This document shows positions 1-64,000 of a stretch of 64,000 nt of DNA, in pieces (position 1 is the first letter of the stretch; each line of letters opens with the position of its first letter). The notes below the pieces were generated by a model. That model made no database searches and was not told the origin of the DNA. It saw only the letters and a list, made by a program, of their open reading frames with translations. Both the position numbers and the translations under genes were made by a program. This DNA comes from Pseudobdellovibrionaceae bacterium. GTDB lineage: Bacteria; Bdellovibrionota; Bdellovibrionia; Bdellovibrionales; Bdellovibrionaceae. Location: positions 62,001-126,000 of the forward strand of contig JAHBUS010000005.1 in NCBI GenBank assembly GCA_019637955.1. Reading direction: 5' to 3'.

Positions 1-928
1 AAGCTTCTTGCCCCGCTTTGCTGGCGGCCCAACCATCGTTGAGTTTGCGCAGCGAAAAGGCCGAGCTCAAAAAGCCCACGGCGCCCGAGGCTAAAACAAA
101 GAGCCCCGCGTGGGCGGCCCCGAAGAACTGCAAATGATGCGAGAGTTGCAAGAAAGCCAGCTCCCCCCGCAAAAAGTTTTGAATGGTTTCAAAACCCGCC
201 GCCAGGACCAGCAACGCCAAGAAGCCCGAGAGCGCTCCCATAAAGAAACCTTCGAAAAGATAGGGTCCGCGAATCATCCATTTAGACGCACCGACAAGCT
301 CAAGGACCTCGATCTCATTTTTACGTTGATGGATTGATGATGACACCGAGTTCGAGATGACAAATCCCGCCGCGGCCAAAATCAACACGATCATCCACAT
401 TCCCGCCTTCGAAACGGTGGCCACGATTGAGGAGTAGGTTTTGACCCAATCTTGTCCGTAACTCACGCTTTCAACCGTGGGTTCCTGACCCAACTCGCCG
501 GCCAGCTCCTGGAGAACTTTCATTTGCAAGATCGAAGACACCGACTGGCTGATTTGAACCTGAAGGCTTTCGGGGATGAACTTTAAAAGCTGCTCATCGT
601 TCAAGAGATCGGGAGCGTAGCTTGCCATTTGCTCTTGAAAATGGGTCAGGGCTTCGCGTCGATCGACAAAAGCGGCCTTGGCCACGCGCTTGTCTTTTTG
701 AAGACGCCCCTGAAGCGCCTGCACTTGCTCCGAAGTGGTGCCCTCTTTGAGATAAACGCTCATCTGCAGGGATTCGCCCCAAAGGGTCAAAACGCGGTCC
801 AAGTTTTGACCCACGAGAACCAGAGATCCCGAGACAAAAAAGCTGGCGGTCAAAACGATCATTGTCGCGAGCACCAAACCGGTGTGATGCCGCAGACTCG
901 TGAGCAAGTGAACGAAATAGCGTTTCAT
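1..928 (-). CDS. ftsX: Cell division protein FtsX, 3' end cut off by the window edge
   Basis: Inner-membrane permease-like subunit of the FtsEX complex, which in other bacteria transmits ATP hydrolysis by FtsE to periplasmic murein hydrolases during division. The reading frame begins with ATG at 928, overlapping the ftsE stop by 4 bp, and is open for about 309 residues to the window edge, so most of the protein is present. I see an N-terminal membrane segment around residues 18-40 (VLATMIVLTASFFVSG), a periplasmic region of about 130 residues, then a segment near 175-195 followed by SSSIHQRKNEIEVLELVGAS, the typical cytoplasmic loop of FtsX, and two further hydrophobic segments. Family assignment is firm from the motif and the ftsE neighbour. 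Confidence 0.93.
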   Translation of the reverse strand, partial: MKRYFVHLLTSLRHHTGLVLATMIVLTASFFVSGSLVLVGQNLDRVLTLWGESLQMSVYLKEGTTSEQVQALQGRLQKDKRVAKAAFVDRREALTHFQEQMASYAPDLLNDEQLLKFIPESLQVQISQSVSSILQMKVLQELAGELGQEPTVESVSYGQDWVKTYSSIVATVSKAGMWMIVLILAAAGFVISNSVSSSIHQRKNEIEVLELVGASKWMIRGPYLFEGFFMGALSGFLALLVLAAGFETIQNFLRGELAFLQLSHHLQFFGAAHAGLFVLASGAVGFLSSAFSLRKLNDGWAASKAGQEA

Positions 929-1590
929 GGACGCGCTCCCGCCACCACTTGTCCGTGCAAAAGTTCGATCGTCCGGTGCTTACGCGCCTTCACCATCGAG
1001 TGGTCGTGCGTGGCCACAAAGACGGTCGTTCCTTGCGCACAGACGCGTTCCAAGAGATCCATGATCTCTTCGCTGAGCCGGGGATCTAAGTTTCCGGTCG
1101 GCTCATCCGCGATCAAAACGCCGGGTTGATGCACCAACGCACGCGCGATCGCCGTGCGCTGCTGCTCACCGCCCGAGATAAAATCAGGCAGCTGATCGGC
1201 CTTGGCCAACAGTCCCACTTGATCAAGGATGTCCTCGACGCGGTTTTGAATGTGGCTGGGACGGTCGCCGCGAACCACGAGCGGAAGCGCGACGTTATCA
1301 AAAACCGTCCGGTCTTTGAGAAGTTTAAAATCCTGAAACACCACGCCCACGCGGCGGCGAAACTGCGCGACGCTGGTTTGATTGAGGCTGGCCAGATCAA
1401 AACCCGCCACCTGAATTTGACCCGAGGTCGGACGGTCGTAGGCCGAAAGCATTTTGAAAAGCGTGGTTTTCCCCGCACCGCTCGGCCCCGTGAGAAAGAC
1501 GAACTCTCCCTTATCAATGCTGAGATCTATATTTTTAAGGGCATGAATCGGCCCTGGATAGGTCTTATAGAGATGCGAGAATTCAATCAT
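925..1590 (-). CDS. ftsE: Cell division ATP-binding protein FtsE
   Basis: ABC-type ATPase partner of FtsX, acting on the cytoplasmic face of the inner membrane at the division site. The 221-residue length is typical. Visible motifs are Walker A GPSGAGKTT near residues 35-43, the signature SGGEQQR near 140, Walker B VLIADEPTGNLD near 160 and the switch histidine in ATHDHS. The sequence MIEFSHLYKTYPGP at the N terminus is characteristic of FtsE. Start ATG at 1590 overlaps the stop of the upstream small gene by 4 bp and the stop overlaps the ftsX start by 4 bp, so the three are translationally coupled. Confidence 0.96.
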   Translation of the reverse strand: MIEFSHLYKTYPGPIHALKNIDLSIDKGEFVFLTGPSGAGKTTLFKMLSAYDRPTSGQIQVAGFDLASLNQTSVAQFRRRVGVVFQDFKLLKDRTVFDNVALPLVVRGDRPSHIQNRVEDILDQVGLLAKADQLPDFISGGEQQRTAIARALVHQPGVLIADEPTGNLDPRLSEEIMDLLERVCAQGTTVFVATHDHSMVKARKHRTIELLHGQVVAGARP

Positions 1591-1871
1591 TCTCTCAGTC
1601 TAAGAGAACTCCCCGGCGCGTCCAATTGTCCTGAAATAAGCTGGTCCAAGATGCGGTGGTGCTGCTGACGAAGGGCCAGCTTGACCGCTTCGACTTGGCT
1701 GGAAGGCCCGCCCCGCAAGGCTTCGGCGTAAGGAGTCTTGATGGTTTTGATCACGGCGCCCGAGCAAAAAACACGGGTGACCACGAACGGGTTCTGCGCG
1801 CCCCAGTCCTCGGTCTGGACGTGGTAGGGCTTACCCTTTACTTGGATGTCGGAGTTGAAACCTTTTTGCAC
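1587..1871 (-). CDS. Small conserved protein of the 'HVQTED' type, unknown function
   Basis: A 94-residue soluble protein with no signal peptide. Its sequence contains KGKPYHVQTEDWGAQNPFVV, which from memory resembles a widespread small family in Geobacter- and Myxococcus-like bacteria (pattern YHVQTEDSG...NP) of unknown function. It is the first gene of the ftsE-ftsX operon and overlaps ftsE by 4 bp. The start is GTG at 1871 and I see no strong ribosome-binding site, so an internal start is possible. Coupling to ftsEX suggests a link with division or simply shared expression; that is inference only. Confidence 0.7.
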   Translation of the reverse strand: MQKGFNSDIQVKGKPYHVQTEDWGAQNPFVVTRVFCSGAVIKTIKTPYAEALRGGPSSQVEAVKLALRQQHHRILDQLISGQLDAPGSSLRLRE

Positions 1872-1916
1872 GCACTGATGGTAGCTCGACTAAAGGACGA
1901 AGACCAGCGTTTCATT

Positions 1917-1945
1917 TTGAGACAACACGTCGCTGCCCTTATTCT
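1917..1945 (+). promoter_or_regulatory. Candidate sigma-70-type promoter for the coiled-coil gene
   Basis: TTGAGA (1917-1922), 17-bp spacer, TATTCT (1940-1945). It points toward the gene starting at 2025 and leaves a leader of about 70 bases. The match to the -35/-10 consensus is good but unproven in this organism. Confidence 0.45.
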
Positions 1946-1978
1946 AAGGCGGCATCTTTATCAACGGACTGACATTTT

Positions 1979-1990
1979 ACGGCATGCCGT
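1979..1990. promoter_or_regulatory. Perfect 12-bp palindrome in the leader of the coiled-coil gene
   Basis: ACGGCATGCCGT is fully self-complementary and lies about 35 bp upstream of the 2025 start codon, downstream of the candidate promoter. It could be an operator or part of an RNA fold. The 1872-2024 intergenic region also holds the divergent start region of the ftsE operon, for which I recognise no clear promoter. Confidence 0.35.
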
Positions 1991-2024
1991 TTGCTCATTA
2001 TTCTTTCTGAAGGGGGAATGGCTT

Positions 2025-3461
2025 ATGAAAACGATTACGAGGTTGATGGTTTTAGCGACTGTCATCATGTTGGACACATTCGCCTTCGCTCAAACGCCTT
2101 CAGCATCTCCGGTTCCGGCTGCTGGCACCGTCATTCAAAATTTTCGGCCGATTGATCAAGAGCTGCAGCTCGAGAATCGTCGCACGTGCAACTCACTCGT
2201 CACCACCGCCACGACGGCGATCAGCAAAGCGCGGGCCGCTTGCAACCAGACATCGGGTTCCATTGACAAGTGTCTTGAAGCTGCCGAGACGTGCAATGAA
2301 GCCAACTCGACCGAAGCCGATGGCGATGCTGTCATGAACCAAACGATCAGTTCGATTTTTACCGGTCTTGGGATCAACACCCCCTCCATGAGTACGGGCC
2401 AGTACCGTGGTAAGTGCATGAGTAAAAAGGATCACAAAGAGCAGCTCACTGAAACCAATCGCAATCTCGAAAAGGCCGAGGACAAGGTGTCTCAATTGCA
2501 AAAGGACATCACCAAAGCTCAAGAGGATGCCGAGCGAGATAAGCGCAAGGCCAATGAAGCGTTGCAAGATCTCAATCGGGATGCGCGCGAACAAGATGTC
2601 AAAAGCAATCAGGACGCCCGAACTCAGTCGGAGCAGGCTCAAGCCGACAGCGTCAAAATTCAGTCGGAAGTGCGCAGCCTGCGGGTGGCTATTCTCCAAG
2701 ACCAAGGGCAGCTGGCTAACGTGATTGGTCAACGGACCAACACTTTGGCAAAGCTTTCAAACGCCATGATTCAAAAAAATTGCATGGAAGCACTCGAAAA
2801 GGCCCGGGACGGCATGCAGGCCTTGCGAGCGAGCTCGGCCTCAACCATCATTCAAAATAGCCGAGAACGCACAAAGCGCCTCAAAGCCGATTTCGACTCA
2901 TGCATGAAAGAGATGCTCACCTTACGTGAGTCGACCCGTGAGTCCACCCAACGGAATATCGAGGCGATCGAGCAACAAATTGCCGATAAGCAAGAGCGCA
3001 TCAAAGGTTTGGAACAAGCCCTTTCGCTTCGCAATCAAAATATGGTTACACAACAAGCTGAACAGCTTCAAAGCAAGTCGCAAGCTCAACAAGAGCGTCT
3101 CAGCCGCGTACAAATTCTTTTAAGCGAACAGCAAACTGTCGACGCGGCGATGAAGCAGCGAGTGCAGACGATGACCCAAGATCTTCAAAAGGCTCAGACT
3201 CGAATGAACAAATATTCAAACGAGCTGACCTCATTGGGCTCGCCTCCGACAGGCGAGAAGTCGCCGGCGGAAGCTCAGTCCGCGGTTCAAGAAGCGAATG
3301 ATCAGATTTTGGCCTGTGAAAGTGCGGGTTGCGGGAGCCTTTGTCCCAGCCTCGGGGCCACGTCGAGAAATGGCGCGCGTCCGGTCGGCTCACCAGCTCC
3401 TGCGGGATCGCCTGCCCGCACCGGAACCGATTCGACTCCCGCCGTGCGAACCGGACCGTAA
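2025..3461 (+). CDS. Secreted long coiled-coil protein of unknown function
   Basis: 478 residues. ATG at 2025 is preceded by AAGGGGG and followed by a clear signal peptide (MKTITRLMVLATVIMLDTFAFAQ), which decides the start; the frame is open further upstream but without a ribosome site. After a Cys-containing region of about 120 residues (several Cys, suggesting periplasmic disulfides), residues of about 140-420 are almost wholly charged/Gln-rich heptad-like sequence such as NRNLEKAEDKVSQLQKDITK and TREQIE-like stretches, predicting long coiled coils. The C-terminal tail is Pro/Ala/Gly-rich (PVGSPAPAGSPARTGTDS). It is monocistronic, with its own promoter candidate and a terminator behind it. 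I do not recognise the family. Confidence 0.8.
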   Translation: MKTITRLMVLATVIMLDTFAFAQTPSASPVPAAGTVIQNFRPIDQELQLENRRTCNSLVTTATTAISKARAACNQTSGSIDKCLEAAETCNEANSTEADGDAVMNQTISSIFTGLGINTPSMSTGQYRGKCMSKKDHKEQLTETNRNLEKAEDKVSQLQKDITKAQEDAERDKRKANEALQDLNRDAREQDVKSNQDARTQSEQAQADSVKIQSEVRSLRVAILQDQGQLANVIGQRTNTLAKLSNAMIQKNCMEALEKARDGMQALRASSASTIIQNSRERTKRLKADFDSCMKEMLTLRESTRESTQRNIEAIEQQIADKQERIKGLEQALSLRNQNMVTQQAEQLQSKSQAQQERLSRVQILLSEQQTVDAAMKQRVQTMTQDLQKAQTRMNKYSNELTSLGSPPTGEKSPAEAQSAVQEANDQILACESAGCGSLCPSLGATSRNGARPVGSPAPAGSPARTGTDSTPAVRTGP

Positions 3462-3498
3462 CTGCAGCCCCGACTTCGGTCCTAACACGAAGCGCATG

Positions 3499-3530
3499 AA
3501 AACCCGCAACTCCATGCGGGTTTTTTTATT
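3499..3530 (+). terminator. Intrinsic terminator after the coiled-coil gene
   Basis: Stem AACCCGCA / TGCGGGTT with a 6-base loop followed by a run of seven T. It ends only about 21 bp before the start codon of the next gene, so it may also act on transcription entering the PBP1A operon. Confidence 0.85.
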
Positions 3531-3551
3531 TGCGGATAGACTGATGGGCCT

Positions 3552-6227
3552 ATGCTTAAAAAAATTCTGATTCTGTTGGTGGTTCTTGCGGTCTTTGCGG
3601 CCGGTGGTGCTTATGTGGGTTACAAGGCGATCGAATCGCAGTTGCCGCCGCTTGATTCTTTGAAAGACTACGAGCCTTTGCTCGTCACCCAAGTTTACGA
3701 CCGCACCGGAAAAAAAATCGGTGAGTTTTTCAATGAGCGCCGCATTCTGGTTCCCTACGACCAAATGCCGAAAGACTTGATCAACGCCTTCTTGGCAGCC
3801 GAGGACGATCAATTTTTCCAACACAAGGGCGTGAACTGGGTCGCGATCGCGCGCGCGTTCTTCGCGAACTTGCGAGCCGGATCGAACGTTCAAGGAGCTT
3901 CGACGATCACGCAACAGGTCGCCAAGACGCTTCTGCTCTCGGCCGAAAAAACGTACACCCGCAAAATCCGCGAAATCATCCTTGCTCACCGCATGGAAGA
4001 GAAGCTCTCGAAAGAAGAGATTCTGTATCTCTACCTGAACCAGATTTATTTCGGACAAAGTGCCTACGGCGTCGAAGTGGCGGCCGAAACTTACTTCCGA
4101 AAACCTGCGGCCAAACTCACGCTGGGTGAAATGGCCATTCTGGCCGGTCTTCCGAAGGCCCCGTCGGCCTATTCGCCCATCCGCAATCCCGTGCGCGCGA
4201 AAGAACGCCAGGTTTACGTTTTGAACCGCATGGCCGACGTCGGCTACGTCACCAAAGAAGCCGCGCAAAAAGCGGCGATGGAGCCGATCAAGATTTTTGT
4301 TCGTGAGAAGTACGAAGAGTTCGCTCCCTACTTCTTGGAGACCGTCCGCCAAATGATGGTCGTTCAGCTCGGCGGCGAGATGACGATGGACAAGGGTCTT
4401 AAAATCACGACCTCCATCGATCTGAAGCGCCAACTGGCCGCGCAAGAAGCCACCATCGCGGGGCTCAAAGCTCTTGATAAACGCCAGGGCTACCGCGGGG
4501 CTCTCGAGAACATCACCGAGCCCAAAGCCGTCGGTGAGTTCTTGCTCAAGACGCGAAATCAGTTGATTCAAGACGTGAACCCCGAGCGCATCATTCAGCC
4601 CAACGGCACCTTCGTCGATTACGGCCCGTTGAACCTTCAGTACGACATCAAGCAAGGCCTGCCGTTTTACCTGAAACAAGGGCAAACCGCACGCGCCGTG
4701 GTCTCGAAAGTGGATGATGCCAACGGCCTCGTCTTCGTTCGTCTCGCGGAACTCGAGGGCATTATCGATCTCGAAACGATGCAGTGGGCCCGTAAACCCA
4801 ATGCGGATAAACGCTACGACCTCGACACGATCAAAAAGCCCTCGGCCGCGCTCAAGATGGGAGACGTGATCCTGGCGAAGGTGACCGGCGAAAAATTCTT
4901 CTCGGAACGTTTGACCAAGGCCAACGCCAAAAAGAAAAAAGACGCGGCTCCTTCGACTCTTCCCGACTTTGCGAAGTACGTCGAACTGGAGTTGGATCAA
5001 GAGCCCGCAGTTGAGGGAGCTCTGATCTCATTCGATCAAAGCAACGACGACATCCTGGCGATGGTTGGCGGGACCAACTTCGAAAAGTCCAAGTACAACC
5101 GCGCGATCCAGGCCGCCCGCCAAACAGGTTCATCTTACAAAGCCTTGGTCTACGCCGCGGCCTTGGACCGCAACTACACGCCCGCGACGCCGATCATGGA
5201 TGCACCGATCGTGTATGACGAGGGCAAAGGAAACTCCGAAGACGAAGAGGGGCAAGGCGATGCCAAGGCCTGGAAGCCGTCGAACCACTCAAAATCTTTT
5301 GGCGGCGATATCATCTTGCGCAACGCTTTGGTCAAATCGCTGAATATCCCGAGCGTGAAGATCATCGAAGACATCGGCGTTCCCTACGCTCTCGATTATT
5401 CGAAGCGCCTGGGAATCTACTCCCCTTTGAATCCGGATTTCACGCTGGTCTTGGGTTCGAGCAGTGTCACGCTGTATGAGATGACCAAGGTCTTCGGACA
5501 GTTCGGAAAGCTCGGAAAACGCCTGCGCCCCGTCTTGATCAAGAAGGTCGAAGACCGCACCGGAAAGAAAATCTTGGACTCAGTTTCATTGGATTTGCGT
5601 TTTGAAAAGGAAATCCGCCCCATCGAAGACGAGTTCGAAACCCGCCGCAAAGACTACCTCGATGCCAAGGCGAAGCTTTCCCCGGAGGAACAAGCCAATG
5701 TCGATCCCAAGAAGATCGACTCCCACATTTTCTTCGACAACCCGGATCAGCTGATTCGGCCGCAAACCGCTTATTTGGTGACGTCTCTGCTCAAGGCCGT
5801 CGTGGAAGACCGCAATGGAACTGGGGGACGCGCCCGGGCCATCGGCCGCGAGGTCGCGGGTAAGACCGGAACCACCAACAACTACGTTGACGCGTGGTTC
5901 ATCGGGTATACTCAACAAATCTCCACAGGAGTGTGGGTCGGCTTTGACCAGGAGAAGAGCCTGGGCAAAGGCGAGGTCGGTGGACGCGCCGCCCTTCCGA
6001 TTTGGGTCGACTACATGAAGGTCGCCCACGAAGATCTGCCTTTGATGACTTTTCCCGTGCCTGAGGGTATCGTTTTTGCCAATATTGACGGCGACACGGG
6101 TGAGCTGGCGGGCTCCGCTTCTAAGAATATCATCCGCCAGGCCTTCCTCGAGGGGACCGAGCCGAAAACCTCTCGCAGTCAAAGAGAAGAAGACACGGAC
6201 TTTTACAAACAGGATTTACAGGAATGA
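3552..6227 (+). CDS. mrcA: Penicillin-binding protein 1A (bifunctional glycosyltransferase/transpeptidase)
   Basis: Class A PBP that polymerises lipid II and cross-links peptidoglycan at the outer face of the inner membrane. 891 residues. An N-terminal membrane anchor (residues 4-24) is followed by the GT51 domain with the catalytic [13 protein letters not shown] box (about 78-90), [12 protein letters not shown] and the [21 protein letters not shown] helix region. The transpeptidase domain has SSYK (serine nucleophile, about 525), SLN (about 595) and KTGTT (about 770). A long inter-domain insertion (about 300-490) fits the PBP1A subtype with its OB-like domain. The start lies just behind a terminator and has a poor ribosome site. 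The stop overlaps uvrA by 4 bp. Confidence 0.95.
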
Positions 6228-9097
6228 AAACCATCCACCTCTGGGGAGTCAAACAGAACAACCTCAAAAACATCGAGGTTGAAATTCCCCTGGGGTCGAT
6301 GACGGTGGTCTGCGGACCCTCCGGTTCCGGAAAATCCTCGCTCGCTTTCGAGACCCTCTTCGCCGAAGGGCAACGTTTGTTCATCGAAAGCATGAGCAAC
6401 TACGCCCGCCAATTTTTAAACAAAGCACCCAAACCCGACATTGAGGGCGTGAACAACATCCCGCCCGCCATTTCGATCGAACAAAAGAATTCGGTGAAGA
6501 GTTCGCGTTCAACCGTGGGTACCACCACCGAGATCATCGATTATTTGCGCCTGCTCTACGAAAAAATCGGTGAGCCTTATTGCCCCACCCACAAAGTGAA
6601 GTGCGAAAAGCAAAGCGTGACCGAGGCGACCGACCGGGTGATCGAAAAATTTGGCGGTCAGCGTGGTTACGTCCTGACGGAAATCACCGCCGACGGGCGC
6701 GTGGCTGAGGGCAAAAAGCTCCATTCGCTTTTGTTGCAGGACGGATATCTGCGCGCTTATATTTTTGGCAAAAAAAAGGACGCCGCCCCTCAAGTCATTG
6801 AATTGAGCGACAAGGCCGTGATCAAAAAAGGCCTTCCCAAAGAGAGCTTTTACCTGGTGATCGACCGGATGGCTTTTGAAGCCACCGAGCAAGGCCGCCT
6901 GGCCGACTCCCTCACGCAGGCGTACAACGCCAGCATCAAGTACAACCAAAATCTCGTCACCCGCCAAGCCGTGGTCGTGAACACCAACCATGAGCGGATG
7001 AATCTGAGCGAAGAAAGCTCGTGCCCCGTTTGCGGCTACACGCCGCCGCCGATCAGTTCGCGCCTGTTCAGTTTCAATAGCCCCATGGGCGCGTGCCAAA
7101 CTTGCAAAGGCTTCGGCAATATTCTGACCCTCGACGAACAAAAGGTGATTCCCAATCCGGGTTTGAGCATCAAGGGCGGGGCGCTGAATCCGTTCGAGAT
7201 GCCCTCGGCGGCTTCGGATAAAAAGCAGCTCGAGGCGTTCTGTAAAAAACAAAAGATTCCGCTCGACCGGCCCTGGAAAGATCTGACCGGCGAGCAGCGC
7301 GATATGATTTGGAACGGCACCAAAGACTTCTTCGGTGTCAAAGGCCTGTTCGAGTATCTCGAGCAAATCAAATACAAGATGCACGTGCGCGTGTTCATTT
7401 CGCGGTACCGTTCGCCGTTTACGTGCCCCGATTGCAAAGGCTCACGTCTACGTCGTGAGGCGAACGCCGTCTTCATCAAAGGTCTTTCGATCCAAGAACT
7501 TTCGGCGATGACGATCGAGCGCCTGACCCACACATTCGAAAATATCAACCTCTCCCCCTACCAAATCGAAGTGTCCGGAGAGGTGCTCAAGCAGGTTCGC
7601 GCTCGTCTGTCCTATTTGATGCGCGTGGGAGTGCACTACCTGACGCTCGACCGCGAAACGCGCACGCTTTCGGGCGGCGAGTATCAACGGATCATGCTCT
7701 CCAATCAGCTCGGCATGGGCCTGTCGCAAGCCCTCTACGTTTTGGATGAACCGACCGTGGGCCTGCACCCCCGCGACAACGACCGGTTGATCTCGATTTT
7801 GAAGGACATCAAAGACCTCGGAAATACCATGGTGATCGTCGAGCACGATCACGACGTGATTAAGAATTCGGACAATATTATCGAGATGGGACCGGGCTCG
7901 GGGTCATTCGGCGGCGAGGTCGTCTTTTCGGGCCCGACCGAAGACTTCTACAACGACACCAAGTCGGTGACGGTTCCTTACCTGAAACCGCAAAAGAACT
8001 GGGCGCCGCTCAGAATCGTGCGGCCGGTGGACGTCGAAACTTACAAATACAAAATCAAGCTGACCGGATGCAGTGGCAACAACTTAAAGAATCTGGATGT
8101 GACGATTCCGCTCAACCGGCTGGTTGCCATCACCGGCGTCAGCGGTTCGGGCAAGTCAACGCTCGTCACCCGCACGCTGTACCCGGCTCTCGCGCGCGCC
8201 CTTGAAATCGAGTACCTTCCGGCTTCGACCTACGAGACCATCGAAGGAACCGAAAATTTGAAGAACGTGCTCTTGATCGATCAGTCCTCGATTGGAAAAT
8301 CGGCGCGCAGCTCACCCATCACTTACCTCAAAGCCTTCGATGCGATTCGATCTTTGATGGCCTCGATCCCTGAAGCGAAATTCCGCGGCTACACCCCGGG
8401 GACTTTCTCGCTCAACGTCGACGGCGGCCGCTGCCCGGCGTGCAAAGGAACCGGCTTCGAAGAGATCGACATGATGTTCATGGATAACGTGATCATCCCC
8501 TGCGACGTTTGCGACGGCAAAAAGTACCGCGATGAAATCCTCGAGATTCAGTACAAGGGTAAAAACATTTCCGAAATTTTGGCCATGACCGTCAGTGATG
8601 CGATGAATTTCTTCGTCGCGCACCCCAATATTCGCAAGCCCTTGTCGGTTCTCAAAGAGGTGGGGCTGGATTACCTTCAGCTCGGCCAACCGGCGGGAAC
8701 CCTTTCGGGCGGTGAGTCTCAGCGCTTGAAGATCGCAAAAGAACTCTCGCAGGTGACGCAAAAATCCACGCTCTACATTCTGGATGAGCCCACGACGGGC
8801 CTGCATTTCCGGGAAGTCGAGCTTTTGATGAAAGTCTTAAATAAGCTGATCGAGGCCGGCGGATCGGTCGTCGTGGTTGAACACAACCAAGACGTGATTC
8901 GCGGCGCCGACTACGTGATCGATTTGGGGCCCGAAGCGGGCGATAAAGGCGGTCGACTGGTCGCAACAGGGAGCCCGGAAGAGGTGATGAAGAACAAAAA
9001 ATCACTGACGGGGCAGTACCTGAAGCGATACATTGAGTCGATGAATTCCGTACCGCCGACCCCCACTCGAGAGCGCAATGCTACCGCCCGAAATTAA
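6224..9097 (+). CDS. uvrA: Excinuclease ABC subunit A
   Basis: DNA-damage recognition ATPase of nucleotide excision repair; works as a dimer that loads UvrB. 957 residues, close to the usual 940. Two ABC modules are visible: Walker [10 protein letters not shown] (about 32) and GVSGSGKST (about 640), signatures LSGGEYQR and LSGGESQR, and Walker [12 protein letters not shown] and [11 protein letters not shown]. Zinc sites show as [10 protein letters not shown]...CQTCKG in the first half and [11 protein letters not shown]...CDVCDGKKY in the second. ATG at 6224 overlaps the PBP1A stop. Coupling of uvrA to a PBP and an exporter is unusual but the identity is certain. Confidence 0.98.
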
Positions 9098-10802
9098 GCG
9101 CATTATTCTTGAGCTCAAACCCCATAAAAAACGTCTGACGATCGTCGCGATCGCGGGCGTTTTAATGGCTTTGGTCGACACGGCGAGCGTCAATCTGCTC
9201 AAGCCAATCTTCGATGGGTTGCAAACCGGCAAGATCGCCCTGATGAAGGACACCTTCGCCTGGATCATCGCGCTTGCCTTCCTCAAGGGGATTTTTCGCT
9301 ACATCCATCTTTTCAACATGAACTACACGGCGGAGCTCGTCGCCCAAGGTTTGCGCGAGAAACTGCAAATGAAGTTCATGCGCTTGAACCTGTCGTTCCA
9401 TAACAACTATGCCGCGGGCTCGGGCGGGCTGATTAGCCGCATTTTGAATGACATCGTCGTGATCTTCCACGGGCTTCGAATGTACGCCGACTTTTTCCGT
9501 GAGCCGGTGCTTTTCATCGGCCTCATGGGCACGCTGTTTTATTTGAATTGGAAGCTGACGATTTCGATTTTGGTTTTGCTGCCGTTGATTTTGCTTTTCT
9601 TGCGCTGGCTCTCAAAAAGCATCAAAAAGTACAGCCTTACCGGTCAAGAGGACCTCGAAAAAATCACCTCAACGATCAAAGAAAGCCTGGACGGCGTTCG
9701 CATCATCCAGTCGTTCAATCTCGAGAACGAAATGGCCCAGCGCTTTCACAATCAGTCTCAGGATTTTCTCCATTCGCGCAAAAGCATCCACCGCCTGATC
9801 GAAGCCTCGGGCCCCGTCACCGAATTCACCATGACCCTGGTGACGTTCGGCATTTTGTTTTACATGACCCTCGAGATCTCGGCGGGACGAGCAACCTACG
9901 GGGATTTCATGAGCTACATCGCCGCGCTGCTGATGCTGAGCACGCCGGTGAAGAAGATGCAGGAATCCTACGTGCGCACTCAGGAGACCACCGTCTCGGC
10001 CGCACGCGTGTTCGTCCTTTTGGACGATCAGAGCGAGGTCCCGCAAACCACGACTCCCGTCCCCTTCCCCTCTGATTGGAAGAAAATCGAGTTCAGGGAT
10101 GTGTCTTTTCAGTATGGCGAACACAAAGTTCTGAACGGCGTGAATCTCACGGTAAATCGGGGCGAACTCATCGCGTTCGTCGGTGCCAGCGGCTCGGGGA
10201 AATCGACCCTGGTCAACCTGCTCGAACGGTTCTTTGATCCCACCCAGGGCGAAATTCTGATTGATGGCATTTCGATTCAAAACTTTGGCCTCAAGGATCT
10301 GCGCAGCCATATCGCCTTGGTCACCCAGGACGTTTTTCTCTTTAGCGACACCATCGAGCGCAATATCTGGGCGGGCGACTTCGGCAAAGACAACTCACGC
10401 GTCGAACTCGTGGCCAAGAACGCCAATGCCGACACCTTTATCCGCCGCATGGTCAAAGCGTACCAAAGCCGCGTCGGCGACCGGGGCAACCTGCTCTCGG
10501 GCGGCGAAAAGCAGCGTGTTTCGATCGCGCGTGCCTTCTTTAAGGACGCTCCGATCTTGATCCTTGATGAAGCCACCAGCGCGCTCGACTCCGAAAGCGA
10601 GATCGAAGTTCAGCGCGGTCTTGACCGCCTCATGGAGGGCCGCACGGCCTTCGTCATCGCCCACCGACTCTCGACCGTGGCCAAAGCCGACCGCATTTAT
10701 GTGCTGCGCGCTGGCCAGGTGGTCGAATCAGGCACGCACGCCGAGCTCCTGTCGAAACAAGGCGAGTACTCCAAACTGCACTCTCTGCAGTTCAATGTGT
10801 AA
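9078..10802 (+). CDS. msbA: MsbA-like ABC exporter (lipid A/lipid flippase family)
   Basis: Half-transporter of 574 residues with an N-terminal six-helix membrane domain (about 20-300) and a C-terminal nucleotide-binding domain. Visible are Walker [22 protein letters not shown]-loop VTQDVFLFSDT, signature LLSGGEKQRVSIARA, Walker B ILILDEATSALDSESE and the H-loop AHRLSTV. Length and domain order match MsbA (582 residues in E. coli), which flips lipid A-core across the inner membrane, but other homodimeric exporters look similar, so the substrate is inferred. The first 20 bp overlap the end of uvrA. Tandem palindromic repeats begin at its stop codon. Confidence 0.8.
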   Translation: MLPPEIKRIILELKPHKKRLTIVAIAGVLMALVDTASVNLLKPIFDGLQTGKIALMKDTFAWIIALAFLKGIFRYIHLFNMNYTAELVAQGLREKLQMKFMRLNLSFHNNYAAGSGGLISRILNDIVVIFHGLRMYADFFREPVLFIGLMGTLFYLNWKLTISILVLLPLILLFLRWLSKSIKKYSLTGQEDLEKITSTIKESLDGVRIIQSFNLENEMAQRFHNQSQDFLHSRKSIHRLIEASGPVTEFTMTLVTFGILFYMTLEISAGRATYGDFMSYIAALLMLSTPVKKMQESYVRTQETTVSAARVFVLLDDQSEVPQTTTPVPFPSDWKKIEFRDVSFQYGEHKVLNGVNLTVNRGELIAFVGASGSGKSTLVNLLERFFDPTQGEILIDGISIQNFGLKDLRSHIALVTQDVFLFSDTIERNIWAGDFGKDNSRVELVAKNANADTFIRRMVKAYQSRVGDRGNLLSGGEKQRVSIARAFFKDAPILILDEATSALDSESEIEVQRGLDRLMEGRTAFVIAHRLSTVAKADRIYVLRAGQVVESGTHAELLSKQGEYSKLHSLQFNV

Positions 10803-10856
10803 AACGGAACGTTTTCAAATTTTTAGAACGGAACGTTTTCAAATGTGTAAAACGGA
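10796..10856. repeat. Tandem short palindromic repeats at the end of msbA
   Basis: AACGGAACGTTTTCAAAT occurs exactly at 10803-10820 and 10827-10844, a 24-bp period, and TGTGTAAAACGGA occurs at 10796-10808 and again at 10844-10856, exactly 48 bp apart. Each AACGGAACGTT core is an inverted repeat (AACG-GAA-CGTT), extended to AAAACG-GAA-CGTTTT in the first copy. The rest of the 215-bp gap to 11018 is A/T-rich, with TTGACA at 10860-10865 as an isolated -35-like hexamer but no convincing -10. Confidence 0.8.
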
Positions 10857-11017
10857 TAGTTGACAGTTCCAGCTTCTCATTCTGAAACGTCAAATTTTTA
10901 GCTCAAAAATAAGCCTTCTTCCGCGGACTTGCGGCTGGACCAAAGTCAAATTTTGCGGAACCCCTCAAGCTTGTCGAAATTTTTGACGAATAGAAATCTG
11001 ACACTGGAGGATTTTCT

Positions 11018-12583
11018 ATGATCAATTGGGATGAGTTTGAGCATATTCACGTCATCAAAAAACTTCGCCATGTTTTGGCGACTTGGTGGAACGTCGACGT
11101 CGTCTTTACTGACGAACGCGGCATGATCAAGGGTGTTGACGCGAGCAAAACTCCGTACGCCAACCCCGCCGTTCAATTTTTGACCGGCAAAGAGTCCGCG
11201 CAGAGCGGTCTCGCCGAACTCGTGATGAAAACAATCGACGATCTGCGCATGTCGGACAACCGCTTCGCCCTCAAAAAATGGGACCTGGCGGGTTTCGACG
11301 TGGCGATCTTTCCGATCATGATCGACAACGACTTCATGGGCACCGTCGTGGCGACCGGATTCTTCCGTGATGCCGCCGTGAGCGATCGCCTCTCTGAAGT
11401 TCGTGAGCGTTTGGCCGCATTCGGCGCGTCCTCGGACATGATCGAAAAATCCCTCGGCAAATTCCAGTACCTTGACGATCAAAACCGTGAGCACTTCTGC
11501 CAGCTGGTTTCGCTCGTCGCGGAAGAAGTCGTGACTCTGCACCTGGAGATCTCGCGCCGCGAAGACCGCATCCGCGAACTCAACAAAGAACTCGGCAGCC
11601 GTTATAAATACGACAACATGATCGGCAAATCGAAACCCATGCAGTCGCTGTACGCCCTGCTCGACAAAATCAAGACGGCCGATTCAACCGTCATGATCCA
11701 GGGTGAGAACGGAACCGGTAAAGAGTTGATCGCCAAAGCGATCCACTACAACTCGAACCGTAAAGACAAAGCCTTCGTGATCCAGAACTGCTCGGCCTTC
11801 AATGACAATCTCTTGGAGTCGGAATTGTTCGGTCACACCAAAGGTTCGTTCACCGGCGCGATCCGTGATAAAAAGGGTCTGTTTGAAATCGCCGACAAAG
11901 GAACGTTCTTCCTCGACGAGATCGGCGACACCTCTCCTCAAATGCAGGTTAAGCTCCTGCGCGTTCTGCAGGAGGGCACCTTCACTCCCGTCGGATCGAC
12001 CGAGATGAAAAAAGTCGACGTCCGCATCGTGGCGGCGACAAACCGCAACCTGAAAGAAATGGTCGAACAAGGCACGTTCCGCGAAGACTTGTACTACCGT
12101 TTGAACGTCATCAACCTGCGCGTTCCGCCCTTGCGTGAACGCAAAGAGGATATTCCTCTTCTTGCCGAGTTCTTCTTGGCGAAGGCTTGCGATGCCGGTT
12201 CGTTCGCGAAAAAGAGTCTCACCAAGCGTGCTCTCGAGAAACTGTATGACTACGCTTGGCCCGGTAACGTGCGTGAGCTGCAAAATGAAGTTGAGCGCTT
12301 GGTTGTTTTGACCGGCGAAGAAACGAAAATCATGCCCGAGATCCTGTCGCCCAAAATTTTGGAGGCTGGAGAAAAATCGAAGGTTCAAGGTGCCCGTCTT
12401 CAAGGTAAACTGAAAGACGCCCTTGAGGACCTCGAGCGCGAGATGATCCGTGAGGGTCTGCGCCGCACGGGTTGGAATAAGTCCAAACTTGCCAAAGAAC
12501 TCGGCATCTCTCGTGCCGGTCTGATCATGAAGGTCGAAAAGTACGGCCTCGACAAGCGCAAGATGGCCCGCACCGGAACGTAA
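11018..12583 (+). CDS. Sigma-54-dependent activator with PocR-like sensor domain
   Basis: 521 residues, a three-domain bacterial enhancer-binding protein. Residues 1-165 resemble the PocR ligand-sensing domain (the stretch GFDVAIFPIMIDNDFMGTVV fits its end), with no receiver domain. The AAA+ domain has Walker A GENGTGKE (about 228-235), the sigma-54 contact loop ESELFGHTKGSFTGA where canonical GAFTGA reads GSFTGA, Walker B TFFLDEIGD and the VPPLRERKEDIP box. The C terminus is a Fis-type helix-turn-helix (NKSKLAKELGISRAGLIMKV). It should drive sigma-54 promoters in response to a small ligand or signal; the target is unknown. RBS TGGAGGA precedes ATG at 11018. A strong terminator follows. Confidence 0.9.
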   Translation: MINWDEFEHIHVIKKLRHVLATWWNVDVVFTDERGMIKGVDASKTPYANPAVQFLTGKESAQSGLAELVMKTIDDLRMSDNRFALKKWDLAGFDVAIFPIMIDNDFMGTVVATGFFRDAAVSDRLSEVRERLAAFGASSDMIEKSLGKFQYLDDQNREHFCQLVSLVAEEVVTLHLEISRREDRIRELNKELGSRYKYDNMIGKSKPMQSLYALLDKIKTADSTVMIQGENGTGKELIAKAIHYNSNRKDKAFVIQNCSAFNDNLLESELFGHTKGSFTGAIRDKKGLFEIADKGTFFLDEIGDTSPQMQVKLLRVLQEGTFTPVGSTEMKKVDVRIVAATNRNLKEMVEQGTFREDLYYRLNVINLRVPPLRERKEDIPLLAEFFLAKACDAGSFAKKSLTKRALEKLYDYAWPGNVRELQNEVERLVVLTGEETKIMPEILSPKILEAGEKSKVQGARLQGKLKDALEDLEREMIREGLRRTGWNKSKLAKELGISRAGLIMKVEKYGLDKRKMARTGT

Positions 12584-12620
12584 TAGAGAGAGGCGCCAAC
12601 GGCGCCACGGGAAACAGTAA

Positions 12621-12660
12621 AAAGAAAGACCACCCCTCCAGGTGGTCTTTCTTTTTTTCT
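12621..12660 (+). terminator. Intrinsic terminator after the sigma-54 activator
   Basis: A 14-bp perfect stem AAAGAAAGACCACC / GGTGGTCTTTCTTT with a 6-base loop and a T run. The 12584-12818 gap also holds GGCGCCAACGGCGCC (palindromic, just after the stop codon) and ATGTGG-6-CCACAT (12702-12719), and no promoter that I can recognise. Confidence 0.9.
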
Positions 12661-12818
12661 TGTTTGTCTTCAATCCCCACATCCTTCAAACCCCCGAAAT
12701 CATGTGGAAACGCCCACATTTGAGCTGGCCGGTGACAAAGCACGGCACCGCGATTGCCTTAAGGGCTTATGAACGCGGCCACGTGAAGGGGCCGTCCACC
12801 GAAGGAGTGGGATTTAAT

Positions 12819-13646
12819 ATGATCAATGACATCATGAAATCGACATCAGTCGAACGTTTACAGGGGATTTTGCAAAGCCGTTATGGGAAGGGTTTGGAGT
12901 TGAGTTTTTTGAACGACTCCGATGATGTCATTGCCACCGAAGCCAATGCGTTTGCTCTCAAAAACGGAACGCTTCATATCCCGATCACTTCGCACGGACG
13001 ATTCCTTGCCGTGGCCAAAGTTCCGGACGCCTCGGCCTTGCCGCGCAGTTCGGCCGAAGCCATCACCGAGGTGGTTAAAATGATCTTGGAGCCAGCGATT
13101 TATAACTGGTACCTCGATCAAACGGAAACGAACCGCGAAACGGGCGTTTTCAACCACCTCGGCGATCTTCATTCGGTTCAAGACGACGAGCTTTGGCTTG
13201 AAACCAATGGCGAACGCGCGCCGGTCGTTCTTTTGGTTTCGCACAATCCACACCGCTTGCCCCGCTTGGCTTTACAAGTTCATGAAGTGATGAACCGCTG
13301 GGCGTTCGTTCACTGGAACGAAGTGCGCGCGCAAATTTTCGGCGTCCAGGACATCCGGGAGCTCGGCGCGATGACCATCTTCATCGAAGATGCGCTGACT
13401 TTATCGAGCGACGAAAAATTTCTGCTCAATGAGTGGATTCAGACTTCCAAAGCCGAAAACGAGCCTGCGATCATCATCGGATCGTCAATGGGCTGGTCGG
13501 ACTTGAAGGCCAAAGACATTCTGCCCTCGTTTTTGCTCGAAGAAGCCGGCTTTCACCAGATCGAAGCCGACCGTCTTCCGGCCGACCGACGTTTCTGCGA
13601 AGAGGCGATTAAACTCCTCCTCGACAAAGAATCCGCCCTTCAATAA
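12819..13646 (+). CDS. Degenerate relative of sigma-54 activators (no Walker A, no GAFTGA loop)
   Basis: 275 residues. ATG at 12819 with AAGGAG 11 bp upstream is the likely start; the frame is open back into the terminator but that part cannot be real coding sequence. Residues 1-100 look like a GAF/PocR-type sensor (LHIPITSHGRFLAVAKV, then a helix ending ILEPAIYNWYL). From about 130 the order of elements mimics an AAA+ domain: APVVLLVSHNPHRLP where Walker A should be, GAMTIFIEDALTLSSDEKFL like Walker B plus its following helix, EPAIIIGSS like sensor I, and DILPSFLLEEAGFHQIEADRLPADRR like the final RLN...LPPLRER box. No HTH is present. Probably a non-catalytic regulator or antagonist; function is inferred. 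Confidence 0.6.
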   Translation: MINDIMKSTSVERLQGILQSRYGKGLELSFLNDSDDVIATEANAFALKNGTLHIPITSHGRFLAVAKVPDASALPRSSAEAITEVVKMILEPAIYNWYLDQTETNRETGVFNHLGDLHSVQDDELWLETNGERAPVVLLVSHNPHRLPRLALQVHEVMNRWAFVHWNEVRAQIFGVQDIRELGAMTIFIEDALTLSSDEKFLLNEWIQTSKAENEPAIIIGSSMGWSDLKAKDILPSFLLEEAGFHQIEADRLPADRRFCEEAIKLLLDKESALQ

Positions 13647-13686
13647 GGCCTTGAGAAGTCGCCAAAGAGGCCCTACCCTTTTGGGT

Positions 13687-14697
13687 ATGGATCCGAAGAT
13701 TGGCGCCTTCCTCGAAGGTCATTTCAAAGATAACAATTCTCGCGTCCTCGCTTTGGCGGGGGACGCTTCCAGCCGTAAATACTACCGGGTGATCCGGGAC
13801 CAAGATTCTTGGGTCCTGATGTTCTGGGAACCTTTCGACAAAGACAAATATCCGTTCTTGTCGGTTCTGAACCACTTCGCCAAAAACGGCGTTCACGTTC
13901 CCCAAGTTGTTCATTACAGCGAAGCCGATGGCCTTGTCTTGCTTGAGGACCTGGGTGACCTGACTCTCGAGAGAAAGTTCTGGGAAAATCAGAACCAAGA
14001 AATGGCGCTTCGTTATTACCGCATGGCGATCGACGAGCTGGTGAAAATCCACTTCCACAGCACACGCGACCGCTCTCCCTGCACGGCTTTCGATATCGAG
14101 TTCGACACCGAAAAGCTTCTTTGGGAAATGAAATACGGTTTCGACAATTTGATTTTGGGCGTGTGTCAGTTCGAAATGAGCCCGGCAGCCAAAGATCAGA
14201 TGATTGAACTTTTCCGCGGACTTTGCGACATCATTTCTAGCGAACCAAAATTCATCGCCCACCGCGACTACCACTCGCGCAACTTGATGATCAAACTCGA
14301 CACCATGCGAGTGATTGACTTTCAAGACGCGCGCATGGGAGCCATGCAATACGATTTGGTCAGCTTGCTTCGCGATTCCTACGTCAATATGTCCGACAGC
14401 ATGGCGCAGGCGCTTCTCGAGGACTACCTGATCAAAGGCAAAGAGTTTCTACCGAAGAGTTTCTCACGTGAGCATTTCGATTACATTTACGAACTGCAGA
14501 CGATCCAGCGCTGCTTTAAAGCTTGCGGCAGTTTCGCCAGCTTCTACAATCAACGCAAAGACACCCGCTACCTCAAGTACCTCTCGCACACTCTGCGCCG
14601 GGTCTTGAAGAGCGTGACGGAGTTCCCGCAGTACAAAGCTTTTGCCGATGTGCTTATTGATTCGGGATCTCTGGAGCGGAAATACGAAGTTCTATGA
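13687..14697 (+). CDS. amgK: AmgK-like cell-wall amino-sugar kinase (APH fold)
   Basis: 336 residues of the aminoglycoside-phosphotransferase fold. The catalytic loop HRDYHSRNLMI (about residues 192-202) and the metal-binding DFQDARMG shortly after are intact. AmgK phosphorylates the anomeric position of MurNAc and GlcNAc in the recycling pathway that bypasses de novo UDP-MurNAc synthesis. The assignment rests on the neighbour: it overlaps a MurU-like nucleotidyltransferase by 4 bp, the arrangement known from Pseudomonas, and anmK lies next door. ATG at 13687 gives the usual length. An alternative is another small-molecule kinase of the same fold. Confidence 0.78.
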   Translation: MDPKIGAFLEGHFKDNNSRVLALAGDASSRKYYRVIRDQDSWVLMFWEPFDKDKYPFLSVLNHFAKNGVHVPQVVHYSEADGLVLLEDLGDLTLERKFWENQNQEMALRYYRMAIDELVKIHFHSTRDRSPCTAFDIEFDTEKLLWEMKYGFDNLILGVCQFEMSPAAKDQMIELFRGLCDIISSEPKFIAHRDYHSRNLMIKLDTMRVIDFQDARMGAMQYDLVSLLRDSYVNMSDSMAQALLEDYLIKGKEFLPKSFSREHFDYIYELQTIQRCFKACGSFASFYNQRKDTRYLKYLSHTLRRVLKSVTEFPQYKAFADVLIDSGSLERKYEVL

Positions 14698-15545
14698 AAG
14701 CCATGATTCTGGCGGCCGGCGAAGGGACGCGGCTGAGACCTTACACCCTGTCGCTCCCAAAACCGGCGATTCCCTTTTTGGGAGTTCCCTTGGCCTTTTA
14801 TGGCATCGAACTGCTCAAAGAAGTCGGTGCGACCGATCTCGTTGTCAACCACCACCATCTTTCGGGCGAAATTCAGAAACTCTTCGCGGGGCGAAGCGTG
14901 GAATTCTCGGACGAGTCGGCAGGCCTTCTTGGTAGCGGCGGCGGCATTCACAAGGCCAAACCCTATCTTCAAAATGAAACTGACTTTTTCGTTCTCAATG
15001 GTGACGAGGTCATTCTGCCCGAGCGCCAAGGACAGCTTCGCGCGGCCCTCGAGCATCACCGGAGCGCCGGCAACCTCATGACGATTTGCGTGAAAGAGCA
15101 TCCTGATGTCGGCACCAAGTTTGGCGGCGTTTGGACGGACGCGCAAAACCAGGTCGTCAAATTTTCAAAGACTCCCGTCGAGGGACTGAAGGGCTGGCAC
15201 TACACCGGAATTCTGGTCTTTTCGAATCGCATTTTTTCTTACTTTAAAAATTCACTCGTCGAAGAGAACATTCTCTACGAAACGGCGGCTTTGGCGATGT
15301 CCAAGGGTGAGAAGGTCTCGGCTTTTCCGATCGATTGCCAGTGGTTTGAGACCGGAAATCCCGCCGATTTCAAAGCGGCCACCGAAGAGTGTCTTGAGGC
15401 CCTTCAGCAGCCGGGCCGCCAGGGCTGGGTGCAGTGGCTTTCGCAATTCTTGTCTTCGCAAAATCCCCGCGAAGCCTTGGTCGAAAAAGAAGACCTGCTT
15501 CTCAACAAAAAGCTTTTGTCTTTTTGGTCCAAACTGAAGCCTTAG
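14694..15545 (+). CDS. murU: MurU-like sugar-1-phosphate nucleotidyltransferase
   Basis: 283 residues with the nucleotidyltransferase signature LAAGEGTRLRPYTLSLPKP at residues 6-24 and a second active-site segment FVLNGDEV. MurU converts MurNAc-1-phosphate and UTP to UDP-MurNAc. It is coupled to amgK by a 4-bp overlap, which is the main support for this substrate; sequence alone also fits mannose-1-phosphate or other NDP-sugar enzymes. It is about 60 residues longer than Pseudomonas MurU, with a C-terminal extension after about residue 225. The stop codon TAG overlaps the convergent anmK stop. Confidence 0.7.
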   Translation: MKAMILAAGEGTRLRPYTLSLPKPAIPFLGVPLAFYGIELLKEVGATDLVVNHHHLSGEIQKLFAGRSVEFSDESAGLLGSGGGIHKAKPYLQNETDFFVLNGDEVILPERQGQLRAALEHHRSAGNLMTICVKEHPDVGTKFGGVWTDAQNQVVKFSKTPVEGLKGWHYTGILVFSNRIFSYFKNSLVEENILYETAALAMSKGEKVSAFPIDCQWFETGNPADFKAATEECLEALQQPGRQGWVQWLSQFLSSQNPREALVEKEDLLLNKKLLSFWSKLKP

Positions 15546-16657
15546 GCCTGAGTGATCTGACCTAGAAGCAGCGGTCTTTTCGCGCCGGTGGTTCGCGCGT
15601 GATCAATTTTAAGGTCCCAAGCGCGGGCGGCCGCGAGAACGGCAAAGGCGGCGCCTTCGATCGCTTGGGGCGGCCAACCTTTTTGCGCCGACGTAAAAAT
15701 CTGAATTTGCGGAAGATGCGATTTGATTCTCTCGAGCAGATACGAATTTTGAGAACCGCCGCCGCAGAAAATGATCTCGGTCGGCGCCTGAGCTCCCATT
15801 TCAAGATACTCGCGCGCGATGGATTGAGCGACGATCTCGGTCAACGTGGCCAGCGCATCCTCGGGCTTTAGACGCGGGTGTTTCGCGAGAAGGCCCTTCA
15901 GCCACGTCTCTCCGAACTCTTCGCGTCCGCAAGACTTGGGTGCCGCCTTCTTGTAAAACGGATGCTTCAATCCTTTTTGCAAAAGCCCAATGTTGATGAA
16001 TCCCTTGCGGGCCGTTGAACCATCACGGTCGAACTTCTTTTTACCTTTGGTTTTTTTCTGAATGTAAACGTCCATCGGCATATTGGCGGGGCCGGTGTCA
16101 TAGCCCATGACAAGCTGATGACCTTGTAACAACGAGAGATTGCTGATGCCGCCCAAATTGTGGACCGAGATGCCGAGCCCCGCTTTGCCAAACGCCACCT
16201 GGTGAAAGTACGGGGCCAAGGGAGCACCCTCGCCGCCCGCCACGATGTCGGCGGGACGGAAGTTTGAAACAACGGGCACCGAGAATTTTTGCGCCAAAAA
16301 TGAAGGCTCACCGATTTGCAGGGTGGCATGACCGCCGCGGTGGTAGACGGTTTGTCCATGCAAACCGATCAAATCGACGCGGGTGTCATTCTTGGCCAGC
16401 TTCGTCAGCGCATCCGCATAGAACTTGCCGAGCTTGAAGTGAAGTTCGGTGAGGCGGTCCACTTTCAACTGATGCGCGGCCGCGAGCGCGAGTTCTTTCC
16501 GTAAGGCTGACGGGAAAGGAGCCGACGCTTGCTTTTCGAAGCTGGCTTGCAAACCTTCGGAAGTTCGGCGGATCCGGGTCCAGACAAAGTCCACGCCGTC
16601 CAGACTGGTTCCGCTCATGATGCCGATCGCACGGATTTCTGTCTTCTCAAAAAGCAT
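15542..16657 (-). CDS. anmK: Anhydro-N-acetylmuramic acid kinase
   Basis: Cytoplasmic enzyme that hydrolyses and phosphorylates 1,6-anhydro-MurNAc to MurNAc-6-phosphate during murein recycling. 371 residues, as expected. Visible motifs are GIMSGTSLDGVD near the N terminus, the LIGLHGQTVYH region, NLGGISNLSLL and MGYDTGPANMPMDV, and IFCGGGSQNSYL near residue 290. A GGAGGG ribosome site lies upstream of ATG at 16657. It faces murU tail to tail with a 4-bp overlap of stop codons. Together with amgK, murU and nagZ it supplies the recycling route; a MupP-like phosphatase that should link AnmK to AmgK is not in this window. Confidence 0.95.
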   Translation of the reverse strand: MLFEKTEIRAIGIMSGTSLDGVDFVWTRIRRTSEGLQASFEKQASAPFPSALRKELALAAAHQLKVDRLTELHFKLGKFYADALTKLAKNDTRVDLIGLHGQTVYHRGGHATLQIGEPSFLAQKFSVPVVSNFRPADIVAGGEGAPLAPYFHQVAFGKAGLGISVHNLGGISNLSLLQGHQLVMGYDTGPANMPMDVYIQKKTKGKKKFDRDGSTARKGFINIGLLQKGLKHPFYKKAAPKSCGREEFGETWLKGLLAKHPRLKPEDALATLTEIVAQSIAREYLEMGAQAPTEIIFCGGGSQNSYLLERIKSHLPQIQIFTSAQKGWPPQAIEGAAFAVLAAARAWDLKIDHARTTGAKRPLLLGQITQA

Positions 16658-16715
16658 GATGCACCCTCCACTTGAGAATGCATCATCGAGATCTCAATTT
16701 CATCCGAATTTGATT

Positions 16716-17771
16716 TTACTGGTTGGTCGGCGGGGGTCGGTTCGTTGGAGGTACGACCAGGAGGTTCTGGCCCGCGACGTGCGAGTAGCGACGGTTGATC
16801 AGGCCGAAGATATTGTCCGACGCCACTCCAATGCGATCGCCGTTAAAGTCACGCGTCAGTCCGGCGGTGTTCGCGGGATCGCGCGCAAGCGCGCCCGATC
16901 CGCCCGCCAGAGCCGGGTCTGAGCTCGTCGATCCACGGCCACCGGCGGTTCCAAGACCTTCGCCGTTGGCTCCCTCGGTCGCGTCCAAACCTTTGGCGCG
17001 GGCTTGACGGTCCCCTTCCTTCAACGCTTTTTTCGCGTGGTCTTGGAAGGCCGCAATTTCGCTGCTCGATAAACCTGCCGCCGCCAAGGCCGCCGGATTT
17101 CCGATGTCGGCGGCGTTAAAACTACGACCGTCGGGAAGACGAATCGCGCCCGTTCTCGTGTTGGCCTGAATGCCGGAGGAGTTTGTCGCCGATGTCAGAT
17201 TGCGCTCGGTCTCGGTCATCTCGGGAGTTTTCGAAACATCGGTGGGTGTGGGCGTGGGATTCGACCCGGCGCCCGTGTTCACGTCGGTGACCGTCTGATT
17301 TGATTTGTCTTTCGCGCCGCTCATCGCGGCCGCCACCAGCCCGGAGGCCACCGCGCCGACAATCCACATGGGACACGACGGATCGGGAGGAGTTTTGCTA
17401 CAAGTCACCGCTGCCATCGCGCCCGAGAAGGCGGCGCCCAAGAGACCCGCCATCATCCCCATGTTCTGAGAATTGGACGCCTTGTTTCCTTGCGCCATGG
17501 TGTTGTTGCCCGTGGTCGCCTCGGTGTTGCTAATCGCTTGATCGGTGGCCGTGGTGTTTGCGGTCCCCGTGTAGTTGTTCACGTTGTTGGTGTTATTTGT
17601 CGTTCCCGTTGTGGTGGTTCCGGTGGTCCCGGTATCGGGAGTCGTCACGACTCCCGAGCGACCGCCCGCCGCCCAAGCAAAGGGGGCATGAAATGAGAGA
17701 CTCAGTGAAATCAAAGCCGCGATCACGCGTCGATTTCGTTTTTGATAAAGCAAAGCCTCCAGCTTCGGCAT
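16716..17771 (-). CDS. Exported Thr/Asn-rich protein of unknown function
   Basis: 351 residues with an N-terminal signal peptide (ALISLSLSFHAPFAWAAGG, cleavage about residue 36) and AGGGGGAAC as ribosome site before ATG at 17771. Residues about 38-100 are low complexity Thr/Asn/Gly (TGTTTTGTTNNTNNVNNYTG). A hydrophobic Gly/Ala/Met segment MGMMAGLLGAAFSGAMAAV, two Cys and a second hydrophobic stretch IVGAVASGLVAAAMSG follow, so part may sit in a membrane. The rest is Ala/Gly/Ser-rich and polar and ends PPTNRPPPTN. It lies downstream of a TadG-like gene on the same strand and may serve the same export or surface structure; that is inference. Confidence 0.7.
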   Translation of the reverse strand: MPKLEALLYQKRNRRVIAALISLSLSFHAPFAWAAGGRSGVVTTPDTGTTGTTTTGTTNNTNNVNNYTGTANTTATDQAISNTEATTGNNTMAQGNKASNSQNMGMMAGLLGAAFSGAMAAVTCSKTPPDPSCPMWIVGAVASGLVAAAMSGAKDKSNQTVTDVNTGAGSNPTPTPTDVSKTPEMTETERNLTSATNSSGIQANTRTGAIRLPDGRSFNAADIGNPAALAAAGLSSSEIAAFQDHAKKALKEGDRQARAKGLDATEGANGEGLGTAGGRGSTSSDPALAGGSGALARDPANTAGLTRDFNGDRIGVASDNIFGLINRRYSHVAGQNLLVVPPTNRPPPTNQ

Positions 17772-17841
17772 AGTTCCCCCTGTCCTTTCTTATCGGACAA
17801 AGGTCGGGTTCACTTGAGTGGCTGTCTCATTTTGAGATTTT

Positions 17842-20064
17842 CTACATTCCCGGAGGCATATTTTTGATGCGGCCTGAGTTTCCGGCGCCGCCGATCTCTT
17901 GCTCGTCGACGAGGAACTGCTCGTCCATCAACTTCACGGAGTACCCCGCGCGGCCGCCCGCCATGCAGTTGCCAGGCACCGCTTTGTCGACGTCTTCAGG
18001 TGAACCGGAGATAATCGCCGCGTCTGGGCAGTTGCCGAAACGCTCCTCATCCATCACATAATCTCCAGGAACCTTGGTGTGCCAGTTCGTGAGGAGCTCA
18101 ACAAAGGCTTTCGCCGGATCTTTTCCGCGTCCGGCGACATAGGTGAGAGCTTCGTTGTAATCAAGAGTGTTGTCGGCCAGGGCACGCGCCATCTGATCTT
18201 TGACGGAAAAGGTGTTCCACGGAGCGGACGCATCTTTGCGGTAGCCCAAATCTCCCCGCACGTGAAGTCCCGAGAAGTCCGAGCGTTTTTGAATCCGCTG
18301 TGCGTAGGTCCGCCACCAATAAGGCTCGATTGAGTAGTTGGCGACATCGAAGTTATCGGGAATGATCGCGCCAATTTCGACGTCGCGCTGCCCAGGCGGA
18401 CTGCCATTGTTCCACGCCAGAATATCGCCATGATTGTCGGGCGCACTGATATCTGAATTTCCACCGAGCAAGTGCGTGAACCAAGAGAAACTCATGAGCG
18501 GCCGATGGGCCGGACCGTTTTTCATGAAGATCGCCTTGTGCATATGACCCATGGTCATCGTGGACTTCACGCCGATGGTGTCGCCCACGTACCTCGAATG
18601 GTCCACCCGCAAGAAGTCGTCATTGGCATTGACGGTGCCTTCGCCGGGGCTCGCGCGCGGCGGCAGGGTTTTGTCGATCTGGTCCTCACGTCCCCCCACC
18701 GATTTCGGAGAACTTTGCGGCCAAGATTTGTAAAACCAAGGTCCAATTTTTCCGCCAAACGGTTTGGCGTAAGCGGTCGCCTTAAGCGTGACACCGCCGA
18801 AAGGTGAGAACGGAATTTTGGGTCTCGTCGTCGCGCTGGTCTTGACGTAAGCCATGCACCACGGATTTTTTTCGTAACCGATGGTGGTGTGAAACATCCG
18901 CGCCTGAGGCGTGTCGATATTCACGGGATCTTGAACGTAGCTTTGAATGAATTGAACCAGCTCGGGCGCCAGCCGATCCCGGTAATTTGGCAAACCATCT
19001 TGCCCGGTGGCGTTCATAATTTTAATTCGGAATTCGACGGCATCTCCACCCTCACCGCGGCAATAACCGTCGAGATAGGCGTAGAGCGGTTTCACGAACA
19101 TTTCCTGCAACCAGGCGGGCGGCGTTCCGTCATCGTCTTTTTGGCCGCCGCAGCCACCCGCGGCCAAGCTGTTGAAGAATTCGAAAGATCCTCCGTTGCC
19201 CGTGCCCGTCGTGGGATCGATGCTCGCCTGATTTTGGTACGTGAGATTTTTCCAGAACGTATTCAGCGCCCCCGTGCGCGCCGACTCCCCGTCCAGATCT
19301 TTAAAGTCCTTCTCATCGTAGCTGATGCTATTGGCGAGCTTGTTCATCACCCGCTTGCGATTGGCGACGTCATTTTTAAAGGCAAAAATATACCGGCCCA
19401 ACGCGTACCAGTTGAGCGCCGATCGATCCTCGCAACTTCGGGTGACCCGCTCATTCGCCAATTGCGAGATCGCGTCGACCGCGGACGTCACACCCGGTAA
19501 GGTTGCCGAGAGAAGACCCGCGAGCAAGCTGGATCCGAATGGCTGACCGGGCAGCGTGATCCGAAGGCCCGAACACATGTCGTTGCAATAATCCTCACGG
19601 TAATTCGGCGTGGAGTTCATGATTTCCCACGCCGAATAATTGATGCAGAAGCTCGCGGGGCAACGGTATTCGGAATCCGTGTTCGCGCTCGCGCGTAAGG
19701 TGTCGTTTTGGGTGTTAAAGGGGGCGTCTTGAGAACGGTTTCCGGCCATCCCGATGCCACGGTAGCGGTAGGCCATGAGTTTCCATGACTGACGGATCTG
19801 ATAGTTGACGTGGGAAAGCGCGTTCATCACTTCGGCCTGTTTCATGGCACCGTAGTAAGCCGCCAAGTCCACCGAGTTTTGCAGATTGATCTTGTGGTGA
19901 ACGAGCAAGCCCACATTGACGACCATCGCGAAGAAAATAAAAAGGACCTGAAAGATCAGGGCCGCGAAGATCGCGATCTGGCCTTTTCCGCCGACTTCAT
20001 TTCGGCCAAATGGCGCACGGAAAAGTGCCAAGATTTTCAGGGCAAGAATTCGAATCCAGTTCAT
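17842..20064 (-). CDS. TadG/TadE-like membrane-anchored exported protein
   Basis: 740 residues. The N terminus has GGKGQIAIFAALIFQVLFIFFAMVVNVGLLVHHKINLQNSVDLAAY: a short cytoplasmic lead, one membrane segment (about 30-55) and the alternating helix typical of TadE/TadG pseudopilin-like proteins of Tad/Flp systems. The remaining 680 residues are extracytoplasmic, aromatic- and Gly-rich, with many Cys in the first half (such as YRCPASFC and YCNDMCSG), suggesting disulfides. The start ATG at 20064 has no strong ribosome site. The closely spaced next gene is also exported. No tadA, rcpA or flp gene is adjacent; a separate TadB/TadC-like pair occurs at 47961-49123. Confidence 0.72.
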   Translation of the reverse strand: MNWIRILALKILALFRAPFGRNEVGGKGQIAIFAALIFQVLFIFFAMVVNVGLLVHHKINLQNSVDLAAYYGAMKQAEVMNALSHVNYQIRQSWKLMAYRYRGIGMAGNRSQDAPFNTQNDTLRASANTDSEYRCPASFCINYSAWEIMNSTPNYREDYCNDMCSGLRITLPGQPFGSSLLAGLLSATLPGVTSAVDAISQLANERVTRSCEDRSALNWYALGRYIFAFKNDVANRKRVMNKLANSISYDEKDFKDLDGESARTGALNTFWKNLTYQNQASIDPTTGTGNGGSFEFFNSLAAGGCGGQKDDDGTPPAWLQEMFVKPLYAYLDGYCRGEGGDAVEFRIKIMNATGQDGLPNYRDRLAPELVQFIQSYVQDPVNIDTPQARMFHTTIGYEKNPWCMAYVKTSATTRPKIPFSPFGGVTLKATAYAKPFGGKIGPWFYKSWPQSSPKSVGGREDQIDKTLPPRASPGEGTVNANDDFLRVDHSRYVGDTIGVKSTMTMGHMHKAIFMKNGPAHRPLMSFSWFTHLLGGNSDISAPDNHGDILAWNNGSPPGQRDVEIGAIIPDNFDVANYSIEPYWWRTYAQRIQKRSDFSGLHVRGDLGYRKDASAPWNTFSVKDQMARALADNTLDYNEALTYVAGRGKDPAKAFVELLTNWHTKVPGDYVMDEERFGNCPDAAIISGSPEDVDKAVPGNCMAGGRAGYSVKLMDEQFLVDEQEIGGAGNSGRIKNMPPGM

Positions 20065-20223
20065 TGATCTTTAGTTTCCGTCGACGCCTGGCCTCGATCA
20101 AGGATTGCCCGCTCACCTCGACGTCGCCGCACGAAAGGTGCGCACCCCACCGATGTCTTTGACAGCCTTCAAGCCTCAAGTCAGACTGAAACGTGCGAAT
20201 TTCTCAACTCAAGGAGCCCGACG

Positions 20224-21126
20224 ATGGTCTGTCGAATCGCCCTCTGCCTCTCTCTCATTTTCTCGCAAAGCCTCGCCCATGCCGAAATTCTATTTGAAGG
20301 TTACTCCAAGATTCTTTCCGGCGGCGTTCACGTCGGATACACCATCAGCCGTTACGAATTCGATCCCAAGAAAAAACAGTTCATCTCTACGAGCCTCGTC
20401 AAAACCAACGAGGCGGGCGGCGGCATCACTGAAGGCCTGAAAGCTTACGCGACCGACGATCTGAAGCCTCTTTCGTATTCCTACACATCGGTCATCGGAA
20501 AGACTGCGAAAACCATCGATGCCAAGTTTGAAAAAGGCAAAATCATGGCCGTCGTTCGTGATGGCGGCAAAGAAGAAAAGATTTCGAAAGACATCCCCAA
20601 AGGCAGTTTCTTAAGCATGTTCCTCGTTTACGTCATGCTCAAAAGCCCCCAAGGCTTGAAGCCCGACACCAAATACGACTACCAATCGATCGCCGAAGAA
20701 GAGGCGTCCTTGGTCAAGGGCGTTGCCGCGATCAAAAATCAAGAGGACCTCAACGGCTTCAAGGTTTTCAAGATCATCAACGATTTCCGCTCGACCCAAT
20801 TCATTTCCTACGTGAATGAAAAGGGCGAAATTTTGATGGTGCGCGCGCCGGTTCAAGGGATCACGACCGAACTCGTCGCTCAGCCCTCGACCGCGACCAA
20901 CAACATGCAAGTGCCCACTTCGTTGATTAAAAAACTTTTCGGCGATGTTCCGACGGGACAAAAAAACGAAGTTTCCAAAGCCAATCATGCGGCCCCCGCC
21001 AAGCCTCAGCCCGCCCCGATGAAGAATGACCCCAAGGCCACCAAACAACAAGGCGTGGCTCCGGGACAAGGTTTGCATCTCAAAGGCGGCGCCGCCGAGG
21101 GCGAAGGAGCCCCCGATGCGAAATAA
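20224..21126 (+). CDS. Secreted protein of unknown function upstream of nagZ
   Basis: 300 residues with a signal peptide (LCLSLIFSQSLAHAE, cleavage about 20-22). The mature part begins ILFEGYSKILSGGVHVGYTI and reads as a beta-rich periplasmic domain of about 200 residues, followed by a Lys/Pro/Ala-rich flexible tail (AKPQPAPMKNDPKATKQQ). It resembles DUF3108-like periplasmic proteins in general character, though I cannot confirm the family. Its end overlaps the nagZ start by 11 bp, so the two are probably co-expressed, which hints at a cell-envelope role. GGAG lies about 8 bp before ATG at 20224. Confidence 0.7.
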   Translation: MVCRIALCLSLIFSQSLAHAEILFEGYSKILSGGVHVGYTISRYEFDPKKKQFISTSLVKTNEAGGGITEGLKAYATDDLKPLSYSYTSVIGKTAKTIDAKFEKGKIMAVVRDGGKEEKISKDIPKGSFLSMFLVYVMLKSPQGLKPDTKYDYQSIAEEEASLVKGVAAIKNQEDLNGFKVFKIINDFRSTQFISYVNEKGEILMVRAPVQGITTELVAQPSTATNNMQVPTSLIKKLFGDVPTGQKNEVSKANHAAPAKPQPAPMKNDPKATKQQGVAPGQGLHLKGGAAEGEGAPDAK

Positions 21127-22228
21127 GATCGGACAACTTTTTTTCATCGGCATTTCGGGCCACAGCCTGACCAACGACGAAAAGAAATTCATCGTCGAGA
21201 ACAATATCGGCGGCGTGGTTCTGTTTTCGCGCAATGTTTCGACCGTCGAGCAGGTGCATGATCTCTGCACCGAAATTCAGGCTCTACGCCATCAGATGCC
21301 CGACAAAGCCCCGCTTTTTATCGCCATCGATATGGAAGGAGGCCGCGTTGCGCGTCTGCGAGCTCCGTGGACGCTCTGGCCTCCGCTCAAACATCTGGGC
21401 GATATCGACTCCCCCACTCTGTCTTTTCACTTTGCGCATTCAATGGGGCTTGAGCTGCGCGCGGTGGGCATCAATCTGGATTTTGCTCCTTGCATCGACA
21501 CCTACACCAATCCGAAGAACACCATTATCGGCGACCGCGCGATCAGCACCGATCCCGAAATGGTCGCCAAACATGCCTCGGCCTTGGTTCGAGGCTACAT
21601 GAAGTCCGGCGTGATTCCGTGCGCGAAGCACTACCCCGGCCACGGCCACACCTTGGTGGACAGCCACGACGACCTTCCCGTTGAAGATCTCGATCCGCAG
21701 CGCATGCGCGATGTGGAACTCAAGCCCTTCGCGCGCGCCTTCCGCTCGCGCGTGCCGATGGTCATGACCGGACACCTCAAGTTTCCGCAAGTCGATCCTG
21801 AATGGCCCGTCACTTTGTCCGAAATTTTTCTCAAAAAAATCGCCCGCGATGAAATGCGCTACAAGGGCTTGATCATCACCGACGATCTCGACATGAAGGC
21901 CATGGCCATTCACTACGATGCAAAGAAAATCCCCGTGCGCTCGCTCCAAGCGGGGGCGGATCTCCTGCTTTATTGCAATGAGCCCGAATCTCCGCCGAAA
22001 GCTTTCGCCGAAGTTGAAAAAGGACTTCGCGATCAGGCCATCGCGGCCTCTCACGTCGAAGATGTGCACCAACGGGTGCTGGAACTCAAAAGCGAAATGC
22101 TCGCTCATCCCGATCCGGGCCCTCTCGCGGAGGCTATTCGCATTATCGGAAATCCCGAGCACCAGCGCATTTCCCAGGCGATGAAAAACAATCAAGTTCC
22201 CGAGGGCCTCGTCTCTTCGGAGTCTTGA
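21116..22228 (+). CDS. nagZ: Beta-N-acetylhexosaminidase NagZ (glycoside hydrolase family 3)
   Basis: 370 residues. NagZ removes GlcNAc from GlcNAc-anhydroMurNAc muropeptides in the cytoplasm. Visible are the family-3 elements LFIAIDMEGGRVARLR, LDFAPCIDTYTNP, the loop CAKHYPGHGHTLVDSHDDLP containing the catalytic His and Asp region, and LIITDDLDMKAMA with the nucleophile Asp. ATG at 21116 is chosen because it follows GAAGGAG and begins the conserved core (KIGQLFFIGISG); the open frame reaches further up but inside the previous gene. No signal peptide, consistent with cytoplasmic recycling alongside anmK, amgK and murU. Confidence 0.93.
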   Translation: MRNKIGQLFFIGISGHSLTNDEKKFIVENNIGGVVLFSRNVSTVEQVHDLCTEIQALRHQMPDKAPLFIAIDMEGGRVARLRAPWTLWPPLKHLGDIDSPTLSFHFAHSMGLELRAVGINLDFAPCIDTYTNPKNTIIGDRAISTDPEMVAKHASALVRGYMKSGVIPCAKHYPGHGHTLVDSHDDLPVEDLDPQRMRDVELKPFARAFRSRVPMVMTGHLKFPQVDPEWPVTLSEIFLKKIARDEMRYKGLIITDDLDMKAMAIHYDAKKIPVRSLQAGADLLLYCNEPESPPKAFAEVEKGLRDQAIAASHVEDVHQRVLELKSEMLAHPDPGPLAEAIRIIGNPEHQRISQAMKNNQVPEGLVSSES

Positions 22229-22233
22229 TCGTC

Positions 22234-22260
22234 AAATTGCGCGACAGACCTGTCGAATTT
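22234..22260 (+). terminator. Possible weak terminator after nagZ
   Basis: CGACAG-AC-CTGTCG, a perfect 6-bp inverted repeat, flanked by AAATT on the left and AATTT on the right. The T tract is short, so termination efficiency is doubtful; a binding site for a dimeric protein is also possible. Confidence 0.3.
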
Positions 22261-22325
22261 ACAAGAACGTCCACGCCAAGTCGGGTGTTTTCACTCTGAA
22301 AACGGCCCCAAAATTGAAGGATTCT

Positions 22326-22344
22326 GGGCACCCAGGAGGTGCCC
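22326..22344 (+). promoter_or_regulatory. Hairpin holding the Shine-Dalgarno of the TonB-like gene
   Basis: GGGCACC-CAGGA-GGTGCCC forms a perfect 7-bp GC-rich stem ending one base before the ATG at 22345. The ribosome site AGGAGG (22334-22339) sits in the loop and the first two bases of the right arm, so folding would partly hide it. Confidence 0.55.
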
Positions 22345-23487
22345 ATGAGCGGTTCCAACCATTCTCAGAAAACAACCTACGCCGTCATGGGTTCAAGCCT
22401 TCTGCACGCCGGCCTGGTGATCGCCGTTTTAACCCTGCACATTCAGCCTTCGCCGGCGAAGCAAGAAATCGTCGAGATTCAATTCCACGAAACTGCGGAG
22501 GCCCCGACAAGCGCCCTGCCGATCGAAACCCCCACGCCCGAAGAGACTCAAGTTCCCGAAATCGCGCTGGAGCCGAAACTCCCCGCGGCGGTGAAAGCCG
22601 CGCCGGCACAAACGCTTCCCGCGAAAACCGTCTTGGCCAACACCACTTCGACGGTCGAAGTCCCCGAAGTGGTTGCCGTTCAGGCGTCGGAGCCGGCCGA
22701 GGGTCAAGATGATGAAGACTCGACCACGCAGAACCAACTCGCCGATGAAGCCGAAGCTGATGAGTCTCTCGAAAGCGCCGACATGTTCAACGACGACTCC
22801 GAAGTTCTCGCCGATCAGGCTAAAAACGAAGAGCGTGAACGCGCCGAAAGCGCCGCCAAGATGAGCGCGCTTCGTCAGGCCCAGAGCCGCGCCGAACTTG
22901 AGCGCGTTCGCGAAGCCCGAGAAAAAGCTCAAGAGGCGGCCCGCTTAAATGCGTCCAAAATCGCGGACGAAAACCGTCAGAAAAAAGCGCAGGCACAGGC
23001 GGCCGAACTCGCGGCGGCGGAAGCCCGCTATCAGGCCTCCGCCAAGGCGGCGGCTCAAGCGGCGGCGCAGGCAGCCGAAGCCGACCGCGCACAGGCCGCG
23101 GCGGCCGCGATGGCCAAACAAGGCGAACTGCAAGGCTCAAAAGGCGGCGCGAGCGAGCCTCATCAAGAGTCTTCCGTGCGCCCTCTTGAAGACATCAAGC
23201 AAATGCCCGGTAACGAACGCCCGATTTACGACGAAGACGATCGACTCGCGGGGCGCGGAGGCCAGGTGGTGTTCTACGCGTTCATCACGAATGCGGGACA
23301 GCCTTCAGATTTTAAATTGATTCAAAGTTCGGGACATAAGAGCTTGGACTTGAAAACGCTGAAAGCGATTCGCGGTTGGAAGTTCTATCCCGGGCAAGAG
23401 GGCTGGATTGAAATTCCGTTCCAATGGGACTTAAAGGGCGAGCCGACGGCTATCGGCGGCACCCTTCGCAAAGTCAGTCAGAAATAG
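22345..23487 (+). CDS. TonB-family energy-transducing protein with Ala/Glu-rich spacer
   Basis: 380 residues. An N-terminal membrane segment (VMGSSLLHAGLVIAVLTLHI, about 14-33) anchors it in the inner membrane. It is followed by a Pro/Glu-rich stretch (IETPTPEETQVPEIALEPKL), a long charged helix (about 160-265, ERERAESAAKMSALRQAQSR and many Ala/Gln repeats) and a C-terminal domain of about 80 residues (VVFYAFITNAGQPSDFKLIQ, then KTLKAIRGWKFYPG) typical of TonB/TolA C-terminal folds. ATG at 22345 with AGGAGG five bases upstream is preferred over an in-frame GTG at 22339 that overlaps the ribosome site. A role as TonB or TolA equivalent is inferred; no ExbB/ExbD neighbours. Confidence 0.75.
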   Translation: MSGSNHSQKTTYAVMGSSLLHAGLVIAVLTLHIQPSPAKQEIVEIQFHETAEAPTSALPIETPTPEETQVPEIALEPKLPAAVKAAPAQTLPAKTVLANTTSTVEVPEVVAVQASEPAEGQDDEDSTTQNQLADEAEADESLESADMFNDDSEVLADQAKNEERERAESAAKMSALRQAQSRAELERVREAREKAQEAARLNASKIADENRQKKAQAQAAELAAAEARYQASAKAAAQAAAQAAEADRAQAAAAAMAKQGELQGSKGGASEPHQESSVRPLEDIKQMPGNERPIYDEDDRLAGRGGQVVFYAFITNAGQPSDFKLIQSSGHKSLDLKTLKAIRGWKFYPGQEGWIEIPFQWDLKGEPTAIGGTLRKVSQK

Positions 23488-23498
23488 GCAAACTGAAA

Positions 23499-23633
23499 TT
23501 ATTTTTTGTCGCCGAACAGAACCGAAGCCGACTTGGTCGTGCCTTGGTTGCGGTTTTTCGCTTTTCGTTTCGCTCCCATGCGGGCATTGCGACGAGTGCG
23601 CTTCATTTCGGTAGCTTTGGTTTTCGATGCCAT
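23499..23633 (-). CDS. 44-residue highly basic protein
   Basis: ATG at 23633 with CCAGGAGT just upstream, and TAA at 23499. The product begins MASKTKATEMKRTRRNARMG and continues KRKAKNRNQ, ending SVLFGDKK: 16 Lys/Arg of 44 residues, few acids, no membrane segment. The strong ribosome site and conserved-looking composition make it a real gene. The length and charge suggest a nucleic-acid- or ribosome-associated protein, but I do not recognise it. It lies 33 bp downstream of the start-distal beta-barrel gene on the same strand and faces the TonB-like gene with an 11-bp gap. Confidence 0.72.
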   Translation of the reverse strand: MASKTKATEMKRTRRNARMGAKRKAKNRNQGTTKSASVLFGDKK

Positions 23634-23666
23634 GTGTAACTCCTGGGAACAAAGTGAAGTGTGGGG

Positions 23667-24512
23667 TTACCAAATCGGGAACGCCAAGTCAACCGTGTGC
23701 CGAGTGAAAGATTCCTGCTCCGGAGACGTTAAATAGGCGTAATGTATGCCAAAACGAGGGCCCGCGAAGCCTAAACCCGTTGTATAGACGTTGGCGGCCT
23801 CCTCATTTCGCCGTTGCGCCCCGATGCGGAAGATCACCCAACGGTTGAGGTAGGTCTCGAGCCCCAGGGAAGCGGTCGGCCGGTCCCAGCTGTTGTTGGT
23901 GGCCGAAAGCACATCAAAACGGGTCCGCAGAAAACGTTTGTAGATATAAGCCATCCCCACCGACATGCGGGGGCTCAGGCGCAACTCCTCAGGAATATTG
24001 GACTTTGCCCCCAACACGTTCTCAAAAACCGCGGCAAACCCGAGGTTTTCATTGAGGGTGTAGAGCGAACCCACGTCCAGATTGATCTGATTGAAACGCT
24101 CCTGCGGCTGCTGGTCGTCTTTGTAGCGAAGGCCGAAGCCCATCGCGAGTCCCGGAGAAATGAAGTTCCCAAAGCTGAGTTTGAAGTTTCGAGCGACCTG
24201 CTCCTCGGAGGCAAAGTCGACCTTGCTCTGCACAAAAGACAGCGCGGTCGGCACGACCGTGTCTTTCATGCTGTCGGTGATCGCGACGGCGAAATCCTGT
24301 CCGCGTTCATTTTGTTGGTCATTGGCCGTCGAATAACCAGCCGAGAAGAGATACCCCTTCAAAAATGCAAGGCTCGCGGGGTTCAAAAAGGGAGCGTCGG
24401 TGGATTCGACCGAAGCGCGTCCTGACTCGCCGGTGGCGGAGGAGACCGCGCCCACGTAAGCGCGCGCCGAGATCGACATCAGAAGCGAGAGCAAAAGAAC
24501 GAGCTTGGCCAT
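23667..24512 (-). CDS. Outer-membrane beta-barrel-like protein
   Basis: 281 residues with a signal peptide (MAKLVLLLSLLMSISARAYV). ATG at 24512 is preferred over one six codons upstream because GAGGTGA lies five bases before it. The mature part begins VGAVSSATGESGRASVESTDAPFLNPASLAF, reminiscent of FadL/PorV-like proteins whose N terminus includes a 'NPA' motif, and then alternates short amphipathic strands with turns and ends with aromatic/hydrophobic IW (HTVDLAFPIW), as barrel proteins do. Likely an outer-membrane protein of 10-14 strands; substrate unknown. The 44-residue basic gene follows on the same strand. Confidence 0.65.
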   Translation of the reverse strand: MAKLVLLLSLLMSISARAYVGAVSSATGESGRASVESTDAPFLNPASLAFLKGYLFSAGYSTANDQQNERGQDFAVAITDSMKDTVVPTALSFVQSKVDFASEEQVARNFKLSFGNFISPGLAMGFGLRYKDDQQPQERFNQINLDVGSLYTLNENLGFAAVFENVLGAKSNIPEELRLSPRMSVGMAYIYKRFLRTRFDVLSATNNSWDRPTASLGLETYLNRWVIFRIGAQRRNEEAANVYTTGLGFAGPRFGIHYAYLTSPEQESFTRHTVDLAFPIW

Positions 24513-24574
24513 GTTCACCTCAGGGAACATTCCAAGACTTCAACGCCCGCTTGTAAAGAGAATTCCGACCGCGA

Positions 24575-26113
24575 TCACTTCGTTCGGTAGCAGATCGAAA
24601 CGAAGGCCGGACATTCATTGCCGCCACCGCCCGGGCCGCAAGGTTTTGCTCCCGCTTGAGTCCAATCGTATTGGATGTACTTGCTCTGATCCTCGTCGCC
24701 CGAAGCGTAGCACTGGCCTCGTGACGCGGCCTTGTCGGTCGGCACCGCACAGAGATAGTTCGGATCGGTGTTGATCTCCCAGTATTCAGCCGGGAGCACG
24801 CGGCGGGCCATCGACAAGCGAAGCATATTGAGCTGCTGCGAGGGCGCCATGTTGGTGTTGACGGCATTCAAGCTCGTGATCGTCTGCACGGGACAAATGC
24901 GGCGCACGCCACGAATGATGGTGCCGGTCGATGTGCGGGCATCGCAAACGCCCGTTGTCTGACTGGGAATCTCCGGAAAAGCCGGGTTGTTCAAGTCGCG
25001 GCACGCCCGGATCGGACGGCCCGTCACGAAGTCCATGCGGTCATTGTGACGCACGATCGCGAGCGAGAAGCAGTCCCACTTGCGGCCGGTGTCGTTCGTC
25101 GACGAGATCACGCTGTTCAAAACCTGAACGGGCTTGGTCGCCATGTTGAGTTCTTCGATGCCGGCCAAAAAGTAGCTTTTCACGGGAGACGAGTGGTAGC
25201 TCGTCTCAAAAGACTGGTGACCCGCGTTCGCGCTCATCATGAAGCGATAACCTTTACCGTAGACCGTTTTGAAAGGGTCGCCTTCGGGACTCGCCAGCTG
25301 CGTGATGTCGCCGCCCATCGTGGAGTCCATGTAGCCCAAAGTGAGCGTCAGGCTTCCGTTGAGTTCGCTGTGGAGACGGTCGCGGTCGGTTTCGCTCTGC
25401 CCCCAAGACAACGAACCGGTCACCGCGCGCTGAGCGGGATCCAGGGCCGAGAAGAAAGACTTCTTCACCGTTCCCGAATTGCCGTTACGCAGTTCGTTCG
25501 TCATGTAGTTGGTCATCACCGAGCTGGTCAGGCTGGGCGAGATGTTTTTGTAGAGCTGGTAATCCCAACCGAAACCGCCCTGCATGCGCGAGCGGTCGGT
25601 GTAAATCAGAGCCATCGTGAGCGCGTAGTTTTGCGCCTTCGAAGTGCCGGCGATGGCCTGCGAGAGAATGTCTTTATCGTCTCGTAAGAATTTGGTTTTG
25701 ACGTGTTTGATAAAGTCGCCCGACAAACCGATGCCCGCTTGCAGGCGGCGCGATTGCTCTTCGGGATAAAGGCTGCCCGCTTGGAACATCACCGCGTACG
25801 GCATGTTGTCGTAGGCACCGGCACGAACGGAGTAAAAAGGGTTGCCGGAGTCGACGGGATCTTTAAAAGCCGCTTTGCCCGCCATGGGGCAGGTCATATA
25901 CGAAACGTGATTCAGAGTCGCATCGAACGGAAAGGGGGCCGAGCTGATGCGTTCGTCACCGGAGGCGTTGTTCAGAAGGGAGGCCGACGACAAGTCGCCG
26001 CCCGCATCAAAGCCTGCTTTTCCGCAGTTCTGAAAAAAGACCAACACTCCCAACATTCCTGCTAGGAGGCTCGCAATCGCCACAGATCGACGTCCAAAAA
26101 TAGGCCGAGACAT
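24575..26113 (-). CDS. Large lipoprotein of unknown function with FFQNC-type signal
   Basis: 512 residues. ATG at 26113 has AAGGGG upstream; a longer frame exists but lacks a ribosome site. The N terminus RRSVAIASLLAGMLGVLVFFQNCGKAGFDAGG looks like a lipoprotein signal with cleavage before Cys; the FQNC form departs from the usual L-A/S-G/A-C lipobox and, from memory, is common in Bdellovibrio. The mature part is largely polar with paired Cys (MTCPMAG, KWDCFSL, RACRD, GVCDARTS, RRICPV, NYLCAV, GQCYAS, KPCGPGGGGNECPAFVSICY), so disulfide-linked and extracytoplasmic. No catalytic motif recognised. It is divergent from galU. Confidence 0.72.
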   Translation of the reverse strand: MSRPIFGRRSVAIASLLAGMLGVLVFFQNCGKAGFDAGGDLSSASLLNNASGDERISSAPFPFDATLNHVSYMTCPMAGKAAFKDPVDSGNPFYSVRAGAYDNMPYAVMFQAGSLYPEEQSRRLQAGIGLSGDFIKHVKTKFLRDDKDILSQAIAGTSKAQNYALTMALIYTDRSRMQGGFGWDYQLYKNISPSLTSSVMTNYMTNELRNGNSGTVKKSFFSALDPAQRAVTGSLSWGQSETDRDRLHSELNGSLTLTLGYMDSTMGGDITQLASPEGDPFKTVYGKGYRFMMSANAGHQSFETSYHSSPVKSYFLAGIEELNMATKPVQVLNSVISSTNDTGRKWDCFSLAIVRHNDRMDFVTGRPIRACRDLNNPAFPEIPSQTTGVCDARTSTGTIIRGVRRICPVQTITSLNAVNTNMAPSQQLNMLRLSMARRVLPAEYWEINTDPNYLCAVPTDKAASRGQCYASGDEDQSKYIQYDWTQAGAKPCGPGGGGNECPAFVSICYRTK

Positions 26114-26246
26114 AAGAGATCCCCTTCCGTTTAGGCTAACACGTGCGCCGCAAGCCGCCAACGTCGACCAAAGACCTGATTCATTGTGAGACGCTCTCGG
26201 ACACTTAGGAGTTGAAGCGCGGCTCGATCAGTGGGAAAAAGTGGTC

Positions 26247-27149
26247 ATGTCAAAAGTAAAGAAGGCGATCATCCCCGCTGCCGGTCTTGGAACACGCTTC
26301 CTTCCGGCCACGAAAACCGTCCCCAAAGAGATGCTGACCATCGTCGATGCGCCGATCATTTTTTACGTCGTCGAGGAGGCCATTCAGGCCGGTATCGAAG
26401 ACATCGTTCTCATCCAAGGCCGCGGCAAAACGGCGATCGAGGACTTTTTCGACACCTCTTACGAGCTTGAAGACAAACTCGGCAAAGATGGAAAAACCCA
26501 TTTGCTCGAGCGTCTGGTTAAAATTCGCGAAATGGCCAACATCATCAGCGTCCGCCAAAAACAACCTCTGGGTCTGGGGCACGCGGTTCTCTGCGGGCAA
26601 AAGGTCGTGGGTCATGAACCCTTCGCCGTCCTCTTGGGCGACGAAATCATGGTTCAAAAGCAAGCGGAGGCCAACACGATCGGCCGCCTCAAATCCATTT
26701 TTGAAGACACCAAAAGCTCGACGGTCGCCGTGATGGAGGTCGCTCCCAGCGAGGTTTCGAAATACGGGATCGCCGACGTTGAAAAAGAGGCCCGCGGGTA
26801 TTTTCGCGTGAAGGGCTTCGTCGAAAAACCCAAACCCGAAGCGGCTCCCAGCCGTTGGGCATTGCCGGGCCGTTATGTTTTCGGTCCCGAAATTTTCGAT
26901 GAGCTGCAAAATGCCAAACCCGGCGTTCTGGGCGAAATCCAATTGACCGATTCGATGAACTCCCTTGCCAAAAAGAGCCCCGTTTTCGCATCGCAATTTT
27001 CGTCCGACCGTTTCGATGCGGGCGATAAGCTGGGTTATCTCAAAGCCAACATCGAGCTGGGCCTCGATCACCCCGAAATCGGCGCCGATCTCAAAAAGTA
27101 CCTTCTTCAAGAGCTCATGCCCCATTTGCAAAAAGGAACTTCACGATGA
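26247..27149 (+). CDS. galU: UTP-glucose-1-phosphate uridylyltransferase
   Basis: Makes UDP-glucose from glucose-1-phosphate and UTP, a precursor of surface polysaccharides. 300 residues, typical of bacterial GalU. The N terminus KAIIPAAGLGTRFLPATKTVPKEML is the family hallmark; QPLGLGHAVLCG and GFVEKPKP follow, as do the nucleotide- and sugar-binding regions VLLGDE and GEIQLTDSM. ATG at 26247 is chosen over GTG six bases upstream; the ribosome site is weak in either case. The stop overlaps the next gene by 4 bp. Confidence 0.96.
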   Translation: MSKVKKAIIPAAGLGTRFLPATKTVPKEMLTIVDAPIIFYVVEEAIQAGIEDIVLIQGRGKTAIEDFFDTSYELEDKLGKDGKTHLLERLVKIREMANIISVRQKQPLGLGHAVLCGQKVVGHEPFAVLLGDEIMVQKQAEANTIGRLKSIFEDTKSSTVAVMEVAPSEVSKYGIADVEKEARGYFRVKGFVEKPKPEAAPSRWALPGRYVFGPEIFDELQNAKPGVLGEIQLTDSMNSLAKKSPVFASQFSSDRFDAGDKLGYLKANIELGLDHPEIGADLKKYLLQELMPHLQKGTSR

Positions 27150-27991
27150 AATTTCTCTCGCTGGCTCTGCCGTTGATCTTCGCCTCCCTCAACGTTTCGG
27201 CGGCCGTTTTGCCTTCGCGCTACATCGTCCAAGAGTTGACCAAAAACTCGGGCTCGGGAGTTTATCAAATCGAACAAGACGTCTTATTTCCGACGGCGGG
27301 TGAGCCTCTCGTTTTGCGCGAAACATGGTGGGTCGATGACGAGAACACCATGCGTTTGCAAGTCACCGGACTGCGCGAACTCAAAGATCAGTTCAAACTC
27401 CAGTACGTTTACCAAGGTGGGCTTCGCTACGGTCTGGGGGCCGGCGGCCGCATGCAGAAAAAAGTCGCCGAAGATTTCATCGAAAAGTACTTCCATTACC
27501 GGAGCTACGATCACCTGATCAGCGATCTTGTGCAAATGAAGCTGCTCCCGACATCGGCGCTGTCAAAAAAAGCGGTTCGCAATCTCAAAGAAGTCGAATT
27601 CAAACCCGAACCTTTGGTTCGCATGGGGCGCACGGGCGGTTCGATCTCGTTCGTGTTCGGTCAGCCCGCACCCGTTGAGGGTGAAGGAACGCCCGGATTT
27701 TGGATCGAACAAGACACCTTCGCGCTCAAAAAATTTCGCCTCCCCTCGCGCGTCGAGGTTTTGGCCGAAAAGCAAAGCCCCTCACCGCGTGGGCTCTTAT
27801 TCCCCCGCGCGCGCACGGTTCGCTGGGGCAACAACGCCGTTCAAATTCAAACATTCAGCGTCACCGCGAAGTCGGGCATCAAAGCCGATTTCTTCGCTTC
27901 CAACACGCTGGACACCGTCAACAAAATGGAGGGGATTCAAAATCCCGCTCTCAAATCTCTGGTTGAGGAATTCTATTTGAGGTTCCGCTGA
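27146..27991 (+). CDS. Secreted protein of unknown function between galU and priA
   Basis: 281 residues with a short signal peptide (FLSLALPLIFASLNVSAAVLP, cleavage about 19). The mature protein is rich in beta-type alternation (FKLQYVYQGGLRYGLGAGGR, PARTVRWGNNAVQIQTFSV) and has no Cys in the mature part, transmembrane segment or recognised motif. It overlaps galU by 4 bp and its stop shares bases with the priA start (TGATG), so it is the middle member of a tightly coupled operon. Periplasmic or outer-membrane location is inferred from the signal. Confidence 0.72.
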   Translation: MKFLSLALPLIFASLNVSAAVLPSRYIVQELTKNSGSGVYQIEQDVLFPTAGEPLVLRETWWVDDENTMRLQVTGLRELKDQFKLQYVYQGGLRYGLGAGGRMQKKVAEDFIEKYFHYRSYDHLISDLVQMKLLPTSALSKKAVRNLKEVEFKPEPLVRMGRTGGSISFVFGQPAPVEGEGTPGFWIEQDTFALKKFRLPSRVEVLAEKQSPSPRGLLFPRARTVRWGNNAVQIQTFSVTAKSGIKADFFASNTLDTVNKMEGIQNPALKSLVEEFYLRFR

Positions 27992-30012
27992 TGCCCAACG
28001 CCTTCTGGCAGGTCGCGGTCGAGGCTCCGATTCGCGAGCCGCTCACCTACTCCGCCCCTGCCGAACTGGCGCCCGCCCTCGCGGCCGGCCTGCGCGTCGA
28101 TGTTCCGCTCGGAAAACGCAAGGTGAAAGGCGTTTTGCTCGGGCCCGGCGAAAAACCCGAGGGCTTTGAGACCAAACCCATCGCCGCGATTGATGACGAG
28201 TACGCCGCGCTTCCGCCCAAGCATCTCGAATGGATGAATTGGGTTTCGCAGTACTACATTCACCCCATCGGACAAGTCACCACGCTCGCGTACCCGCCGC
28301 TCAAGCGCGCCGAAAAAGAGCGAAAGTCCAAACGCCCGCCCGTCGTGCCCGCGTTTGTCGATCATGCGCCCCACACGTTGACCGAAGAACAAGAAAAGGT
28401 TGTCGCCGACATTCTCGGCAAACCGGGATTTCAGCCGCACCTGCTTTTTGGCGTGACCGGCTCCGGAAAAACCGAAGTTTATTTGCAGCTCTTCGAAAAA
28501 GTTCTCGCCGCCGGAAAAACCGGTCTCTTCCTGGTGCCCGAAATTTCGCTGACCCCGCAGATGGTCCATCGTTTTTCGGCGCGCTTTCCGGATCAAATCG
28601 CGGTCTTGCATTCAGGACTCACGGACCGTGAACGTACCAACCAGTGGTGGGACATCGTCGAGGGCCGCAAAAAAATTCTGCTGGGAGCACGGTCGGCTTT
28701 GTTCTGTCCCATTCGAAATCTCGGCATGATCGTCGTCGATGAGGAGCATGAGCCCAGCTTCAAACAGGACGAAAAATTAAAATATCATGGCCGCGACTCG
28801 GCGGTGATGCTCGCCAAAATTTCGGACTGCCCGGTGATTTTGGGATCGGCGACTCCGAGCCTCGAAACATGGGCCCACGCCCGTAGTGGACGCTACACCT
28901 TGCACCGCCTCACCAAACGCGTGCAGAACCGCTCGCTCCCCGAGATTCAAGTCGTGGATCTTCGCGAAGATGAAGAAAAGCGCGAAGAAAAATTGCCGTC
29001 TTGGCTTTCACAAGCCCTCTACGAAAAACTTGTCTCGACCTACGAAGCCGGAAAACAGTCGGCGCTCTTTTTAAACCGCCGGGGACTGGCCCCCATCGTT
29101 TTGTGCGAATCTTGCGGCTTCGTGCACGAGTGCCCGAACTGCGACATCTCACTCACGCTTCACCACCACTCGCACCTGATTTGCCATTACTGCGACTATC
29201 ACGAAAACTACAAAGAGAGCTGCCCGAGCTGCAAAGAGGGCGAGATGAAGCCCGTGGGTCTTGGCACCGAGCAGGTGGAGTCGGACATTGCCCGACTTTT
29301 TCCCGAAGCGCGCGTGGCCCGCGCGGACCGCGATGAGATTCAAACGAGAACCGATCTTGAGGATCTCATCACGCAAATGGAGTCGGGCGAGATCGACTTT
29401 CTCGTGGGAACGCAGATGATCGCCAAGGGTCTGGATTTTCCCAAGCTCCAAACCGTGGGTCTCGTTCTGGCCGACATTGGATTCAATATCCCCGACTTCC
29501 GCTCGCCCGAGCGCAGCTTTCAATTGATGACGCAAGTGAGCGGCCGTGCGGGACGTCACGTGAAGCCCGGCGAGAGCCCCGGCCAAGTCGTGATTCAAAC
29601 TTACAATCCCGATCACCCCAGCTTGGTTGCGGCTTGCAAACACGATTATGAAAATTTCGCCGCGCAAGAACTGGCCATCCGCGAAGAGCTGCTCTACCCC
29701 CCATTTGGGAGGTTGGCGGGCCTGCGCATCCAAGGCCCTCAGCTCGATCGTCTCAATGAGGCCTGCTCTTTGGTCGCAGGACGCGCGGCCTCTTTGGTCA
29801 GTCTTCACGAAAACTATGCCGCGATTGAGGTCCTGGGTCCGAGCGAAGCCCCGCTCGCGCGACTTCGCAATCAGTACCGATTTCAGATGCTGTTGAAAGC
29901 CAAAGACCCGCGTTGGTTGAACAAATTCTGCTATCAGCTCTTGAGCGACGAATCCTGGATCCCGGCCGGAGTCAAAATCAGTATCGATGTTGACCCGCTT
30001 CACCTTCTCTAG
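27991..30012 (+). CDS. priA: Primosomal protein N' (PriA helicase)
   Basis: Replication-restart helicase that recognises stalled forks and loads the primosome. 673 residues, somewhat shorter than E. coli PriA (732). The N-terminal 3'-end binding domain starts FWQVAVEAPIREPLTYSAP; the helicase core shows Walker A GVTGSGKTEVY (about 155), the DEEH box VVDEEHEPSFKQD and GSATPSLE. The zinc-binding insertion is complete: CESCGFVHECPNC and CHYCDYHENYKESCPSC provide eight Cys. QVSGRAGR is motif VI. ATG at 27991 overlaps the previous stop. Confidence 0.97.
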   Translation: MPNAFWQVAVEAPIREPLTYSAPAELAPALAAGLRVDVPLGKRKVKGVLLGPGEKPEGFETKPIAAIDDEYAALPPKHLEWMNWVSQYYIHPIGQVTTLAYPPLKRAEKERKSKRPPVVPAFVDHAPHTLTEEQEKVVADILGKPGFQPHLLFGVTGSGKTEVYLQLFEKVLAAGKTGLFLVPEISLTPQMVHRFSARFPDQIAVLHSGLTDRERTNQWWDIVEGRKKILLGARSALFCPIRNLGMIVVDEEHEPSFKQDEKLKYHGRDSAVMLAKISDCPVILGSATPSLETWAHARSGRYTLHRLTKRVQNRSLPEIQVVDLREDEEKREEKLPSWLSQALYEKLVSTYEAGKQSALFLNRRGLAPIVLCESCGFVHECPNCDISLTLHHHSHLICHYCDYHENYKESCPSCKEGEMKPVGLGTEQVESDIARLFPEARVARADRDEIQTRTDLEDLITQMESGEIDFLVGTQMIAKGLDFPKLQTVGLVLADIGFNIPDFRSPERSFQLMTQVSGRAGRHVKPGESPGQVVIQTYNPDHPSLVAACKHDYENFAAQELAIREELLYPPFGRLAGLRIQGPQLDRLNEACSLVAGRAASLVSLHENYAAIEVLGPSEAPLARLRNQYRFQMLLKAKDPRWLNKFCYQLLSDESWIPAGVKISIDVDPLHLL

Positions 30013-30026
30013 CCAAAATAGACCTC

Positions 30027-30869
30027 ATGTCCACCGAAGTCTCTTGTCCGCGTTGTGGCAACGCCACCAGCGCCCTTCAAACGATCGATCCGGCTCTGCA
30101 GGCCAAGCTGTCCGAAAACGGACAAGAGGGCGTGCCGCCGCAGGTCTGCGCGAATTGCTTCGCACAGCTGGCAGGCTCGGTGGCGCGCGGATCGGTTTTG
30201 CTCGCACGCGAAAAGGCCCGTGAGCAGCGCAAGTTGATGCTTTGGAAGAGCCGCGTGGGTCTGATCAAGAAGGCACGGAGCCTCATGGGCGAGAAAGCCT
30301 TTTCTGAAGCCGCCGTCGCTTACGAAAAATACCTGCGCGTTCTCGAAGTGGTCTTTGACGCCAAACCCGGCGAGCTCTCACCCGAGCAATTCAAGGAGTC
30401 CGCGCGCACGCAAGAACTGACCGTCGTCGCCTCTGTGTATTGGGATCTCTTGCGTATTTACGATACCAGCGAGAAGTATGGTGATCGCATGCAAGCCGCT
30501 TCGAGCAAGCTTGCTCAGTTTTTGCGATTCACGCCGATCTACCCCGATATCATGCGCAAAGCCGAAGCTTTTTCAAAAACGTGCAAGAACAAGCCCGTGA
30601 TGAAATCATTCATGAAAGCGGCCTCCGAAAAAAAAGGCGGATGCTTCATCGCGACGAGCGCCTTCAATTCACCGCGCGCTCCCGAAGTGGCGACTTTGCA
30701 GCAGTGGCGCGATGAACGCCTGAGCTTGTCGTTGCCCGGTCAGGCCTTTATTTGGACTTATTATCGAGTGTCTCCTCCGATTGCCCGGTTTCTCGACAAG
30801 AATCCCGCCTTGAAACCCTTGGTGCGCAAGAGTTTGCGCTTGTTCATTGATCGCGCCCTCCGTCATTGA
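30027..30869 (+). CDS. Zinc-ribbon and CFIATS-domain protein of unknown function
   Basis: 280 residues. Residues 7-46 hold a CxxC...CxxC zinc-ribbon (CPRCG and CANCF). A helical middle follows (about 60-195, TPR-like in character, KAFSEAAVAYEKYLRVLEV). The C-terminal 75 residues begin GGCFIATSAFNSPRAPEVAT and include RVSPPIARFLDKNPALKPLV; this CFIATA-type module recurs at the C terminus of many unrelated proteins in delta-proteobacteria-like genomes, with unknown role. No signal peptide or membrane segment strong enough to call. It follows priA by 14 bp and is probably in the same operon. Confidence 0.7.
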   Translation: MSTEVSCPRCGNATSALQTIDPALQAKLSENGQEGVPPQVCANCFAQLAGSVARGSVLLAREKAREQRKLMLWKSRVGLIKKARSLMGEKAFSEAAVAYEKYLRVLEVVFDAKPGELSPEQFKESARTQELTVVASVYWDLLRIYDTSEKYGDRMQAASSKLAQFLRFTPIYPDIMRKAEAFSKTCKNKPVMKSFMKAASEKKGGCFIATSAFNSPRAPEVATLQQWRDERLSLSLPGQAFIWTYYRVSPPIARFLDKNPALKPLVRKSLRLFIDRALRH

Positions 30870-30914
30870 GCTTTGACCTTGAAATCGTCTGCGGCCTTGC
30901 CGAAGATTTTGACC

Positions 30915-32078
30915 ATGAGCACATCCTCCAAGAAAAACGCCGTTTCTGATTATGTCATCGTAGGTGCCGGACTTTCGGGCCTTCTCGTCGCCCGTTCTTT
31001 GGCGAAAGAGGGCGCGAGCGTCACCCTGCTTGAAGCCGCCGAAGCGGCAGGCGGACTGAACCGTCCCGTGATGACCAAAGCCGGCGAGCAAGAAAACGGC
31101 CTGCGCTTTTTGCCCGACACCGAGCAAAACCGCCGCAGCTTGGAATTCGTGTCTCATTTGATCGGCGAAGAGGTCGCGTTTCAAGCCGTTCAGCACGACC
31201 CCGTGACGTATGAAGCGGGTGGTTTGCGCTCTTTCGTGGGGTTTGGCGACCAAGCCCCCGAGTTTTACGACGAACTTTCGTACTTTCTCGGCAATAAAGA
31301 ACTGATGCTCGCGCGGCCGATCTCCTACTGGACGCAAAAACTTTTCGAAGGCCTTGAGGTTGATTTTGCTCCTCGTAGCTACGTCACCAAATTTCAATAC
31401 AACGAGGGCAAAATCCACTCGATGTTGGTGAACGGACAAAAAACTGTTCAGGCCTTGAACGTGATTTACGCGGCTCCCGTGAAGTCGCTGAAGATCCTGC
31501 TCCCCGAAGAGGGGCTCACGTCGCGCGCACGACAAAAATTTTCGAAAGCCAAGTTCTCGACGGCGCTCGGTCTTGATTTGATTCACGCCAAGCCCATGGC
31601 CGAAACCCAGGCGATTCACATGCTCAACGGCACCACTCAAGACGACATCGGTCCTTGCGTGGGACGCTTCCAAGCGCCGGTTGAAGTCGAAGGAAAAAAC
31701 CTTCAGGTTTCGCAGTGGCTCAGCTTCATCGGCGACGAAGATGCCGAGGACACCGAGCAGATCGGCGCCGCTCTTAAAAAAATTAAACGTCAGATTAAAC
31801 GCGCCTACCCCGAAGCCCTCGAGGGCCTGGTCTCCGAGCGCGTTCTCGCGGTGCCTTCTTTCGCGGGCCATGGCGATCTCAAGTTGACCGGCCACCAAAC
31901 GCTTCCGCAAGCCAACAACTTTTGGGTCGCGTCAGGTGCCGTGCATCCGCTCAAGAACTTGGCGGGCACTTTGGCGCAAGCTCAACTTGTCACCAGCGCC
32001 TTGGGCGTGAACCCCCTCGGCACGGAGCTCGCGATCGAGAACGCCAGCCACGACGATCACGAAGACGCCGAGATTTAA
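30915..32078 (+). CDS. FAD-dependent amine-oxidase/desaturase-type oxidoreductase
   Basis: 387 residues. The dinucleotide-binding motif DYVIVGAGLSGLLVARSLA at residues 12-30 with LLEA/GGL after the second strand (TLLEAAEAAGGLNRP) places it among flavin amine oxidases, protoporphyrinogen-oxidase-like and phytoene-desaturase-like enzymes. ATG at 30915 begins just before the motif. The C terminus has NFWVASGAVHPLKNLAGTLA, the second FAD-contact segment of these enzymes. The substrate cannot be told. The stop TAA overlaps the convergent acetyltransferase stop by 4 bp. Confidence 0.75.
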   Translation: MSTSSKKNAVSDYVIVGAGLSGLLVARSLAKEGASVTLLEAAEAAGGLNRPVMTKAGEQENGLRFLPDTEQNRRSLEFVSHLIGEEVAFQAVQHDPVTYEAGGLRSFVGFGDQAPEFYDELSYFLGNKELMLARPISYWTQKLFEGLEVDFAPRSYVTKFQYNEGKIHSMLVNGQKTVQALNVIYAAPVKSLKILLPEEGLTSRARQKFSKAKFSTALGLDLIHAKPMAETQAIHMLNGTTQDDIGPCVGRFQAPVEVEGKNLQVSQWLSFIGDEDAEDTEQIGAALKKIKRQIKRAYPEALEGLVSERVLAVPSFAGHGDLKLTGHQTLPQANNFWVASGAVHPLKNLAGTLAQAQLVTSALGVNPLGTELAIENASHDDHEDAEI

Positions 32079-32623
32079 ACGGTTTTCTCGAGGATGACGA
32101 ACTCGAGGTCGGGGACCTTCGGGATGCCGAAGCGATCATCGCCATAAGGAAACGGCAGGCGTTTTTCGGTTTGCTGGTAACCGCGACGCTCATACCAGCG
32201 AATCAATTCGGTGCGTTTGGTGATGACGGTCATCTCGATCAGCGGCAGACGCCAGACCTCACGCACCCATTCTTCACTTTGATCCAAGAGCCGCCGTCCC
32301 CAACCCGAATTCTGCAAGTCGGGCCGGACCGTGAGCATGCCCAAGTACGCACGCCCCTCTTTGCGCTGAAGGTAAACGCAGGCCTCAATCACCCCGTCTC
32401 TGAGACCCAAAAGCACCACACCTTGGGGGTGCTCGATCATTTCAAGAACTTTGGCCGCATCGGTGCGCTGACCGCCTAAAAGATCGGCTTCCGTGGTCCA
32501 ACCGGCGCGGCTCCCCTCTCCGCGGTAAGCTGAGTTCACCAATGCCACGAGGGCCTCGGCATCCGGGGGCAGGGCTTTTCGGGTTCTAAAAGGGGGCGGC
32601 GCGACGATTGTCATCAGATCCAT
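32075..32623 (-). CDS. GNAT-family N-acetyltransferase
   Basis: About 182 residues from ATG 32623 (a GTG at 32647 is an alternative; neither has a strong ribosome site). The acetyl-CoA binding core LGMLTVRPDLQNSGWGRRLLDQSE is typical of GNAT motif A (Q-x-x-G-x-G type), with the following helix and WYERRGYQQTEKR near the end as motif B. Cytoplasmic; substrate unknown. The preceding Arg-rich N terminus (FRTRKALPPDAEALVALVNS) is the usual GNAT start. Tail-to-tail overlap of 4 bp with the FAD enzyme. Confidence 0.85.
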   Translation of the reverse strand: MDLMTIVAPPPFRTRKALPPDAEALVALVNSAYRGEGSRAGWTTEADLLGGQRTDAAKVLEMIEHPQGVVLLGLRDGVIEACVYLQRKEGRAYLGMLTVRPDLQNSGWGRRLLDQSEEWVREVWRLPLIEMTVITKRTELIRWYERRGYQQTEKRLPFPYGDDRFGIPKVPDLEFVILEKTV

Positions 32624-32717
32624 GGACCTAACATATCGAAGCGTCACCTCGCTTTAAAATTGATTCGATCAATAATGACCATTGCCGCAGGCCTGAGCCG
32701 GGGGTAAAAGCCTGGGC

Positions 32718-33107
32718 ATGGGAAAATCGATCGTCGCGCTCATGCTGGTGGGAACTCTCTTAATGATTGGCTCGCTGGTGTACGTTTACACCCACCGCGA
32801 GGACCTCAAAACCAGCGTCCTGGGTGAAATGACCACCGAGTTCCAGGCCCGCCAAGACCAACTCTTGGCCTCCATGCCGCCTGATTTGGCGATTAACCCC
32901 TCGGAACCGTGGAACTTTTCGTTCGTTGGCGATGAGCTCCACATTGCCGCCCCCTCTTTGATTCAGAAAACCGGCGCGGCGCCGTCGACCGAGCAGTTCG
33001 AAGCCGCCCGCACCCAACTGACCGCCTCCATCCATGGCTGGCTCACCAAAAAACCGGGTGATGACAAGCGCTTCCCCGTTCGGATCCGCTTCAAGAATGA
33101 GCCCTAA
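32718..33107 (+). CDS. Small single-pass membrane protein, unknown
   Basis: 129 residues. Residues 5-25 form one membrane segment (IVALMLVGTLLMIGSLVYVY) with the rest predicted outside. The soluble part is short and polar (EMTTEFQARQDQLLASMPPD, later WLTKKPGDDKRFPVRIRF). No family recognised. It lies between the acetyltransferase (divergent) and rpsB, with no strong ribosome site before ATG at 32718 (GGGGG about 14 bp upstream). Confidence 0.6.
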   Translation: MGKSIVALMLVGTLLMIGSLVYVYTHREDLKTSVLGEMTTEFQARQDQLLASMPPDLAINPSEPWNFSFVGDELHIAAPSLIQKTGAAPSTEQFEAARTQLTASIHGWLTKKPGDDKRFPVRIRFKNEP

Positions 33108-33227
33108 CGCGCAACATTAAATTCGACTCTCCCCGTCCCGTGTGTTACTCCAGATCAACTTAAATACGCACTCCGCGGATAACCACTGGTGCTGATTCTG
33201 TGAAATTAATCACCGAATCGGTTCTTT

Positions 33228-33254
33228 ACTTTGGATGAGCAAACATCCCAAAGT
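33228..33254 (+). other. Hairpin in the rpsB leader
   Basis: ACTTTGGATG / CATCCCAAAGT with a 6-base loop and one bulged base, located 40 bp before the rpsB start. Between hairpin and gene lie GGAGGAGG (33264 region) and the true ribosome site AAGGAG. The leader from 33108 to 33293 otherwise shows no recognisable riboswitch. Feedback by S2 on this leader is possible but unproven. Confidence 0.4.
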
Positions 33255-33293
33255 CCCTGTCCCGGAGGAGGCATAACCAGAAGGAGTAAGACC

Positions 33294-34238
33294 ATGGCAC
33301 AAGTGACCATGAAAGAGATGTTGGACGCTGGCGTCCATTTCGGCCACCAAACACAGCGCTGGAATCCCAAAATGAAGCCCTACGTGTACACAAACCGTGG
33401 CGGCATTCACATCATCGACCTGCAAAAGACGGTCGTTCGCGCCAACAAAGCTGCTGAGTTCGTAAAATCGGTTGCCGCTAACGGCGGTAAAATGATTTTC
33501 GTCGGCACCAAAAAGCAGGCTGTTGAGCCCGTGATGGAAGCCGCGCAAAAATGCGGTCAGTACTACGTCACCAAACGTTGGCTCGGCGGCATGCTCACCA
33601 ACTTCGAAACGATCAAAGCTTCGATCGACCGCCTCCGTAAAATCGACGGCATGCGCGAGTCGGGCGAGTTCGAATTCTTCACCAAAAAAGAGCGCTCGAA
33701 AATGGAGAAAGAATACCTCCGTTTGTCGGAGTACCTCAACGGGATCAAAGACCTCAAAGGCACGCCTTCGGTGATGTTCGTTGTCGATCTTCCCAAAGAA
33801 CACATCGCGGTTGCTGAAGCAAAACGCTTGGGCATTCCCGTTGTTGCCATCGCCGATACCAACTCGGATCCCGAGCTCATCGAGTACCCGATCCCCGGAA
33901 ACGACGATGCGATCCGCTCGATCAAATTGTTCGCTAACTTGGTGGCCGAGGCCTACATCGAAGGCGCGAAAGAGCACCAAGTGAAACTCCGCTCGCAAAC
34001 GGACAAAGGTTCGGATGTCGAGAAAGAGATGAAATCCGAGTCGGCAGCTCCCGAGCGCAAAGGCCGTGCTCCCGCACGTGGCGCGAAACCCCAAGAACAA
34101 GCGGCCGCTCCCAAAGCTGGCCCCGAAGTTGTTAAAGTTTCGAAAGCCCGCAAACTTGTTGCCGCTGGTATGGCCGAGAAAATCGAGATCGAAGCCGAAC
34201 TCGAAACTCCCAACCAAACCGAAGAAGAGAACAACTAA
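33294..34238 (+). CDS. rpsB: 30S ribosomal protein S2 with a C-terminal extension
   Basis: Component of the small ribosomal subunit. 314 residues against about 241 in E. coli. The N terminus [29 protein letters not shown], the [15 protein letters not shown] block and [28 protein letters not shown] are unmistakable S2 signatures. ATG at 33294 follows AAGGAG. After about residue 235 comes a 75-residue Lys/Ala/Pro/Glu-rich tail ([20 protein letters not shown]). It heads the translation/lipid cluster and is followed by tsf, as in most bacteria. Confidence 0.98.
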
Positions 34239-34259
34239 TTCTCTCGGTTTTTCTGAAGT

Positions 34260-34284
34260 CCGGGCGGCCTAAAGGCCGCTCCGG
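34260..34284 (+). other. GC-rich hairpin between rpsB and tsf
   Basis: CCGGGCGGCC-TAAA-GGCCGCTCCGG: ten paired bases with one bulge, and no T run behind it. It could stabilise the rpsB mRNA end or lower readthrough into tsf rather than terminate fully. Confidence 0.5.
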
Positions 34285-34323
34285 CACATCTACGTCTTTG
34301 AAATTCTAAGTAAGGAGATCCAA

Positions 34324-35241
34324 ATGTCGATTTCAGCTACCATGGTCCGCGACCTGCGCGAAAAAACCAGCGCCGGCATGCTTGATTGCAAAAAAGCTCT
34401 CGAAGAAACAAAAGGCGATTTCGAAGCCGCCGTTGAATGGCTTCGTAAAAAAGGTCTGGCGTCGGCCGCGAAAAAATCGGACCGCTTGGCTTCTGAAGGC
34501 GTTGTCGTCGCTGCCGTCAAAGGCAACTCGGGCGCGCTTCTCGAAGTGAACTCGGAAACCGACTTCGTCGCGAAGAACGATATGTTCAAAGCCTTCGTCA
34601 AAGAAAGCGTTGAATCGATCGTGGGTTCTGCGACCGCTCCTGCGGACATCGCGGCTCTCTCGGACACTTCGCTCAAATCGGGCAAAGTGGGCGACCAGCT
34701 CAAAGAAATCATCGCGAAAATCGGTGAGAACATCGTCTTGCGCCGTTTCGAGCGTTATGACAGCAAAGGTTTGGTTCACACTTACATCCACGGCGATGGC
34801 AAAATCGGCGTGATGGTGGATGTTGAAACAACCAAACCCACGGCCGACGAAGTTCGCACGTTCGCGAACGACATCTGTCTGCACGTTGCGGCGATGAACC
34901 CCTTGGCTCTGCGCCAAGAAGAAGTTCCCGCTGACATCGTGGCCAAAGAGCGCGAGATCCTCAAAGGCAAAGCCATCGAACAAGGTAAAAAACCCGAGAT
35001 GCTCGACAAGATCCTCGAAGGTCAGATCCGTAAGTTCTTGGCGGAGTCTTGCTTACTCGAGCAAGCTTTCGTTAAAAATCCCGACCTCAAAGTCCGTGAG
35101 TACATGGCTGAGACCGGCAAAAAAGTGGGCGACACTTCGCTGAATATCAAACGCTTCTTGCGCTTTGAATTGGGTGAAGGCCTGCAAAAACGCTCGAACA
35201 ACTTCGCCGAAGAAGTGGCTGCTCAAGCCAAAGGTCACTAA
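34324..35241 (+). CDS. tsf: Translation elongation factor Ts
   Basis: Nucleotide-exchange factor for EF-Tu. 305 residues (E. coli 283). The N-terminal UBA-like segment VRDLREKTSAGMLDCKKAL and the catalytic core motif SETDFVAKND are present; KIGVMVDVE and DICLHVAAMNPLAL mark the core domains. A good AAGGAGATC site precedes ATG at 34324. It is 85 bp from rpsB and 26 bp from pyrH, consistent with one transcription unit. Confidence 0.98.
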   Translation: MSISATMVRDLREKTSAGMLDCKKALEETKGDFEAAVEWLRKKGLASAAKKSDRLASEGVVVAAVKGNSGALLEVNSETDFVAKNDMFKAFVKESVESIVGSATAPADIAALSDTSLKSGKVGDQLKEIIAKIGENIVLRRFERYDSKGLVHTYIHGDGKIGVMVDVETTKPTADEVRTFANDICLHVAAMNPLALRQEEVPADIVAKEREILKGKAIEQGKKPEMLDKILEGQIRKFLAESCLLEQAFVKNPDLKVREYMAETGKKVGDTSLNIKRFLRFELGEGLQKRSNNFAEEVAAQAKGH

Positions 35242-35267
35242 TTCAAAATTTGTAAGAGGAGCCGCAC

Positions 35268-35981
35268 TTGTCGACGCCAGCGTATAAACGAATTCTTCTG
35301 AAACTGAGCGGTGAGGCCCTTGCCGGAAAGCAAGGGACCGGAATCAACCTCGCCGTCATCCAGCAAATCGCGGGTGACGTGGCCGAGGCCCACCAAAAAG
35401 GCGTTCAGATCGGAATCGTGATCGGTGGCGGAAACATCTTCCGTGGCGTGGCCGCTTCGGCCGACGGCATGGACCGTGCGAGCTCCGACTACATGGGAAT
35501 GCTGGCGACGGTGATCAATGCGCTCGCGCTTCAAGACGCTCTCGAAAAACAGAACGTCCCCACGCGCGTGCAAACGGCCATCGAGATGGCCGAGATCGCC
35601 GAACCCTACATCCGCCGCCGCGCCATCCGTCACCTCGAGAAAAACCGCGTGGTGATCTTTGGAGCGGGCACCGGCAATCCTTACTTCACGACCGACACCG
35701 CCGCTGCTTTGCGCGCGATGGAAATCGGCGCCGAAGTTTTGATGAAGGCCACCAAGGTCGACAAGATCTACGATAAAGACCCCGTTAAACACACTGACGC
35801 CAAGCCTTTCGATAAAATCAGTTACATCGAAGTTCTCAACCGCGGACTTCAAGTGATGGACCTGACCGCCGTCAGTCTTTGCATGGATAACAAACTGCCG
35901 ATTCTCAGCTTCAGCATGACCGACAAGGGCAATGTCCTTCGTGCGGTGATGGGTGAGTCCATCGGCACCGTCGTACACTAA
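35268..35981 (+). CDS. pyrH: UMP kinase
   Basis: Hexameric amino-acid-kinase-fold enzyme phosphorylating UMP to UDP. 237 residues, as expected. Motifs: [13 protein letters not shown] near the N terminus, [11 protein letters not shown], the ATP/UMP site [19 protein letters not shown], and [10 protein letters not shown]. The start is TTG at 35268 with AGAGGAG upstream, giving the normal N terminus. Standard position between tsf and frr. Confidence 0.97.
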
Positions 35982-36009
35982 ATATTCCGATCCGCTGAGG
36001 AGGACCAAC

Positions 36010-36567
36010 ATGTTGGGCGATTTGAAACAACGCACTCAGGATAAGATGGAAAAAAGCCTGCAGGCTTTGAACAACGAACTCAAAAAAATTCGCACGGGCC
36101 GCGCGCAAGTGTCGATGCTCGATAACATCCGCGTGAACTACTATGGACAGTTGAGCCCTCTCAGCCAGGTGGCCGCGATTTCGTGTCCCGACGCGAAGTC
36201 GTTCTTGATCGCCCCCTGGGAAGCTTCGATCCTCAAAGAGATCGAGCAAGCGATCGTCAAATCCGATCTGGGTCTCGCTCCCATGAACGACGGCAAAGTC
36301 ATCCGACTCAAAGTGCCCGATCTCACCGAAGAGCGCCGTAAAGACCTCGTGAAACAAACCAAAAAAATCGTTGAAGAAGCGCGCGTTGCCGTTCGCATGG
36401 CCCGCCGAGACGCCAACGAAGAGGTTAAAAAAGTTCTTAAAGACAAAGCGGTTAGCGAAGACGAGGCCAAGCGCTCGGAAGCTGACGTTCAAAAAATGAC
36501 CGACGATTACATCAAGAAAGTCGATGCTGTTTCTGACGAAAAAGAAAAAAGCATCATGACCATCTAA
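36010..36567 (+). CDS. frr: Ribosome recycling factor
   Basis: Splits post-termination ribosomes together with EF-G. 185 residues, the family's constant length. KIRTGRAQVSMLDNIRVNYYG in domain I and RIPDL-like KVPDLTEERRKDLVKQTKKI confirm it. ATG at 36010 follows GAGGAGGACC; an upstream in-frame start would overlap pyrH and lacks a ribosome site. Standard order tsf-pyrH-frr-uppS. Confidence 0.97.
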   Translation: MLGDLKQRTQDKMEKSLQALNNELKKIRTGRAQVSMLDNIRVNYYGQLSPLSQVAAISCPDAKSFLIAPWEASILKEIEQAIVKSDLGLAPMNDGKVIRLKVPDLTEERRKDLVKQTKKIVEEARVAVRMARRDANEEVKKVLKDKAVSEDEAKRSEADVQKMTDDYIKKVDAVSDEKEKSIMTI

Positions 36568-36584
36568 GATCTGTCGGAGCGTAG

Positions 36585-37307
36585 GTGAAGGTTCCCAAGC
36601 ACGTTGGAATCATTATGGACGGAAATGGCCGTTGGGCGAAGCTCAAGGGCCGTCCGCGCACCTACGGCCACGTCAAAGGCGCGCGCGTCGCCAAAAAAAT
36701 CATCACGGAGTGCTCCGACACGGGCGTCAAGACTGTCACGCTTTACGCTTTTAGCTCTGAAAACTGGCTGCGACCGCACTTGGAAGTCACCTTTTTGATG
36801 AATCTGCTGCGCCGGTATTTGCGCAAAGAGACCGACAATCTCGTTAAAAAGAACATCCGCTTCACGGCGGTTGGAGATTTGTCCAAGCTTCCCATCGACT
36901 TGCTCAAAATGATCGACCACTCGACCGAAAAAACCGCGCATTGCACGGGTCTGAACGTCGTGTTCGCGATCAGCTACGGATCCCGCGCCGAAATCGCCGA
37001 AGCGGTTCGCTCGATCGCCAAAAAGGTGCAGGCCGGTGAGCTCGCACCCGAGAATATCGACGAGGCTACGATCAATTCAGCGCTCTCGACCTATCCCAAC
37101 TCGGATCCCGACCTGATCATCCGCACCAGCGGCGAATGCCGTCTGTCGAACTTCATGATGTGGCAGGCCGCGTACTCGGAACTTTACTTCACACCCGTTC
37201 TCTGGCCCGACTTCACCGTCGAAGATCTTCATCAAGCCTTTAACTCGTTCGCGAGCCGAGAGCGCCGTTTTGGCGGAGTGAAACAGCATGAAAACACTGC
37301 TAATTAG
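36585..37307 (+). CDS. uppS: Di-trans,poly-cis-decaprenylcistransferase (undecaprenyl diphosphate synthase)
   Basis: Condenses farnesyl diphosphate with isopentenyl diphosphates to make the C55 carrier for peptidoglycan and polysaccharide synthesis. 240 residues. HVGIIMDGNGRWAKLKGRPR with the catalytic Asp, GHVKGA, TLYAFSSENW and DLIIRTSGECRLSNFMMWQ are all intact. Start is GTG at 36585, with GGAG five bases upstream. Overlaps cdsA by 20 bp. Confidence 0.96.
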   Translation: MKVPKHVGIIMDGNGRWAKLKGRPRTYGHVKGARVAKKIITECSDTGVKTVTLYAFSSENWLRPHLEVTFLMNLLRRYLRKETDNLVKKNIRFTAVGDLSKLPIDLLKMIDHSTEKTAHCTGLNVVFAISYGSRAEIAEAVRSIAKKVQAGELAPENIDEATINSALSTYPNSDPDLIIRTSGECRLSNFMMWQAAYSELYFTPVLWPDFTVEDLHQAFNSFASRERRFGGVKQHENTAN

Positions 37308-38106
37308 AGCCCTGTCGGCCCTTGTCGGCCTGGGTTTGATTTTCGCCGCCTTTTACTTCTTTGAATTGAACGGTCTGCGCTTGATGTGCCTGATCGCCGT
37401 GGCCGTCGGTTCGCACGAAATCACCCGCATTCTTTTTGCCAAAACACCCGTCTCCTCGCTGAAGTGGATTTTCGCGTTGATGACCGTCGCCCTCTTTTGC
37501 TTTGGCGTTTGGCGATTTGAATTGGTGGCACCCGCCTATGGCGTTGCCGTGGTCTTGTTTTTCTCAATCTGCTTGTTTTACCGAAATCGATTTGCGGATC
37601 TCGAGCTGCTGTCGCGCTTTCAGTCACGCGCCGTCCTGGGTTTTTTCTACGTGGCCCTGCTCCCGACGTTTGCCTGCAAACTTTTGGACTTCCCAGAAGG
37701 CCTGACTTGGTTTTTGTCGCTTCTCGCGATCGTTTTTGCGGGCGACACTTGCGCGTACCTGATCGGGATGATTTTCGGGAAAACCCTCTTAATGCCGCAA
37801 ATCTCTCCCAAGAAAACAATCGAGGGCTCGGTGGGTGGCCTTTTCGGCTCTTGTCTCGCAGCTGGACTTTTCCATTTGAAACTGCCCTACCTTCCGCTCG
37901 GCGCTCTGATCGCTTTGGGTTTGATTGTGGGCGCCGTCGGCCAAACGGGCGATCTGTTCGAATCCATGCTCAAGCGTGTCGCAAATCAAAAAGACTCGGG
38001 ATCGTTGATGCCGGGCCACGGCGGCGTTTTGGACCGCGTGGATGGTGTGCTTTTCGCCGCACCCATGATGTTCGCCGGCGTCTCGCTTTTGGAATTCCTC
38101 TTTTGA
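37288..38106 (+). CDS. cdsA: Phosphatidate cytidylyltransferase
   Basis: Membrane enzyme making CDP-diacylglycerol from phosphatidic acid and CTP. 272 residues, seven or so hydrophobic segments. The family signature is complete near the C terminus: SMLKRVANQKDSGSLMPGHG followed by GVLDRVDG. ATG at 37288 lies inside the end of uppS (20-bp overlap). The next gene in the cluster is rseP; dxr, often found between them, is absent. Confidence 0.95.
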   Translation: MKTLLIRALSALVGLGLIFAAFYFFELNGLRLMCLIAVAVGSHEITRILFAKTPVSSLKWIFALMTVALFCFGVWRFELVAPAYGVAVVLFFSICLFYRNRFADLELLSRFQSRAVLGFFYVALLPTFACKLLDFPEGLTWFLSLLAIVFAGDTCAYLIGMIFGKTLLMPQISPKKTIEGSVGGLFGSCLAAGLFHLKLPYLPLGALIALGLIVGAVGQTGDLFESMLKRVANQKDSGSLMPGHGGVLDRVDGVLFAAPMMFAGVSLLEFLF

Positions 38107-38185
38107 CGCAAGACCAAAATCAAGTCCACGTCTTCAATTCTGAAATTTGAGGCGGGCGCCGCTTTTTCCGAATAGACTGGTCACT

Positions 38186-39850
38186 ATGGATATCATCTTT
38201 GGTTACCTTCAAAGCGGTCTTTCGGCATTTGTTCCCTTCGTCATCCTCCTGGGACTTCTGATCTTCGTCCACGAGCTCGGCCACTTCGCGGTCGCGAAAT
38301 GGTGCGGGGTTCGCGTTGAAACCTTCAGCCTCGGCTTCGGAAAAAAGATTCTTAAATACAAAAAGGGCGACACCACCTACGCGCTTTCGCTGATCCCTTT
38401 GGGCGGATACGTCAAAATGTTCGGTGATGAAGTCGGCGCTGACATTTCGGCCGCCGACAAAAAGTATTCGTTTCTACACAAGAACGTTTGGCAGCGAATC
38501 GCCATCGTTCTTGCGGGCCCTTTGATGAACTTCTTTTTCGCGATCTTGGTTTTGTTCGTCGTCGCTTTGATTGGTGAGGACGCGCGCAAGCCGGCGGTGG
38601 GTGATGTGGCCGCCGAAACCTCGGCGTATCAAGCGGGTGTTCGCTCGGGTGACATGGTCATCTCGGTCGGCGGTGCCGGCGTGCGCACCTGGGACGAGTT
38701 CCAACACGAGATGAACCAACGCGTGGGCCAAGTGGTCGAACTTTCGCTGCAACGTTACGGTTTTAACGAACCCGTAAAGGTTCAAGTGTCCCCTCAATCT
38801 CGACCGAATCCGAATATCTTAAGTCTCGATGAAAATATCGGTGAAGTTCCCGGGCTCGTAAACCACTCTTACGCCGCGGTGGTCGGAATCCGATCAAAAA
38901 CGCCTTCTGAAAAAATCGGGCTTCGTACCGGCGATCGCATCGCGAAGATCAATGGCAAAGAAATCCAGTACTTCCGCGAAATTGAGCCCCTGATTCTTCC
39001 GTTGCAGGGACAAACTGTCAGTCTCGAAGTCGAGCGATGGCCCTCACTGGGTGCGAGCAAGTCCGAGACCGTGATGATCGACACCCAACTCCCGTCCTTC
39101 TCTTCGCTCGAAGCTTTGGGCCTTGAAAAGTCGGAACTCTACCTCTCGAAGATCGTCGAGAAATCGCCCGCCGAAAAAGCGGGCCTCCTGGCTGGCGACC
39201 GCATCTTGAAAGTCGATGGCGTCGATGCCAAGTCTTGGGAGAGCGTTCTGGACGTGGTGAAGGCCTATAAAGGCGAAGGCAATATGACCTTCACGGTTTT
39301 GCGCCAAGGCGAAATCAAAGACATCGCCATCAAACCCGAGATCACCGCGCAAATGAACGCCCAAGGCGGCGAGGACAAACGCTACACGGTCGGCATCATG
39401 CCTTGGATCGCGATGGCAATGCCCCCCTTCGAAAAAATTTCGGCGGACGGCGTGTTCCCCGCGCTCAAACGTGGTTTTGACCGCACGATCGACATCACCG
39501 TCATGACCGTCGTGAGCTTCCTGCGTCTCGCGCAGAGCAAAATTTCGCCCAAAAGCATCGGCGGCGTGATCTCGATCGGCCAAGCGGCGAGCGAAACGTT
39601 CAAGACCGGCATCACGCAGTTCCTCACGATGATGGCGATCATTTCGGTCAACTTGTTTATCCTGAACCTCCTGCCGATCCCGGTTCTCGACGGTGGGCAC
39701 TTGCTCTTTTACGCAGTCGAAGCCATTCGCGGCGCTCCCCTCTCGATGCGAAAAATGGAGATCGCCCAACAGGTCGGCCTCGTGCTGCTCATGAGTTTGA
39801 TGGTCTTCGCGCTGTTCAACGACTTCACGCGCTTATTCGCGTCGCATTGA
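38186..39850 (+). CDS. rseP: Site-2 protease RseP with apparently three PDZ domains
   Basis: Inner-membrane metalloprotease of regulated intramembrane proteolysis; homologues release the envelope-stress sigma factor and clear signal peptides. 554 residues against about 450 in E. coli. HELGH (residues 29-33) and the C-terminal NLLPIPVLDGGHLLF (about 495-508) supply the zinc site. Between them three PDZ-like units occur: SAYQAGVRSGDMVISVGGAG (about 155-175), PSEKIGLRTGDRIAKINGKE (about 245-265) and SPAEKAGLLAGDRILKVDGV (about 330-350). ATG at 38186 begins the first membrane segment. The usual family has one or two PDZ domains. Confidence 0.94.
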   Translation: MDIIFGYLQSGLSAFVPFVILLGLLIFVHELGHFAVAKWCGVRVETFSLGFGKKILKYKKGDTTYALSLIPLGGYVKMFGDEVGADISAADKKYSFLHKNVWQRIAIVLAGPLMNFFFAILVLFVVALIGEDARKPAVGDVAAETSAYQAGVRSGDMVISVGGAGVRTWDEFQHEMNQRVGQVVELSLQRYGFNEPVKVQVSPQSRPNPNILSLDENIGEVPGLVNHSYAAVVGIRSKTPSEKIGLRTGDRIAKINGKEIQYFREIEPLILPLQGQTVSLEVERWPSLGASKSETVMIDTQLPSFSSLEALGLEKSELYLSKIVEKSPAEKAGLLAGDRILKVDGVDAKSWESVLDVVKAYKGEGNMTFTVLRQGEIKDIAIKPEITAQMNAQGGEDKRYTVGIMPWIAMAMPPFEKISADGVFPALKRGFDRTIDITVMTVVSFLRLAQSKISPKSIGGVISIGQAASETFKTGITQFLTMMAIISVNLFILNLLPIPVLDGGHLLFYAVEAIRGAPLSMRKMEIAQQVGLVLLMSLMVFALFNDFTRLFASH

Positions 39851-39854
39851 TGTC

Positions 39855-40544
39855 ATGAAAGTCCTGGCGCTGACCTCGAGCTCAACCCAGGCTTCGGTGG
39901 CCCTCTCGGAGGGCTCCCAATCTCTGCAGAAAATCCACGCGGTTCCCCGCGGACACTCCGAATTCATGAACACGGCGATCGACCAGCTTCTCCAAGAGGC
40001 CGGTTGGTCGCTTTCGGATTTGCATCTGATCGCTCTCGATCATGGCCCCGGCTCTTTTACCGGCATTCGCGTTGCGGTCTCGATCGCGCGTTCCCTCTGC
40101 TATCTTCTCAAGAAACCTTGCTTCTCGACCTCATCGCTCGAGATCCTGGCGGCGCAAACTCGATCGCAGGAACCGGGCGCGACCGTCTTGTGTGGGATGA
40201 ACGCTTACAAAAATTTGATCTTCTTTGAAGCTTTTGGCCCGGCGTCGCCACTGGCTCCCGCCGAAGCCCTGAGTCCCGCGCAGATCGAAGAGCGCGCCCA
40301 GACCTTCGCTTCGCCCTGGGTCTGGTCCGGCAATGGACTCTCGGTTTACCAAACGCTCTTCACCTCCGATTTCCAGAAAAAGGTCCGGATGACCTCGCCC
40401 CTGATCGAGCATCCCGACGCTTCGATACTCGCGCGCTTGGCGCTGGCGAGCTCCCCCTCCACCTGGATCCAAGACTGGAAATTCATCGTTCCTCTTTATC
40501 TCCGCGACTCGGCTGCCGAAGAGAATTTACGAATCCGTTCCTAG
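39855..40544 (+). CDS. tsaB: tRNA threonylcarbamoyladenosine biosynthesis protein TsaB
   Basis: Scaffold subunit of the TsaBDE complex that installs t6A on ANN-decoding tRNAs. 229 residues. The N-terminal VLALTSSSTQASVAL and the signature ALDHGPGSFTGIRVAVSIA are typical; the rest is poorly conserved, as is usual for TsaB. ATG at 39855 begins four bases after the rseP stop. tsaD and tsaE are not in the window. Confidence 0.9.
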   Translation: MKVLALTSSSTQASVALSEGSQSLQKIHAVPRGHSEFMNTAIDQLLQEAGWSLSDLHLIALDHGPGSFTGIRVAVSIARSLCYLLKKPCFSTSSLEILAAQTRSQEPGATVLCGMNAYKNLIFFEAFGPASPLAPAEALSPAQIEERAQTFASPWVWSGNGLSVYQTLFTSDFQKKVRMTSPLIEHPDASILARLALASSPSTWIQDWKFIVPLYLRDSAAEENLRIRS

Positions 40545-40590
40545 AACCAGCGACAATGATGTCGCGCTCGAAAGCATGACGAGGAAGTCT

Positions 40591-41508
40591 ATGGCAGCAC
40601 AACTCTGGGTTATCGGCTCTGGCAAAGGCGGCGTGGGAAAAACCTTCATCACCTCCAGCCTCGGAATCACCCTTTCCAAACTCGACAAGAAAGTTCTGCT
40701 GATCGACCTTGATTTTGGCGGCGCCAACCTCCACACCGCTCTCGGAAAAGTTCACTCCACAACGACCATCGCCGACTACTGGGCGGGAACCAAGTCCCTG
40801 AAAGAGTGTTTCCTTGATACCCACATCCCCCGCCTCACCTACGTTCAAGGCCATTGGGATCAATGGACTCCTTTCGCTTTGAATCTCGAAAATGTTCGCA
40901 AAATGATTAAAGAGTCCCGCGAGCTTCCCTTCGATATCGTCATCTTCGATCTCGGGCCCGGCGCTTCGGAGTTCCACCTCGAACTCTTCCACCAAGCCGA
41001 CGAAAAGTTTTTGATCGTTTGCCCCGAGCCCACGTCGATCGAAAAGAACTACCGGTTCATGGAATCGTTCATCATGTGGACTTTGAAAGAAAACGCGACG
41101 CCCGATGCGTATGCCCGGTTGGTGACGGCCTTGGGTCAATACCGCGCGAAACACAATGTCGGCGCCTTCTCGTTCCGCGATTACCTCAGTGATGCCGTGG
41201 GTTTCCAATTCGACTACTTCTCGGCCCTGGACCAAAAGCCAGTTCGCATGATCGTCAACCAAGCTCGCAGCCAACAGGATCGCGAGCTCGGCTACTCGAT
41301 GCAAAGCGTGTGTCGCAAGTTCTACGACATGCCGATGTCCTACTTGGGATGGATCGATTACGACAATGCTGTGTGGCAGTCGGTCCGCGTTCGCACTCCC
41401 GTTCTCGTCGACAAGCCTTTCACACCGCTGGCCGGTCAATTTCTATCGATGAGCAAAGAGCTCACGCAGACAAATTTTGTCTCGCAGTTTTTGAGAGCCG
41501 TGGTATGA
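40591..41508 (+). CDS. MinD/FlhG-like deviant-Walker ATPase
   Basis: 305 residues. The deviant Walker A SGKGGVGKTF (residues 10-19), switch I region DLDFGGANLHTALG and Walker B IVIFDLGPGAS place it in the MinD/ParA/FlhG group of membrane- or DNA-positioned ATPases. The C-terminal half (VRMIVNQARSQQDRELGYSM, YLGWIDYDNAVWQSVRVRTP) resembles FlhG/MinD2-type proteins. ATG at 40591 follows GAGGAA. It lies 9 bp upstream of a J-like/RodZ-HTH protein, and the two are probably co-translated. It is not a standard minCDE member; the cellular target is unknown. Confidence 0.85.
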   Translation: MAAQLWVIGSGKGGVGKTFITSSLGITLSKLDKKVLLIDLDFGGANLHTALGKVHSTTTIADYWAGTKSLKECFLDTHIPRLTYVQGHWDQWTPFALNLENVRKMIKESRELPFDIVIFDLGPGASEFHLELFHQADEKFLIVCPEPTSIEKNYRFMESFIMWTLKENATPDAYARLVTALGQYRAKHNVGAFSFRDYLSDAVGFQFDYFSALDQKPVRMIVNQARSQQDRELGYSMQSVCRKFYDMPMSYLGWIDYDNAVWQSVRVRTPVLVDKPFTPLAGQFLSMSKELTQTNFVSQFLRAVV

Positions 41509-41517
41509 TCGTAGTCC

Positions 41518-42153
41518 ATGGAGACGACGACACGCTTTAACTACTACGACATTCTCGAGATCAGTCCTCATTGCGCGCAAAACGAAATCACGACCGCCTA
41601 CGATCGTTTGCGCTCAACTTACTCCGGCGAGAATCCCGCGATCTACTCGATCTTCTCCGAATCCGAAGCCCGCGAGTACCTTCACATGGTTGAAGAGGCT
41701 TACTCGGTTCTCGGCAATAAAACACTCCGCGCACTCTACGACGAGAAGGTCGGACAAGGTTTGAAGTCCAAGGAGAGCGTTTCCTTCGACACTCTGCAAG
41801 CCGAGAGCAAAACCGTCTTCAACGAAGTTCCCAAGAAAATCTCGTCTTTCAAGATCAAGCACGTCGTCGACGAAAAGTTCGAAACCGAAATCAAGGCCTG
41901 CACCGAATGGACCGGCGAATTTCTGAAAAAAGTTCGCGAGTACAAGGCTGTCCCGCTCGAGAAAATGAGCGAGGTCACCAAGATCAGCTCCTTCTACATC
42001 TCCGCCATCGAAGCCATGGAAGTTCAAAATCTCCCGGCCGTGGTGTTTGTCCGCGGTTACGTCGGTCAAATCGCCAAGACCCTCGGGTTGAACGAAAAAG
42101 CTGTTTGCGACAGCTACATGAAGATTTACCGACAAAAAATTGGAACCAACTAA
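41518..42153 (+). CDS. J-like domain fused to a RodZ-type helix-turn-helix
   Basis: 211 residues. Residues 8-77 follow the J-domain pattern (NYYDILEISPHCAQNEITTAYDRL, then EEAYSVLGNKTLRALYDEK), but where HPD should stand the sequence reads TYSGENP, so the DnaK-stimulating tripeptide is missing. Residues about 125-205 match the HTH_25/RodZ cytoplasmic domain: PLEKMSEVTKISSFYISAIE, VQNLPAVVFVRGYVGQIAKT, LGL. There is no membrane segment. It lies directly behind the MinD-like gene. A role as adaptor for that ATPase or for a cytoskeletal partner is a reasonable guess only. ATG at 41518 overlaps no gene. Confidence 0.8.
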   Translation: METTTRFNYYDILEISPHCAQNEITTAYDRLRSTYSGENPAIYSIFSESEAREYLHMVEEAYSVLGNKTLRALYDEKVGQGLKSKESVSFDTLQAESKTVFNEVPKKISSFKIKHVVDEKFETEIKACTEWTGEFLKKVREYKAVPLEKMSEVTKISSFYISAIEAMEVQNLPAVVFVRGYVGQIAKTLGLNEKAVCDSYMKIYRQKIGTN

Positions 42154-43165
42154 GCTTCTGATTCGATTCACCGAAACCGATGCCGGCTCGCGCCTGGATA
42201 AGGCTTTGGGTCTTCGTGACGAAATCGGTTCGCGCTCTCGCGCCGAACAGCTGATCGATCAAGGCCGCGTCACCTCTCAAGGCAAAGCACTGAAGTCGTC
42301 GTACAAGGTTCGGCCCGGCGACGAAGTCCTTGTGGATCTGCCCGCGCCCATTCCAACGGATCTTGTTCCGCTCGATCGACCTGTCGATGTCCTTTTCGAA
42401 GATGCCGATTTGATTGTCCTGCTGAAACCCGCGGGGCTGGTGGTGCACCCGGCGCTGGGACACGCCCAGGACACCCTGGTCAACATGCTCATCGCTCACA
42501 CGGACGATCTTTCGATGGGTTTTCAAGAGAACCGTCCAGGCATCGTGCACCGTCTCGACCGCGATACGAGTGGAATCCTGGTCGTGGCGAAGAACGATTT
42601 CACCCACCAAGCGCTTTCCGAAAAATTTCAGAAGCGCGACCTGCACCGGGTTTACCATGCCGTTTGCCTCGGCATTCCTCCCAAACCGACCGGAACTCTG
42701 ATGAGCCACCTAGGTCGCCACCCCACCGACCGCAAACGTTTTGCAAGTCGCACGGACGAGCGGCGGCAGATCATCCGTTCGCAAGCCCCCGCCATTGACG
42801 GCGCCCGATGGGCCGTGACCCATTACCAAACCTTCGACACGACTCCGTCGGGACTCAGCTACTTGCAGCTTAAACTTGAGACGGGCCGCACGCACCAGAT
42901 TCGCGTGCATCTGAGCGAGATGGGATGCCCCATTGCGAAAGACGATCTCTACGGTGCCTCTCGGCGGTTGTCGTCAATTAAGAATCAGGGGCAGAGAGAC
43001 CTGCTGGCCCGGTTTCCCCGATTCGCACTTCACGCGCGTGAACTCGGTTTTCACCATCCACGGACGCAGGAGTGGCTGTTTTTCAAGTCAAATTGGCCTG
43101 CCGACCTGCTTCCGTTGATCGAAGAACTTGGATTTTCGAAACTTCGTGCCATTCTCGAGTCATGA
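42140..43165 (+). CDS. rluD: RluD-family 23S rRNA/tRNA pseudouridine synthase
   Basis: 341 residues. An N-terminal S4 RNA-binding domain (LDKALGLRDEIGSRSRAEQL, about 18-70) precedes the catalytic domain with the essential Asp in IVHRLDRDTSGILVVAKND, followed by LETGRTHQIRVHL and GCPIAKDDLYG. It converts uridine to pseudouridine in rRNA; RluD and the related RluC cannot be separated firmly here, so the site is inferred. The start is TTG at 42140, overlapping the previous gene by 14 bp. Confidence 0.9.
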   Translation: MEPTKLLIRFTETDAGSRLDKALGLRDEIGSRSRAEQLIDQGRVTSQGKALKSSYKVRPGDEVLVDLPAPIPTDLVPLDRPVDVLFEDADLIVLLKPAGLVVHPALGHAQDTLVNMLIAHTDDLSMGFQENRPGIVHRLDRDTSGILVVAKNDFTHQALSEKFQKRDLHRVYHAVCLGIPPKPTGTLMSHLGRHPTDRKRFASRTDERRQIIRSQAPAIDGARWAVTHYQTFDTTPSGLSYLQLKLETGRTHQIRVHLSEMGCPIAKDDLYGASRRLSSIKNQGQRDLLARFPRFALHARELGFHHPRTQEWLFFKSNWPADLLPLIEELGFSKLRAILES

Positions 43166-43851
43166 AGGAAAACGCTCTCGGTTTTGAATTCAACTACGGT
43201 CCCTGTCGAATTTTTTTCGGAACCAAGAACAGTCAGATCTTGAATCTCAAAAAACAATACCCCGATCTTCAGTTTCTGCGTCTTAAACAAATTCACAGCG
43301 CCACCGTTGAAACCGTCGGGGTCTCCACCCCCGATTACCAACTTCAAGGGGATGCGCTCATCACGGCCGACAAGGGCCTTGCCCTCTGTTCGATCACCGG
43401 AGACTGCGTTCCGCTTTTGCTGTACTGTCCGGTCACTCAACGCGTGGCGGCCGTGCACGCGGGGTGGAAGGGCGTCGCCTCTCGCATCGTTCCAGCCACG
43501 ATTGATCGGCTGTGCGAATCCGGCAGTCCGGCGGAATCTCTTCGTCTCTGGATCGGCCCCCATATTTTACAGCGGTCTTTCGAAGTCGAACGTGACGTGG
43601 CTTCGCAAATCCTCAACTCGATTGCGACAACGCCTGAAAATGCTCCCGAAATCGCCGTTGCCAAAGACAATGGACGTTTTGACTTGAGTCTCTTAAGCGT
43701 TCTTTTGGAGCAAATCGCGTCGAAGGGTGTGCCACTCGAGAATGTCGAAATGGAGCTGCGAGACACAAAAACCGATGAGCAGTTTCACTCAGCCCGACGG
43801 GACAAAGAACTTTCGGGCCGGCAGATCAGCTGGATCTGTCTAAATCCTTAA
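43162..43851 (+). CDS. pgeF: Laccase-domain protein PgeF/YfiH family (purine nucleoside phosphorylase-like)
   Basis: 229 residues. The metal/substrate-binding residues are seen in LKQIHSATVE, ITGDCVPLLLYC, VAAVHAGWKG and the C-terminal DTKTDEQFHSARRD. Members act as purine nucleoside phosphorylases/adenosine deaminases and in E. coli correct misincorporation of L-Ser into peptidoglycan precursors. ATG at 43162 overlaps the rluD stop by 4 bp, a common gene pairing (RluD-YfiH) in proteobacteria. Its stop overlaps that of the convergent next gene. Confidence 0.92.
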   Translation: MKENALGFEFNYGPCRIFFGTKNSQILNLKKQYPDLQFLRLKQIHSATVETVGVSTPDYQLQGDALITADKGLALCSITGDCVPLLLYCPVTQRVAAVHAGWKGVASRIVPATIDRLCESGSPAESLRLWIGPHILQRSFEVERDVASQILNSIATTPENAPEIAVAKDNGRFDLSLLSVLLEQIASKGVPLENVEMELRDTKTDEQFHSARRDKELSGRQISWICLNP

Positions 43852-44570
43852 GCCCCTGCCGTCTGAAGATAGTATTCAATTTGTTTTTCAAGCTGTTCGC
43901 AGTCATGCAAAACAGTCTTCCACATCGTGAGGGGCACGCCGCTTCCCGAAGTGCTGTCGAGCTTTTGCGTGCGCTCGGCCATGCTCATGAAACCTGCATC
44001 TCTCGCGCGCGCCGTAAACTGACGAGCCAACGAGTTGAGCAGGTGCAAATCATAGCCGGCCAAGAGTTGAAGCGATTCGTGGCGGAAGCTCGAGAGATCT
44101 TTCGCAAAACTTGTGTAGTCGCGGACCCCATCCTGGCGGCCGTTCAAAAGAGACAGTGTTTTGATGTCAAATTTCGAAAGTTCCAATTTTCTCTCCCATC
44201 GCCGCAAGATGTCATGCAGGCTTTCACGCAAAATCGGGTTCACGATCAGGTCCTGAAATCCCCACTCCAAATACTCAAAGCGGCGAAAATCTTCTTGAGC
44301 ATATTTCTCAGCAGGAACAACCAAGACTAAGCAGAGCTTCTTTTGGTTCTCGCGAAGCAGTTGCGCGCCGAATTTTTGACTTTGGGCCAGCTCATAGTCG
44401 ACGCAAATCAAGTCGAACGCTTGTTTTCTTAATAGAACCTGAACATCACGCTCGTTGGTGGCGACTTGTGACAAACAGCCAAGAGCATCAAAGGCATATT
44501 TCAGTTCGCCGAAACTCTCATTTTTTTCCGTTAGAAGAAGGACTCGCGTTCCTTCATGCTCTTGTTCCAT
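43848..44570 (-). CDS. Receiver-like protein with altered active site, unknown output domain
   Basis: 240 residues. Residues 8-125 follow a receiver fold: VLLLTEKNE instead of the usual acidic DDE cluster, the phosphoacceptor-type Asp58 in LICVDYEL, but Asn111 (IVNPIL) where the conserved Lys should be. Residues about 150-240 are helical, and may be an HPt-like four-helix bundle (ARQFTARARDAGFMSMAERT) without the phosphorylatable His. It is divergent from the response regulator at 44664, which suggests a shared pathway. Phosphorylation-independent behaviour is inferred from the missing residues. Confidence 0.6.
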   Translation of the reverse strand: MEQEHEGTRVLLLTEKNESFGELKYAFDALGCLSQVATNERDVQVLLRKQAFDLICVDYELAQSQKFGAQLLRENQKKLCLVLVVPAEKYAQEDFRRFEYLEWGFQDLIVNPILRESLHDILRRWERKLELSKFDIKTLSLLNGRQDGVRDYTSFAKDLSSFRHESLQLLAGYDLHLLNSLARQFTARARDAGFMSMAERTQKLDSTSGSGVPLTMWKTVLHDCEQLEKQIEYYLQTAGA

Positions 44571-44663
44571 GTCATATTATTCGGTCCGGACTATGACCAG
44601 GGGATCAAAAGGCGGTGGATTTTTCTCCACCACCCCCCTATAGTTAAAGTCAGAGGCTAGATT

Positions 44664-45350
44664 TTGAGACAGAAAATCCTTTGTGTAGAAGACGAACAGC
44701 TCTTTCAAGCGATGATCCGCGAAACCCTGCGCGATTATCAAGTCACGATGGCGCGCTCATTGAGCGAAGCGAAATCTCAACTTGAGACAACTCGCTTCGA
44801 CGCTATCATCCTGGACATTTTGCTCCCCGACGGCGACGGCCTTAAATTCTGGGCGCAAATGCACAACTCCCCGAATTGCGCAGGCGTCCCGATCATGTTC
44901 GTCACGGGTCAAACAGACATCTCGAATAAAGTGTTGGCTTTTTCGGTGGGCGCCGATGATTTCATCGCAAAACCCTTCGATCCCATCGAGCTCAAAATCC
45001 GCATCGAACGCCGATTAAAAACGGCCGAGCGCGCCGGCAGCTCGAACAGCTTCCGCTGGGGCAACCTGCTTTTGGACCTGACCCGGCAAAAAGCCTTTCA
45101 TGTGGTCAACGACAAAGAAGTCGACCTCATGCTCACGTCCACGGAGATCAAAATTTTGCACTTGTTCGGTAAGCGCCTGGATCAGGTGTTTTCGCGCGAA
45201 CAGATTTTGACCGAGGTGTGGGGCAACGCCAATGTTTCGGACCGCACCGTCGACAGCCATGTCGCCCATCTGCGTTCGAAGATCAAAGACACCGATGTCG
45301 AAATCCAGACGATGAAAAACTTGGGTTATTACCTCAAGAAAAAGTCCTGA
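44664..45350 (+). CDS. OmpR/PhoB-family response regulator
   Basis: 228 residues. The receiver has VEDE (residues 8-11), phosphoacceptor Asp51 (IILDILLPDGDG), Thr in FVTGQ and Lys in FIAKPFDP, all intact. The C-terminal winged helix has TSTEIKILHLFGKRLDQVFS, REQILTEVWG and RTVDSHVAHLRSKIKD. The start is TTG at 44664 with AGAGG nearby. No histidine kinase is adjacent; the nearest partner is the divergent degenerate receiver. The 44571-44663 gap contains GGTGGA-6-TCCACC, a hairpin without T run. Confidence 0.92.
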   Translation: MRQKILCVEDEQLFQAMIRETLRDYQVTMARSLSEAKSQLETTRFDAIILDILLPDGDGLKFWAQMHNSPNCAGVPIMFVTGQTDISNKVLAFSVGADDFIAKPFDPIELKIRIERRLKTAERAGSSNSFRWGNLLLDLTRQKAFHVVNDKEVDLMLTSTEIKILHLFGKRLDQVFSREQILTEVWGNANVSDRTVDSHVAHLRSKIKDTDVEIQTMKNLGYYLKKKS

Positions 45351-45352
45351 GC

Positions 45353-45380
45353 GCCTCCCCGTTTTCGGGTGGCTTTTCTT
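45353..45380 (+). terminator. Likely terminator after the response regulator
   Basis: GCCTCCCCG-TTTT-CGGGTGGC with mismatches, followed by TTTTCTT. It directly follows the stop codon of the regulator. Confidence 0.55.
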
Positions 45381-45400
45381 CAAAATTTTAAGGGAAAAAG

Positions 45401-45476
45401 TGGTGGCCAGAGACGGAATCGAACCGCCGACACGCGGATTTTCAATCCGCTGCTCTACCGACTGAGCTACCTGGCC
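45401..45476 (-). tRNA. tRNA-Phe (GAA anticodon)
   Basis: 76 nucleotides with encoded CCA. The acceptor GGCCAGG pairs with TCTGGCC before A-CCA. The D arm (GCTCAGTCGGTAGAGC), the anticodon arm GCGGA-TTGAAAA-TCCGC with GAA, and the T arm with GTTCGATTC are all canonical. It stands alone, convergent with the response-regulator gene, and has its own promoter candidate upstream. Confidence 0.97.
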
Positions 45477-45488
45477 GAGGAGATGAAT

Positions 45489-45517
45489 GAGTTAACTTTC
45501 CCCCACGGGAATGTCAA
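45489..45517 (-). promoter_or_regulatory. Promoter of tRNA-Phe
   Basis: On the minus strand TTGACA, a 17-bp spacer and TAACTC, ending 12 bp before the first base of the tRNA. The perfect -35 hexamer and correct spacing make it the best promoter in the window. Confidence 0.7.
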
Positions 45518-45524
45518 TTCGGAA

Positions 45525-45560
45525 CCTCTCGAATCCCCAGGTTAGGGGATCTTCGAGAGG
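45525..45560 (-). terminator. Long hairpin at the 3' end of the transsulfuration operon
   Basis: CCTCTCGA-AG-ATCCCC / GGGGAT-TCGAGAGG forms 14 bp with a 2-base bulge, and the loop carries the TAA stop of the cystathionine-type lyase. No T run follows, so it may be a non-canonical terminator or 3' stabiliser shielding the tRNA promoter just beyond. Confidence 0.4.
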
Positions 45561-46708
45561 GCTTGATCCAAGTCCCAAAGAAGGTCTTCGATTTCTTCGA
45601 CGCCTACGCTGAGGCGGATCAGGCTGTCGTCAATTCCAAGGGCTTTACGGTTCTCTGGGGGCACGCTAGCATGCGTCATAATGGCCGGGTGCTCGATGAG
45701 GGACTCCACGCCGCCCAAGCTTTCAGCAAGGGCAAAGACCTTCACATTTTCAAGCAGGGTGCGGGCTTCCGCCAGTCCCCCTTTGGTAAAGAAGGTGATC
45801 ATCCCGCCAAAACCGGTCATTTGTTTGCGAGCCAGATCGTGTTGGGGGTGCGAAGCAAGGCCCGGATAAATCACACGGGTGACCTTCGGGTGGTTCGACA
45901 AATACTCGGCCACTTTTTTGGCATTTTGCTCATGCTGGCGCATTCTTAAGGGCAAGGTCTTCAGCGAACGCAGGCACATAAACGCGTCAAAAGCCCCGGC
46001 CACGCCGCCCATCGAATTGGATAAGAACGCGATTTTTTCGGCGATCTCGGCTCGGTTGGTCACAACGGCGCCACCGACGACATCACTGTGACCACCGATG
46101 TATTTCGTTGCCGAGTGAACGACGATATCCGCACCCAAGCTCAAGGGGCGCTGAAAGTACGGGCTCAAAAAGGTGTTGTCGACCGCAACGAGGACGCCTT
46201 TAGCTTTCGCCATTTTTGAAATCGCCGCGATGTCGACGAGTTTCAGCGTCGGATTGGTCGGCGTTTCGAGCCAAACAAGTTTGGTTTCGGGCTTCAGCGC
46301 TTTTTCAAAATTCTCAGGCTTGGTGAGATCCACGTACGAAAATTGGAGTCCGTTGTGGCGCAGAACTTTGTCGAAGAGGCGGAAGGTGCCGCCATACATA
46401 TCATCACCCGCGATGACGTGGTCACCCTGACGGAGAAGGTGCAAGATCGTGGTGGTCGCCGCGCAGCCCGAAGCAAACGCAAAGCCGTGCGTACCGCCCT
46501 CAAGATCCGCCAAGCAATCTTCGTACGCGCGGCGTGTGGGATTGTGAGTCCGCGAGTATTCCCAACCCTTGTGCACGCCCGGAGACTCTTGCACGTAAGT
46601 CGACGTCAAATAAAGGGGCGTCATGATCGCGCCCGTGGTCGGATCCGGTGTTTGTCCCGCGTGAATCGCGCGGGTCGAGAATCCCATGCTTCGATCGGTG
46701 TGTTTCAT
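45542..46708 (-). CDS. Trans-sulfuration PLP enzyme (cystathionine gamma-lyase/synthase type)
   Basis: 388 residues, PLP fold type I. The Schiff-base Lys lies in VVHSATKYIGGHSDVVGG, with SGCAATTTILHLL, DDMYGGTFRLF and NPTRRAYEDCLADLEGG near the N terminus. Start at ATG 46708 overlaps the upstream CBS gene by 4 bp. With a cystathionine beta-synthase next to it, gamma-lyase (cystathionine to cysteine) is the likely activity; gamma-synthase or O-acetylhomoserine enzymes have nearly the same sequence and cannot be excluded. Confidence 0.88.
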   Translation of the reverse strand: MKHTDRSMGFSTRAIHAGQTPDPTTGAIMTPLYLTSTYVQESPGVHKGWEYSRTHNPTRRAYEDCLADLEGGTHGFAFASGCAATTTILHLLRQGDHVIAGDDMYGGTFRLFDKVLRHNGLQFSYVDLTKPENFEKALKPETKLVWLETPTNPTLKLVDIAAISKMAKAKGVLVAVDNTFLSPYFQRPLSLGADIVVHSATKYIGGHSDVVGGAVVTNRAEIAEKIAFLSNSMGGVAGAFDAFMCLRSLKTLPLRMRQHEQNAKKVAEYLSNHPKVTRVIYPGLASHPQHDLARKQMTGFGGMITFFTKGGLAEARTLLENVKVFALAESLGGVESLIEHPAIMTHASVPPENRKALGIDDSLIRLSVGVEEIEDLLWDLDQALSKIP

Positions 46709-47682
46709 AGCAGTCCGTTTTCTTTCATCCATTGGTCGTTAAAGGCTTTGCTCAAATAAGCGCGGCCGCCGTCAGGGAAGATCGTCAAAATATTGGAAGG
46801 TTTGGTCAGTTTTTTCGAGAACTCGATCGCCGCCACCAGCGCCATCGCCGAAGACGGGCCCACGCAAATGCCTTCTTGCGCGATCAACTTTCGGGTCATT
46901 CCAAAAGCGGCCTTATCGGTCACCTGGACGGCATCGTCAATCACCTTCAGGTGAACGTTATCGGGCAGCATGTCCTCACCGACGCCCTCAACTTTATAAG
47001 AAGCTGCTGGTGTCAGCACTTTTCCGTGGTGAACAAGATCGTAAAGGATACTTCCCACCGGGTCGGCGAGAACGATCTTCATGTCTTTCTTTTTTTCTTT
47101 TAAAAAGCGGCCAACGCCTGAAATGGTGCCGCCGGTTCCCGCACCCGCGACGAAGGCGTCGAGCATTTCGCCCATTTGCTCCCAAATTTCGGGTCCCGTG
47201 CTTTTATAGTGGCGGTTCGGGTTGTCGGGGTTGTTGAACTGATTGGCCAAGAACGCATTGGGCGTTTCTTTGACGAGCCGATTGGCGACCGAAAGGTAGG
47301 ATCGCGGATCATCCGGCTCAATGCCCGAAGGCGTGATCACCACTTCGGCGCCATAGGCACGCAAAATGGCCCGTTTCTCTTCAGAAATTTTGTCGGGCAT
47401 GACAAAGATGCACTTATAGCCCTTCACCGCCGCGACCATTCCCAGGCCCAAGCCGGTGTTTCCTGATGTGGCCTCAACGATGGTTCCGCCGGGCTTAAGA
47501 TCTCCACGGCGCTCGGCTTCTTCGATCATCGCAAAGCCGATCCGGTCCTTCACCGAACCACCCGGATTCATGTATTCAAGTTTCACCCAAAATGTATGGG
47601 GCGAATCGGGCACCACTTTATTCAAACGAACGATGGGCGTGTTTCCGATGGCGTCGATGACGCTGTTATGTACGTTTCTCAT
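46705..47682 (-). CDS. Cystathionine beta-synthase / cysteine synthase family enzyme
   Basis: 325 residues, PLP fold type II. Lys45 in NPGGSVKDRIGF binds PLP; EATSGNTGLGLG, AGTGGTISGVGRFL and the stretch ADPVGSILYD...YKVEGVGEDMLP favour a cystathionine beta-synthase rather than CysK. There is no C-terminal CBS-domain pair, so no AdoMet regulation of the animal type. With the following gene it would form reverse transsulfuration (homocysteine plus serine to cysteine). The start overlaps the end of the 70-residue gene upstream by 4 bp. Confidence 0.87.
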   Translation of the reverse strand: MRNVHNSVIDAIGNTPIVRLNKVVPDSPHTFWVKLEYMNPGGSVKDRIGFAMIEEAERRGDLKPGGTIVEATSGNTGLGLGMVAAVKGYKCIFVMPDKISEEKRAILRAYGAEVVITPSGIEPDDPRSYLSVANRLVKETPNAFLANQFNNPDNPNRHYKSTGPEIWEQMGEMLDAFVAGAGTGGTISGVGRFLKEKKKDMKIVLADPVGSILYDLVHHGKVLTPAASYKVEGVGEDMLPDNVHLKVIDDAVQVTDKAAFGMTRKLIAQEGICVGPSSAMALVAAIEFSKKLTKPSNILTIFPDGGRAYLSKAFNDQWMKENGLL

Positions 47683-47891
47683 GTCAGGTTCGATTCCTTC
47701 ATCTTGGCCGGCGCGGCGGCGTTTTGATCCATGGACTGCAGGACCGTGCTCATTTGCGTGATCGGGTCTTTTGAATACGGTAAACCTTGCTTGCCCATCA
47801 ACGATCGGATCAATTTTTGATCCGGCTCATCTTTCATGAGCTCATCGACCAAGCGAGCGAGCTCGTCCGGTGCCAGCGACGTCTGTTTCAT
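47679..47891 (-). CDS. Small protein leading the transsulfuration operon
   Basis: 70 residues, acidic/Met-rich helical sequence (LAPDELARLVDELMKDEPDQ, ITQMSTVLQSMDQN) with no membrane segment or Cys. A very strong GGGGAGGGG site precedes ATG at 47891, and it overlaps the CBS gene by 4 bp, so it is translated and coupled. No family recognised. A regulatory or chaperone role for the pathway is only a guess. Confidence 0.7.
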   Translation of the reverse strand: MKQTSLAPDELARLVDELMKDEPDQKLIRSLMGKQGLPYSKDPITQMSTVLQSMDQNAAAPAKMKESNLT

Positions 47892-47915
47892 GTCCCCTCC
47901 CCGATAATCACTGGC

Positions 47916-47944
47916 AATTTATCCTTGTGGGAGGGGCCGTTCAA
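47916..47944 (-). promoter_or_regulatory. Candidate promoter of the transsulfuration operon
   Basis: On the minus strand TTGAAC, 17-bp spacer, TAAATT, about 24 bp before the ATG of the 70-residue gene. It lies in the 69-bp gap behind the TadC-like gene. Confidence 0.5.
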
Positions 47945-47960
47945 GCGGTTTCGCCCGGCT

Positions 47961-48383
47961 CTAAGCGAGCCCGGCAACCACTTTCAGCAGCAAAGGACCG
48001 AGCAAAAGCAGCAAAAATGCCGGAAACAGAAGAAAGAGCAGCGGCAGCATCATCCGAAACGGAAGACGCGCGAGAAAAAGCTCGATCTCCGCAAAGCCCT
48101 GCTCCTGCAGCTCATCTCCGAGTAACGTCAAATTCTGCAAAATGGGTTCGCCAAGAAGGCCCTTTTCGAGAAGCAGCAGCAGGTTGCGACGCGCGGGGCT
48201 CTCCAAGCTCTGCAAAAACATCTCCGTTGAAGCGCCGCGCTCGAAGAGATGCAGCCACTGCCTCACGGTCTCGCTCAGAGAATCGGGTTCGAGGCGCAAA
48301 TAGGCGACAAGTCCCATGCGAACGGATTCTCCGCCCTCCATGGAGTAGCGCACGGTTTGCAGTAAACGCATCGAAGGCGTCAT
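47961..48383 (-). CDS. TadC-like small membrane protein
   Basis: 140 residues. A helical cytoplasmic part (SLESPARRNLLLLLEKGLLG, EELQEQ-like LTLLGDELQEQGFAEIELFL) is followed by LARLPFRMMLPLLFLLFPAFLLLLLGPLL, closely resembling the last membrane helices of TadC/type II secretion F-domain proteins. It is roughly half the usual length, missing the first membrane portion. ATG at 48383 overlaps the TadB-like stop by 4 bp. The pair probably forms the inner-membrane platform of a Tad-like apparatus; orphan location makes function inferred. Confidence 0.65.
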   Translation of the reverse strand: MTPSMRLLQTVRYSMEGGESVRMGLVAYLRLEPDSLSETVRQWLHLFERGASTEMFLQSLESPARRNLLLLLEKGLLGEPILQNLTLLGDELQEQGFAEIELFLARLPFRMMLPLLFLLFPAFLLLLLGPLLLKVVAGLA

Positions 48384-49123
48384 GTTTTCCACTTGAAGCT
48401 CCTTCCAATTGCCACCATCGCCAAAATTCCGGCGCAAAAAAGGCCGAAAGACACCAAAACAACACCCGATGCGAGCTCGGAAGGGCTGCGAAAGCCCGTC
48501 CAAACGAGCATTGCGAGGTACAAAAGCGAACAAACAATCGCCTGTGCCTTCACTTGTTCGGTCACCTGCCTCGACTTTTGACGGAATCTTTCGCTCTGCC
48601 GCACCTGAAAACGGTAGGCCTTGAGTTTTTCGGCCGTTTTGACCTGCGTTCGGTCCCATTTGAGCAGTTCTTGCAGCATTTCTCGCGCTTCGGGGAGCAA
48701 ATGATCATCGTTTTTCTGCCCTTGCATGGTCAAAAGAGGCGCGAGTTCGGTCAAATCGCGAGATCTTTCGAAGTTTTTTTGGGCACAGAGCTCACGCAAG
48801 CTTTCGCGCAGCGATTTTCCGGATCTCATTTTGAGAAGCAGTTCATCGATGAACGGCAAACGCAGACTGGTAAAGCGTTTCCGGCGATTGATGTGATTCA
48901 TCCACATCAAAAAAGGCGGCGCGAAGTTGAGAAGAAAGACGACAAAACAAGCGCGCAAAAGGTTCTCGCGCGACCAAAACGCCAAGCAAATCGCGATCGG
49001 TACGACAAAAAAACGCACGCGAGCTAAAGTTTGCTCCGAAATCACACGAAGAAGGTGTGCGTGGTTGCAGAAGTGATGTCCGAAGATGATTCCGAGTATC
49101 GAAAGTAGGATCCACGAAGCCAT
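48380..49123 (-). CDS. TadB-like inner-membrane protein
   Basis: 247 residues. Two N-terminal membrane segments (WILLSILGIIFGH region and about 40-70), a cytoplasmic helical region (RLPFIDELLLKMRSGKSLRE, resembling the 'LPxxLDxLxxALxAGxSL' element of TadB/TadC F domains), and two C-terminal membrane segments (AIVCSLLYLAMLVW, GVVLVSFGLFCAGILAMVAI). Coupled by 4 bp to the TadC-like gene. No ATPase (tadA) or pilin lies near. Promoter not recognised; the start ATG is at 49123. Confidence 0.65.
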   Translation of the reverse strand: MASWILLSILGIIFGHHFCNHAHLLRVISEQTLARVRFFVVPIAICLAFWSRENLLRACFVVFLLNFAPPFLMWMNHINRRKRFTSLRLPFIDELLLKMRSGKSLRESLRELCAQKNFERSRDLTELAPLLTMQGQKNDDHLLPEAREMLQELLKWDRTQVKTAEKLKAYRFQVRQSERFRQKSRQVTEQVKAQAIVCSLLYLAMLVWTGFRSPSELASGVVLVSFGLFCAGILAMVAIGRSFKWKT

Positions 49124-49182
49124 TGTTTGCCCTCCGAAGAGATGTGAGGTGCAAAAAATGCCGCAACCACAAAAATTTTCTA

Positions 49183-49211
49183 TTGACGAGATTCGTCAGG
49201 TTAGGAACACT
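49183..49211 (+). promoter_or_regulatory. Weak candidate promoter for the Lys/Ala peptide gene
   Basis: TTGACG, 17-bp spacer, AACACT. The -35 is good, the -10 poor. It lies in the 138-bp gap between the divergent TadB-like gene and the 27-residue peptide. Confidence 0.25.
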
Positions 49212-49261
49212 TAACTTAAGAAGAAACCAGGCCATGGAAAACTTTTAACTAGGAGGAACTA

Positions 49262-49345
49262 ATGGCTAAGAAGAAAGCTACTAAAAAAGCTGCTAAGAAA
49301 ACGACTAAAAAAGCCGCTAAGAAAAAAGCGACTAAAAAGAAATAA
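49262..49345 (+). CDS. 27-residue lysine/alanine/threonine peptide
   Basis: ATG at 49262 follows a perfect AGGAGG (TAGGAGGAACTA) and ends with TAA at 49343-49345. The product starts MAKKKATKKAAKKTTKKAAK and contains only Met, Ala, Lys and Thr, in AAKK/ATKK repeats like the C-terminal tails of histone H1-type and AlgP-like proteins. A real gene is supported by the ribosome site, a terminator right behind it and separation from its neighbours. It likely binds DNA or RNA non-specifically; function is inferred. A small TTACCG-4-CGGTAA hairpin lies just after the stop. Confidence 0.7.
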   Translation: MAKKKATKKAAKKTTKKAAKKKATKKK

Positions 49346-49372
49346 GGTCGCTTTACCGATTTCGGTAACTTG

Positions 49373-49405
49373 AACCCTCGGGGCAACCCGGGGGTTTTTA
49401 GTTTT
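49373..49405 (+). terminator. Intrinsic terminator after the Lys/Ala peptide gene
   Basis: AACCCTCGGG-GCAA-CCCGGGGGTT, a 10-bp stem with GNRA-type loop, then TTTAGTTTTT. Confidence 0.85.
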
Positions 49406-49436
49406 TAAGGGGTGCGATTTGCGCGCCTACTCGAAT

Positions 49437-50174
49437 TTAGAAGAAGTAGAGCGCACCCAACGCGCCCGTCACCATCTGCTTCATCGATGATGTCTCAAGA
49501 AGAAAGAGCACTTCCGCGTACAAAGCGGCTCCCGACGAGGGCCCGTGCAGCTGATTGAATTGAAGTCCCACGCTTGGCACGAGGAAGTTTTTGCCGAAGC
49601 GGCCACTGGCCTTCTCCTCGTCATCTAAGAACTTAGATTCGAGGTAGCCCGGAATCGTGCCGCTCATCTGACCTTGAGACGTTCCGGTCCACCGCGCGAA
49701 GCCAACGCCCATGTACGGCGTGAGTTGCGAACCTGGAAATGTGTGTTTCCAACCCAATCCAAACGAGTTGTAGCCGGGTCCGCCGCCCACACCGGCGGTC
49801 GCGGAGTCAAAATCACCATAGTTCAGCTCGAAGTTGAGTCCCAGAACGCCCATGCGGCCAAAACTCTCGACGCCAACGCCGACTTTGCGGTCTAAGCGCA
49901 TGGCATCGACCGTGGCGTAGTCACCGCCCCGGCGAAAGACATCCCGCAAAGAGCTCGGCTGACGGATATAGCTTCCATTTTTGGATTCCTCGCGGACGCC
50001 GAAGACCGATGGCAAGGGGCGTGAACCGCCGCCTCGACGTGACGTGCCCGAGCTTTGAACCGAAGGAAGGCTCAGGATTGGCTTGGTTTCTTCGATGAGG
50101 ATGGGCGCCGCCAAGGTGGGCGGCACCAGAAAGACCGCAAGAAGCCCCAAAATACCCAAAACGCGTGTTTGCAT
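49437..50174 (-). CDS. Outer-membrane beta-barrel-like protein at the end of the Mla operon
   Basis: 245 residues with signal peptide (RVLGILGLLAVFLVPPTLAAP) and ATG at 50174, chosen over a longer frame that would overlap mlaD. The mature protein has a Ser/Arg/Gly-rich lead, then alternating amphipathic strands (KVGVGVESFGRMGVLGLNFE, YMGVGFARWTGTS) and ends in YFF, the typical final residues of an outer-membrane barrel. It follows mlaD by 10 bp and is probably co-transcribed, so a role in lipid transport at the outer membrane is plausible but unproven. Confidence 0.62.
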   Translation of the reverse strand: MQTRVLGILGLLAVFLVPPTLAAPILIEETKPILSLPSVQSSGTSRRGGGSRPLPSVFGVREESKNGSYIRQPSSLRDVFRRGGDYATVDAMRLDRKVGVGVESFGRMGVLGLNFELNYGDFDSATAGVGGGPGYNSFGLGWKHTFPGSQLTPYMGVGFARWTGTSQGQMSGTIPGYLESKFLDDEEKASGRFGKNFLVPSVGLQFNQLHGPSSGAALYAEVLFLLETSSMKQMVTGALGALYFF

Positions 50175-50184
50175 GATGCCAGCC

Positions 50185-50961
50185 TTAGAAAAGCTTCGCC
50201 TTGATACCCTCTTCTTGCAGGAACTTCTTGATGGCGGGTCCATCCAAGTTTTCGAGGCGGAAGAGGAGCTTGTGAACCAGGGCGTAGGTGTCTTCGGCTT
50301 TTTTGGTGCGAAGTTGGCCGGTGAGGTAAGCCATGTCGTCGCTGATTTTGATCGCATTGTCGACGAGACGTGAAACGTCTTTGTTTTTCGAAGTCTTATC
50401 GAGCAAAACCAAGGTCTTGTTCACATTGGTCACAAGTTTATCCATCTGCGCGATGACGTTGGAGACTTTGCCCTCGTTTTTTTCGACGAGTTCGATGATC
50501 TTTCCGGCCAACCCGTAGCTTTGAGAGATCAGCTGATCGATGCGGGGCGGATCTTCACCGCGAACGTAATCTCCCGCCGCGAGTTCACCGGAATCCAGGC
50601 TTCCGGGAGAAATCTCGAGGAACTTCTCGCCGATCACGCCGGCCAAGTTGATGAAGTATTTGGAGTCTTTGCGGATGCTCGTCCAGGCCTTTTTGTCGAC
50701 GTCGATGACGACCTTTAGTTTCACCTCTTCGCCGGCGGGTGACTTGTAATCAGGCGTGAACTCGATTTTACGGACTTTGCCGACCTTGATCCCCATCACG
50801 CGGACGGGCGATCCCTCTTCGATGCCACCCGCGAAATTGTACATGATGTTCAAACTGCGAGAATTCGAAAAGGGATTCAGGATTCCGAGAAAATACGCAA
50901 AGGCCGCGATTCCGACGATGGCGATAACGAAAAGCAGGCCAACCTTGGCTTCAGACTTCAA
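50185..50961 (-). CDS. mlaD: MCE-domain lipid-binding protein MlaD
   Basis: 258 residues. One N-terminal membrane anchor (VGLLFVIAIVGIAAFAYFLG, about 7-26) and an MCE domain (about 37-125: MYNFAGGIEEGSPVRVMGIK, VGKV, FINLAGVIGEKFLEISPGS). The remaining C-terminal part is a predicted coiled helix (IIELVEKNEGKVSNVIAQMD). MlaD homologues form hexameric rings in the periplasm that bind phospholipids carried between the membranes. It is the only MCE protein in the operon. Confidence 0.92.
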   Translation of the reverse strand: MKSEAKVGLLFVIAIVGIAAFAYFLGILNPFSNSRSLNIMYNFAGGIEEGSPVRVMGIKVGKVRKIEFTPDYKSPAGEEVKLKVVIDVDKKAWTSIRKDSKYFINLAGVIGEKFLEISPGSLDSGELAAGDYVRGEDPPRIDQLISQSYGLAGKIIELVEKNEGKVSNVIAQMDKLVTNVNKTLVLLDKTSKNKDVSRLVDNAIKISDDMAYLTGQLRTKKAEDTYALVHKLLFRLENLDGPAIKKFLQEEGIKAKLF

Positions 50962-51028
50962 AGTTCCTCCAGTCCATCCAGGACCGTCTAAGCGGACCCA
51001 CTTACTTTATGCGCTCTCGAGGCGTCTC

Positions 51029-51814
51029 TCAATAGGTAAATGAAAACAAAAACGAGAGGACAAAGTCGATCACGATGATCGCCACCGATGATGTCACGAC
51101 ACTCCTCGTTGTTGCCGCGCCCACACCCTCGGCTCCCGACTGACAGCGAAAGCCAAAATAGCAACTGACGAGCGGAATCACGGCGCCGAAGCAAGCGCCT
51201 TTGATTCCGGCAAAGAGGAGATCTTGAAACGAAACAAACCGTCGCATGGCCGTGAGGAACAGGGCGGGCGTAAATCCCAGGTAAAATTCGCTGACGAGCT
51301 GGGCGGCCCACAGACAAACCAAACTCGCCAGAAGCGTGAGAATCGTCGCGCCGAGGACGCACGCGATGAGACGTGGAACGACCAAGAATTGAACCGGTCG
51401 GATCCCGAGCATTTGCAGCGCCTCAATTTGCTCGGTGATTTTCATCGTTCCCACTTCGGCGGTCATGCCCGCCCCCACGCGTGACGTGAGAAGCAGCGCC
51501 GTCACCACGGCGGCCAGCTCGCGCAAGATCAGCATCGAAGCAAAGCCCGGGACCATCGAGTCGTTCTGAATGACCATCTTCATGTGGAACGAGCTCTCCA
51601 GAATCGTGACCATCGCCGCAAAACAGACGCAGAAAAGCACGATCGGAAGACTTTGGTTGGCCACGAAATGCAACTGGCGGAGCCAATCGCGCCAGCGGAA
51701 AGGCGGCCGCAGCATTTCGCTCATCGTTTCGGCGACCAGAACGATGAACTCACTCACCGCCTTCGACCCCACGGTGAGACCGCCGCCCAGTTTTTCGAGT
51801 GCCGCAACCATCAT
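51029..51814 (-). CDS. mlaE: MlaE-type lipid transport permease, second copy
   Basis: 261 residues with five or six membrane helices. The conserved MlaE core is visible: GFASMLILRELAAVVTALLL, SRVGAGMTAEVGTMKITEQI, EALQMLGIRPVQFLVVPR. ATG at 51814 overlaps the first permease's stop by 4 bp. It differs clearly from that copy (51811-52590) and may form a heterodimer with it. It lies 67 bp upstream of mlaD. Confidence 0.9.
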   Translation of the reverse strand: MMVAALEKLGGGLTVGSKAVSEFIVLVAETMSEMLRPPFRWRDWLRQLHFVANQSLPIVLFCVCFAAMVTILESSFHMKMVIQNDSMVPGFASMLILRELAAVVTALLLTSRVGAGMTAEVGTMKITEQIEALQMLGIRPVQFLVVPRLIACVLGATILTLLASLVCLWAAQLVSEFYLGFTPALFLTAMRRFVSFQDLLFAGIKGACFGAVIPLVSCYFGFRCQSGAEGVGAATTRSVVTSSVAIIVIDFVLSFLFSFTY

Positions 51815-52590
51815 TGTGCCCCCAAAACGACGCGAACGGTGATGTCGCTCAAAAAGCTCGTCAACCAATCGAAAATCACGATGCAAACCATGGTCGACAC
51901 CGCGGTTTTAACAACGGCTTGGCCAACGCCCTTGGCGCCGCCCGTGGCCGTGAAGCCTTTATAAGTGCAGATGGTCGCTAGAACCAAGGCGAAGACGAAA
52001 CATTTGACGATTCCATTGAGCACAGAAGGCAGGGTGACGATCGTGGGGATGTGGCGCAAGTACTCCTCAAAGTTCACCCCCGCAAAGGCCGCGCCCATGA
52101 TCATGCCGCCAAAGATGGACATGATCAGCCCGAGAGTCAGCAAGAAGAAGCTCGAGACCACGATGCCCAAGAATCGCGGGAGAATCATCTCTTGAAGCGG
52201 GTCCGCGCCCAGACAGCGAATGGCATCAATCTGTTCGGTCACCCGCATGGTTCCGAGTTCGGCCGAAGTGAACGCGCCGACTTTACCCGAGAGCATGAAG
52301 GCGATGAGTAAAGGACCGACTTCACGCACGGTCGCCGAAGTCGCCAGCCCGCCTAAAAAGCCAAGCGCGCCAAATTCCTTCATTTGCAATGCGAACTGCA
52401 CGGTCATGATCGCGCCGACGAAAAATCCGGCCATTCCGGTCGTCGACACGCTCTGCACGGTGACTTTCCACACTTGATCGAAAAAATCGACGCGGCGGCA
52501 GGGCTTACGGATCAGCGTGCGCATGATGTCTTTAAAGAAAAGAACGCAGCCTCCGATGTCGGTCAAGAGGGAGCTCGCCACTTTCGTCAC
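51811..52590 (-). CDS. mlaE: MlaE-type lipid transport permease, first copy
   Basis: 259 residues. The MlaE signature GLATSATVREVGPLLIAFML, GKVGAFTSAELGTMRVTEQI, DAIRCLGADPLQEMILPR is intact, with hydrophobic segments around 50-75, 90-110, 145-180, 195-220 and 230-250. It overlaps the ATPase gene upstream and the second permease downstream by 4 bp each. In homologous systems MlaE dimers form the membrane channel on which MlaF acts. Confidence 0.92.
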   Translation of the reverse strand: MTKVASSLLTDIGGCVLFFKDIMRTLIRKPCRRVDFFDQVWKVTVQSVSTTGMAGFFVGAIMTVQFALQMKEFGALGFLGGLATSATVREVGPLLIAFMLSGKVGAFTSAELGTMRVTEQIDAIRCLGADPLQEMILPRFLGIVVSSFFLLTLGLIMSIFGGMIMGAAFAGVNFEEYLRHIPTIVTLPSVLNGIVKCFVFALVLATICTYKGFTATGGAKGVGQAVVKTAVSTMVCIVIFDWLTSFLSDITVRVVLGAQ

Positions 52591-53315
52591 GCCAGCACCT
52601 CCGCCAGGAAATCACGCACGAGCGGAACCTGGGATTTTTTGAGCTCGCCCGGCGTGCCTTGATCGACGATTTGACCCTGATCGAGAACCAGAATTCGGTC
52701 CGCGATCGAAAGGGCGCAGTTCATGTCGTGCGAAACGACGATGGATGTGGTTTTGAGTTTTCGCGACAACTCTTGAATCAGCTGATTCACCGCCGTTGTC
52801 GTCACGGGATCAAGGCCCGTCGTGGGCTCATCAAAGAGAAGGACTTGCGGGCGCAAGGCGACGGTGCGCGCGAGCGACACGCGCTTTTGCATTCCGTAGG
52901 AAAGCTGCGGCGGATATTTCTCTTCGACTCCCGCGAGGTGAACGGCGCCCAGGGCCTCGCGCACGCGCTCGCGGATTTGGTCTTCGGGAAGTTTTTCGAG
53001 ACGCCGCAGACCAAACGCGATGTTGTCAAACACGGTGAACGAGTCGAAAAGCGCCGGCTGCTGAAAGACCATGCCGACCTTGCGGCGCACGCGTAGATAC
53101 TCGTCTTCTGAAAAACGCGAGGTCTCTTCGCCATCGATCCAGATCTCGCCGCCATCGGGCCGCATGAGGCCGACAAGATTTTTGAGCAGAACAGATTTAC
53201 CGGTGCCGGACGTCCCGAGAATAAAGAGAATTTCGCCTTGGGCGATCGCGAAACTCACCCCTTTGAGCACGGTGCGGGTTCCGAATGTCTTCACGAGATT
53301 TTTAAACTCGATCAT
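52587..53315 (-). CDS. mlaF: MlaF-type lipid transport ATPase, second gene of the operon
   Basis: 242 residues. ABC ATPase with Walker A GTSGTGKSVLLKNLVGL, signature LSYGMQKRVSLAR (the usual Gly-Gly replaced by Tyr-Gly), Walker B VLLFDEPTTGLDPVT and the H-loop VVSHDM. GTSGTGKS and the Y-G-MQKR signature are typical of MlaF. It overlaps the preceding ATPase and the following permease by 4 bp. Start ATG at 53315. Confidence 0.92.
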   Translation of the reverse strand: MIEFKNLVKTFGTRTVLKGVSFAIAQGEILFILGTSGTGKSVLLKNLVGLMRPDGGEIWIDGEETSRFSEDEYLRVRRKVGMVFQQPALFDSFTVFDNIAFGLRRLEKLPEDQIRERVREALGAVHLAGVEEKYPPQLSYGMQKRVSLARTVALRPQVLLFDEPTTGLDPVTTTAVNQLIQELSRKLKTTSIVVSHDMNCALSIADRILVLDQGQIVDQGTPGELKKSQVPLVRDFLAEVLA

Positions 53316-54055
53316 GGCGACACCTCACCACGCAGAAACGCGCGGATCTTTGGATTTTTGGTTTCCCGCGCCTGCTCCGGAGTTCCGAGATCAAAGACCT
53401 CGCGGTCGCCGACATACCAAACCCGATGGCCGACTTGAAACGCCCGTGCCATTTCGTTAGTCACGACCACGATCGTGGCCTTTTTCTTTTCTTGAAGATC
53501 GATGATGAGGTCGATAATTTTGCGGCTCGTGATCGGATCCAAGCCCGCGGTGGGATCATCATAAAAAAGAAAATCCGGGTTCAAAGCTTGCGCCCGTGCG
53601 ATGCCCAAACGCTTCTGCATTCCCCCGCTCATTTCGTCAGGATAAAGATCTTTTGCATGAAGAATCCCGACAGATTCCAATCCTTTAACGACGAGCGTCT
53701 CAATTTCTTGTTCGCTTTGCTTTGTCACTTCGCGCAATGGAAAAGCGATGTTTTCACCCACGTGCAAAGAATCGAAAAGTGCGTTCTTCTGAAACAGCAT
53801 TCCCATTCGGCATCGCAGCTTTTGTCTTTGTTCGTGGGAAAGTTTGTGGAAATCCGCGCCCTCGATCTCCACTCGACCCCGGCTTGCGACCAAAAGACCC
53901 GCCATAATTTTAAGCAAAGTGGATTTGCCCTGACCACTGGGCCCGACGATGGCGATTCTTTCCCCGTTCTCCACAGACAAGTCCACAGAGTTGAGTATTT
54001 GTTCGGCTCCAAACGAGTGAGAGACCGAGTGCAATTGCAGGGCAGGTAACGCCAC
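53312..54055 (-). CDS. mlaF: MlaF-type ATPase, first gene of the operon
   Basis: 247 residues. Walker A VGPSGQGKSTLLKIMAGLL, signature MSGGMQKRLGIARA, Walker B FLFYDDPTAGLDPIT (Asp-Asp in place of Asp-Glu at the catalytic position) and VVTNEM where most ATPases have a His in the H-loop. The changed Walker B and missing H-loop His suggest reduced hydrolysis; it might be the less active partner of a heterodimer with the next ATPase. Start is GTG at 54055. It begins the operon, divergent from mdh. Confidence 0.85.
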   Translation of the reverse strand: MALPALQLHSVSHSFGAEQILNSVDLSVENGERIAIVGPSGQGKSTLLKIMAGLLVASRGRVEIEGADFHKLSHEQRQKLRCRMGMLFQKNALFDSLHVGENIAFPLREVTKQSEQEIETLVVKGLESVGILHAKDLYPDEMSGGMQKRLGIARAQALNPDFLFYDDPTAGLDPITSRKIIDLIIDLQEKKKATIVVVTNEMARAFQVGHRVWYVGDREVFDLGTPEQARETKNPKIRAFLRGEVSP

Positions 54056-54183
54056 GCTCTACGCCTTCTTTCAGCGATTTCAGGACCATGACTTGTCTAA
54101 CCCTATGATTTAAGTTTGAATGTCGCCGTTAACGCAAGCAGTTTTACACCGTCGCACCCGAGGTGCGCCACTGGGGAGAAATC

Positions 54184-55128
54184 ATGTCACACAAACGCAA
54201 AAAAATCGCAGTCATCGGAGCTGGTTTTGTCGGCTCCACTTGTGCTCACTGGGCCGCTTCGAAAGAGCTCGGCGATGTCGTTGTTTTGGATATCAACGAC
54301 GGCGCGGCCAAAGGAAAATCGCTCGACTTGGCTCAAGCGGGTCCTGTTTATAAATTCGATTCGAACGTCATGGGCACCGCCGACTACAAAGACATCGCGG
54401 ATTCCGACGTCGTGATCCTGACGGCCGGCATGCCCCGCAAACCCGGCATGAGCCGTGACGACTTGATCGGCATCAACGCCAAAATCGTCAAAGATTGCTG
54501 CGATGGAATCAAAAAGCACGCTCCGAACTCGATCGTCATCGTGGTCTGCAACCCGATGGACGCCATGGCCGTGCACGCAAAACGTTGCCTGGGCTTTCCC
54601 CGTGAGCGCGTGATCGGCATGGGCGGCGCTTTGGATTCTTCGCGCTTCCGCACTTTCATCGCTGAAGAACTCAAAGTTTCGGTGAAAGATGTCACCGGTA
54701 TCGTGATCGGCAACCACGGCGATGCGATGGTTCCGCTCCCCCGCTTGGCCACCGTTGGCGGCGTTCCCCTCACCGAGATGATGAGCGCCGAAAAAATCAA
54801 CGCGATCGTCGCGCGCACCAAATCGGCGGGCGCTGAGATCGGCGGGCTCTTGAAAACCGGTTCGGCCTATTACGCTCCTTCGGCGGGCGCGGTCGAAATG
54901 GCCGAAGCGATCCTCAAAGACCAAAAACGTCTGATCCCTTGCGCGATCGAGCTCAACGGTGAATACGGCGTCAAAGGCATGTTCGTGGGCGTTGTCGCGA
55001 AACTGGGCGGCAAGGGTCTCGAAGAAATCGTCAGCGTGAAACTGAACGCGGACGAGCAAGCTGAGTTCGAAAAATCGGTGGCGGCGGTGAAGAGCCTCGT
55101 CGACGGTCTGAACGCTGTTCAAGCTTAA
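54184..55128 (+). CDS. mdh: Malate dehydrogenase (LDH-like type)
   Basis: TCA-cycle enzyme oxidising malate to oxaloacetate with NAD. 314 residues. [20 protein letters not shown] binds [42 protein letters not shown] (substrate Arg) and [15 protein letters not shown] (catalytic His) are diagnostic of the malate-specific group. ATG at 54184 follows GGGGAG. A TATGAT -10-like hexamer at 54104-54109 lacks a good -35. mdh, sucC and sucD run together. Confidence 0.96.
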
Positions 55129-55150
55129 TTCCAATTTCAAATCTTAGATC

Positions 55151-55177
55151 CCGCGGCTTTCGGCCGCGGTCTTTTCA
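55151..55177 (+). terminator. Possible partial terminator between mdh and sucC
   Basis: CCGCGGC-TTTCG-GCCGCGG followed by TCTTTTC. The 7-bp stem is strong but the U tract is short, so attenuation is likelier than full stop. Confidence 0.45.
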
Positions 55178-55199
55178 GAAGTCTCTCGAAAGGTTAAAC

Positions 55200-56366
55200 A
55201 TGAACATTCATGAGTATCAGGCGAAGGAAGTCATTCGCCGTTATGGTGTGGCGACGCTGAAGGGCCAAATCGCCTCTTCTCCCGAAGAAGCGGTCCGTGC
55301 GGCCCAAAACATCGGTGGCAGCGTTTGGGTCGTGAAAGCCCAAATCCACGCCGGTGGTCGCGGCAAAGGCGGCGGCGTTAAGGTGGCCAAATCGTTAGAT
55401 GAAGTGCGCGACTACGCGACAAAAATTTTGGGTATGCAGCTCATCACGCACCAAACGGGCCCCGAGGGCAAAGAAGTGCAAAAGGTCTATATCGAACAGG
55501 GCTGCAATATCGCGAAAGAGTACTACGTCGCCGTTTTGATCGACCGTGAAACCGGCCGTCCCGCGATGATGGCTTCGAGCGAAGGCGGCATGGACATCGA
55601 AGAAGTGGCCGCTCACAATCCCGATGCAATCAAAAAAGTCGACATCGATCCCGTTGTCGGCCTGGCGGCTTTTCAAGCCCGTGAACTCGCGTTCGCCATC
55701 GGCATTCCGAACGAAAATATCAACAAAGCCGTCGCTTTCATGCAGTCGCTTTACAAAGCTTTTGCGGACAAAGACTGCTCGATCGCCGAGATCAACCCTC
55801 TCGTGCTCACCAAAGAAGGCGACATCTTGGCTCTGGATGCCAAAATGAATTTCGATTCGAACGCCCTCTTCCGTCAAAAAGACATTCTTGAGTACCGAGA
55901 TCTCACCGAAGAAGAGCCCACCGAGATCGAAGCGTCGAAATACGACCTCGCGTTCATCAAACTGGATGGCAATATTGGCTGTTTGGTCAATGGTGCGGGT
56001 CTGGCGATGTCGACTCTGGATATCATCAAGCTCAACGGCGCCATGCCCGCGAACTTCTTGGACGTCGGCGGCGGCGCGAACAAAGAAAAAGTCACCGCGG
56101 CTTTCAAAATTATTCTCAAAGATCCGAACGTGAAGGCGATCCTCGTCAATATTTTCGGCGGAATCATGAAGTGCGACATCATCGCGGATGGCGTGATCTC
56201 GGCATCGAAGGAAGTCGGACTCAAAGTTCCTCTCGTGGTTCGCCTCGAAGGCACGAACGTGGATCTCGGCAAGAAGATGCTGCGTGAAAGCGGTTTGAAC
56301 ATCACTCCGGCCGATGATTTGGCCGATGCGGCCCAAAAAGTCGTCGCTGCGATCAAGGGGAAATAA
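55200..56366 (+). CDS. sucC: Succinyl-CoA synthetase beta subunit
   Basis: ATP-grasp subunit of the TCA enzyme that makes ATP or GTP from succinyl-CoA. 388 residues, the usual length. [16 protein letters not shown] at the start, [20 protein letters not shown] (nucleotide site), [14 protein letters not shown], and [19 protein letters not shown] near residue 285. An AGGTTAAAC ribosome site precedes ATG at 55200. One base separates its stop from the sucD start region. Confidence 0.97.
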
Positions 56367-56367
56367 A

Positions 56368-57237
56368 ATGGCGATTCTGATTAATAAAGACACTCGCGTT
56401 ATCACTCAGGGAATCACGGGCGCTCAAGGCTCGTTTCACACCGAACAAAGCATCGCTTACGGCTCGAAGTTCGTTGGCGGCGTGACGCCCGGAAAAGGTG
56501 GGACCACGCACCTGAACCTCCCTGTTTTCAACACGGTAAAAGATGCGAAACACAAAACAGGCGCCAACGTCTCGATGGTTTTCGTTCCGCCGCCGTTCGC
56601 GGCGGATTCGATCATGGAAGCGGTGGATGCCGATTTGGATCTCGTGATCTGCATCACCGAAGGCATTCCCGTCATGGACATGGTCCGCGTGAAATCCTTT
56701 ATGAAAGGCCGCCGGACTCGTTTGATCGGACCCAACTGCCCCGGCGTGATCACGCCTGGCCAATGTAAAATCGGCATCATGCCCGGCGCGATCCACAAAC
56801 CCGGCCGCATTGGCGTCGTTTCGAAATCGGGAACCTTGACCTACGAAGCGGTTCACCAGCTCACCCAATTGGGCTTGGGACAGTCCACTTGCGTCGGTAT
56901 CGGCGGTGACCCCGTCAACGGCACCAGCTTCATCGACGTTTTGGATTTGTTCCAAAAAGATCCCGATACTGATGGCGTCATCATGATCGGCGAAATTGGC
57001 GGTTCGGCCGAGGAAGACGCGGCTGAATGGATCAAGTCGAACTTCAAGAAACCCATCGCCGCGTTCATCGCGGGCGCTTCGGCGCCTCCCGGAAAACGCA
57101 TGGGCCACGCCGGTGCGATCATCAGCGGCGGCAAAGGCACGGCTGAAGCCAAATTCAAGGCTTTGCAGGCGGCCGGCGTGACCATCTCGCGCTCTCCCGC
57201 CGAAATGGGTAAAACTTTGAAATCGCTCTTGAAATAA
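56368..57237 (+). CDS. sucD: Succinyl-CoA synthetase alpha subunit
   Basis: CoA-binding subunit carrying the phospho-His. 289 residues. [40 protein letters not shown], and [20 protein letters not shown] with the active His. ATG at 56368 follows AAGGGGAAAT and begins one base after the sucC stop. Forms the alpha2beta2 enzyme with SucC. Confidence 0.97.
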
Positions 57238-57258
57238 GCAAGAAAACCGAATACCAGT

Positions 57259-57278
57259 GGGGCTCTTAAAAAGCCCCC
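57259..57278 (+). other. Hairpin just before the ndk ribosome site
   Basis: GGGGCT-CTTAAAA-AGCCCC ends one or two bases before the AAGGAG of ndk. It has no T run and could modulate translation or limit readthrough from sucD. Confidence 0.4.
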
Positions 57279-57290
57279 AAGGAGTTATCA

Positions 57291-57716
57291 ATGGCTAAAG
57301 AAATGACTTTCTCGATCATTAAGCCCAACGCCGTTAAAAAAGGCGTTATCGGCGACATCATCAACCACTTCGAAACCAACGGCCTGCAAATCGCAGCGGC
57401 GAAGCTGGGCTTCATGTCGAAAGACAAATGCGAGCTCTTCTATGCTGAACACAAAGAGCGTCCCTTCTTTGGCGAACTCGTTTCGTTCATGACCTCGGGT
57501 CCCGTCGTGATGATGGTTCTCGCGGGTGAAGGCGCGGTTTTGAAAAATCGCGAGCTCATGGGCGCGACTGATCCCAAAAAAGCCAATGCCGGCACCATCC
57601 GCGCAAAACACGGCGACAGCATGGGCGAAAACGCGGTTCACGGTTCGGATTCTCCCGAGTCGGCAAAACGCGAAATTGCGATCTTTTTTGATAAGCACGA
57701 AATCGCGAACATGTAG
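57291..57716 (+). CDS. ndk: Nucleoside diphosphate kinase
   Basis: Transfers gamma-phosphate between nucleoside triphosphates and diphosphates. 141 residues, constant length. [18 protein letters not shown] at the N terminus and the active-site His in [16 protein letters not shown] are intact. AAGGAG lies 7 bp before ATG at 57291. Continues the TCA/energy group; ended by a strong terminator. Confidence 0.98.
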
Positions 57717-57747
57717 TAAGATCGTCTTCAAGCAAGACCATCTGATG

Positions 57748-57776
57748 AAAGGCGGCCTTTGGGCTGCCTTTTTTTA
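57748..57776 (+). terminator. Intrinsic terminator after ndk
   Basis: AAAGGCGGCC-TTTG-GGCTGCCTTT followed by TTTTT, a 10-bp stem with one G-T pair. Confidence 0.85.
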
Positions 57777-57787
57777 TCCGGAGACCG

Positions 57788-58927
57788 ATGAAAAAGGGCG
57801 ACCGCGTTCCCGTGACCATCGAAAAAATGAGCCTGCATGGCGGCGGTGTCGCTCGTGTGGATGGATTTGTTTTATTCGTGGATTTTGCGGCCCCGGGTGA
57901 TCGACTCCTGGTCGAAGTGATCGAGGTGAAGAAAAATCACGGCTTCGCCCGCATCGTCGAAGTGGCCTCGGCCTCGAGCGAACGCAAAGATCCGCCATGT
58001 CCCGTTTTTGGCGAGTGCGGTGGCTGCAATTGGCAACACCTGGCCGACGAGCGCCAAATTCACTGGAAGCAGACTCTCGTGCAAGAGGCGCTCGCCAAAG
58101 CGGGACGCACGCCTCAGAACTTTTTGCCGATCGTCCAAAGTCCCCAGGCCTTTCGATACCGCAACCGCATCCAGCTCAAAAAACGCGGGCACGAGGTCGG
58201 GTATTTTGCCTCGGGTAGCCACCGACTGGTTCCCATTAAAGACTGTCCGCTGGCGGAAGACGCTTTGGTGCCGGCAATCTCCGCGCTCGCGTCTCAGGCT
58301 CCCCGTCCCCAACGTGACGAAGATTTCGAGACTTGGGAAATCTCGCTGACCTCCAGCCACCAACCGCAAATCAAACCCTTGAATCAACGCGATCTCGCCT
58401 TCTCTCAAGTGAATCGATTTGTGAATGAGCTTTTGATCAAAGAAGTTCTTGCTTGGGCCGATGAATCGAAGTTCGACGTCTTTTGGGATCTGTACTCCGG
58501 CGCCGGCAATTTCACCTTTCCGATGATCGCACGGTTTCCTCAATCTTCGGGTCTTGGGGTGGAGCTTTCGTCGTCGTCGATTCAAGAGGCGCAAACGCAG
58601 ACTCAGCGACTCAGAATTTCGCCCAAAAAGCTCGAATTTTACCGCAGCGACGTGGCGCTTTTTCTGAAACGACGCGCACCTCCCGAAGGTTCGCTCATTC
58701 TTTTGGACCCGCCGCGCGCGGGGCTTGATGAATCGGTCGTCGAAGCCCTGGCCCATAGCCGGGCTCAAACTCTTCTGTACATCAGCTGCAACCCCATGAG
58801 CCTCGCTCGCGACCTCTCTCGCCTTGAAACCAAAGCACCGGGCCGCTGGACCCTGACGCGCGCACGTCTCTTTGACATGTTTCCGCAAACCGATCACGTC
58901 GAAACCCTGGTCGAACTCAAGCGTTGA
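57788..58927 (+). CDS. rlmD: RlmD/TrmA-family RNA uracil-5 methyltransferase
   Basis: 379 residues. An N-terminal TRAM-like RNA-binding domain (VPVTIEKMSLHGGGVARVDG), a 4Fe-4S motif CPVFGECGGCNWQHL, the SAM site DLYSGAGNFTFPM, the LLDPPRAGLDESVVEAL segment and the catalytic Cys in LLYISCNPMSLARDL. The Fe-S motif favours RlmD/RumA-type enzymes (m5U in 23S rRNA) over TrmA. ATG at 57788 comes just after the ndk terminator; GGAG lies nearby. Confidence 0.93.
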   Translation: MKKGDRVPVTIEKMSLHGGGVARVDGFVLFVDFAAPGDRLLVEVIEVKKNHGFARIVEVASASSERKDPPCPVFGECGGCNWQHLADERQIHWKQTLVQEALAKAGRTPQNFLPIVQSPQAFRYRNRIQLKKRGHEVGYFASGSHRLVPIKDCPLAEDALVPAISALASQAPRPQRDEDFETWEISLTSSHQPQIKPLNQRDLAFSQVNRFVNELLIKEVLAWADESKFDVFWDLYSGAGNFTFPMIARFPQSSGLGVELSSSSIQEAQTQTQRLRISPKKLEFYRSDVALFLKRRAPPEGSLILLDPPRAGLDESVVEALAHSRAQTLLYISCNPMSLARDLSRLETKAPGRWTLTRARLFDMFPQTDHVETLVELKR

Positions 58928-58957
58928 CTCGGCTTTCTCGGGTGTTAACCTCTGAAT

Positions 58958-59710
58958 ATGCTAAGGGTTTCTCTGTTTCTAGCGCTGTCTTTGAGCCTTG
59001 CGGCTTGCACGAATCTGGGTGCACGCGATCCCGAACAAGCGGAGCTGCATCTGCGCGTCGGCTCTTCTTTGCTTGAAAATGGCAGCTACCCCCAGGCGCT
59101 TTCGGAACTTCTCCATGCCGAGAAGCTCGATCCCGAAAATGCTCTGGTGCAAAACAATCTGGGCCTCGTTTATTTCGCCCGCGAACGAAACGACCTCGCC
59201 GAAAAACACATCCGCCGGGCCATTTCGCTGGATCCAAATTTCACCGAAGCCAAAAACAATCTGGGCCGCGTTCTGACCGAGAAAAAACAGTACGAAGACG
59301 CGCGAAAAATTCTGACCGGAGCTTTGCAGGATCTGACTTTTGTTTCGCCCGAAAAAATCCATCTAAATCTTGGATACTTGGATTTCAAACAGGGCCAGTA
59401 CCGAAGCGCAAAAACGCAGCTCCTCAAAGCCATCGAGTTTCAACGCTCAAACTGCATGGCGCAAACTCTGTACGGGCGCACTCTGTACGAGCTCAAAGAC
59501 TTCACGGGCGCCGCCTCAAGCCTCGATCGCGCCATCGGTTTTTGCCAGCGCAACTCCCCCGACGAGGCTCAGTATTACAGCGCTTTGTCTTATTATCAAA
59601 TTGGCGAGACCCGTAAAGCTGAGGTTCGCTTAGAAGAGATCATCAAATTGTATTCGAGCGGCAAATACTATGACCGCGCCCGCTCGATGCTGGAAACCAT
59701 GAGAAAGTAA
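58958..59710 (+). CDS. TPR-repeat lipoprotein, PilF/PilW-like
   Basis: 250 residues. A signal with lipobox SLSLAACTN (Cys about 17) makes it a lipoprotein. At least five tetratricopeptide-type repeats follow ([60 protein letters not shown] and others). The general plan resembles PilF/PilW, which helps assemble type IV pilus secretins in the outer membrane. No pilus gene is adjacent, and it is followed 2 bp later by a RodZ-like gene, so the assignment is tentative. Confidence 0.75.
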
Positions 59711-59712
59711 CT

Positions 59713-60819
59713 ATGAGCAAACTCGGACAGTTTCTAAAAAATGAGCGTGAAAAAAAAGGCCTCTCTCTGCACGAGATCGGCCTGTCGCTAAAGATCAATC
59801 CGAAGATTCTCTCGGCGCTCGAAGATGGTCAAAAAGACGCTCTGCCCGCGAAAACTTTCTTGCGCGGATTCGTCAAGTCCTACGCTCAGTACTTGCGCCT
59901 GAGCACGGACGAAGCCCTCCGACTTTTCAATGAGGAGTACGGTACAAAGCCCGAAGACAACCGTCCTCCGATCGCGGGCGGCCCCGGTGAAACCGACGCC
60001 CCTCCGGTTACCGTGATCAAACCCCGCCCTTCTGAAGAGAGCTCCGGATCGCAGAAACAGAACAAAATCTTTCTCATTGGCGGCGGTATTCTTTTGTTCA
60101 TCCTCGTCGTCTTTGTCGCGAAGATGGTCGACAAGTACCAAAAAGAACGCGTGACCCGTCCTTTGCCGATCGAAACCGTCGGCGCGCCCGCCGAGGAGCC
60201 CACACCGGTGCCTGAGGGTGCTGAACCCGCCGTGGCTGTGGACGCGGCAACGGGTGAAACGCTGATGACTCCCGCAACCGGTGCGGCCGTCGTCGGTGCC
60301 GCCTCTTCACCGACGCCAGCGATGAGCCCAACGCCCGCGGCCACTCCGGCTCCGACGGCAACGCCAACTCCGGCACCCACGGCGACTCCCCGACCGATCG
60401 CCACGCCGACTCCAACTCCGAAACCGTCGCCGACGCCCAGTCCGACGCCCAGTCCGACGCCGGTCGCAACGCCTTCGCCGACGCCGAAACCCACCGCCAC
60501 TCCGAGGCCGTCGCCAACAGCAACACCGACGCCCGCACCAACGGCTTCGCCCACGCCGATCCCCGAGGCGACTCCCGAGGTTCGACCCACGGAAGTCATT
60601 ATCGAGGCTTTGAACAAAGTTTCGGTGAAATACACTCTCGGTGACGGCCGATCGCAAACAATCGAGCTCGGCGCCGATAAGTTGCACACGATTCGCGCCA
60701 AAGGAACCATCATGCTGGAACTCAGCGATGGCGGTGCGGTCAACTTGATCGTCAACGGACGTGATCGTGGCGTTCCGGGTTCGATCGGCCAACCTTTGAA
60801 ACTCAATCTTCCCAAGTGA
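59713..60819 (+). CDS. rodZ: RodZ-like membrane protein with Thr/Pro-rich stalk
   Basis: 368 residues. The cytoplasmic HTH_25 domain ([55 protein letters not shown]) binds MreB in RodZ proteins. One membrane segment (about 118-138, [20 protein letters not shown]). An extracytoplasmic stalk of alternating Thr-Pro, Ala and Lys (about 200-287) follows, then a C-terminal beta domain (about 290-368, [20 protein letters not shown]) like DUF4115. It should link MreB to the elongation machinery. ATG at 59713 starts 2 bp after the TPR gene. mreB is not in the window. Confidence 0.88.
60310..60580 (+). repeat. Degenerate repeat encoding a Thr-Pro-rich stalk
   Basis: Repeated 6- and 12-base units of the type ACGCCGAC/GGCACC encode TPTP, TPAP, TPSP and TPKP motifs for about 88 residues within the RodZ-like gene. 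Such tandem arrays vary in length between strains by slippage. Confidence 0.8.
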
Positions 60820-62129
60820 CCTGGTTCGCTCGCCTTTGGTGGCTGTCCCTTCTCATCAAGCTTGTGCTGGCGGCGATTCTGCCGTTGGCCGCTGATGAGG
60901 CTTATTACTGGGTCTGGTCGCATCACTTGCAATGGAGCTACTTTGACCACCCCCCCCTAGTGGCATGGGTTCTGTGGCCCGGACACCTTTTCGAAAACTT
61001 TTTTTTCGCCGTTCGGTGGCCTGCGGTTCTCTTGGGTCACGCCACGCTGCTCGTTTGGTTCCTCTTTCTCAAAGAAAAGCTTTCCGATGCCGAGATGAAG
61101 CTTTGGATGTGGCTCGCTTTGCTGACGCCTTTCTTGGGCATCGGATCTTTGATCGTGACCCCCGACGTTCCCGTGCTGTTCTTCTGGGCGCTGAGCCTGC
61201 TCTTTTATCAGCGTGCCCTGCAAAAGAAGTCGGCCACTTGGTACATCGCTCTGGGTGCCGCCTTGGGCCTGGGTTTTTGCTCCAAGTACCACATCGTTTT
61301 GATCGTCCCCGTCTTTTTGATGGATCTTATCTTTGAAAAAAAAGGGCGCGACATCCGTTGGAAATTCATTCCCCTCACGGTGTTGACGGGGCTTCTTTTT
61401 ACGACGCCGGTTCTTTATTGGAACGCCACAAACGATTGGGCCTCCTTCCGTTTTCAGTTGAATCACGGTTTCAGCGGTGGAGCTTGGAATCCCGAGTGGA
61501 CGCTGTCTTACATCCTTTCGCAAATTCTGTTCTTTGGTCCTTTGCTGATTCCCGCCTTTGTCCGCGGATTTCGCGATCGAAACCTGCGTCTGCTCTCTTG
61601 GAACGCCTTGTTCTCGTGGTCGTTCTTTTTGTATTCGTCTTTCAAATCCGTCGTGGAAGGCAATTGGCCGATCATCGGGTACGCGCCGGCTTATGCCGTG
61701 GCCGCCAAGGGGACTCGCTCGGCCAAGTGGGTCTACATCACCGTCGGATTTTGGAGCGTCGCCACTTTGATTTTTCTGTCGCACTGGCTGGTGCCTTGGT
61801 TTCCCGAAAACGAGAAGATCGATGAGACTCATCAGTACCGCTCGCTCGCGGCGATCACCCAACGCTACACACCGATCTACGCCAACACCTACCAAATGGC
61901 TTCAATTCTCAGCTTTGAGACAAAAAAGCTCATCCCCAAGCTTCGGGGCATGAGCCGCTACGATTTTTATGACGAGATGCCCGCGTCAATGCCGGACGGC
62001 CGTTCGTTTTATTTGATCAAACGCGAGGGGCAAGGCCTTTCCGAATGGCTACAAAGCAGGCAAACTCAGGTCGAAATTGTTGAGAAATGGCCGCCGAACT
62101 TTGAGGTTTTAAAAATTACTCTTCTATGA
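60816..62129 (+). CDS. GT39-like polytopic membrane glycosyltransferase
   Basis: 437 residues with about ten hydrophobic segments. The N-terminal [29 protein letters not shown] is the characteristic loop of the GT-C/GT39 family (ArnT and protein O-mannosyltransferase relatives), with the catalytic Asp in DEAYYW and [17 protein letters not shown] and [19 protein letters not shown] are further typical parts. It transfers sugar from a polyprenyl-phosphate donor; the acceptor is unknown. The start is GTG at 60816, overlapping the RodZ-like stop by 4 bp. Confidence 0.85.
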
Positions 62130-63328
62130 AGTTGATCGTCGCTTTGACCGTCATGATCCTGGGGTACTTCGTGTACGGATTTTATCTGTCGCAGTCCTCC
62201 TTTGACGCGATTCCGGTGGGCCTTAAAGAAGAAAATCCCACCGATTTTTATGACTACCGCGGCGTCATCAATGTGCACACGCAGCTTTCGCTGGGCTCGT
62301 CGACACCGAATGAAGTCATTGAGGATGCCAAAAAATCGGACCTTGATTTCGTGGTGATCACCGACGTGAATCAGTTCGACCACGTGGAGTCGCTCAACGG
62401 TTACAGCGGAAATTTGTTGGTCATGAACGAAGGCGAATACAGCTTTTTAGATTCGCGTCTTTTGTATCTTTCAGACAACCATTTGGAGCGCGCGCAAGAA
62501 TCGACACTTTTTTTCACCGACTTGTTGTCGCAGCAAGATCCGCAAATGCGCGAAAGTCTTCTCATCATCGCGCATCCTTTCAAAGATGGACCGACGTGGA
62601 CGGGTCCGTTTCCTCCGGGACTCGACGGTCTTGAAATTATGAATCCCAAAGCCATTGCGAGCCGCGCGTGGAAGCGCTCGCCGCTCGACGTGATGTGGAG
62701 CTTCGTGATTTATCCGTTCAATCCCCGTTACGCATTTTTGCGGCTTTTCCGCGAACCCACCGACGAACTTTCACTCTGGGATCAGATGAGCCAAGAGCGA
62801 CCACTGCTCGGCTTTGGGGGCGCGGATGCTTCGGCCCGCGCCATCCCGCTCACGGATTACCTGATCAAGTTTCCGAGTTACCAAACGTCTTTTCAGATTG
62901 TGAACAACCACGTTCTTCTGGATTCTGAACTCACGGGCCGTTACCCGAAGGACCGGCAAAAGATCATGTCGGCTCTCAAGGCGGGGCAATTCTACGTTTC
63001 GCTGGATCTCCTCGGAAATCCCAAAGGCTTCATCGCCAAACTTCAAGATAAAGACGGCAAAGTCTATCCCATGGGTTCAAAAATCAAATTCAAGCCGGGC
63101 CTCAAGCTGATCGCCGAGTTGGGACGCGAGCCTGTTTATTATTACGAGATCGTGTCGTTGCAGAACGGCGACCGCTTTGAAACCGTCAATTCAAAACGTC
63201 TCGAGGCGGAGATCACGGGCCCTGGCGTTTACCGCGTGATCGTGCGCGTGAGCCCGACGTTGCCGCTTCCGGATGGCACTCGTTGGATCACTTGGATTTA
63301 CTCGAATCCTTTTTTCATTCGTCCGTGA
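62126..63328 (+). CDS. Membrane-anchored PHP-like protein with altered metal-site residues
   Basis: 400 residues. One N-terminal segment ([20 protein letters not shown]) anchors or exports it. The fold resembles the PHP metal-dependent phosphoesterase family: VINVHTQLSLGSSTPNEVIE, DLDFVVITDVNQFD, IIAHPF and GFGGADASARAI. However the first HxH is Asn49-x-His51, and ITDHN reads ITDVN, so part of the metal site is lost. The C-terminal 110 residues are a beta domain (VYPMGSKIKFKPGLKLIAEL). Coupled to the GT39-like gene by 4 bp and convergent with the ferredoxin gene, overlapping it by 14 bp. Confidence 0.7.
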   Translation: MKLIVALTVMILGYFVYGFYLSQSSFDAIPVGLKEENPTDFYDYRGVINVHTQLSLGSSTPNEVIEDAKKSDLDFVVITDVNQFDHVESLNGYSGNLLVMNEGEYSFLDSRLLYLSDNHLERAQESTLFFTDLLSQQDPQMRESLLIIAHPFKDGPTWTGPFPPGLDGLEIMNPKAIASRAWKRSPLDVMWSFVIYPFNPRYAFLRLFREPTDELSLWDQMSQERPLLGFGGADASARAIPLTDYLIKFPSYQTSFQIVNNHVLLDSELTGRYPKDRQKIMSALKAGQFYVSLDLLGNPKGFIAKLQDKDGKVYPMGSKIKFKPGLKLIAELGREPVYYYEIVSLQNGDRFETVNSKRLEAEITGPGVYRVIVRVSPTLPLPDGTRWITWIYSNPFFIRP

Positions 63329-63632
63329 GCTTTTTCGATCGCTGAGGCCTTTCAAGCACGAGACCCTCGCGAGCCTCGTTCTGACAAGCCAAACGCTCTT
63401 CGGGTTTGAAGCCACGGTCCTGCGCGATTTCAGCTTCAAGTTCGCCTCTCGGACCTAGCTTTTCTAAGCCCTCGACAACCTTCACTCGGCACGTGCCGCA
63501 GGTGCCAAAACCGCCACAGGTGTGATCCAGCGGGACTTTTGCTTTGAGTGCGGACTCCAGGATTGTCTGACCTTGACTCGCCTCGACAATTTTACGCTCA
63601 GGAAGAATCAGATAACGGACCTTGGATTGCAC
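63315..63632 (-). CDS. 2Fe-2S ferredoxin
   Basis: 105 residues, plant-type fold. The cluster ligands are CGGFGTCGTC (three Cys) plus the distal Cys in RLACQNE. Start GTG at 63632 with GGAG upstream. Small soluble electron carrier; partner enzyme unknown. It overlaps the convergent PHP-like gene by 14 bp and is divergent from the exonuclease gene with a 74-bp gap. Confidence 0.9.
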   Translation of the reverse strand: MQSKVRYLILPERKIVEASQGQTILESALKAKVPLDHTCGGFGTCGTCRVKVVEGLEKLGPRGELEAEIAQDRGFKPEERLACQNEAREGLVLERPQRSKKLTDE

Positions 63633-63706
63633 GCTTGAAACTCCCCCCTCTCTTTTGTATCAGTTAGACAGGCGCGGCGCCAGTCGGGCCTGAGGGGAAA
63701 TTCGAG

Positions 63707-64000
63707 ATGAGATTTGTTGCATTTGACCTTGAGACCACGGGCACCGTTCCCGGCGTTGACCAGATTGTTGAAATTGGAGCGGTTCGATTCGTGGATGGCC
63801 AGGTTGAGGCCGTTTTTTCGACCTTGATCGATCCCAAGGTCTCGATTCCGGCGGGGGCCTCGGCCGTCAACGGCATTTACAACGACATGGTCGCGGGAAA
63901 ACCCACCGTGGATACCGTTCTGTCATCGTTGACCGAATTCTGCGGAGCCGATCCCATGGTCGCGCACAATGCGCCTTTCGATGCACAGTTTTTGATCGCC
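63707..64000 (+). CDS. DnaQ-family 3'-5' exonuclease, truncated by the window edge
   Basis: 98 residues are visible and the frame stays open to the edge. ATG at 63707 follows GAGGGG. FVAFDLETTGTVPGVDQIVEIGAVRF carries ExoI motif (D-x-E), and MVAHNAPFDAQFL carries ExoII (N-x-x-x-D). These are the DEDD-type catalytic motifs of epsilon-like exonucleases. Whether this is the polymerase III epsilon subunit, a longer PolC/helicase-fused exonuclease or a stand-alone nuclease cannot be judged without the rest. Confidence 0.9.
   Translation, partial: MRFVAFDLETTGTVPGVDQIVEIGAVRFVDGQVEAVFSTLIDPKVSIPAGASAVNGIYNDMVAGKPTVDTVLSSLTEFCGADPMVAHNAPFDAQFLIA

Follow-up and report, generated by a model that had tools for sequence, protein, structure and literature searches.

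A stripped copy of a sigma-54 activator appears to be encoded next to the activator itself in the Pseudobdellovibrionaceae genome studied here. The window, that is, the whole stretch of DNA analysed, has 64,000 nucleotides, and the features around the copy, called X, are collected in Table 1. X would be a duplicate of the adjacent activator (enhancer-binding protein, bEBP) that has been stripped of the ATP site, the sigma-54-contacting loop, the lid and the DNA-binding domain, and that retains a small sensor domain and a bare AAA+ core. Judged by its promoter sequence, the X gene would be the first of a sigma-54-controlled operon X-amgK-murU. Homology to bEBPs, a series of duplication and loss, a sigma-54-type promoter, a conserved gene neighbourhood and purifying selection were established by computation. 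As a whole, we read X as a pseudo-activator under sigma-54 control that may exert negative feedback in trans on the adjacent bEBP, with a link to murein-sugar salvage; this reading is held with slightly less than even confidence. The preliminary description of the locus, a degenerate sigma-54 activator-like protein adjoining a full activator, is backed by profile, fold, gene neighbourhood and intermediates. It did not mention the sigma-54-type promoter, the amgK-murU genes of the operon or the relatives of X with lid and HTH.

Table 1. Features of the X locus, in window positions.
Feature	Position	Strand	Basis
Complete sigma-54 activator (bEBP, P0002), 521 aa	11018..12583	+	domain matches, 32 orthologues
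bEBP parts: PocR/GAF-like N-terminal domain; AAA+ with Walker A GENGTGKE and GSFTGA; lid; Fis-type HTH			
Intrinsic terminator 3' of the bEBP gene	12619..12656	+	16-bp stem plus T run
Sigma-54-type -24/-12 element CGGCACcgcgaTTGCC (GG-N10-GC)	12743..12758	+	60 bp before the X ATG
X, pseudo-bEBP, 275 aa	12819..13646	+	ORF call, orthologues, profile, AlphaFold, Foldseek, motif columns
X residues 1-108: compact GAF/PocR-like sensor-type domain, long end helix 76-108	12819..13142	+	AlphaFold; Foldseek GAF matches
X residues 136-269: degenerate AAA+ alpha/beta core	13224..13625	+	AlphaFold, family alignment
X core elements: beta1; alpha1 (H155, R160-W161); Walker B-like strand 186-191; sensor I-like strand 217-222; beta5 (D251-R252-x-P254)			
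AmgK-like MurNAc/GlcNAc kinase (APH fold)	13687..14697	+	NCBIfam AmgK best, E 3e-36, below equivalog cut-off
MurU-like MurNAc-1-P uridylyltransferase	14694..15545	+	NCBIfam MurU best, E 4.9e-29, below equivalog cut-off
AnmK-like anhydro-MurNAc kinase, convergent	15542..16657	-	Pfam AnmK 1.6e-97; adjoins the cluster in some relatives

Is X a real protein, and to which fold does it belong? The open reading frame is real, and its ATG is backed by orthologues that align from residue 1. The X protein of the window (P0001), taken alone, has no match in Pfam or NCBIfam. The profile Sigma54_activ_2 (PF14532) is matched by 20 of the 39 X family members (best 8.7e-8), and the resemblance to bEBPs is therefore homology and not chance. 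In a profile search of the PDB with X, NtrC1 came out on top, though weakly (E 0.048), the match covering the part from Walker B to sensor I. The AlphaFold model (mean pLDDT 87; residues 112-130 are the only segment below 50) consists of a small alpha/beta N-terminal domain followed by an AAA+-like core at 136-268. Its best Foldseek matches in the PDB are NtrC1 (3e-4) and DmpR (7e-4), with GAF domains lower in the list. Structure prediction had been proposed as a check that might return a fold unrelated to AAA+; the model is instead closest to NtrC1. Profile and predicted model together give X the AAA+ alpha/beta fold of the sigma-54-activator type.

The motif order claimed for X was recovered. 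FIED occupies residues 188-191, in a Walker B-like stretch that reads IFIED, and it is followed by the sensor I-like IIGSS at about 219-223 and by LPADRR at 253-258. The parts claimed to be missing are missing throughout: neither the P-loop (0/39) nor GAFTGA (0/39) occurs in any X family member, and in the alignment with bEBPs the L1 (GAFTGA) loop is absent and X stops where the bEBP lid starts, with no lid and no HTH. For the acidic pair of Walker B the picture is mixed: among the 39 members, 22 have E190 and 21 have D191, and P, S, N or L takes their place elsewhere. As for the arginine finger, there is no conserved Arg in X columns 235-247, the FREDLYYRL segment, among the 39 aligned members. 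The most conserved positions are H155 (39/39) and T186 (37/39), and R160-W161, P216, S222 and D251-R252-x-P254 are also frequent. Compared with NtrC-family bEBPs (NtrC1, PspF; PF00158/PF14532), X thus has in common the order of the AAA+ alpha/beta core, the Walker B-like and sensor I-like strands, an H..R at the alpha1-beta2 turn and an N-terminal sensor-type domain, but Walker A, GAFTGA, the arginine finger, the lid and the HTH are all missing from it. Kinship of the N-terminal domains of X and the bEBP is suggestive: their secondary structures come in the same order and are lined up by MAFFT. The N-terminal domain of X was not accepted as a direct relative of that of the bEBP, hhalign giving 15 columns at a probability of 12%.

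The neighbouring bEBP has a mean column identity of 81% over 32 orthologues spanning an order, and its full-length relatives come mostly from Bdellovibrionota. It had been called a PocR activator. This name is loose, since only the N-terminal domain is PocR-like: PF10114 is matched by 28 of the 32 orthologues (best 1e-5), and the window's own copy stays below the cut-off. In the AlphaFold model of the bEBP the AAA+ part has a pLDDT near 40, owing to an alignment that is too uniform, and was left out of the comparison. RpoN is encoded in the window's genome. The gene neighbourhood, proposed as a further check, proved to be conserved, with the order UvrA-(MsbA)-bEBP-X-AmgK-MurU kept in most of 40 loci. 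Profile matches make AmgK and MurU the likeliest names for the two genes 3' of X, and in nearly all relatives, too, X is followed by amgK; AmgK, MurU and AnmK are members of the MurNAc salvage pathway. Across the 40 loci, identity is about 20-36% for X and 70-85% for the bEBP, a difference in rate that counts against the feedback reading. Nearly all genomes of the window's family carry X, as does most of its order, and by these alignments X appears to be a fast-evolving yet fixed member of the cluster. Outside the order, what the X profile matches weakly is either the AAA+ domain of an ordinary bEBP or a D-type protein; D is described below.

Where did X come from? The bEBP has an orthologue of 60-63% identity in sister families, and the next gene there encodes a protein of about 300-390 aa, called D here, with no amgK beside it. 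D has no GAFTGA and retains the lid and a Fis-type HTH. Its Walker A is intact in some lineages (GEMGTGKK, GEVGTGKK, GERGVGKK, GARGVGKE) and damaged in others (GEKGCAKE), and its recognition helix is almost the same as in the bEBP (NKSK..RELGISRSGLIQKVEKY in D versus NKSKLAKELGISRAGLIMKVEKY in the bEBP). The preliminary description had counted an intact Walker A in orthologues against its proposal. Such a motif occurs only in these distant D-type positional homologues and never in X, which fits an EBP-derived ancestor of X and is no refutation. A further form is found in the window's order at L201 (positions 8278-9570, genome G040), where the protein encoded directly before amgK-murU begins with an X-type N-terminus, continues with an AAA+ core that lacks Walker A, and ends in lid and HTH (Pfam AAA_lid_14 6e-8, HTH_8 2e-6). 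The X profile matches it at 2e-37 with nearly the whole model covered, and in hhalign X is closer to D (E 4e-9) than to the bEBP (2.5e-4). In a maximum-likelihood tree of lid plus HTH, D and the L201 protein form one clade (100/96), and the bEBP stands beside it, apart from other bEBPs (96/94). X has no lid or HTH and was left out of this tree, to which it is linked by the profile matches with L201 and with D. The simplest history would be a tandem duplication of the bEBP, followed by loss of the sigma-54 loop and then by loss of Walker A, lid and HTH toward X.

Loss of the sigma-54-contacting loop is known elsewhere. The loop is deleted, as in X, in NtrC of Caulobacter and R. capsulatus and in VspR/VpsR of V. 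cholerae (PMC10274813). In these GAFTGA-less bEBPs the HTH is retained, and the promoters they regulate are of the sigma-70 type; D is similar to such proteins, X is not. Short bEBP-like proteins of about 290-300 aa were also noticed elsewhere in same-family genomes: L187 5205-6074 (G006), L188 4854-5753 (G005) and L189 4196-5137 (G013). They have P-loop, lid and HTH and no GAFTGA, and are probably a separate GAFTGA-less regulator.

Is X under sigma-54 control? Sites were scored in the 200 bp before X with our own weight matrix made from the known consensus, and a site with a score of at least 8 is present in 31 of the 39 loci. Among the controls, this score was reached by none of the per-locus shuffle means, by 4 loci on the reverse complement, by 2 in X coding sequence, by 0 in bEBP coding sequence and by 4 upstream of amgK. 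Scores upstream of X exceed those of the controls with a Wilcoxon p of 5e-7 or lower, values that are made too optimistic by the relatedness of the genomes. The site recurs at similar distances in strongly diverged intergenic DNA, and it is retained at loci where X lies apart from the bEBP (L201, L194, L040). No sigma-70-type promoter was found before X by scan. The transcript of the bEBP is predicted to end at the terminator that follows it, and inverted repeats stand at the same place in many relatives. Before D genes, sigma-54-type sites are found in 9 of 9 cases, with scores of 12.9-17.5, at 12-67 bp before the start positions used. D seems to be monocistronic, with a convergent gene directly 3' in four loci, so that the sigma-54 promoter there serves the pseudo-activator alone. 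In L202, L203, L204 and L207, the gene convergent to D and directly after its stop encodes a small protein that is PilZ-like by eye. At L219 (3467-4381, G218), the X gene is reversed relative to the bEBP and amgK, and no good sigma-54 site was seen before X at the position tested.

Which activator, then, serves the X promoter? Inverted-repeat, k-mer and dyad searches before X and D yielded no general conserved enhancer (bEBP-binding) motif, and so the choice of the bEBP is an assumption. What the searches returned were terminators and the sigma-54 element, with TTCTTA-N4-TAAGAA in one D subgroup only. A dyad ATGTGG-N6-CCACAT at window position 12702 was considered as an enhancer and rejected, as it is not conserved.

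Titration or modulation of the neighbouring bEBP by X is the best available explanation that we can infer from these sequences. The adjacent bEBP would activate the X promoter, and X would bind the bEBP through its AAA+ core, its sensor domain or both and damp it, giving negative feedback. Damping is expected because X is predicted to have no ATP hydrolysis, no arginine finger and no sigma-54 contact. As a ring subunit or a cap without ATP site, arginine finger and L1 loop, it would poison the bEBP ring; in the case of D, the HTH inherited from the parent would add competition for the bEBP enhancer. The sensor domain may tune the feedback to some signal, for instance a muropeptide or a sugar, and AmgK and MurU would salvage MurNAc alongside.

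There is a precedent for such a circuit in the phage shock system, where PspF drives the operon that encodes PspA and is itself inhibited by PspA, with contact at the PspF W56 loop (PMC3791423). The top conserved stretch of X, H155-x4-R160-W161, may be the equivalent of this place. In both cases a sigma-54 operon would encode a trans regulator of its own activator, the promoter of X being known by sequence only. PspA is a coiled-coil protein and not an AAA+ relative; the predicted model of X is not a coiled coil. In Pseudomonas syringae, bEBPs are likewise controlled in trans by a small partner, HrpV, and the pair HrpR and HrpS forms mixed complexes (PMC4145663). Unlike X, HrpR and HrpS both work as bEBPs, and HrpV is not described as a bEBP relative (PMC4145663). 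A broader version of our reading is that an order-wide circuit exists in which the bEBP switches on a dead, DNA-blind copy of itself as a brake, with the sensor domain tying it to murein-sugar salvage, and in which D and the L201 protein are surviving intermediates that record the loss of each part. Both points of this version are more tentative, and we would put them only as possible.

What would be new in this? In the open-access literature we found no published description of X or its bEBP, and no description of a bEBP paralogue without ATP, sigma-54 and DNA contacts. Interaction between paralogues, HTH-less bEBPs and GAFTGA-less bEBPs are already known. The combination appears to be new: a bEBP copy with no recognizable working motif, spread over an order, behind a sigma-54-type promoter. 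Few mixed bEBP complexes have been described. In the relatives, the steps by which an activator became a dead paralogue can still be followed, and because they are preserved, the effect of a dead AAA+ copy on its live parent can be tested with purified proteins. What is more, predators of the Bdellovibrio group feed on the cell walls of their prey, and the highly conserved, apparently undescribed bEBP is a candidate controller of cell-wall-sugar salvage in this group.

Is X necessarily a brake? Sequence does not fix the sign of its effect, and a brake is only the probable one. One alternative is that X is a co-activator subunit that forms a mixed ring with the bEBP and changes how active it is or which promoters it selects, on the model of FleT with FleQ or HrpR with HrpS. 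In Rhodobacter (Cereibacter) sphaeroides, an HTH-less bEBP paralogue is likewise encoded in a sigma-54 operon, with fleT under the control of the first bEBP (PMC7277832, PMC3162934), as X would be. FleQ with sigma-54 activates the operon containing fleT, and FleT then joins FleQ in a hetero-complex (PMC7277832); FleT has no sensor and DNA-binding domains (PMC3162934), and the layout of the X gene resembles the fleT/fleQ arrangement. A second parallel is offered by LAP1 and LULL1, the Torsin activators, AAA+-like proteins without nucleotide motifs that pair with an active AAA+ protein, LAP1 activating Torsin in a mixed ring (PMC4358337). Both precedents show that help can also come from a paralogue or from an AAA+ partner that is itself dead. 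However, FleT is a bEBP with its activator domain and acts as a positive partner, whereas X does not retain the sigma-54-interaction domain, has no working motifs and keeps a sensor-type domain. LAP1 and LULL1 are eukaryotic, belong to an unrelated pathway and supply an arginine finger; LAP1 acts via this conserved finger, and X has no conserved arginine there. Since GAFTGA, the ATP site and the FREDLYYRL arginines are all missing, X is without the assets of a co-activator, and we regard this alternative as unlikely.

Another alternative is that X acts on its operon partners, as a sensor-scaffold for the activity of AmgK and/or MurU or for the flux of MurNAc-phosphate and UDP-MurNAc. The presence and position of X go with amgK more than with the bEBP, a pattern that counts against the feedback reading and that an enzyme-directed role would account for too. 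In G040, G018 and G030, mostly drafts, X stays upstream of amgK with the bEBP elsewhere (L201, L194, L040), and G126 has, on another contig, an extra X (L209 3202-4170) followed by an extra amgK, with no bEBP alongside. Four genomes (G011, G016, G150, G200), few and mostly drafts, keep the bEBP and lack both X and a close AmgK. These few genomes, together with the X proteins that consist of the N-terminal domain alone and with the negative outcome of the enhancer searches, leave room for a role on AmgK/MurU. On the other hand, G042 has X beside the bEBP and amgK on another contig, and D, which has a bEBP-like HTH, stands alone behind its sigma-54-type promoter with no amgK nearby, so that the original role was regulatory. 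We consider an action on the enzymes rather improbable. The status of G039 as X-less is uncertain, with AmgK at a contig edge, and G210 was dropped from the genomes without X, as it has a truncated X at a contig end (L213). In L040 (G030), about 5.6 kb of extra sequence lies between the bEBP and X, and the X-amgK-murU unit and its promoter are intact.

Less probable again, and in our judgement doubtful, is that X is a stand-alone sensor in which the ligand-binding front was kept and the AAA+ remnant is a mere scaffold. In two cases (family f2), L214 3111-3548 (G037) and G045:C30:167877-168266, X is the sensor-type domain alone, of 145 aa, upstream of amgK, and this domain has GAF-like structural matches. 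The AAA+ core is thus not always needed, which also counts against the feedback on the bEBP. But in L217 and L218 it is the N-terminal part that is shortened, with the AAA+ core retained, and the core holds the most conserved residues of X.

In close pairs of X genes, dN is 0.003-0.03 where dS is 0.2-1.0, with dN/dS well below 0.1; X is under purifying selection, and such low dN relative to dS argues that the gene is not decaying. That X has an unrelated fold with a chance resemblance to bEBPs, or is a decaying pseudogene, is hardly credible, although the window's X alone has no database match: the Sigma54_activ_2 matches, the NtrC1 fold match and the low dN/dS rule it out, and X is conserved across the order. 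Elsewhere in the window, positions 17842-20064 (- strand) encode a 740-aa protein whose N-terminus is TadE/TadG-like (pilus assembly) by eye.
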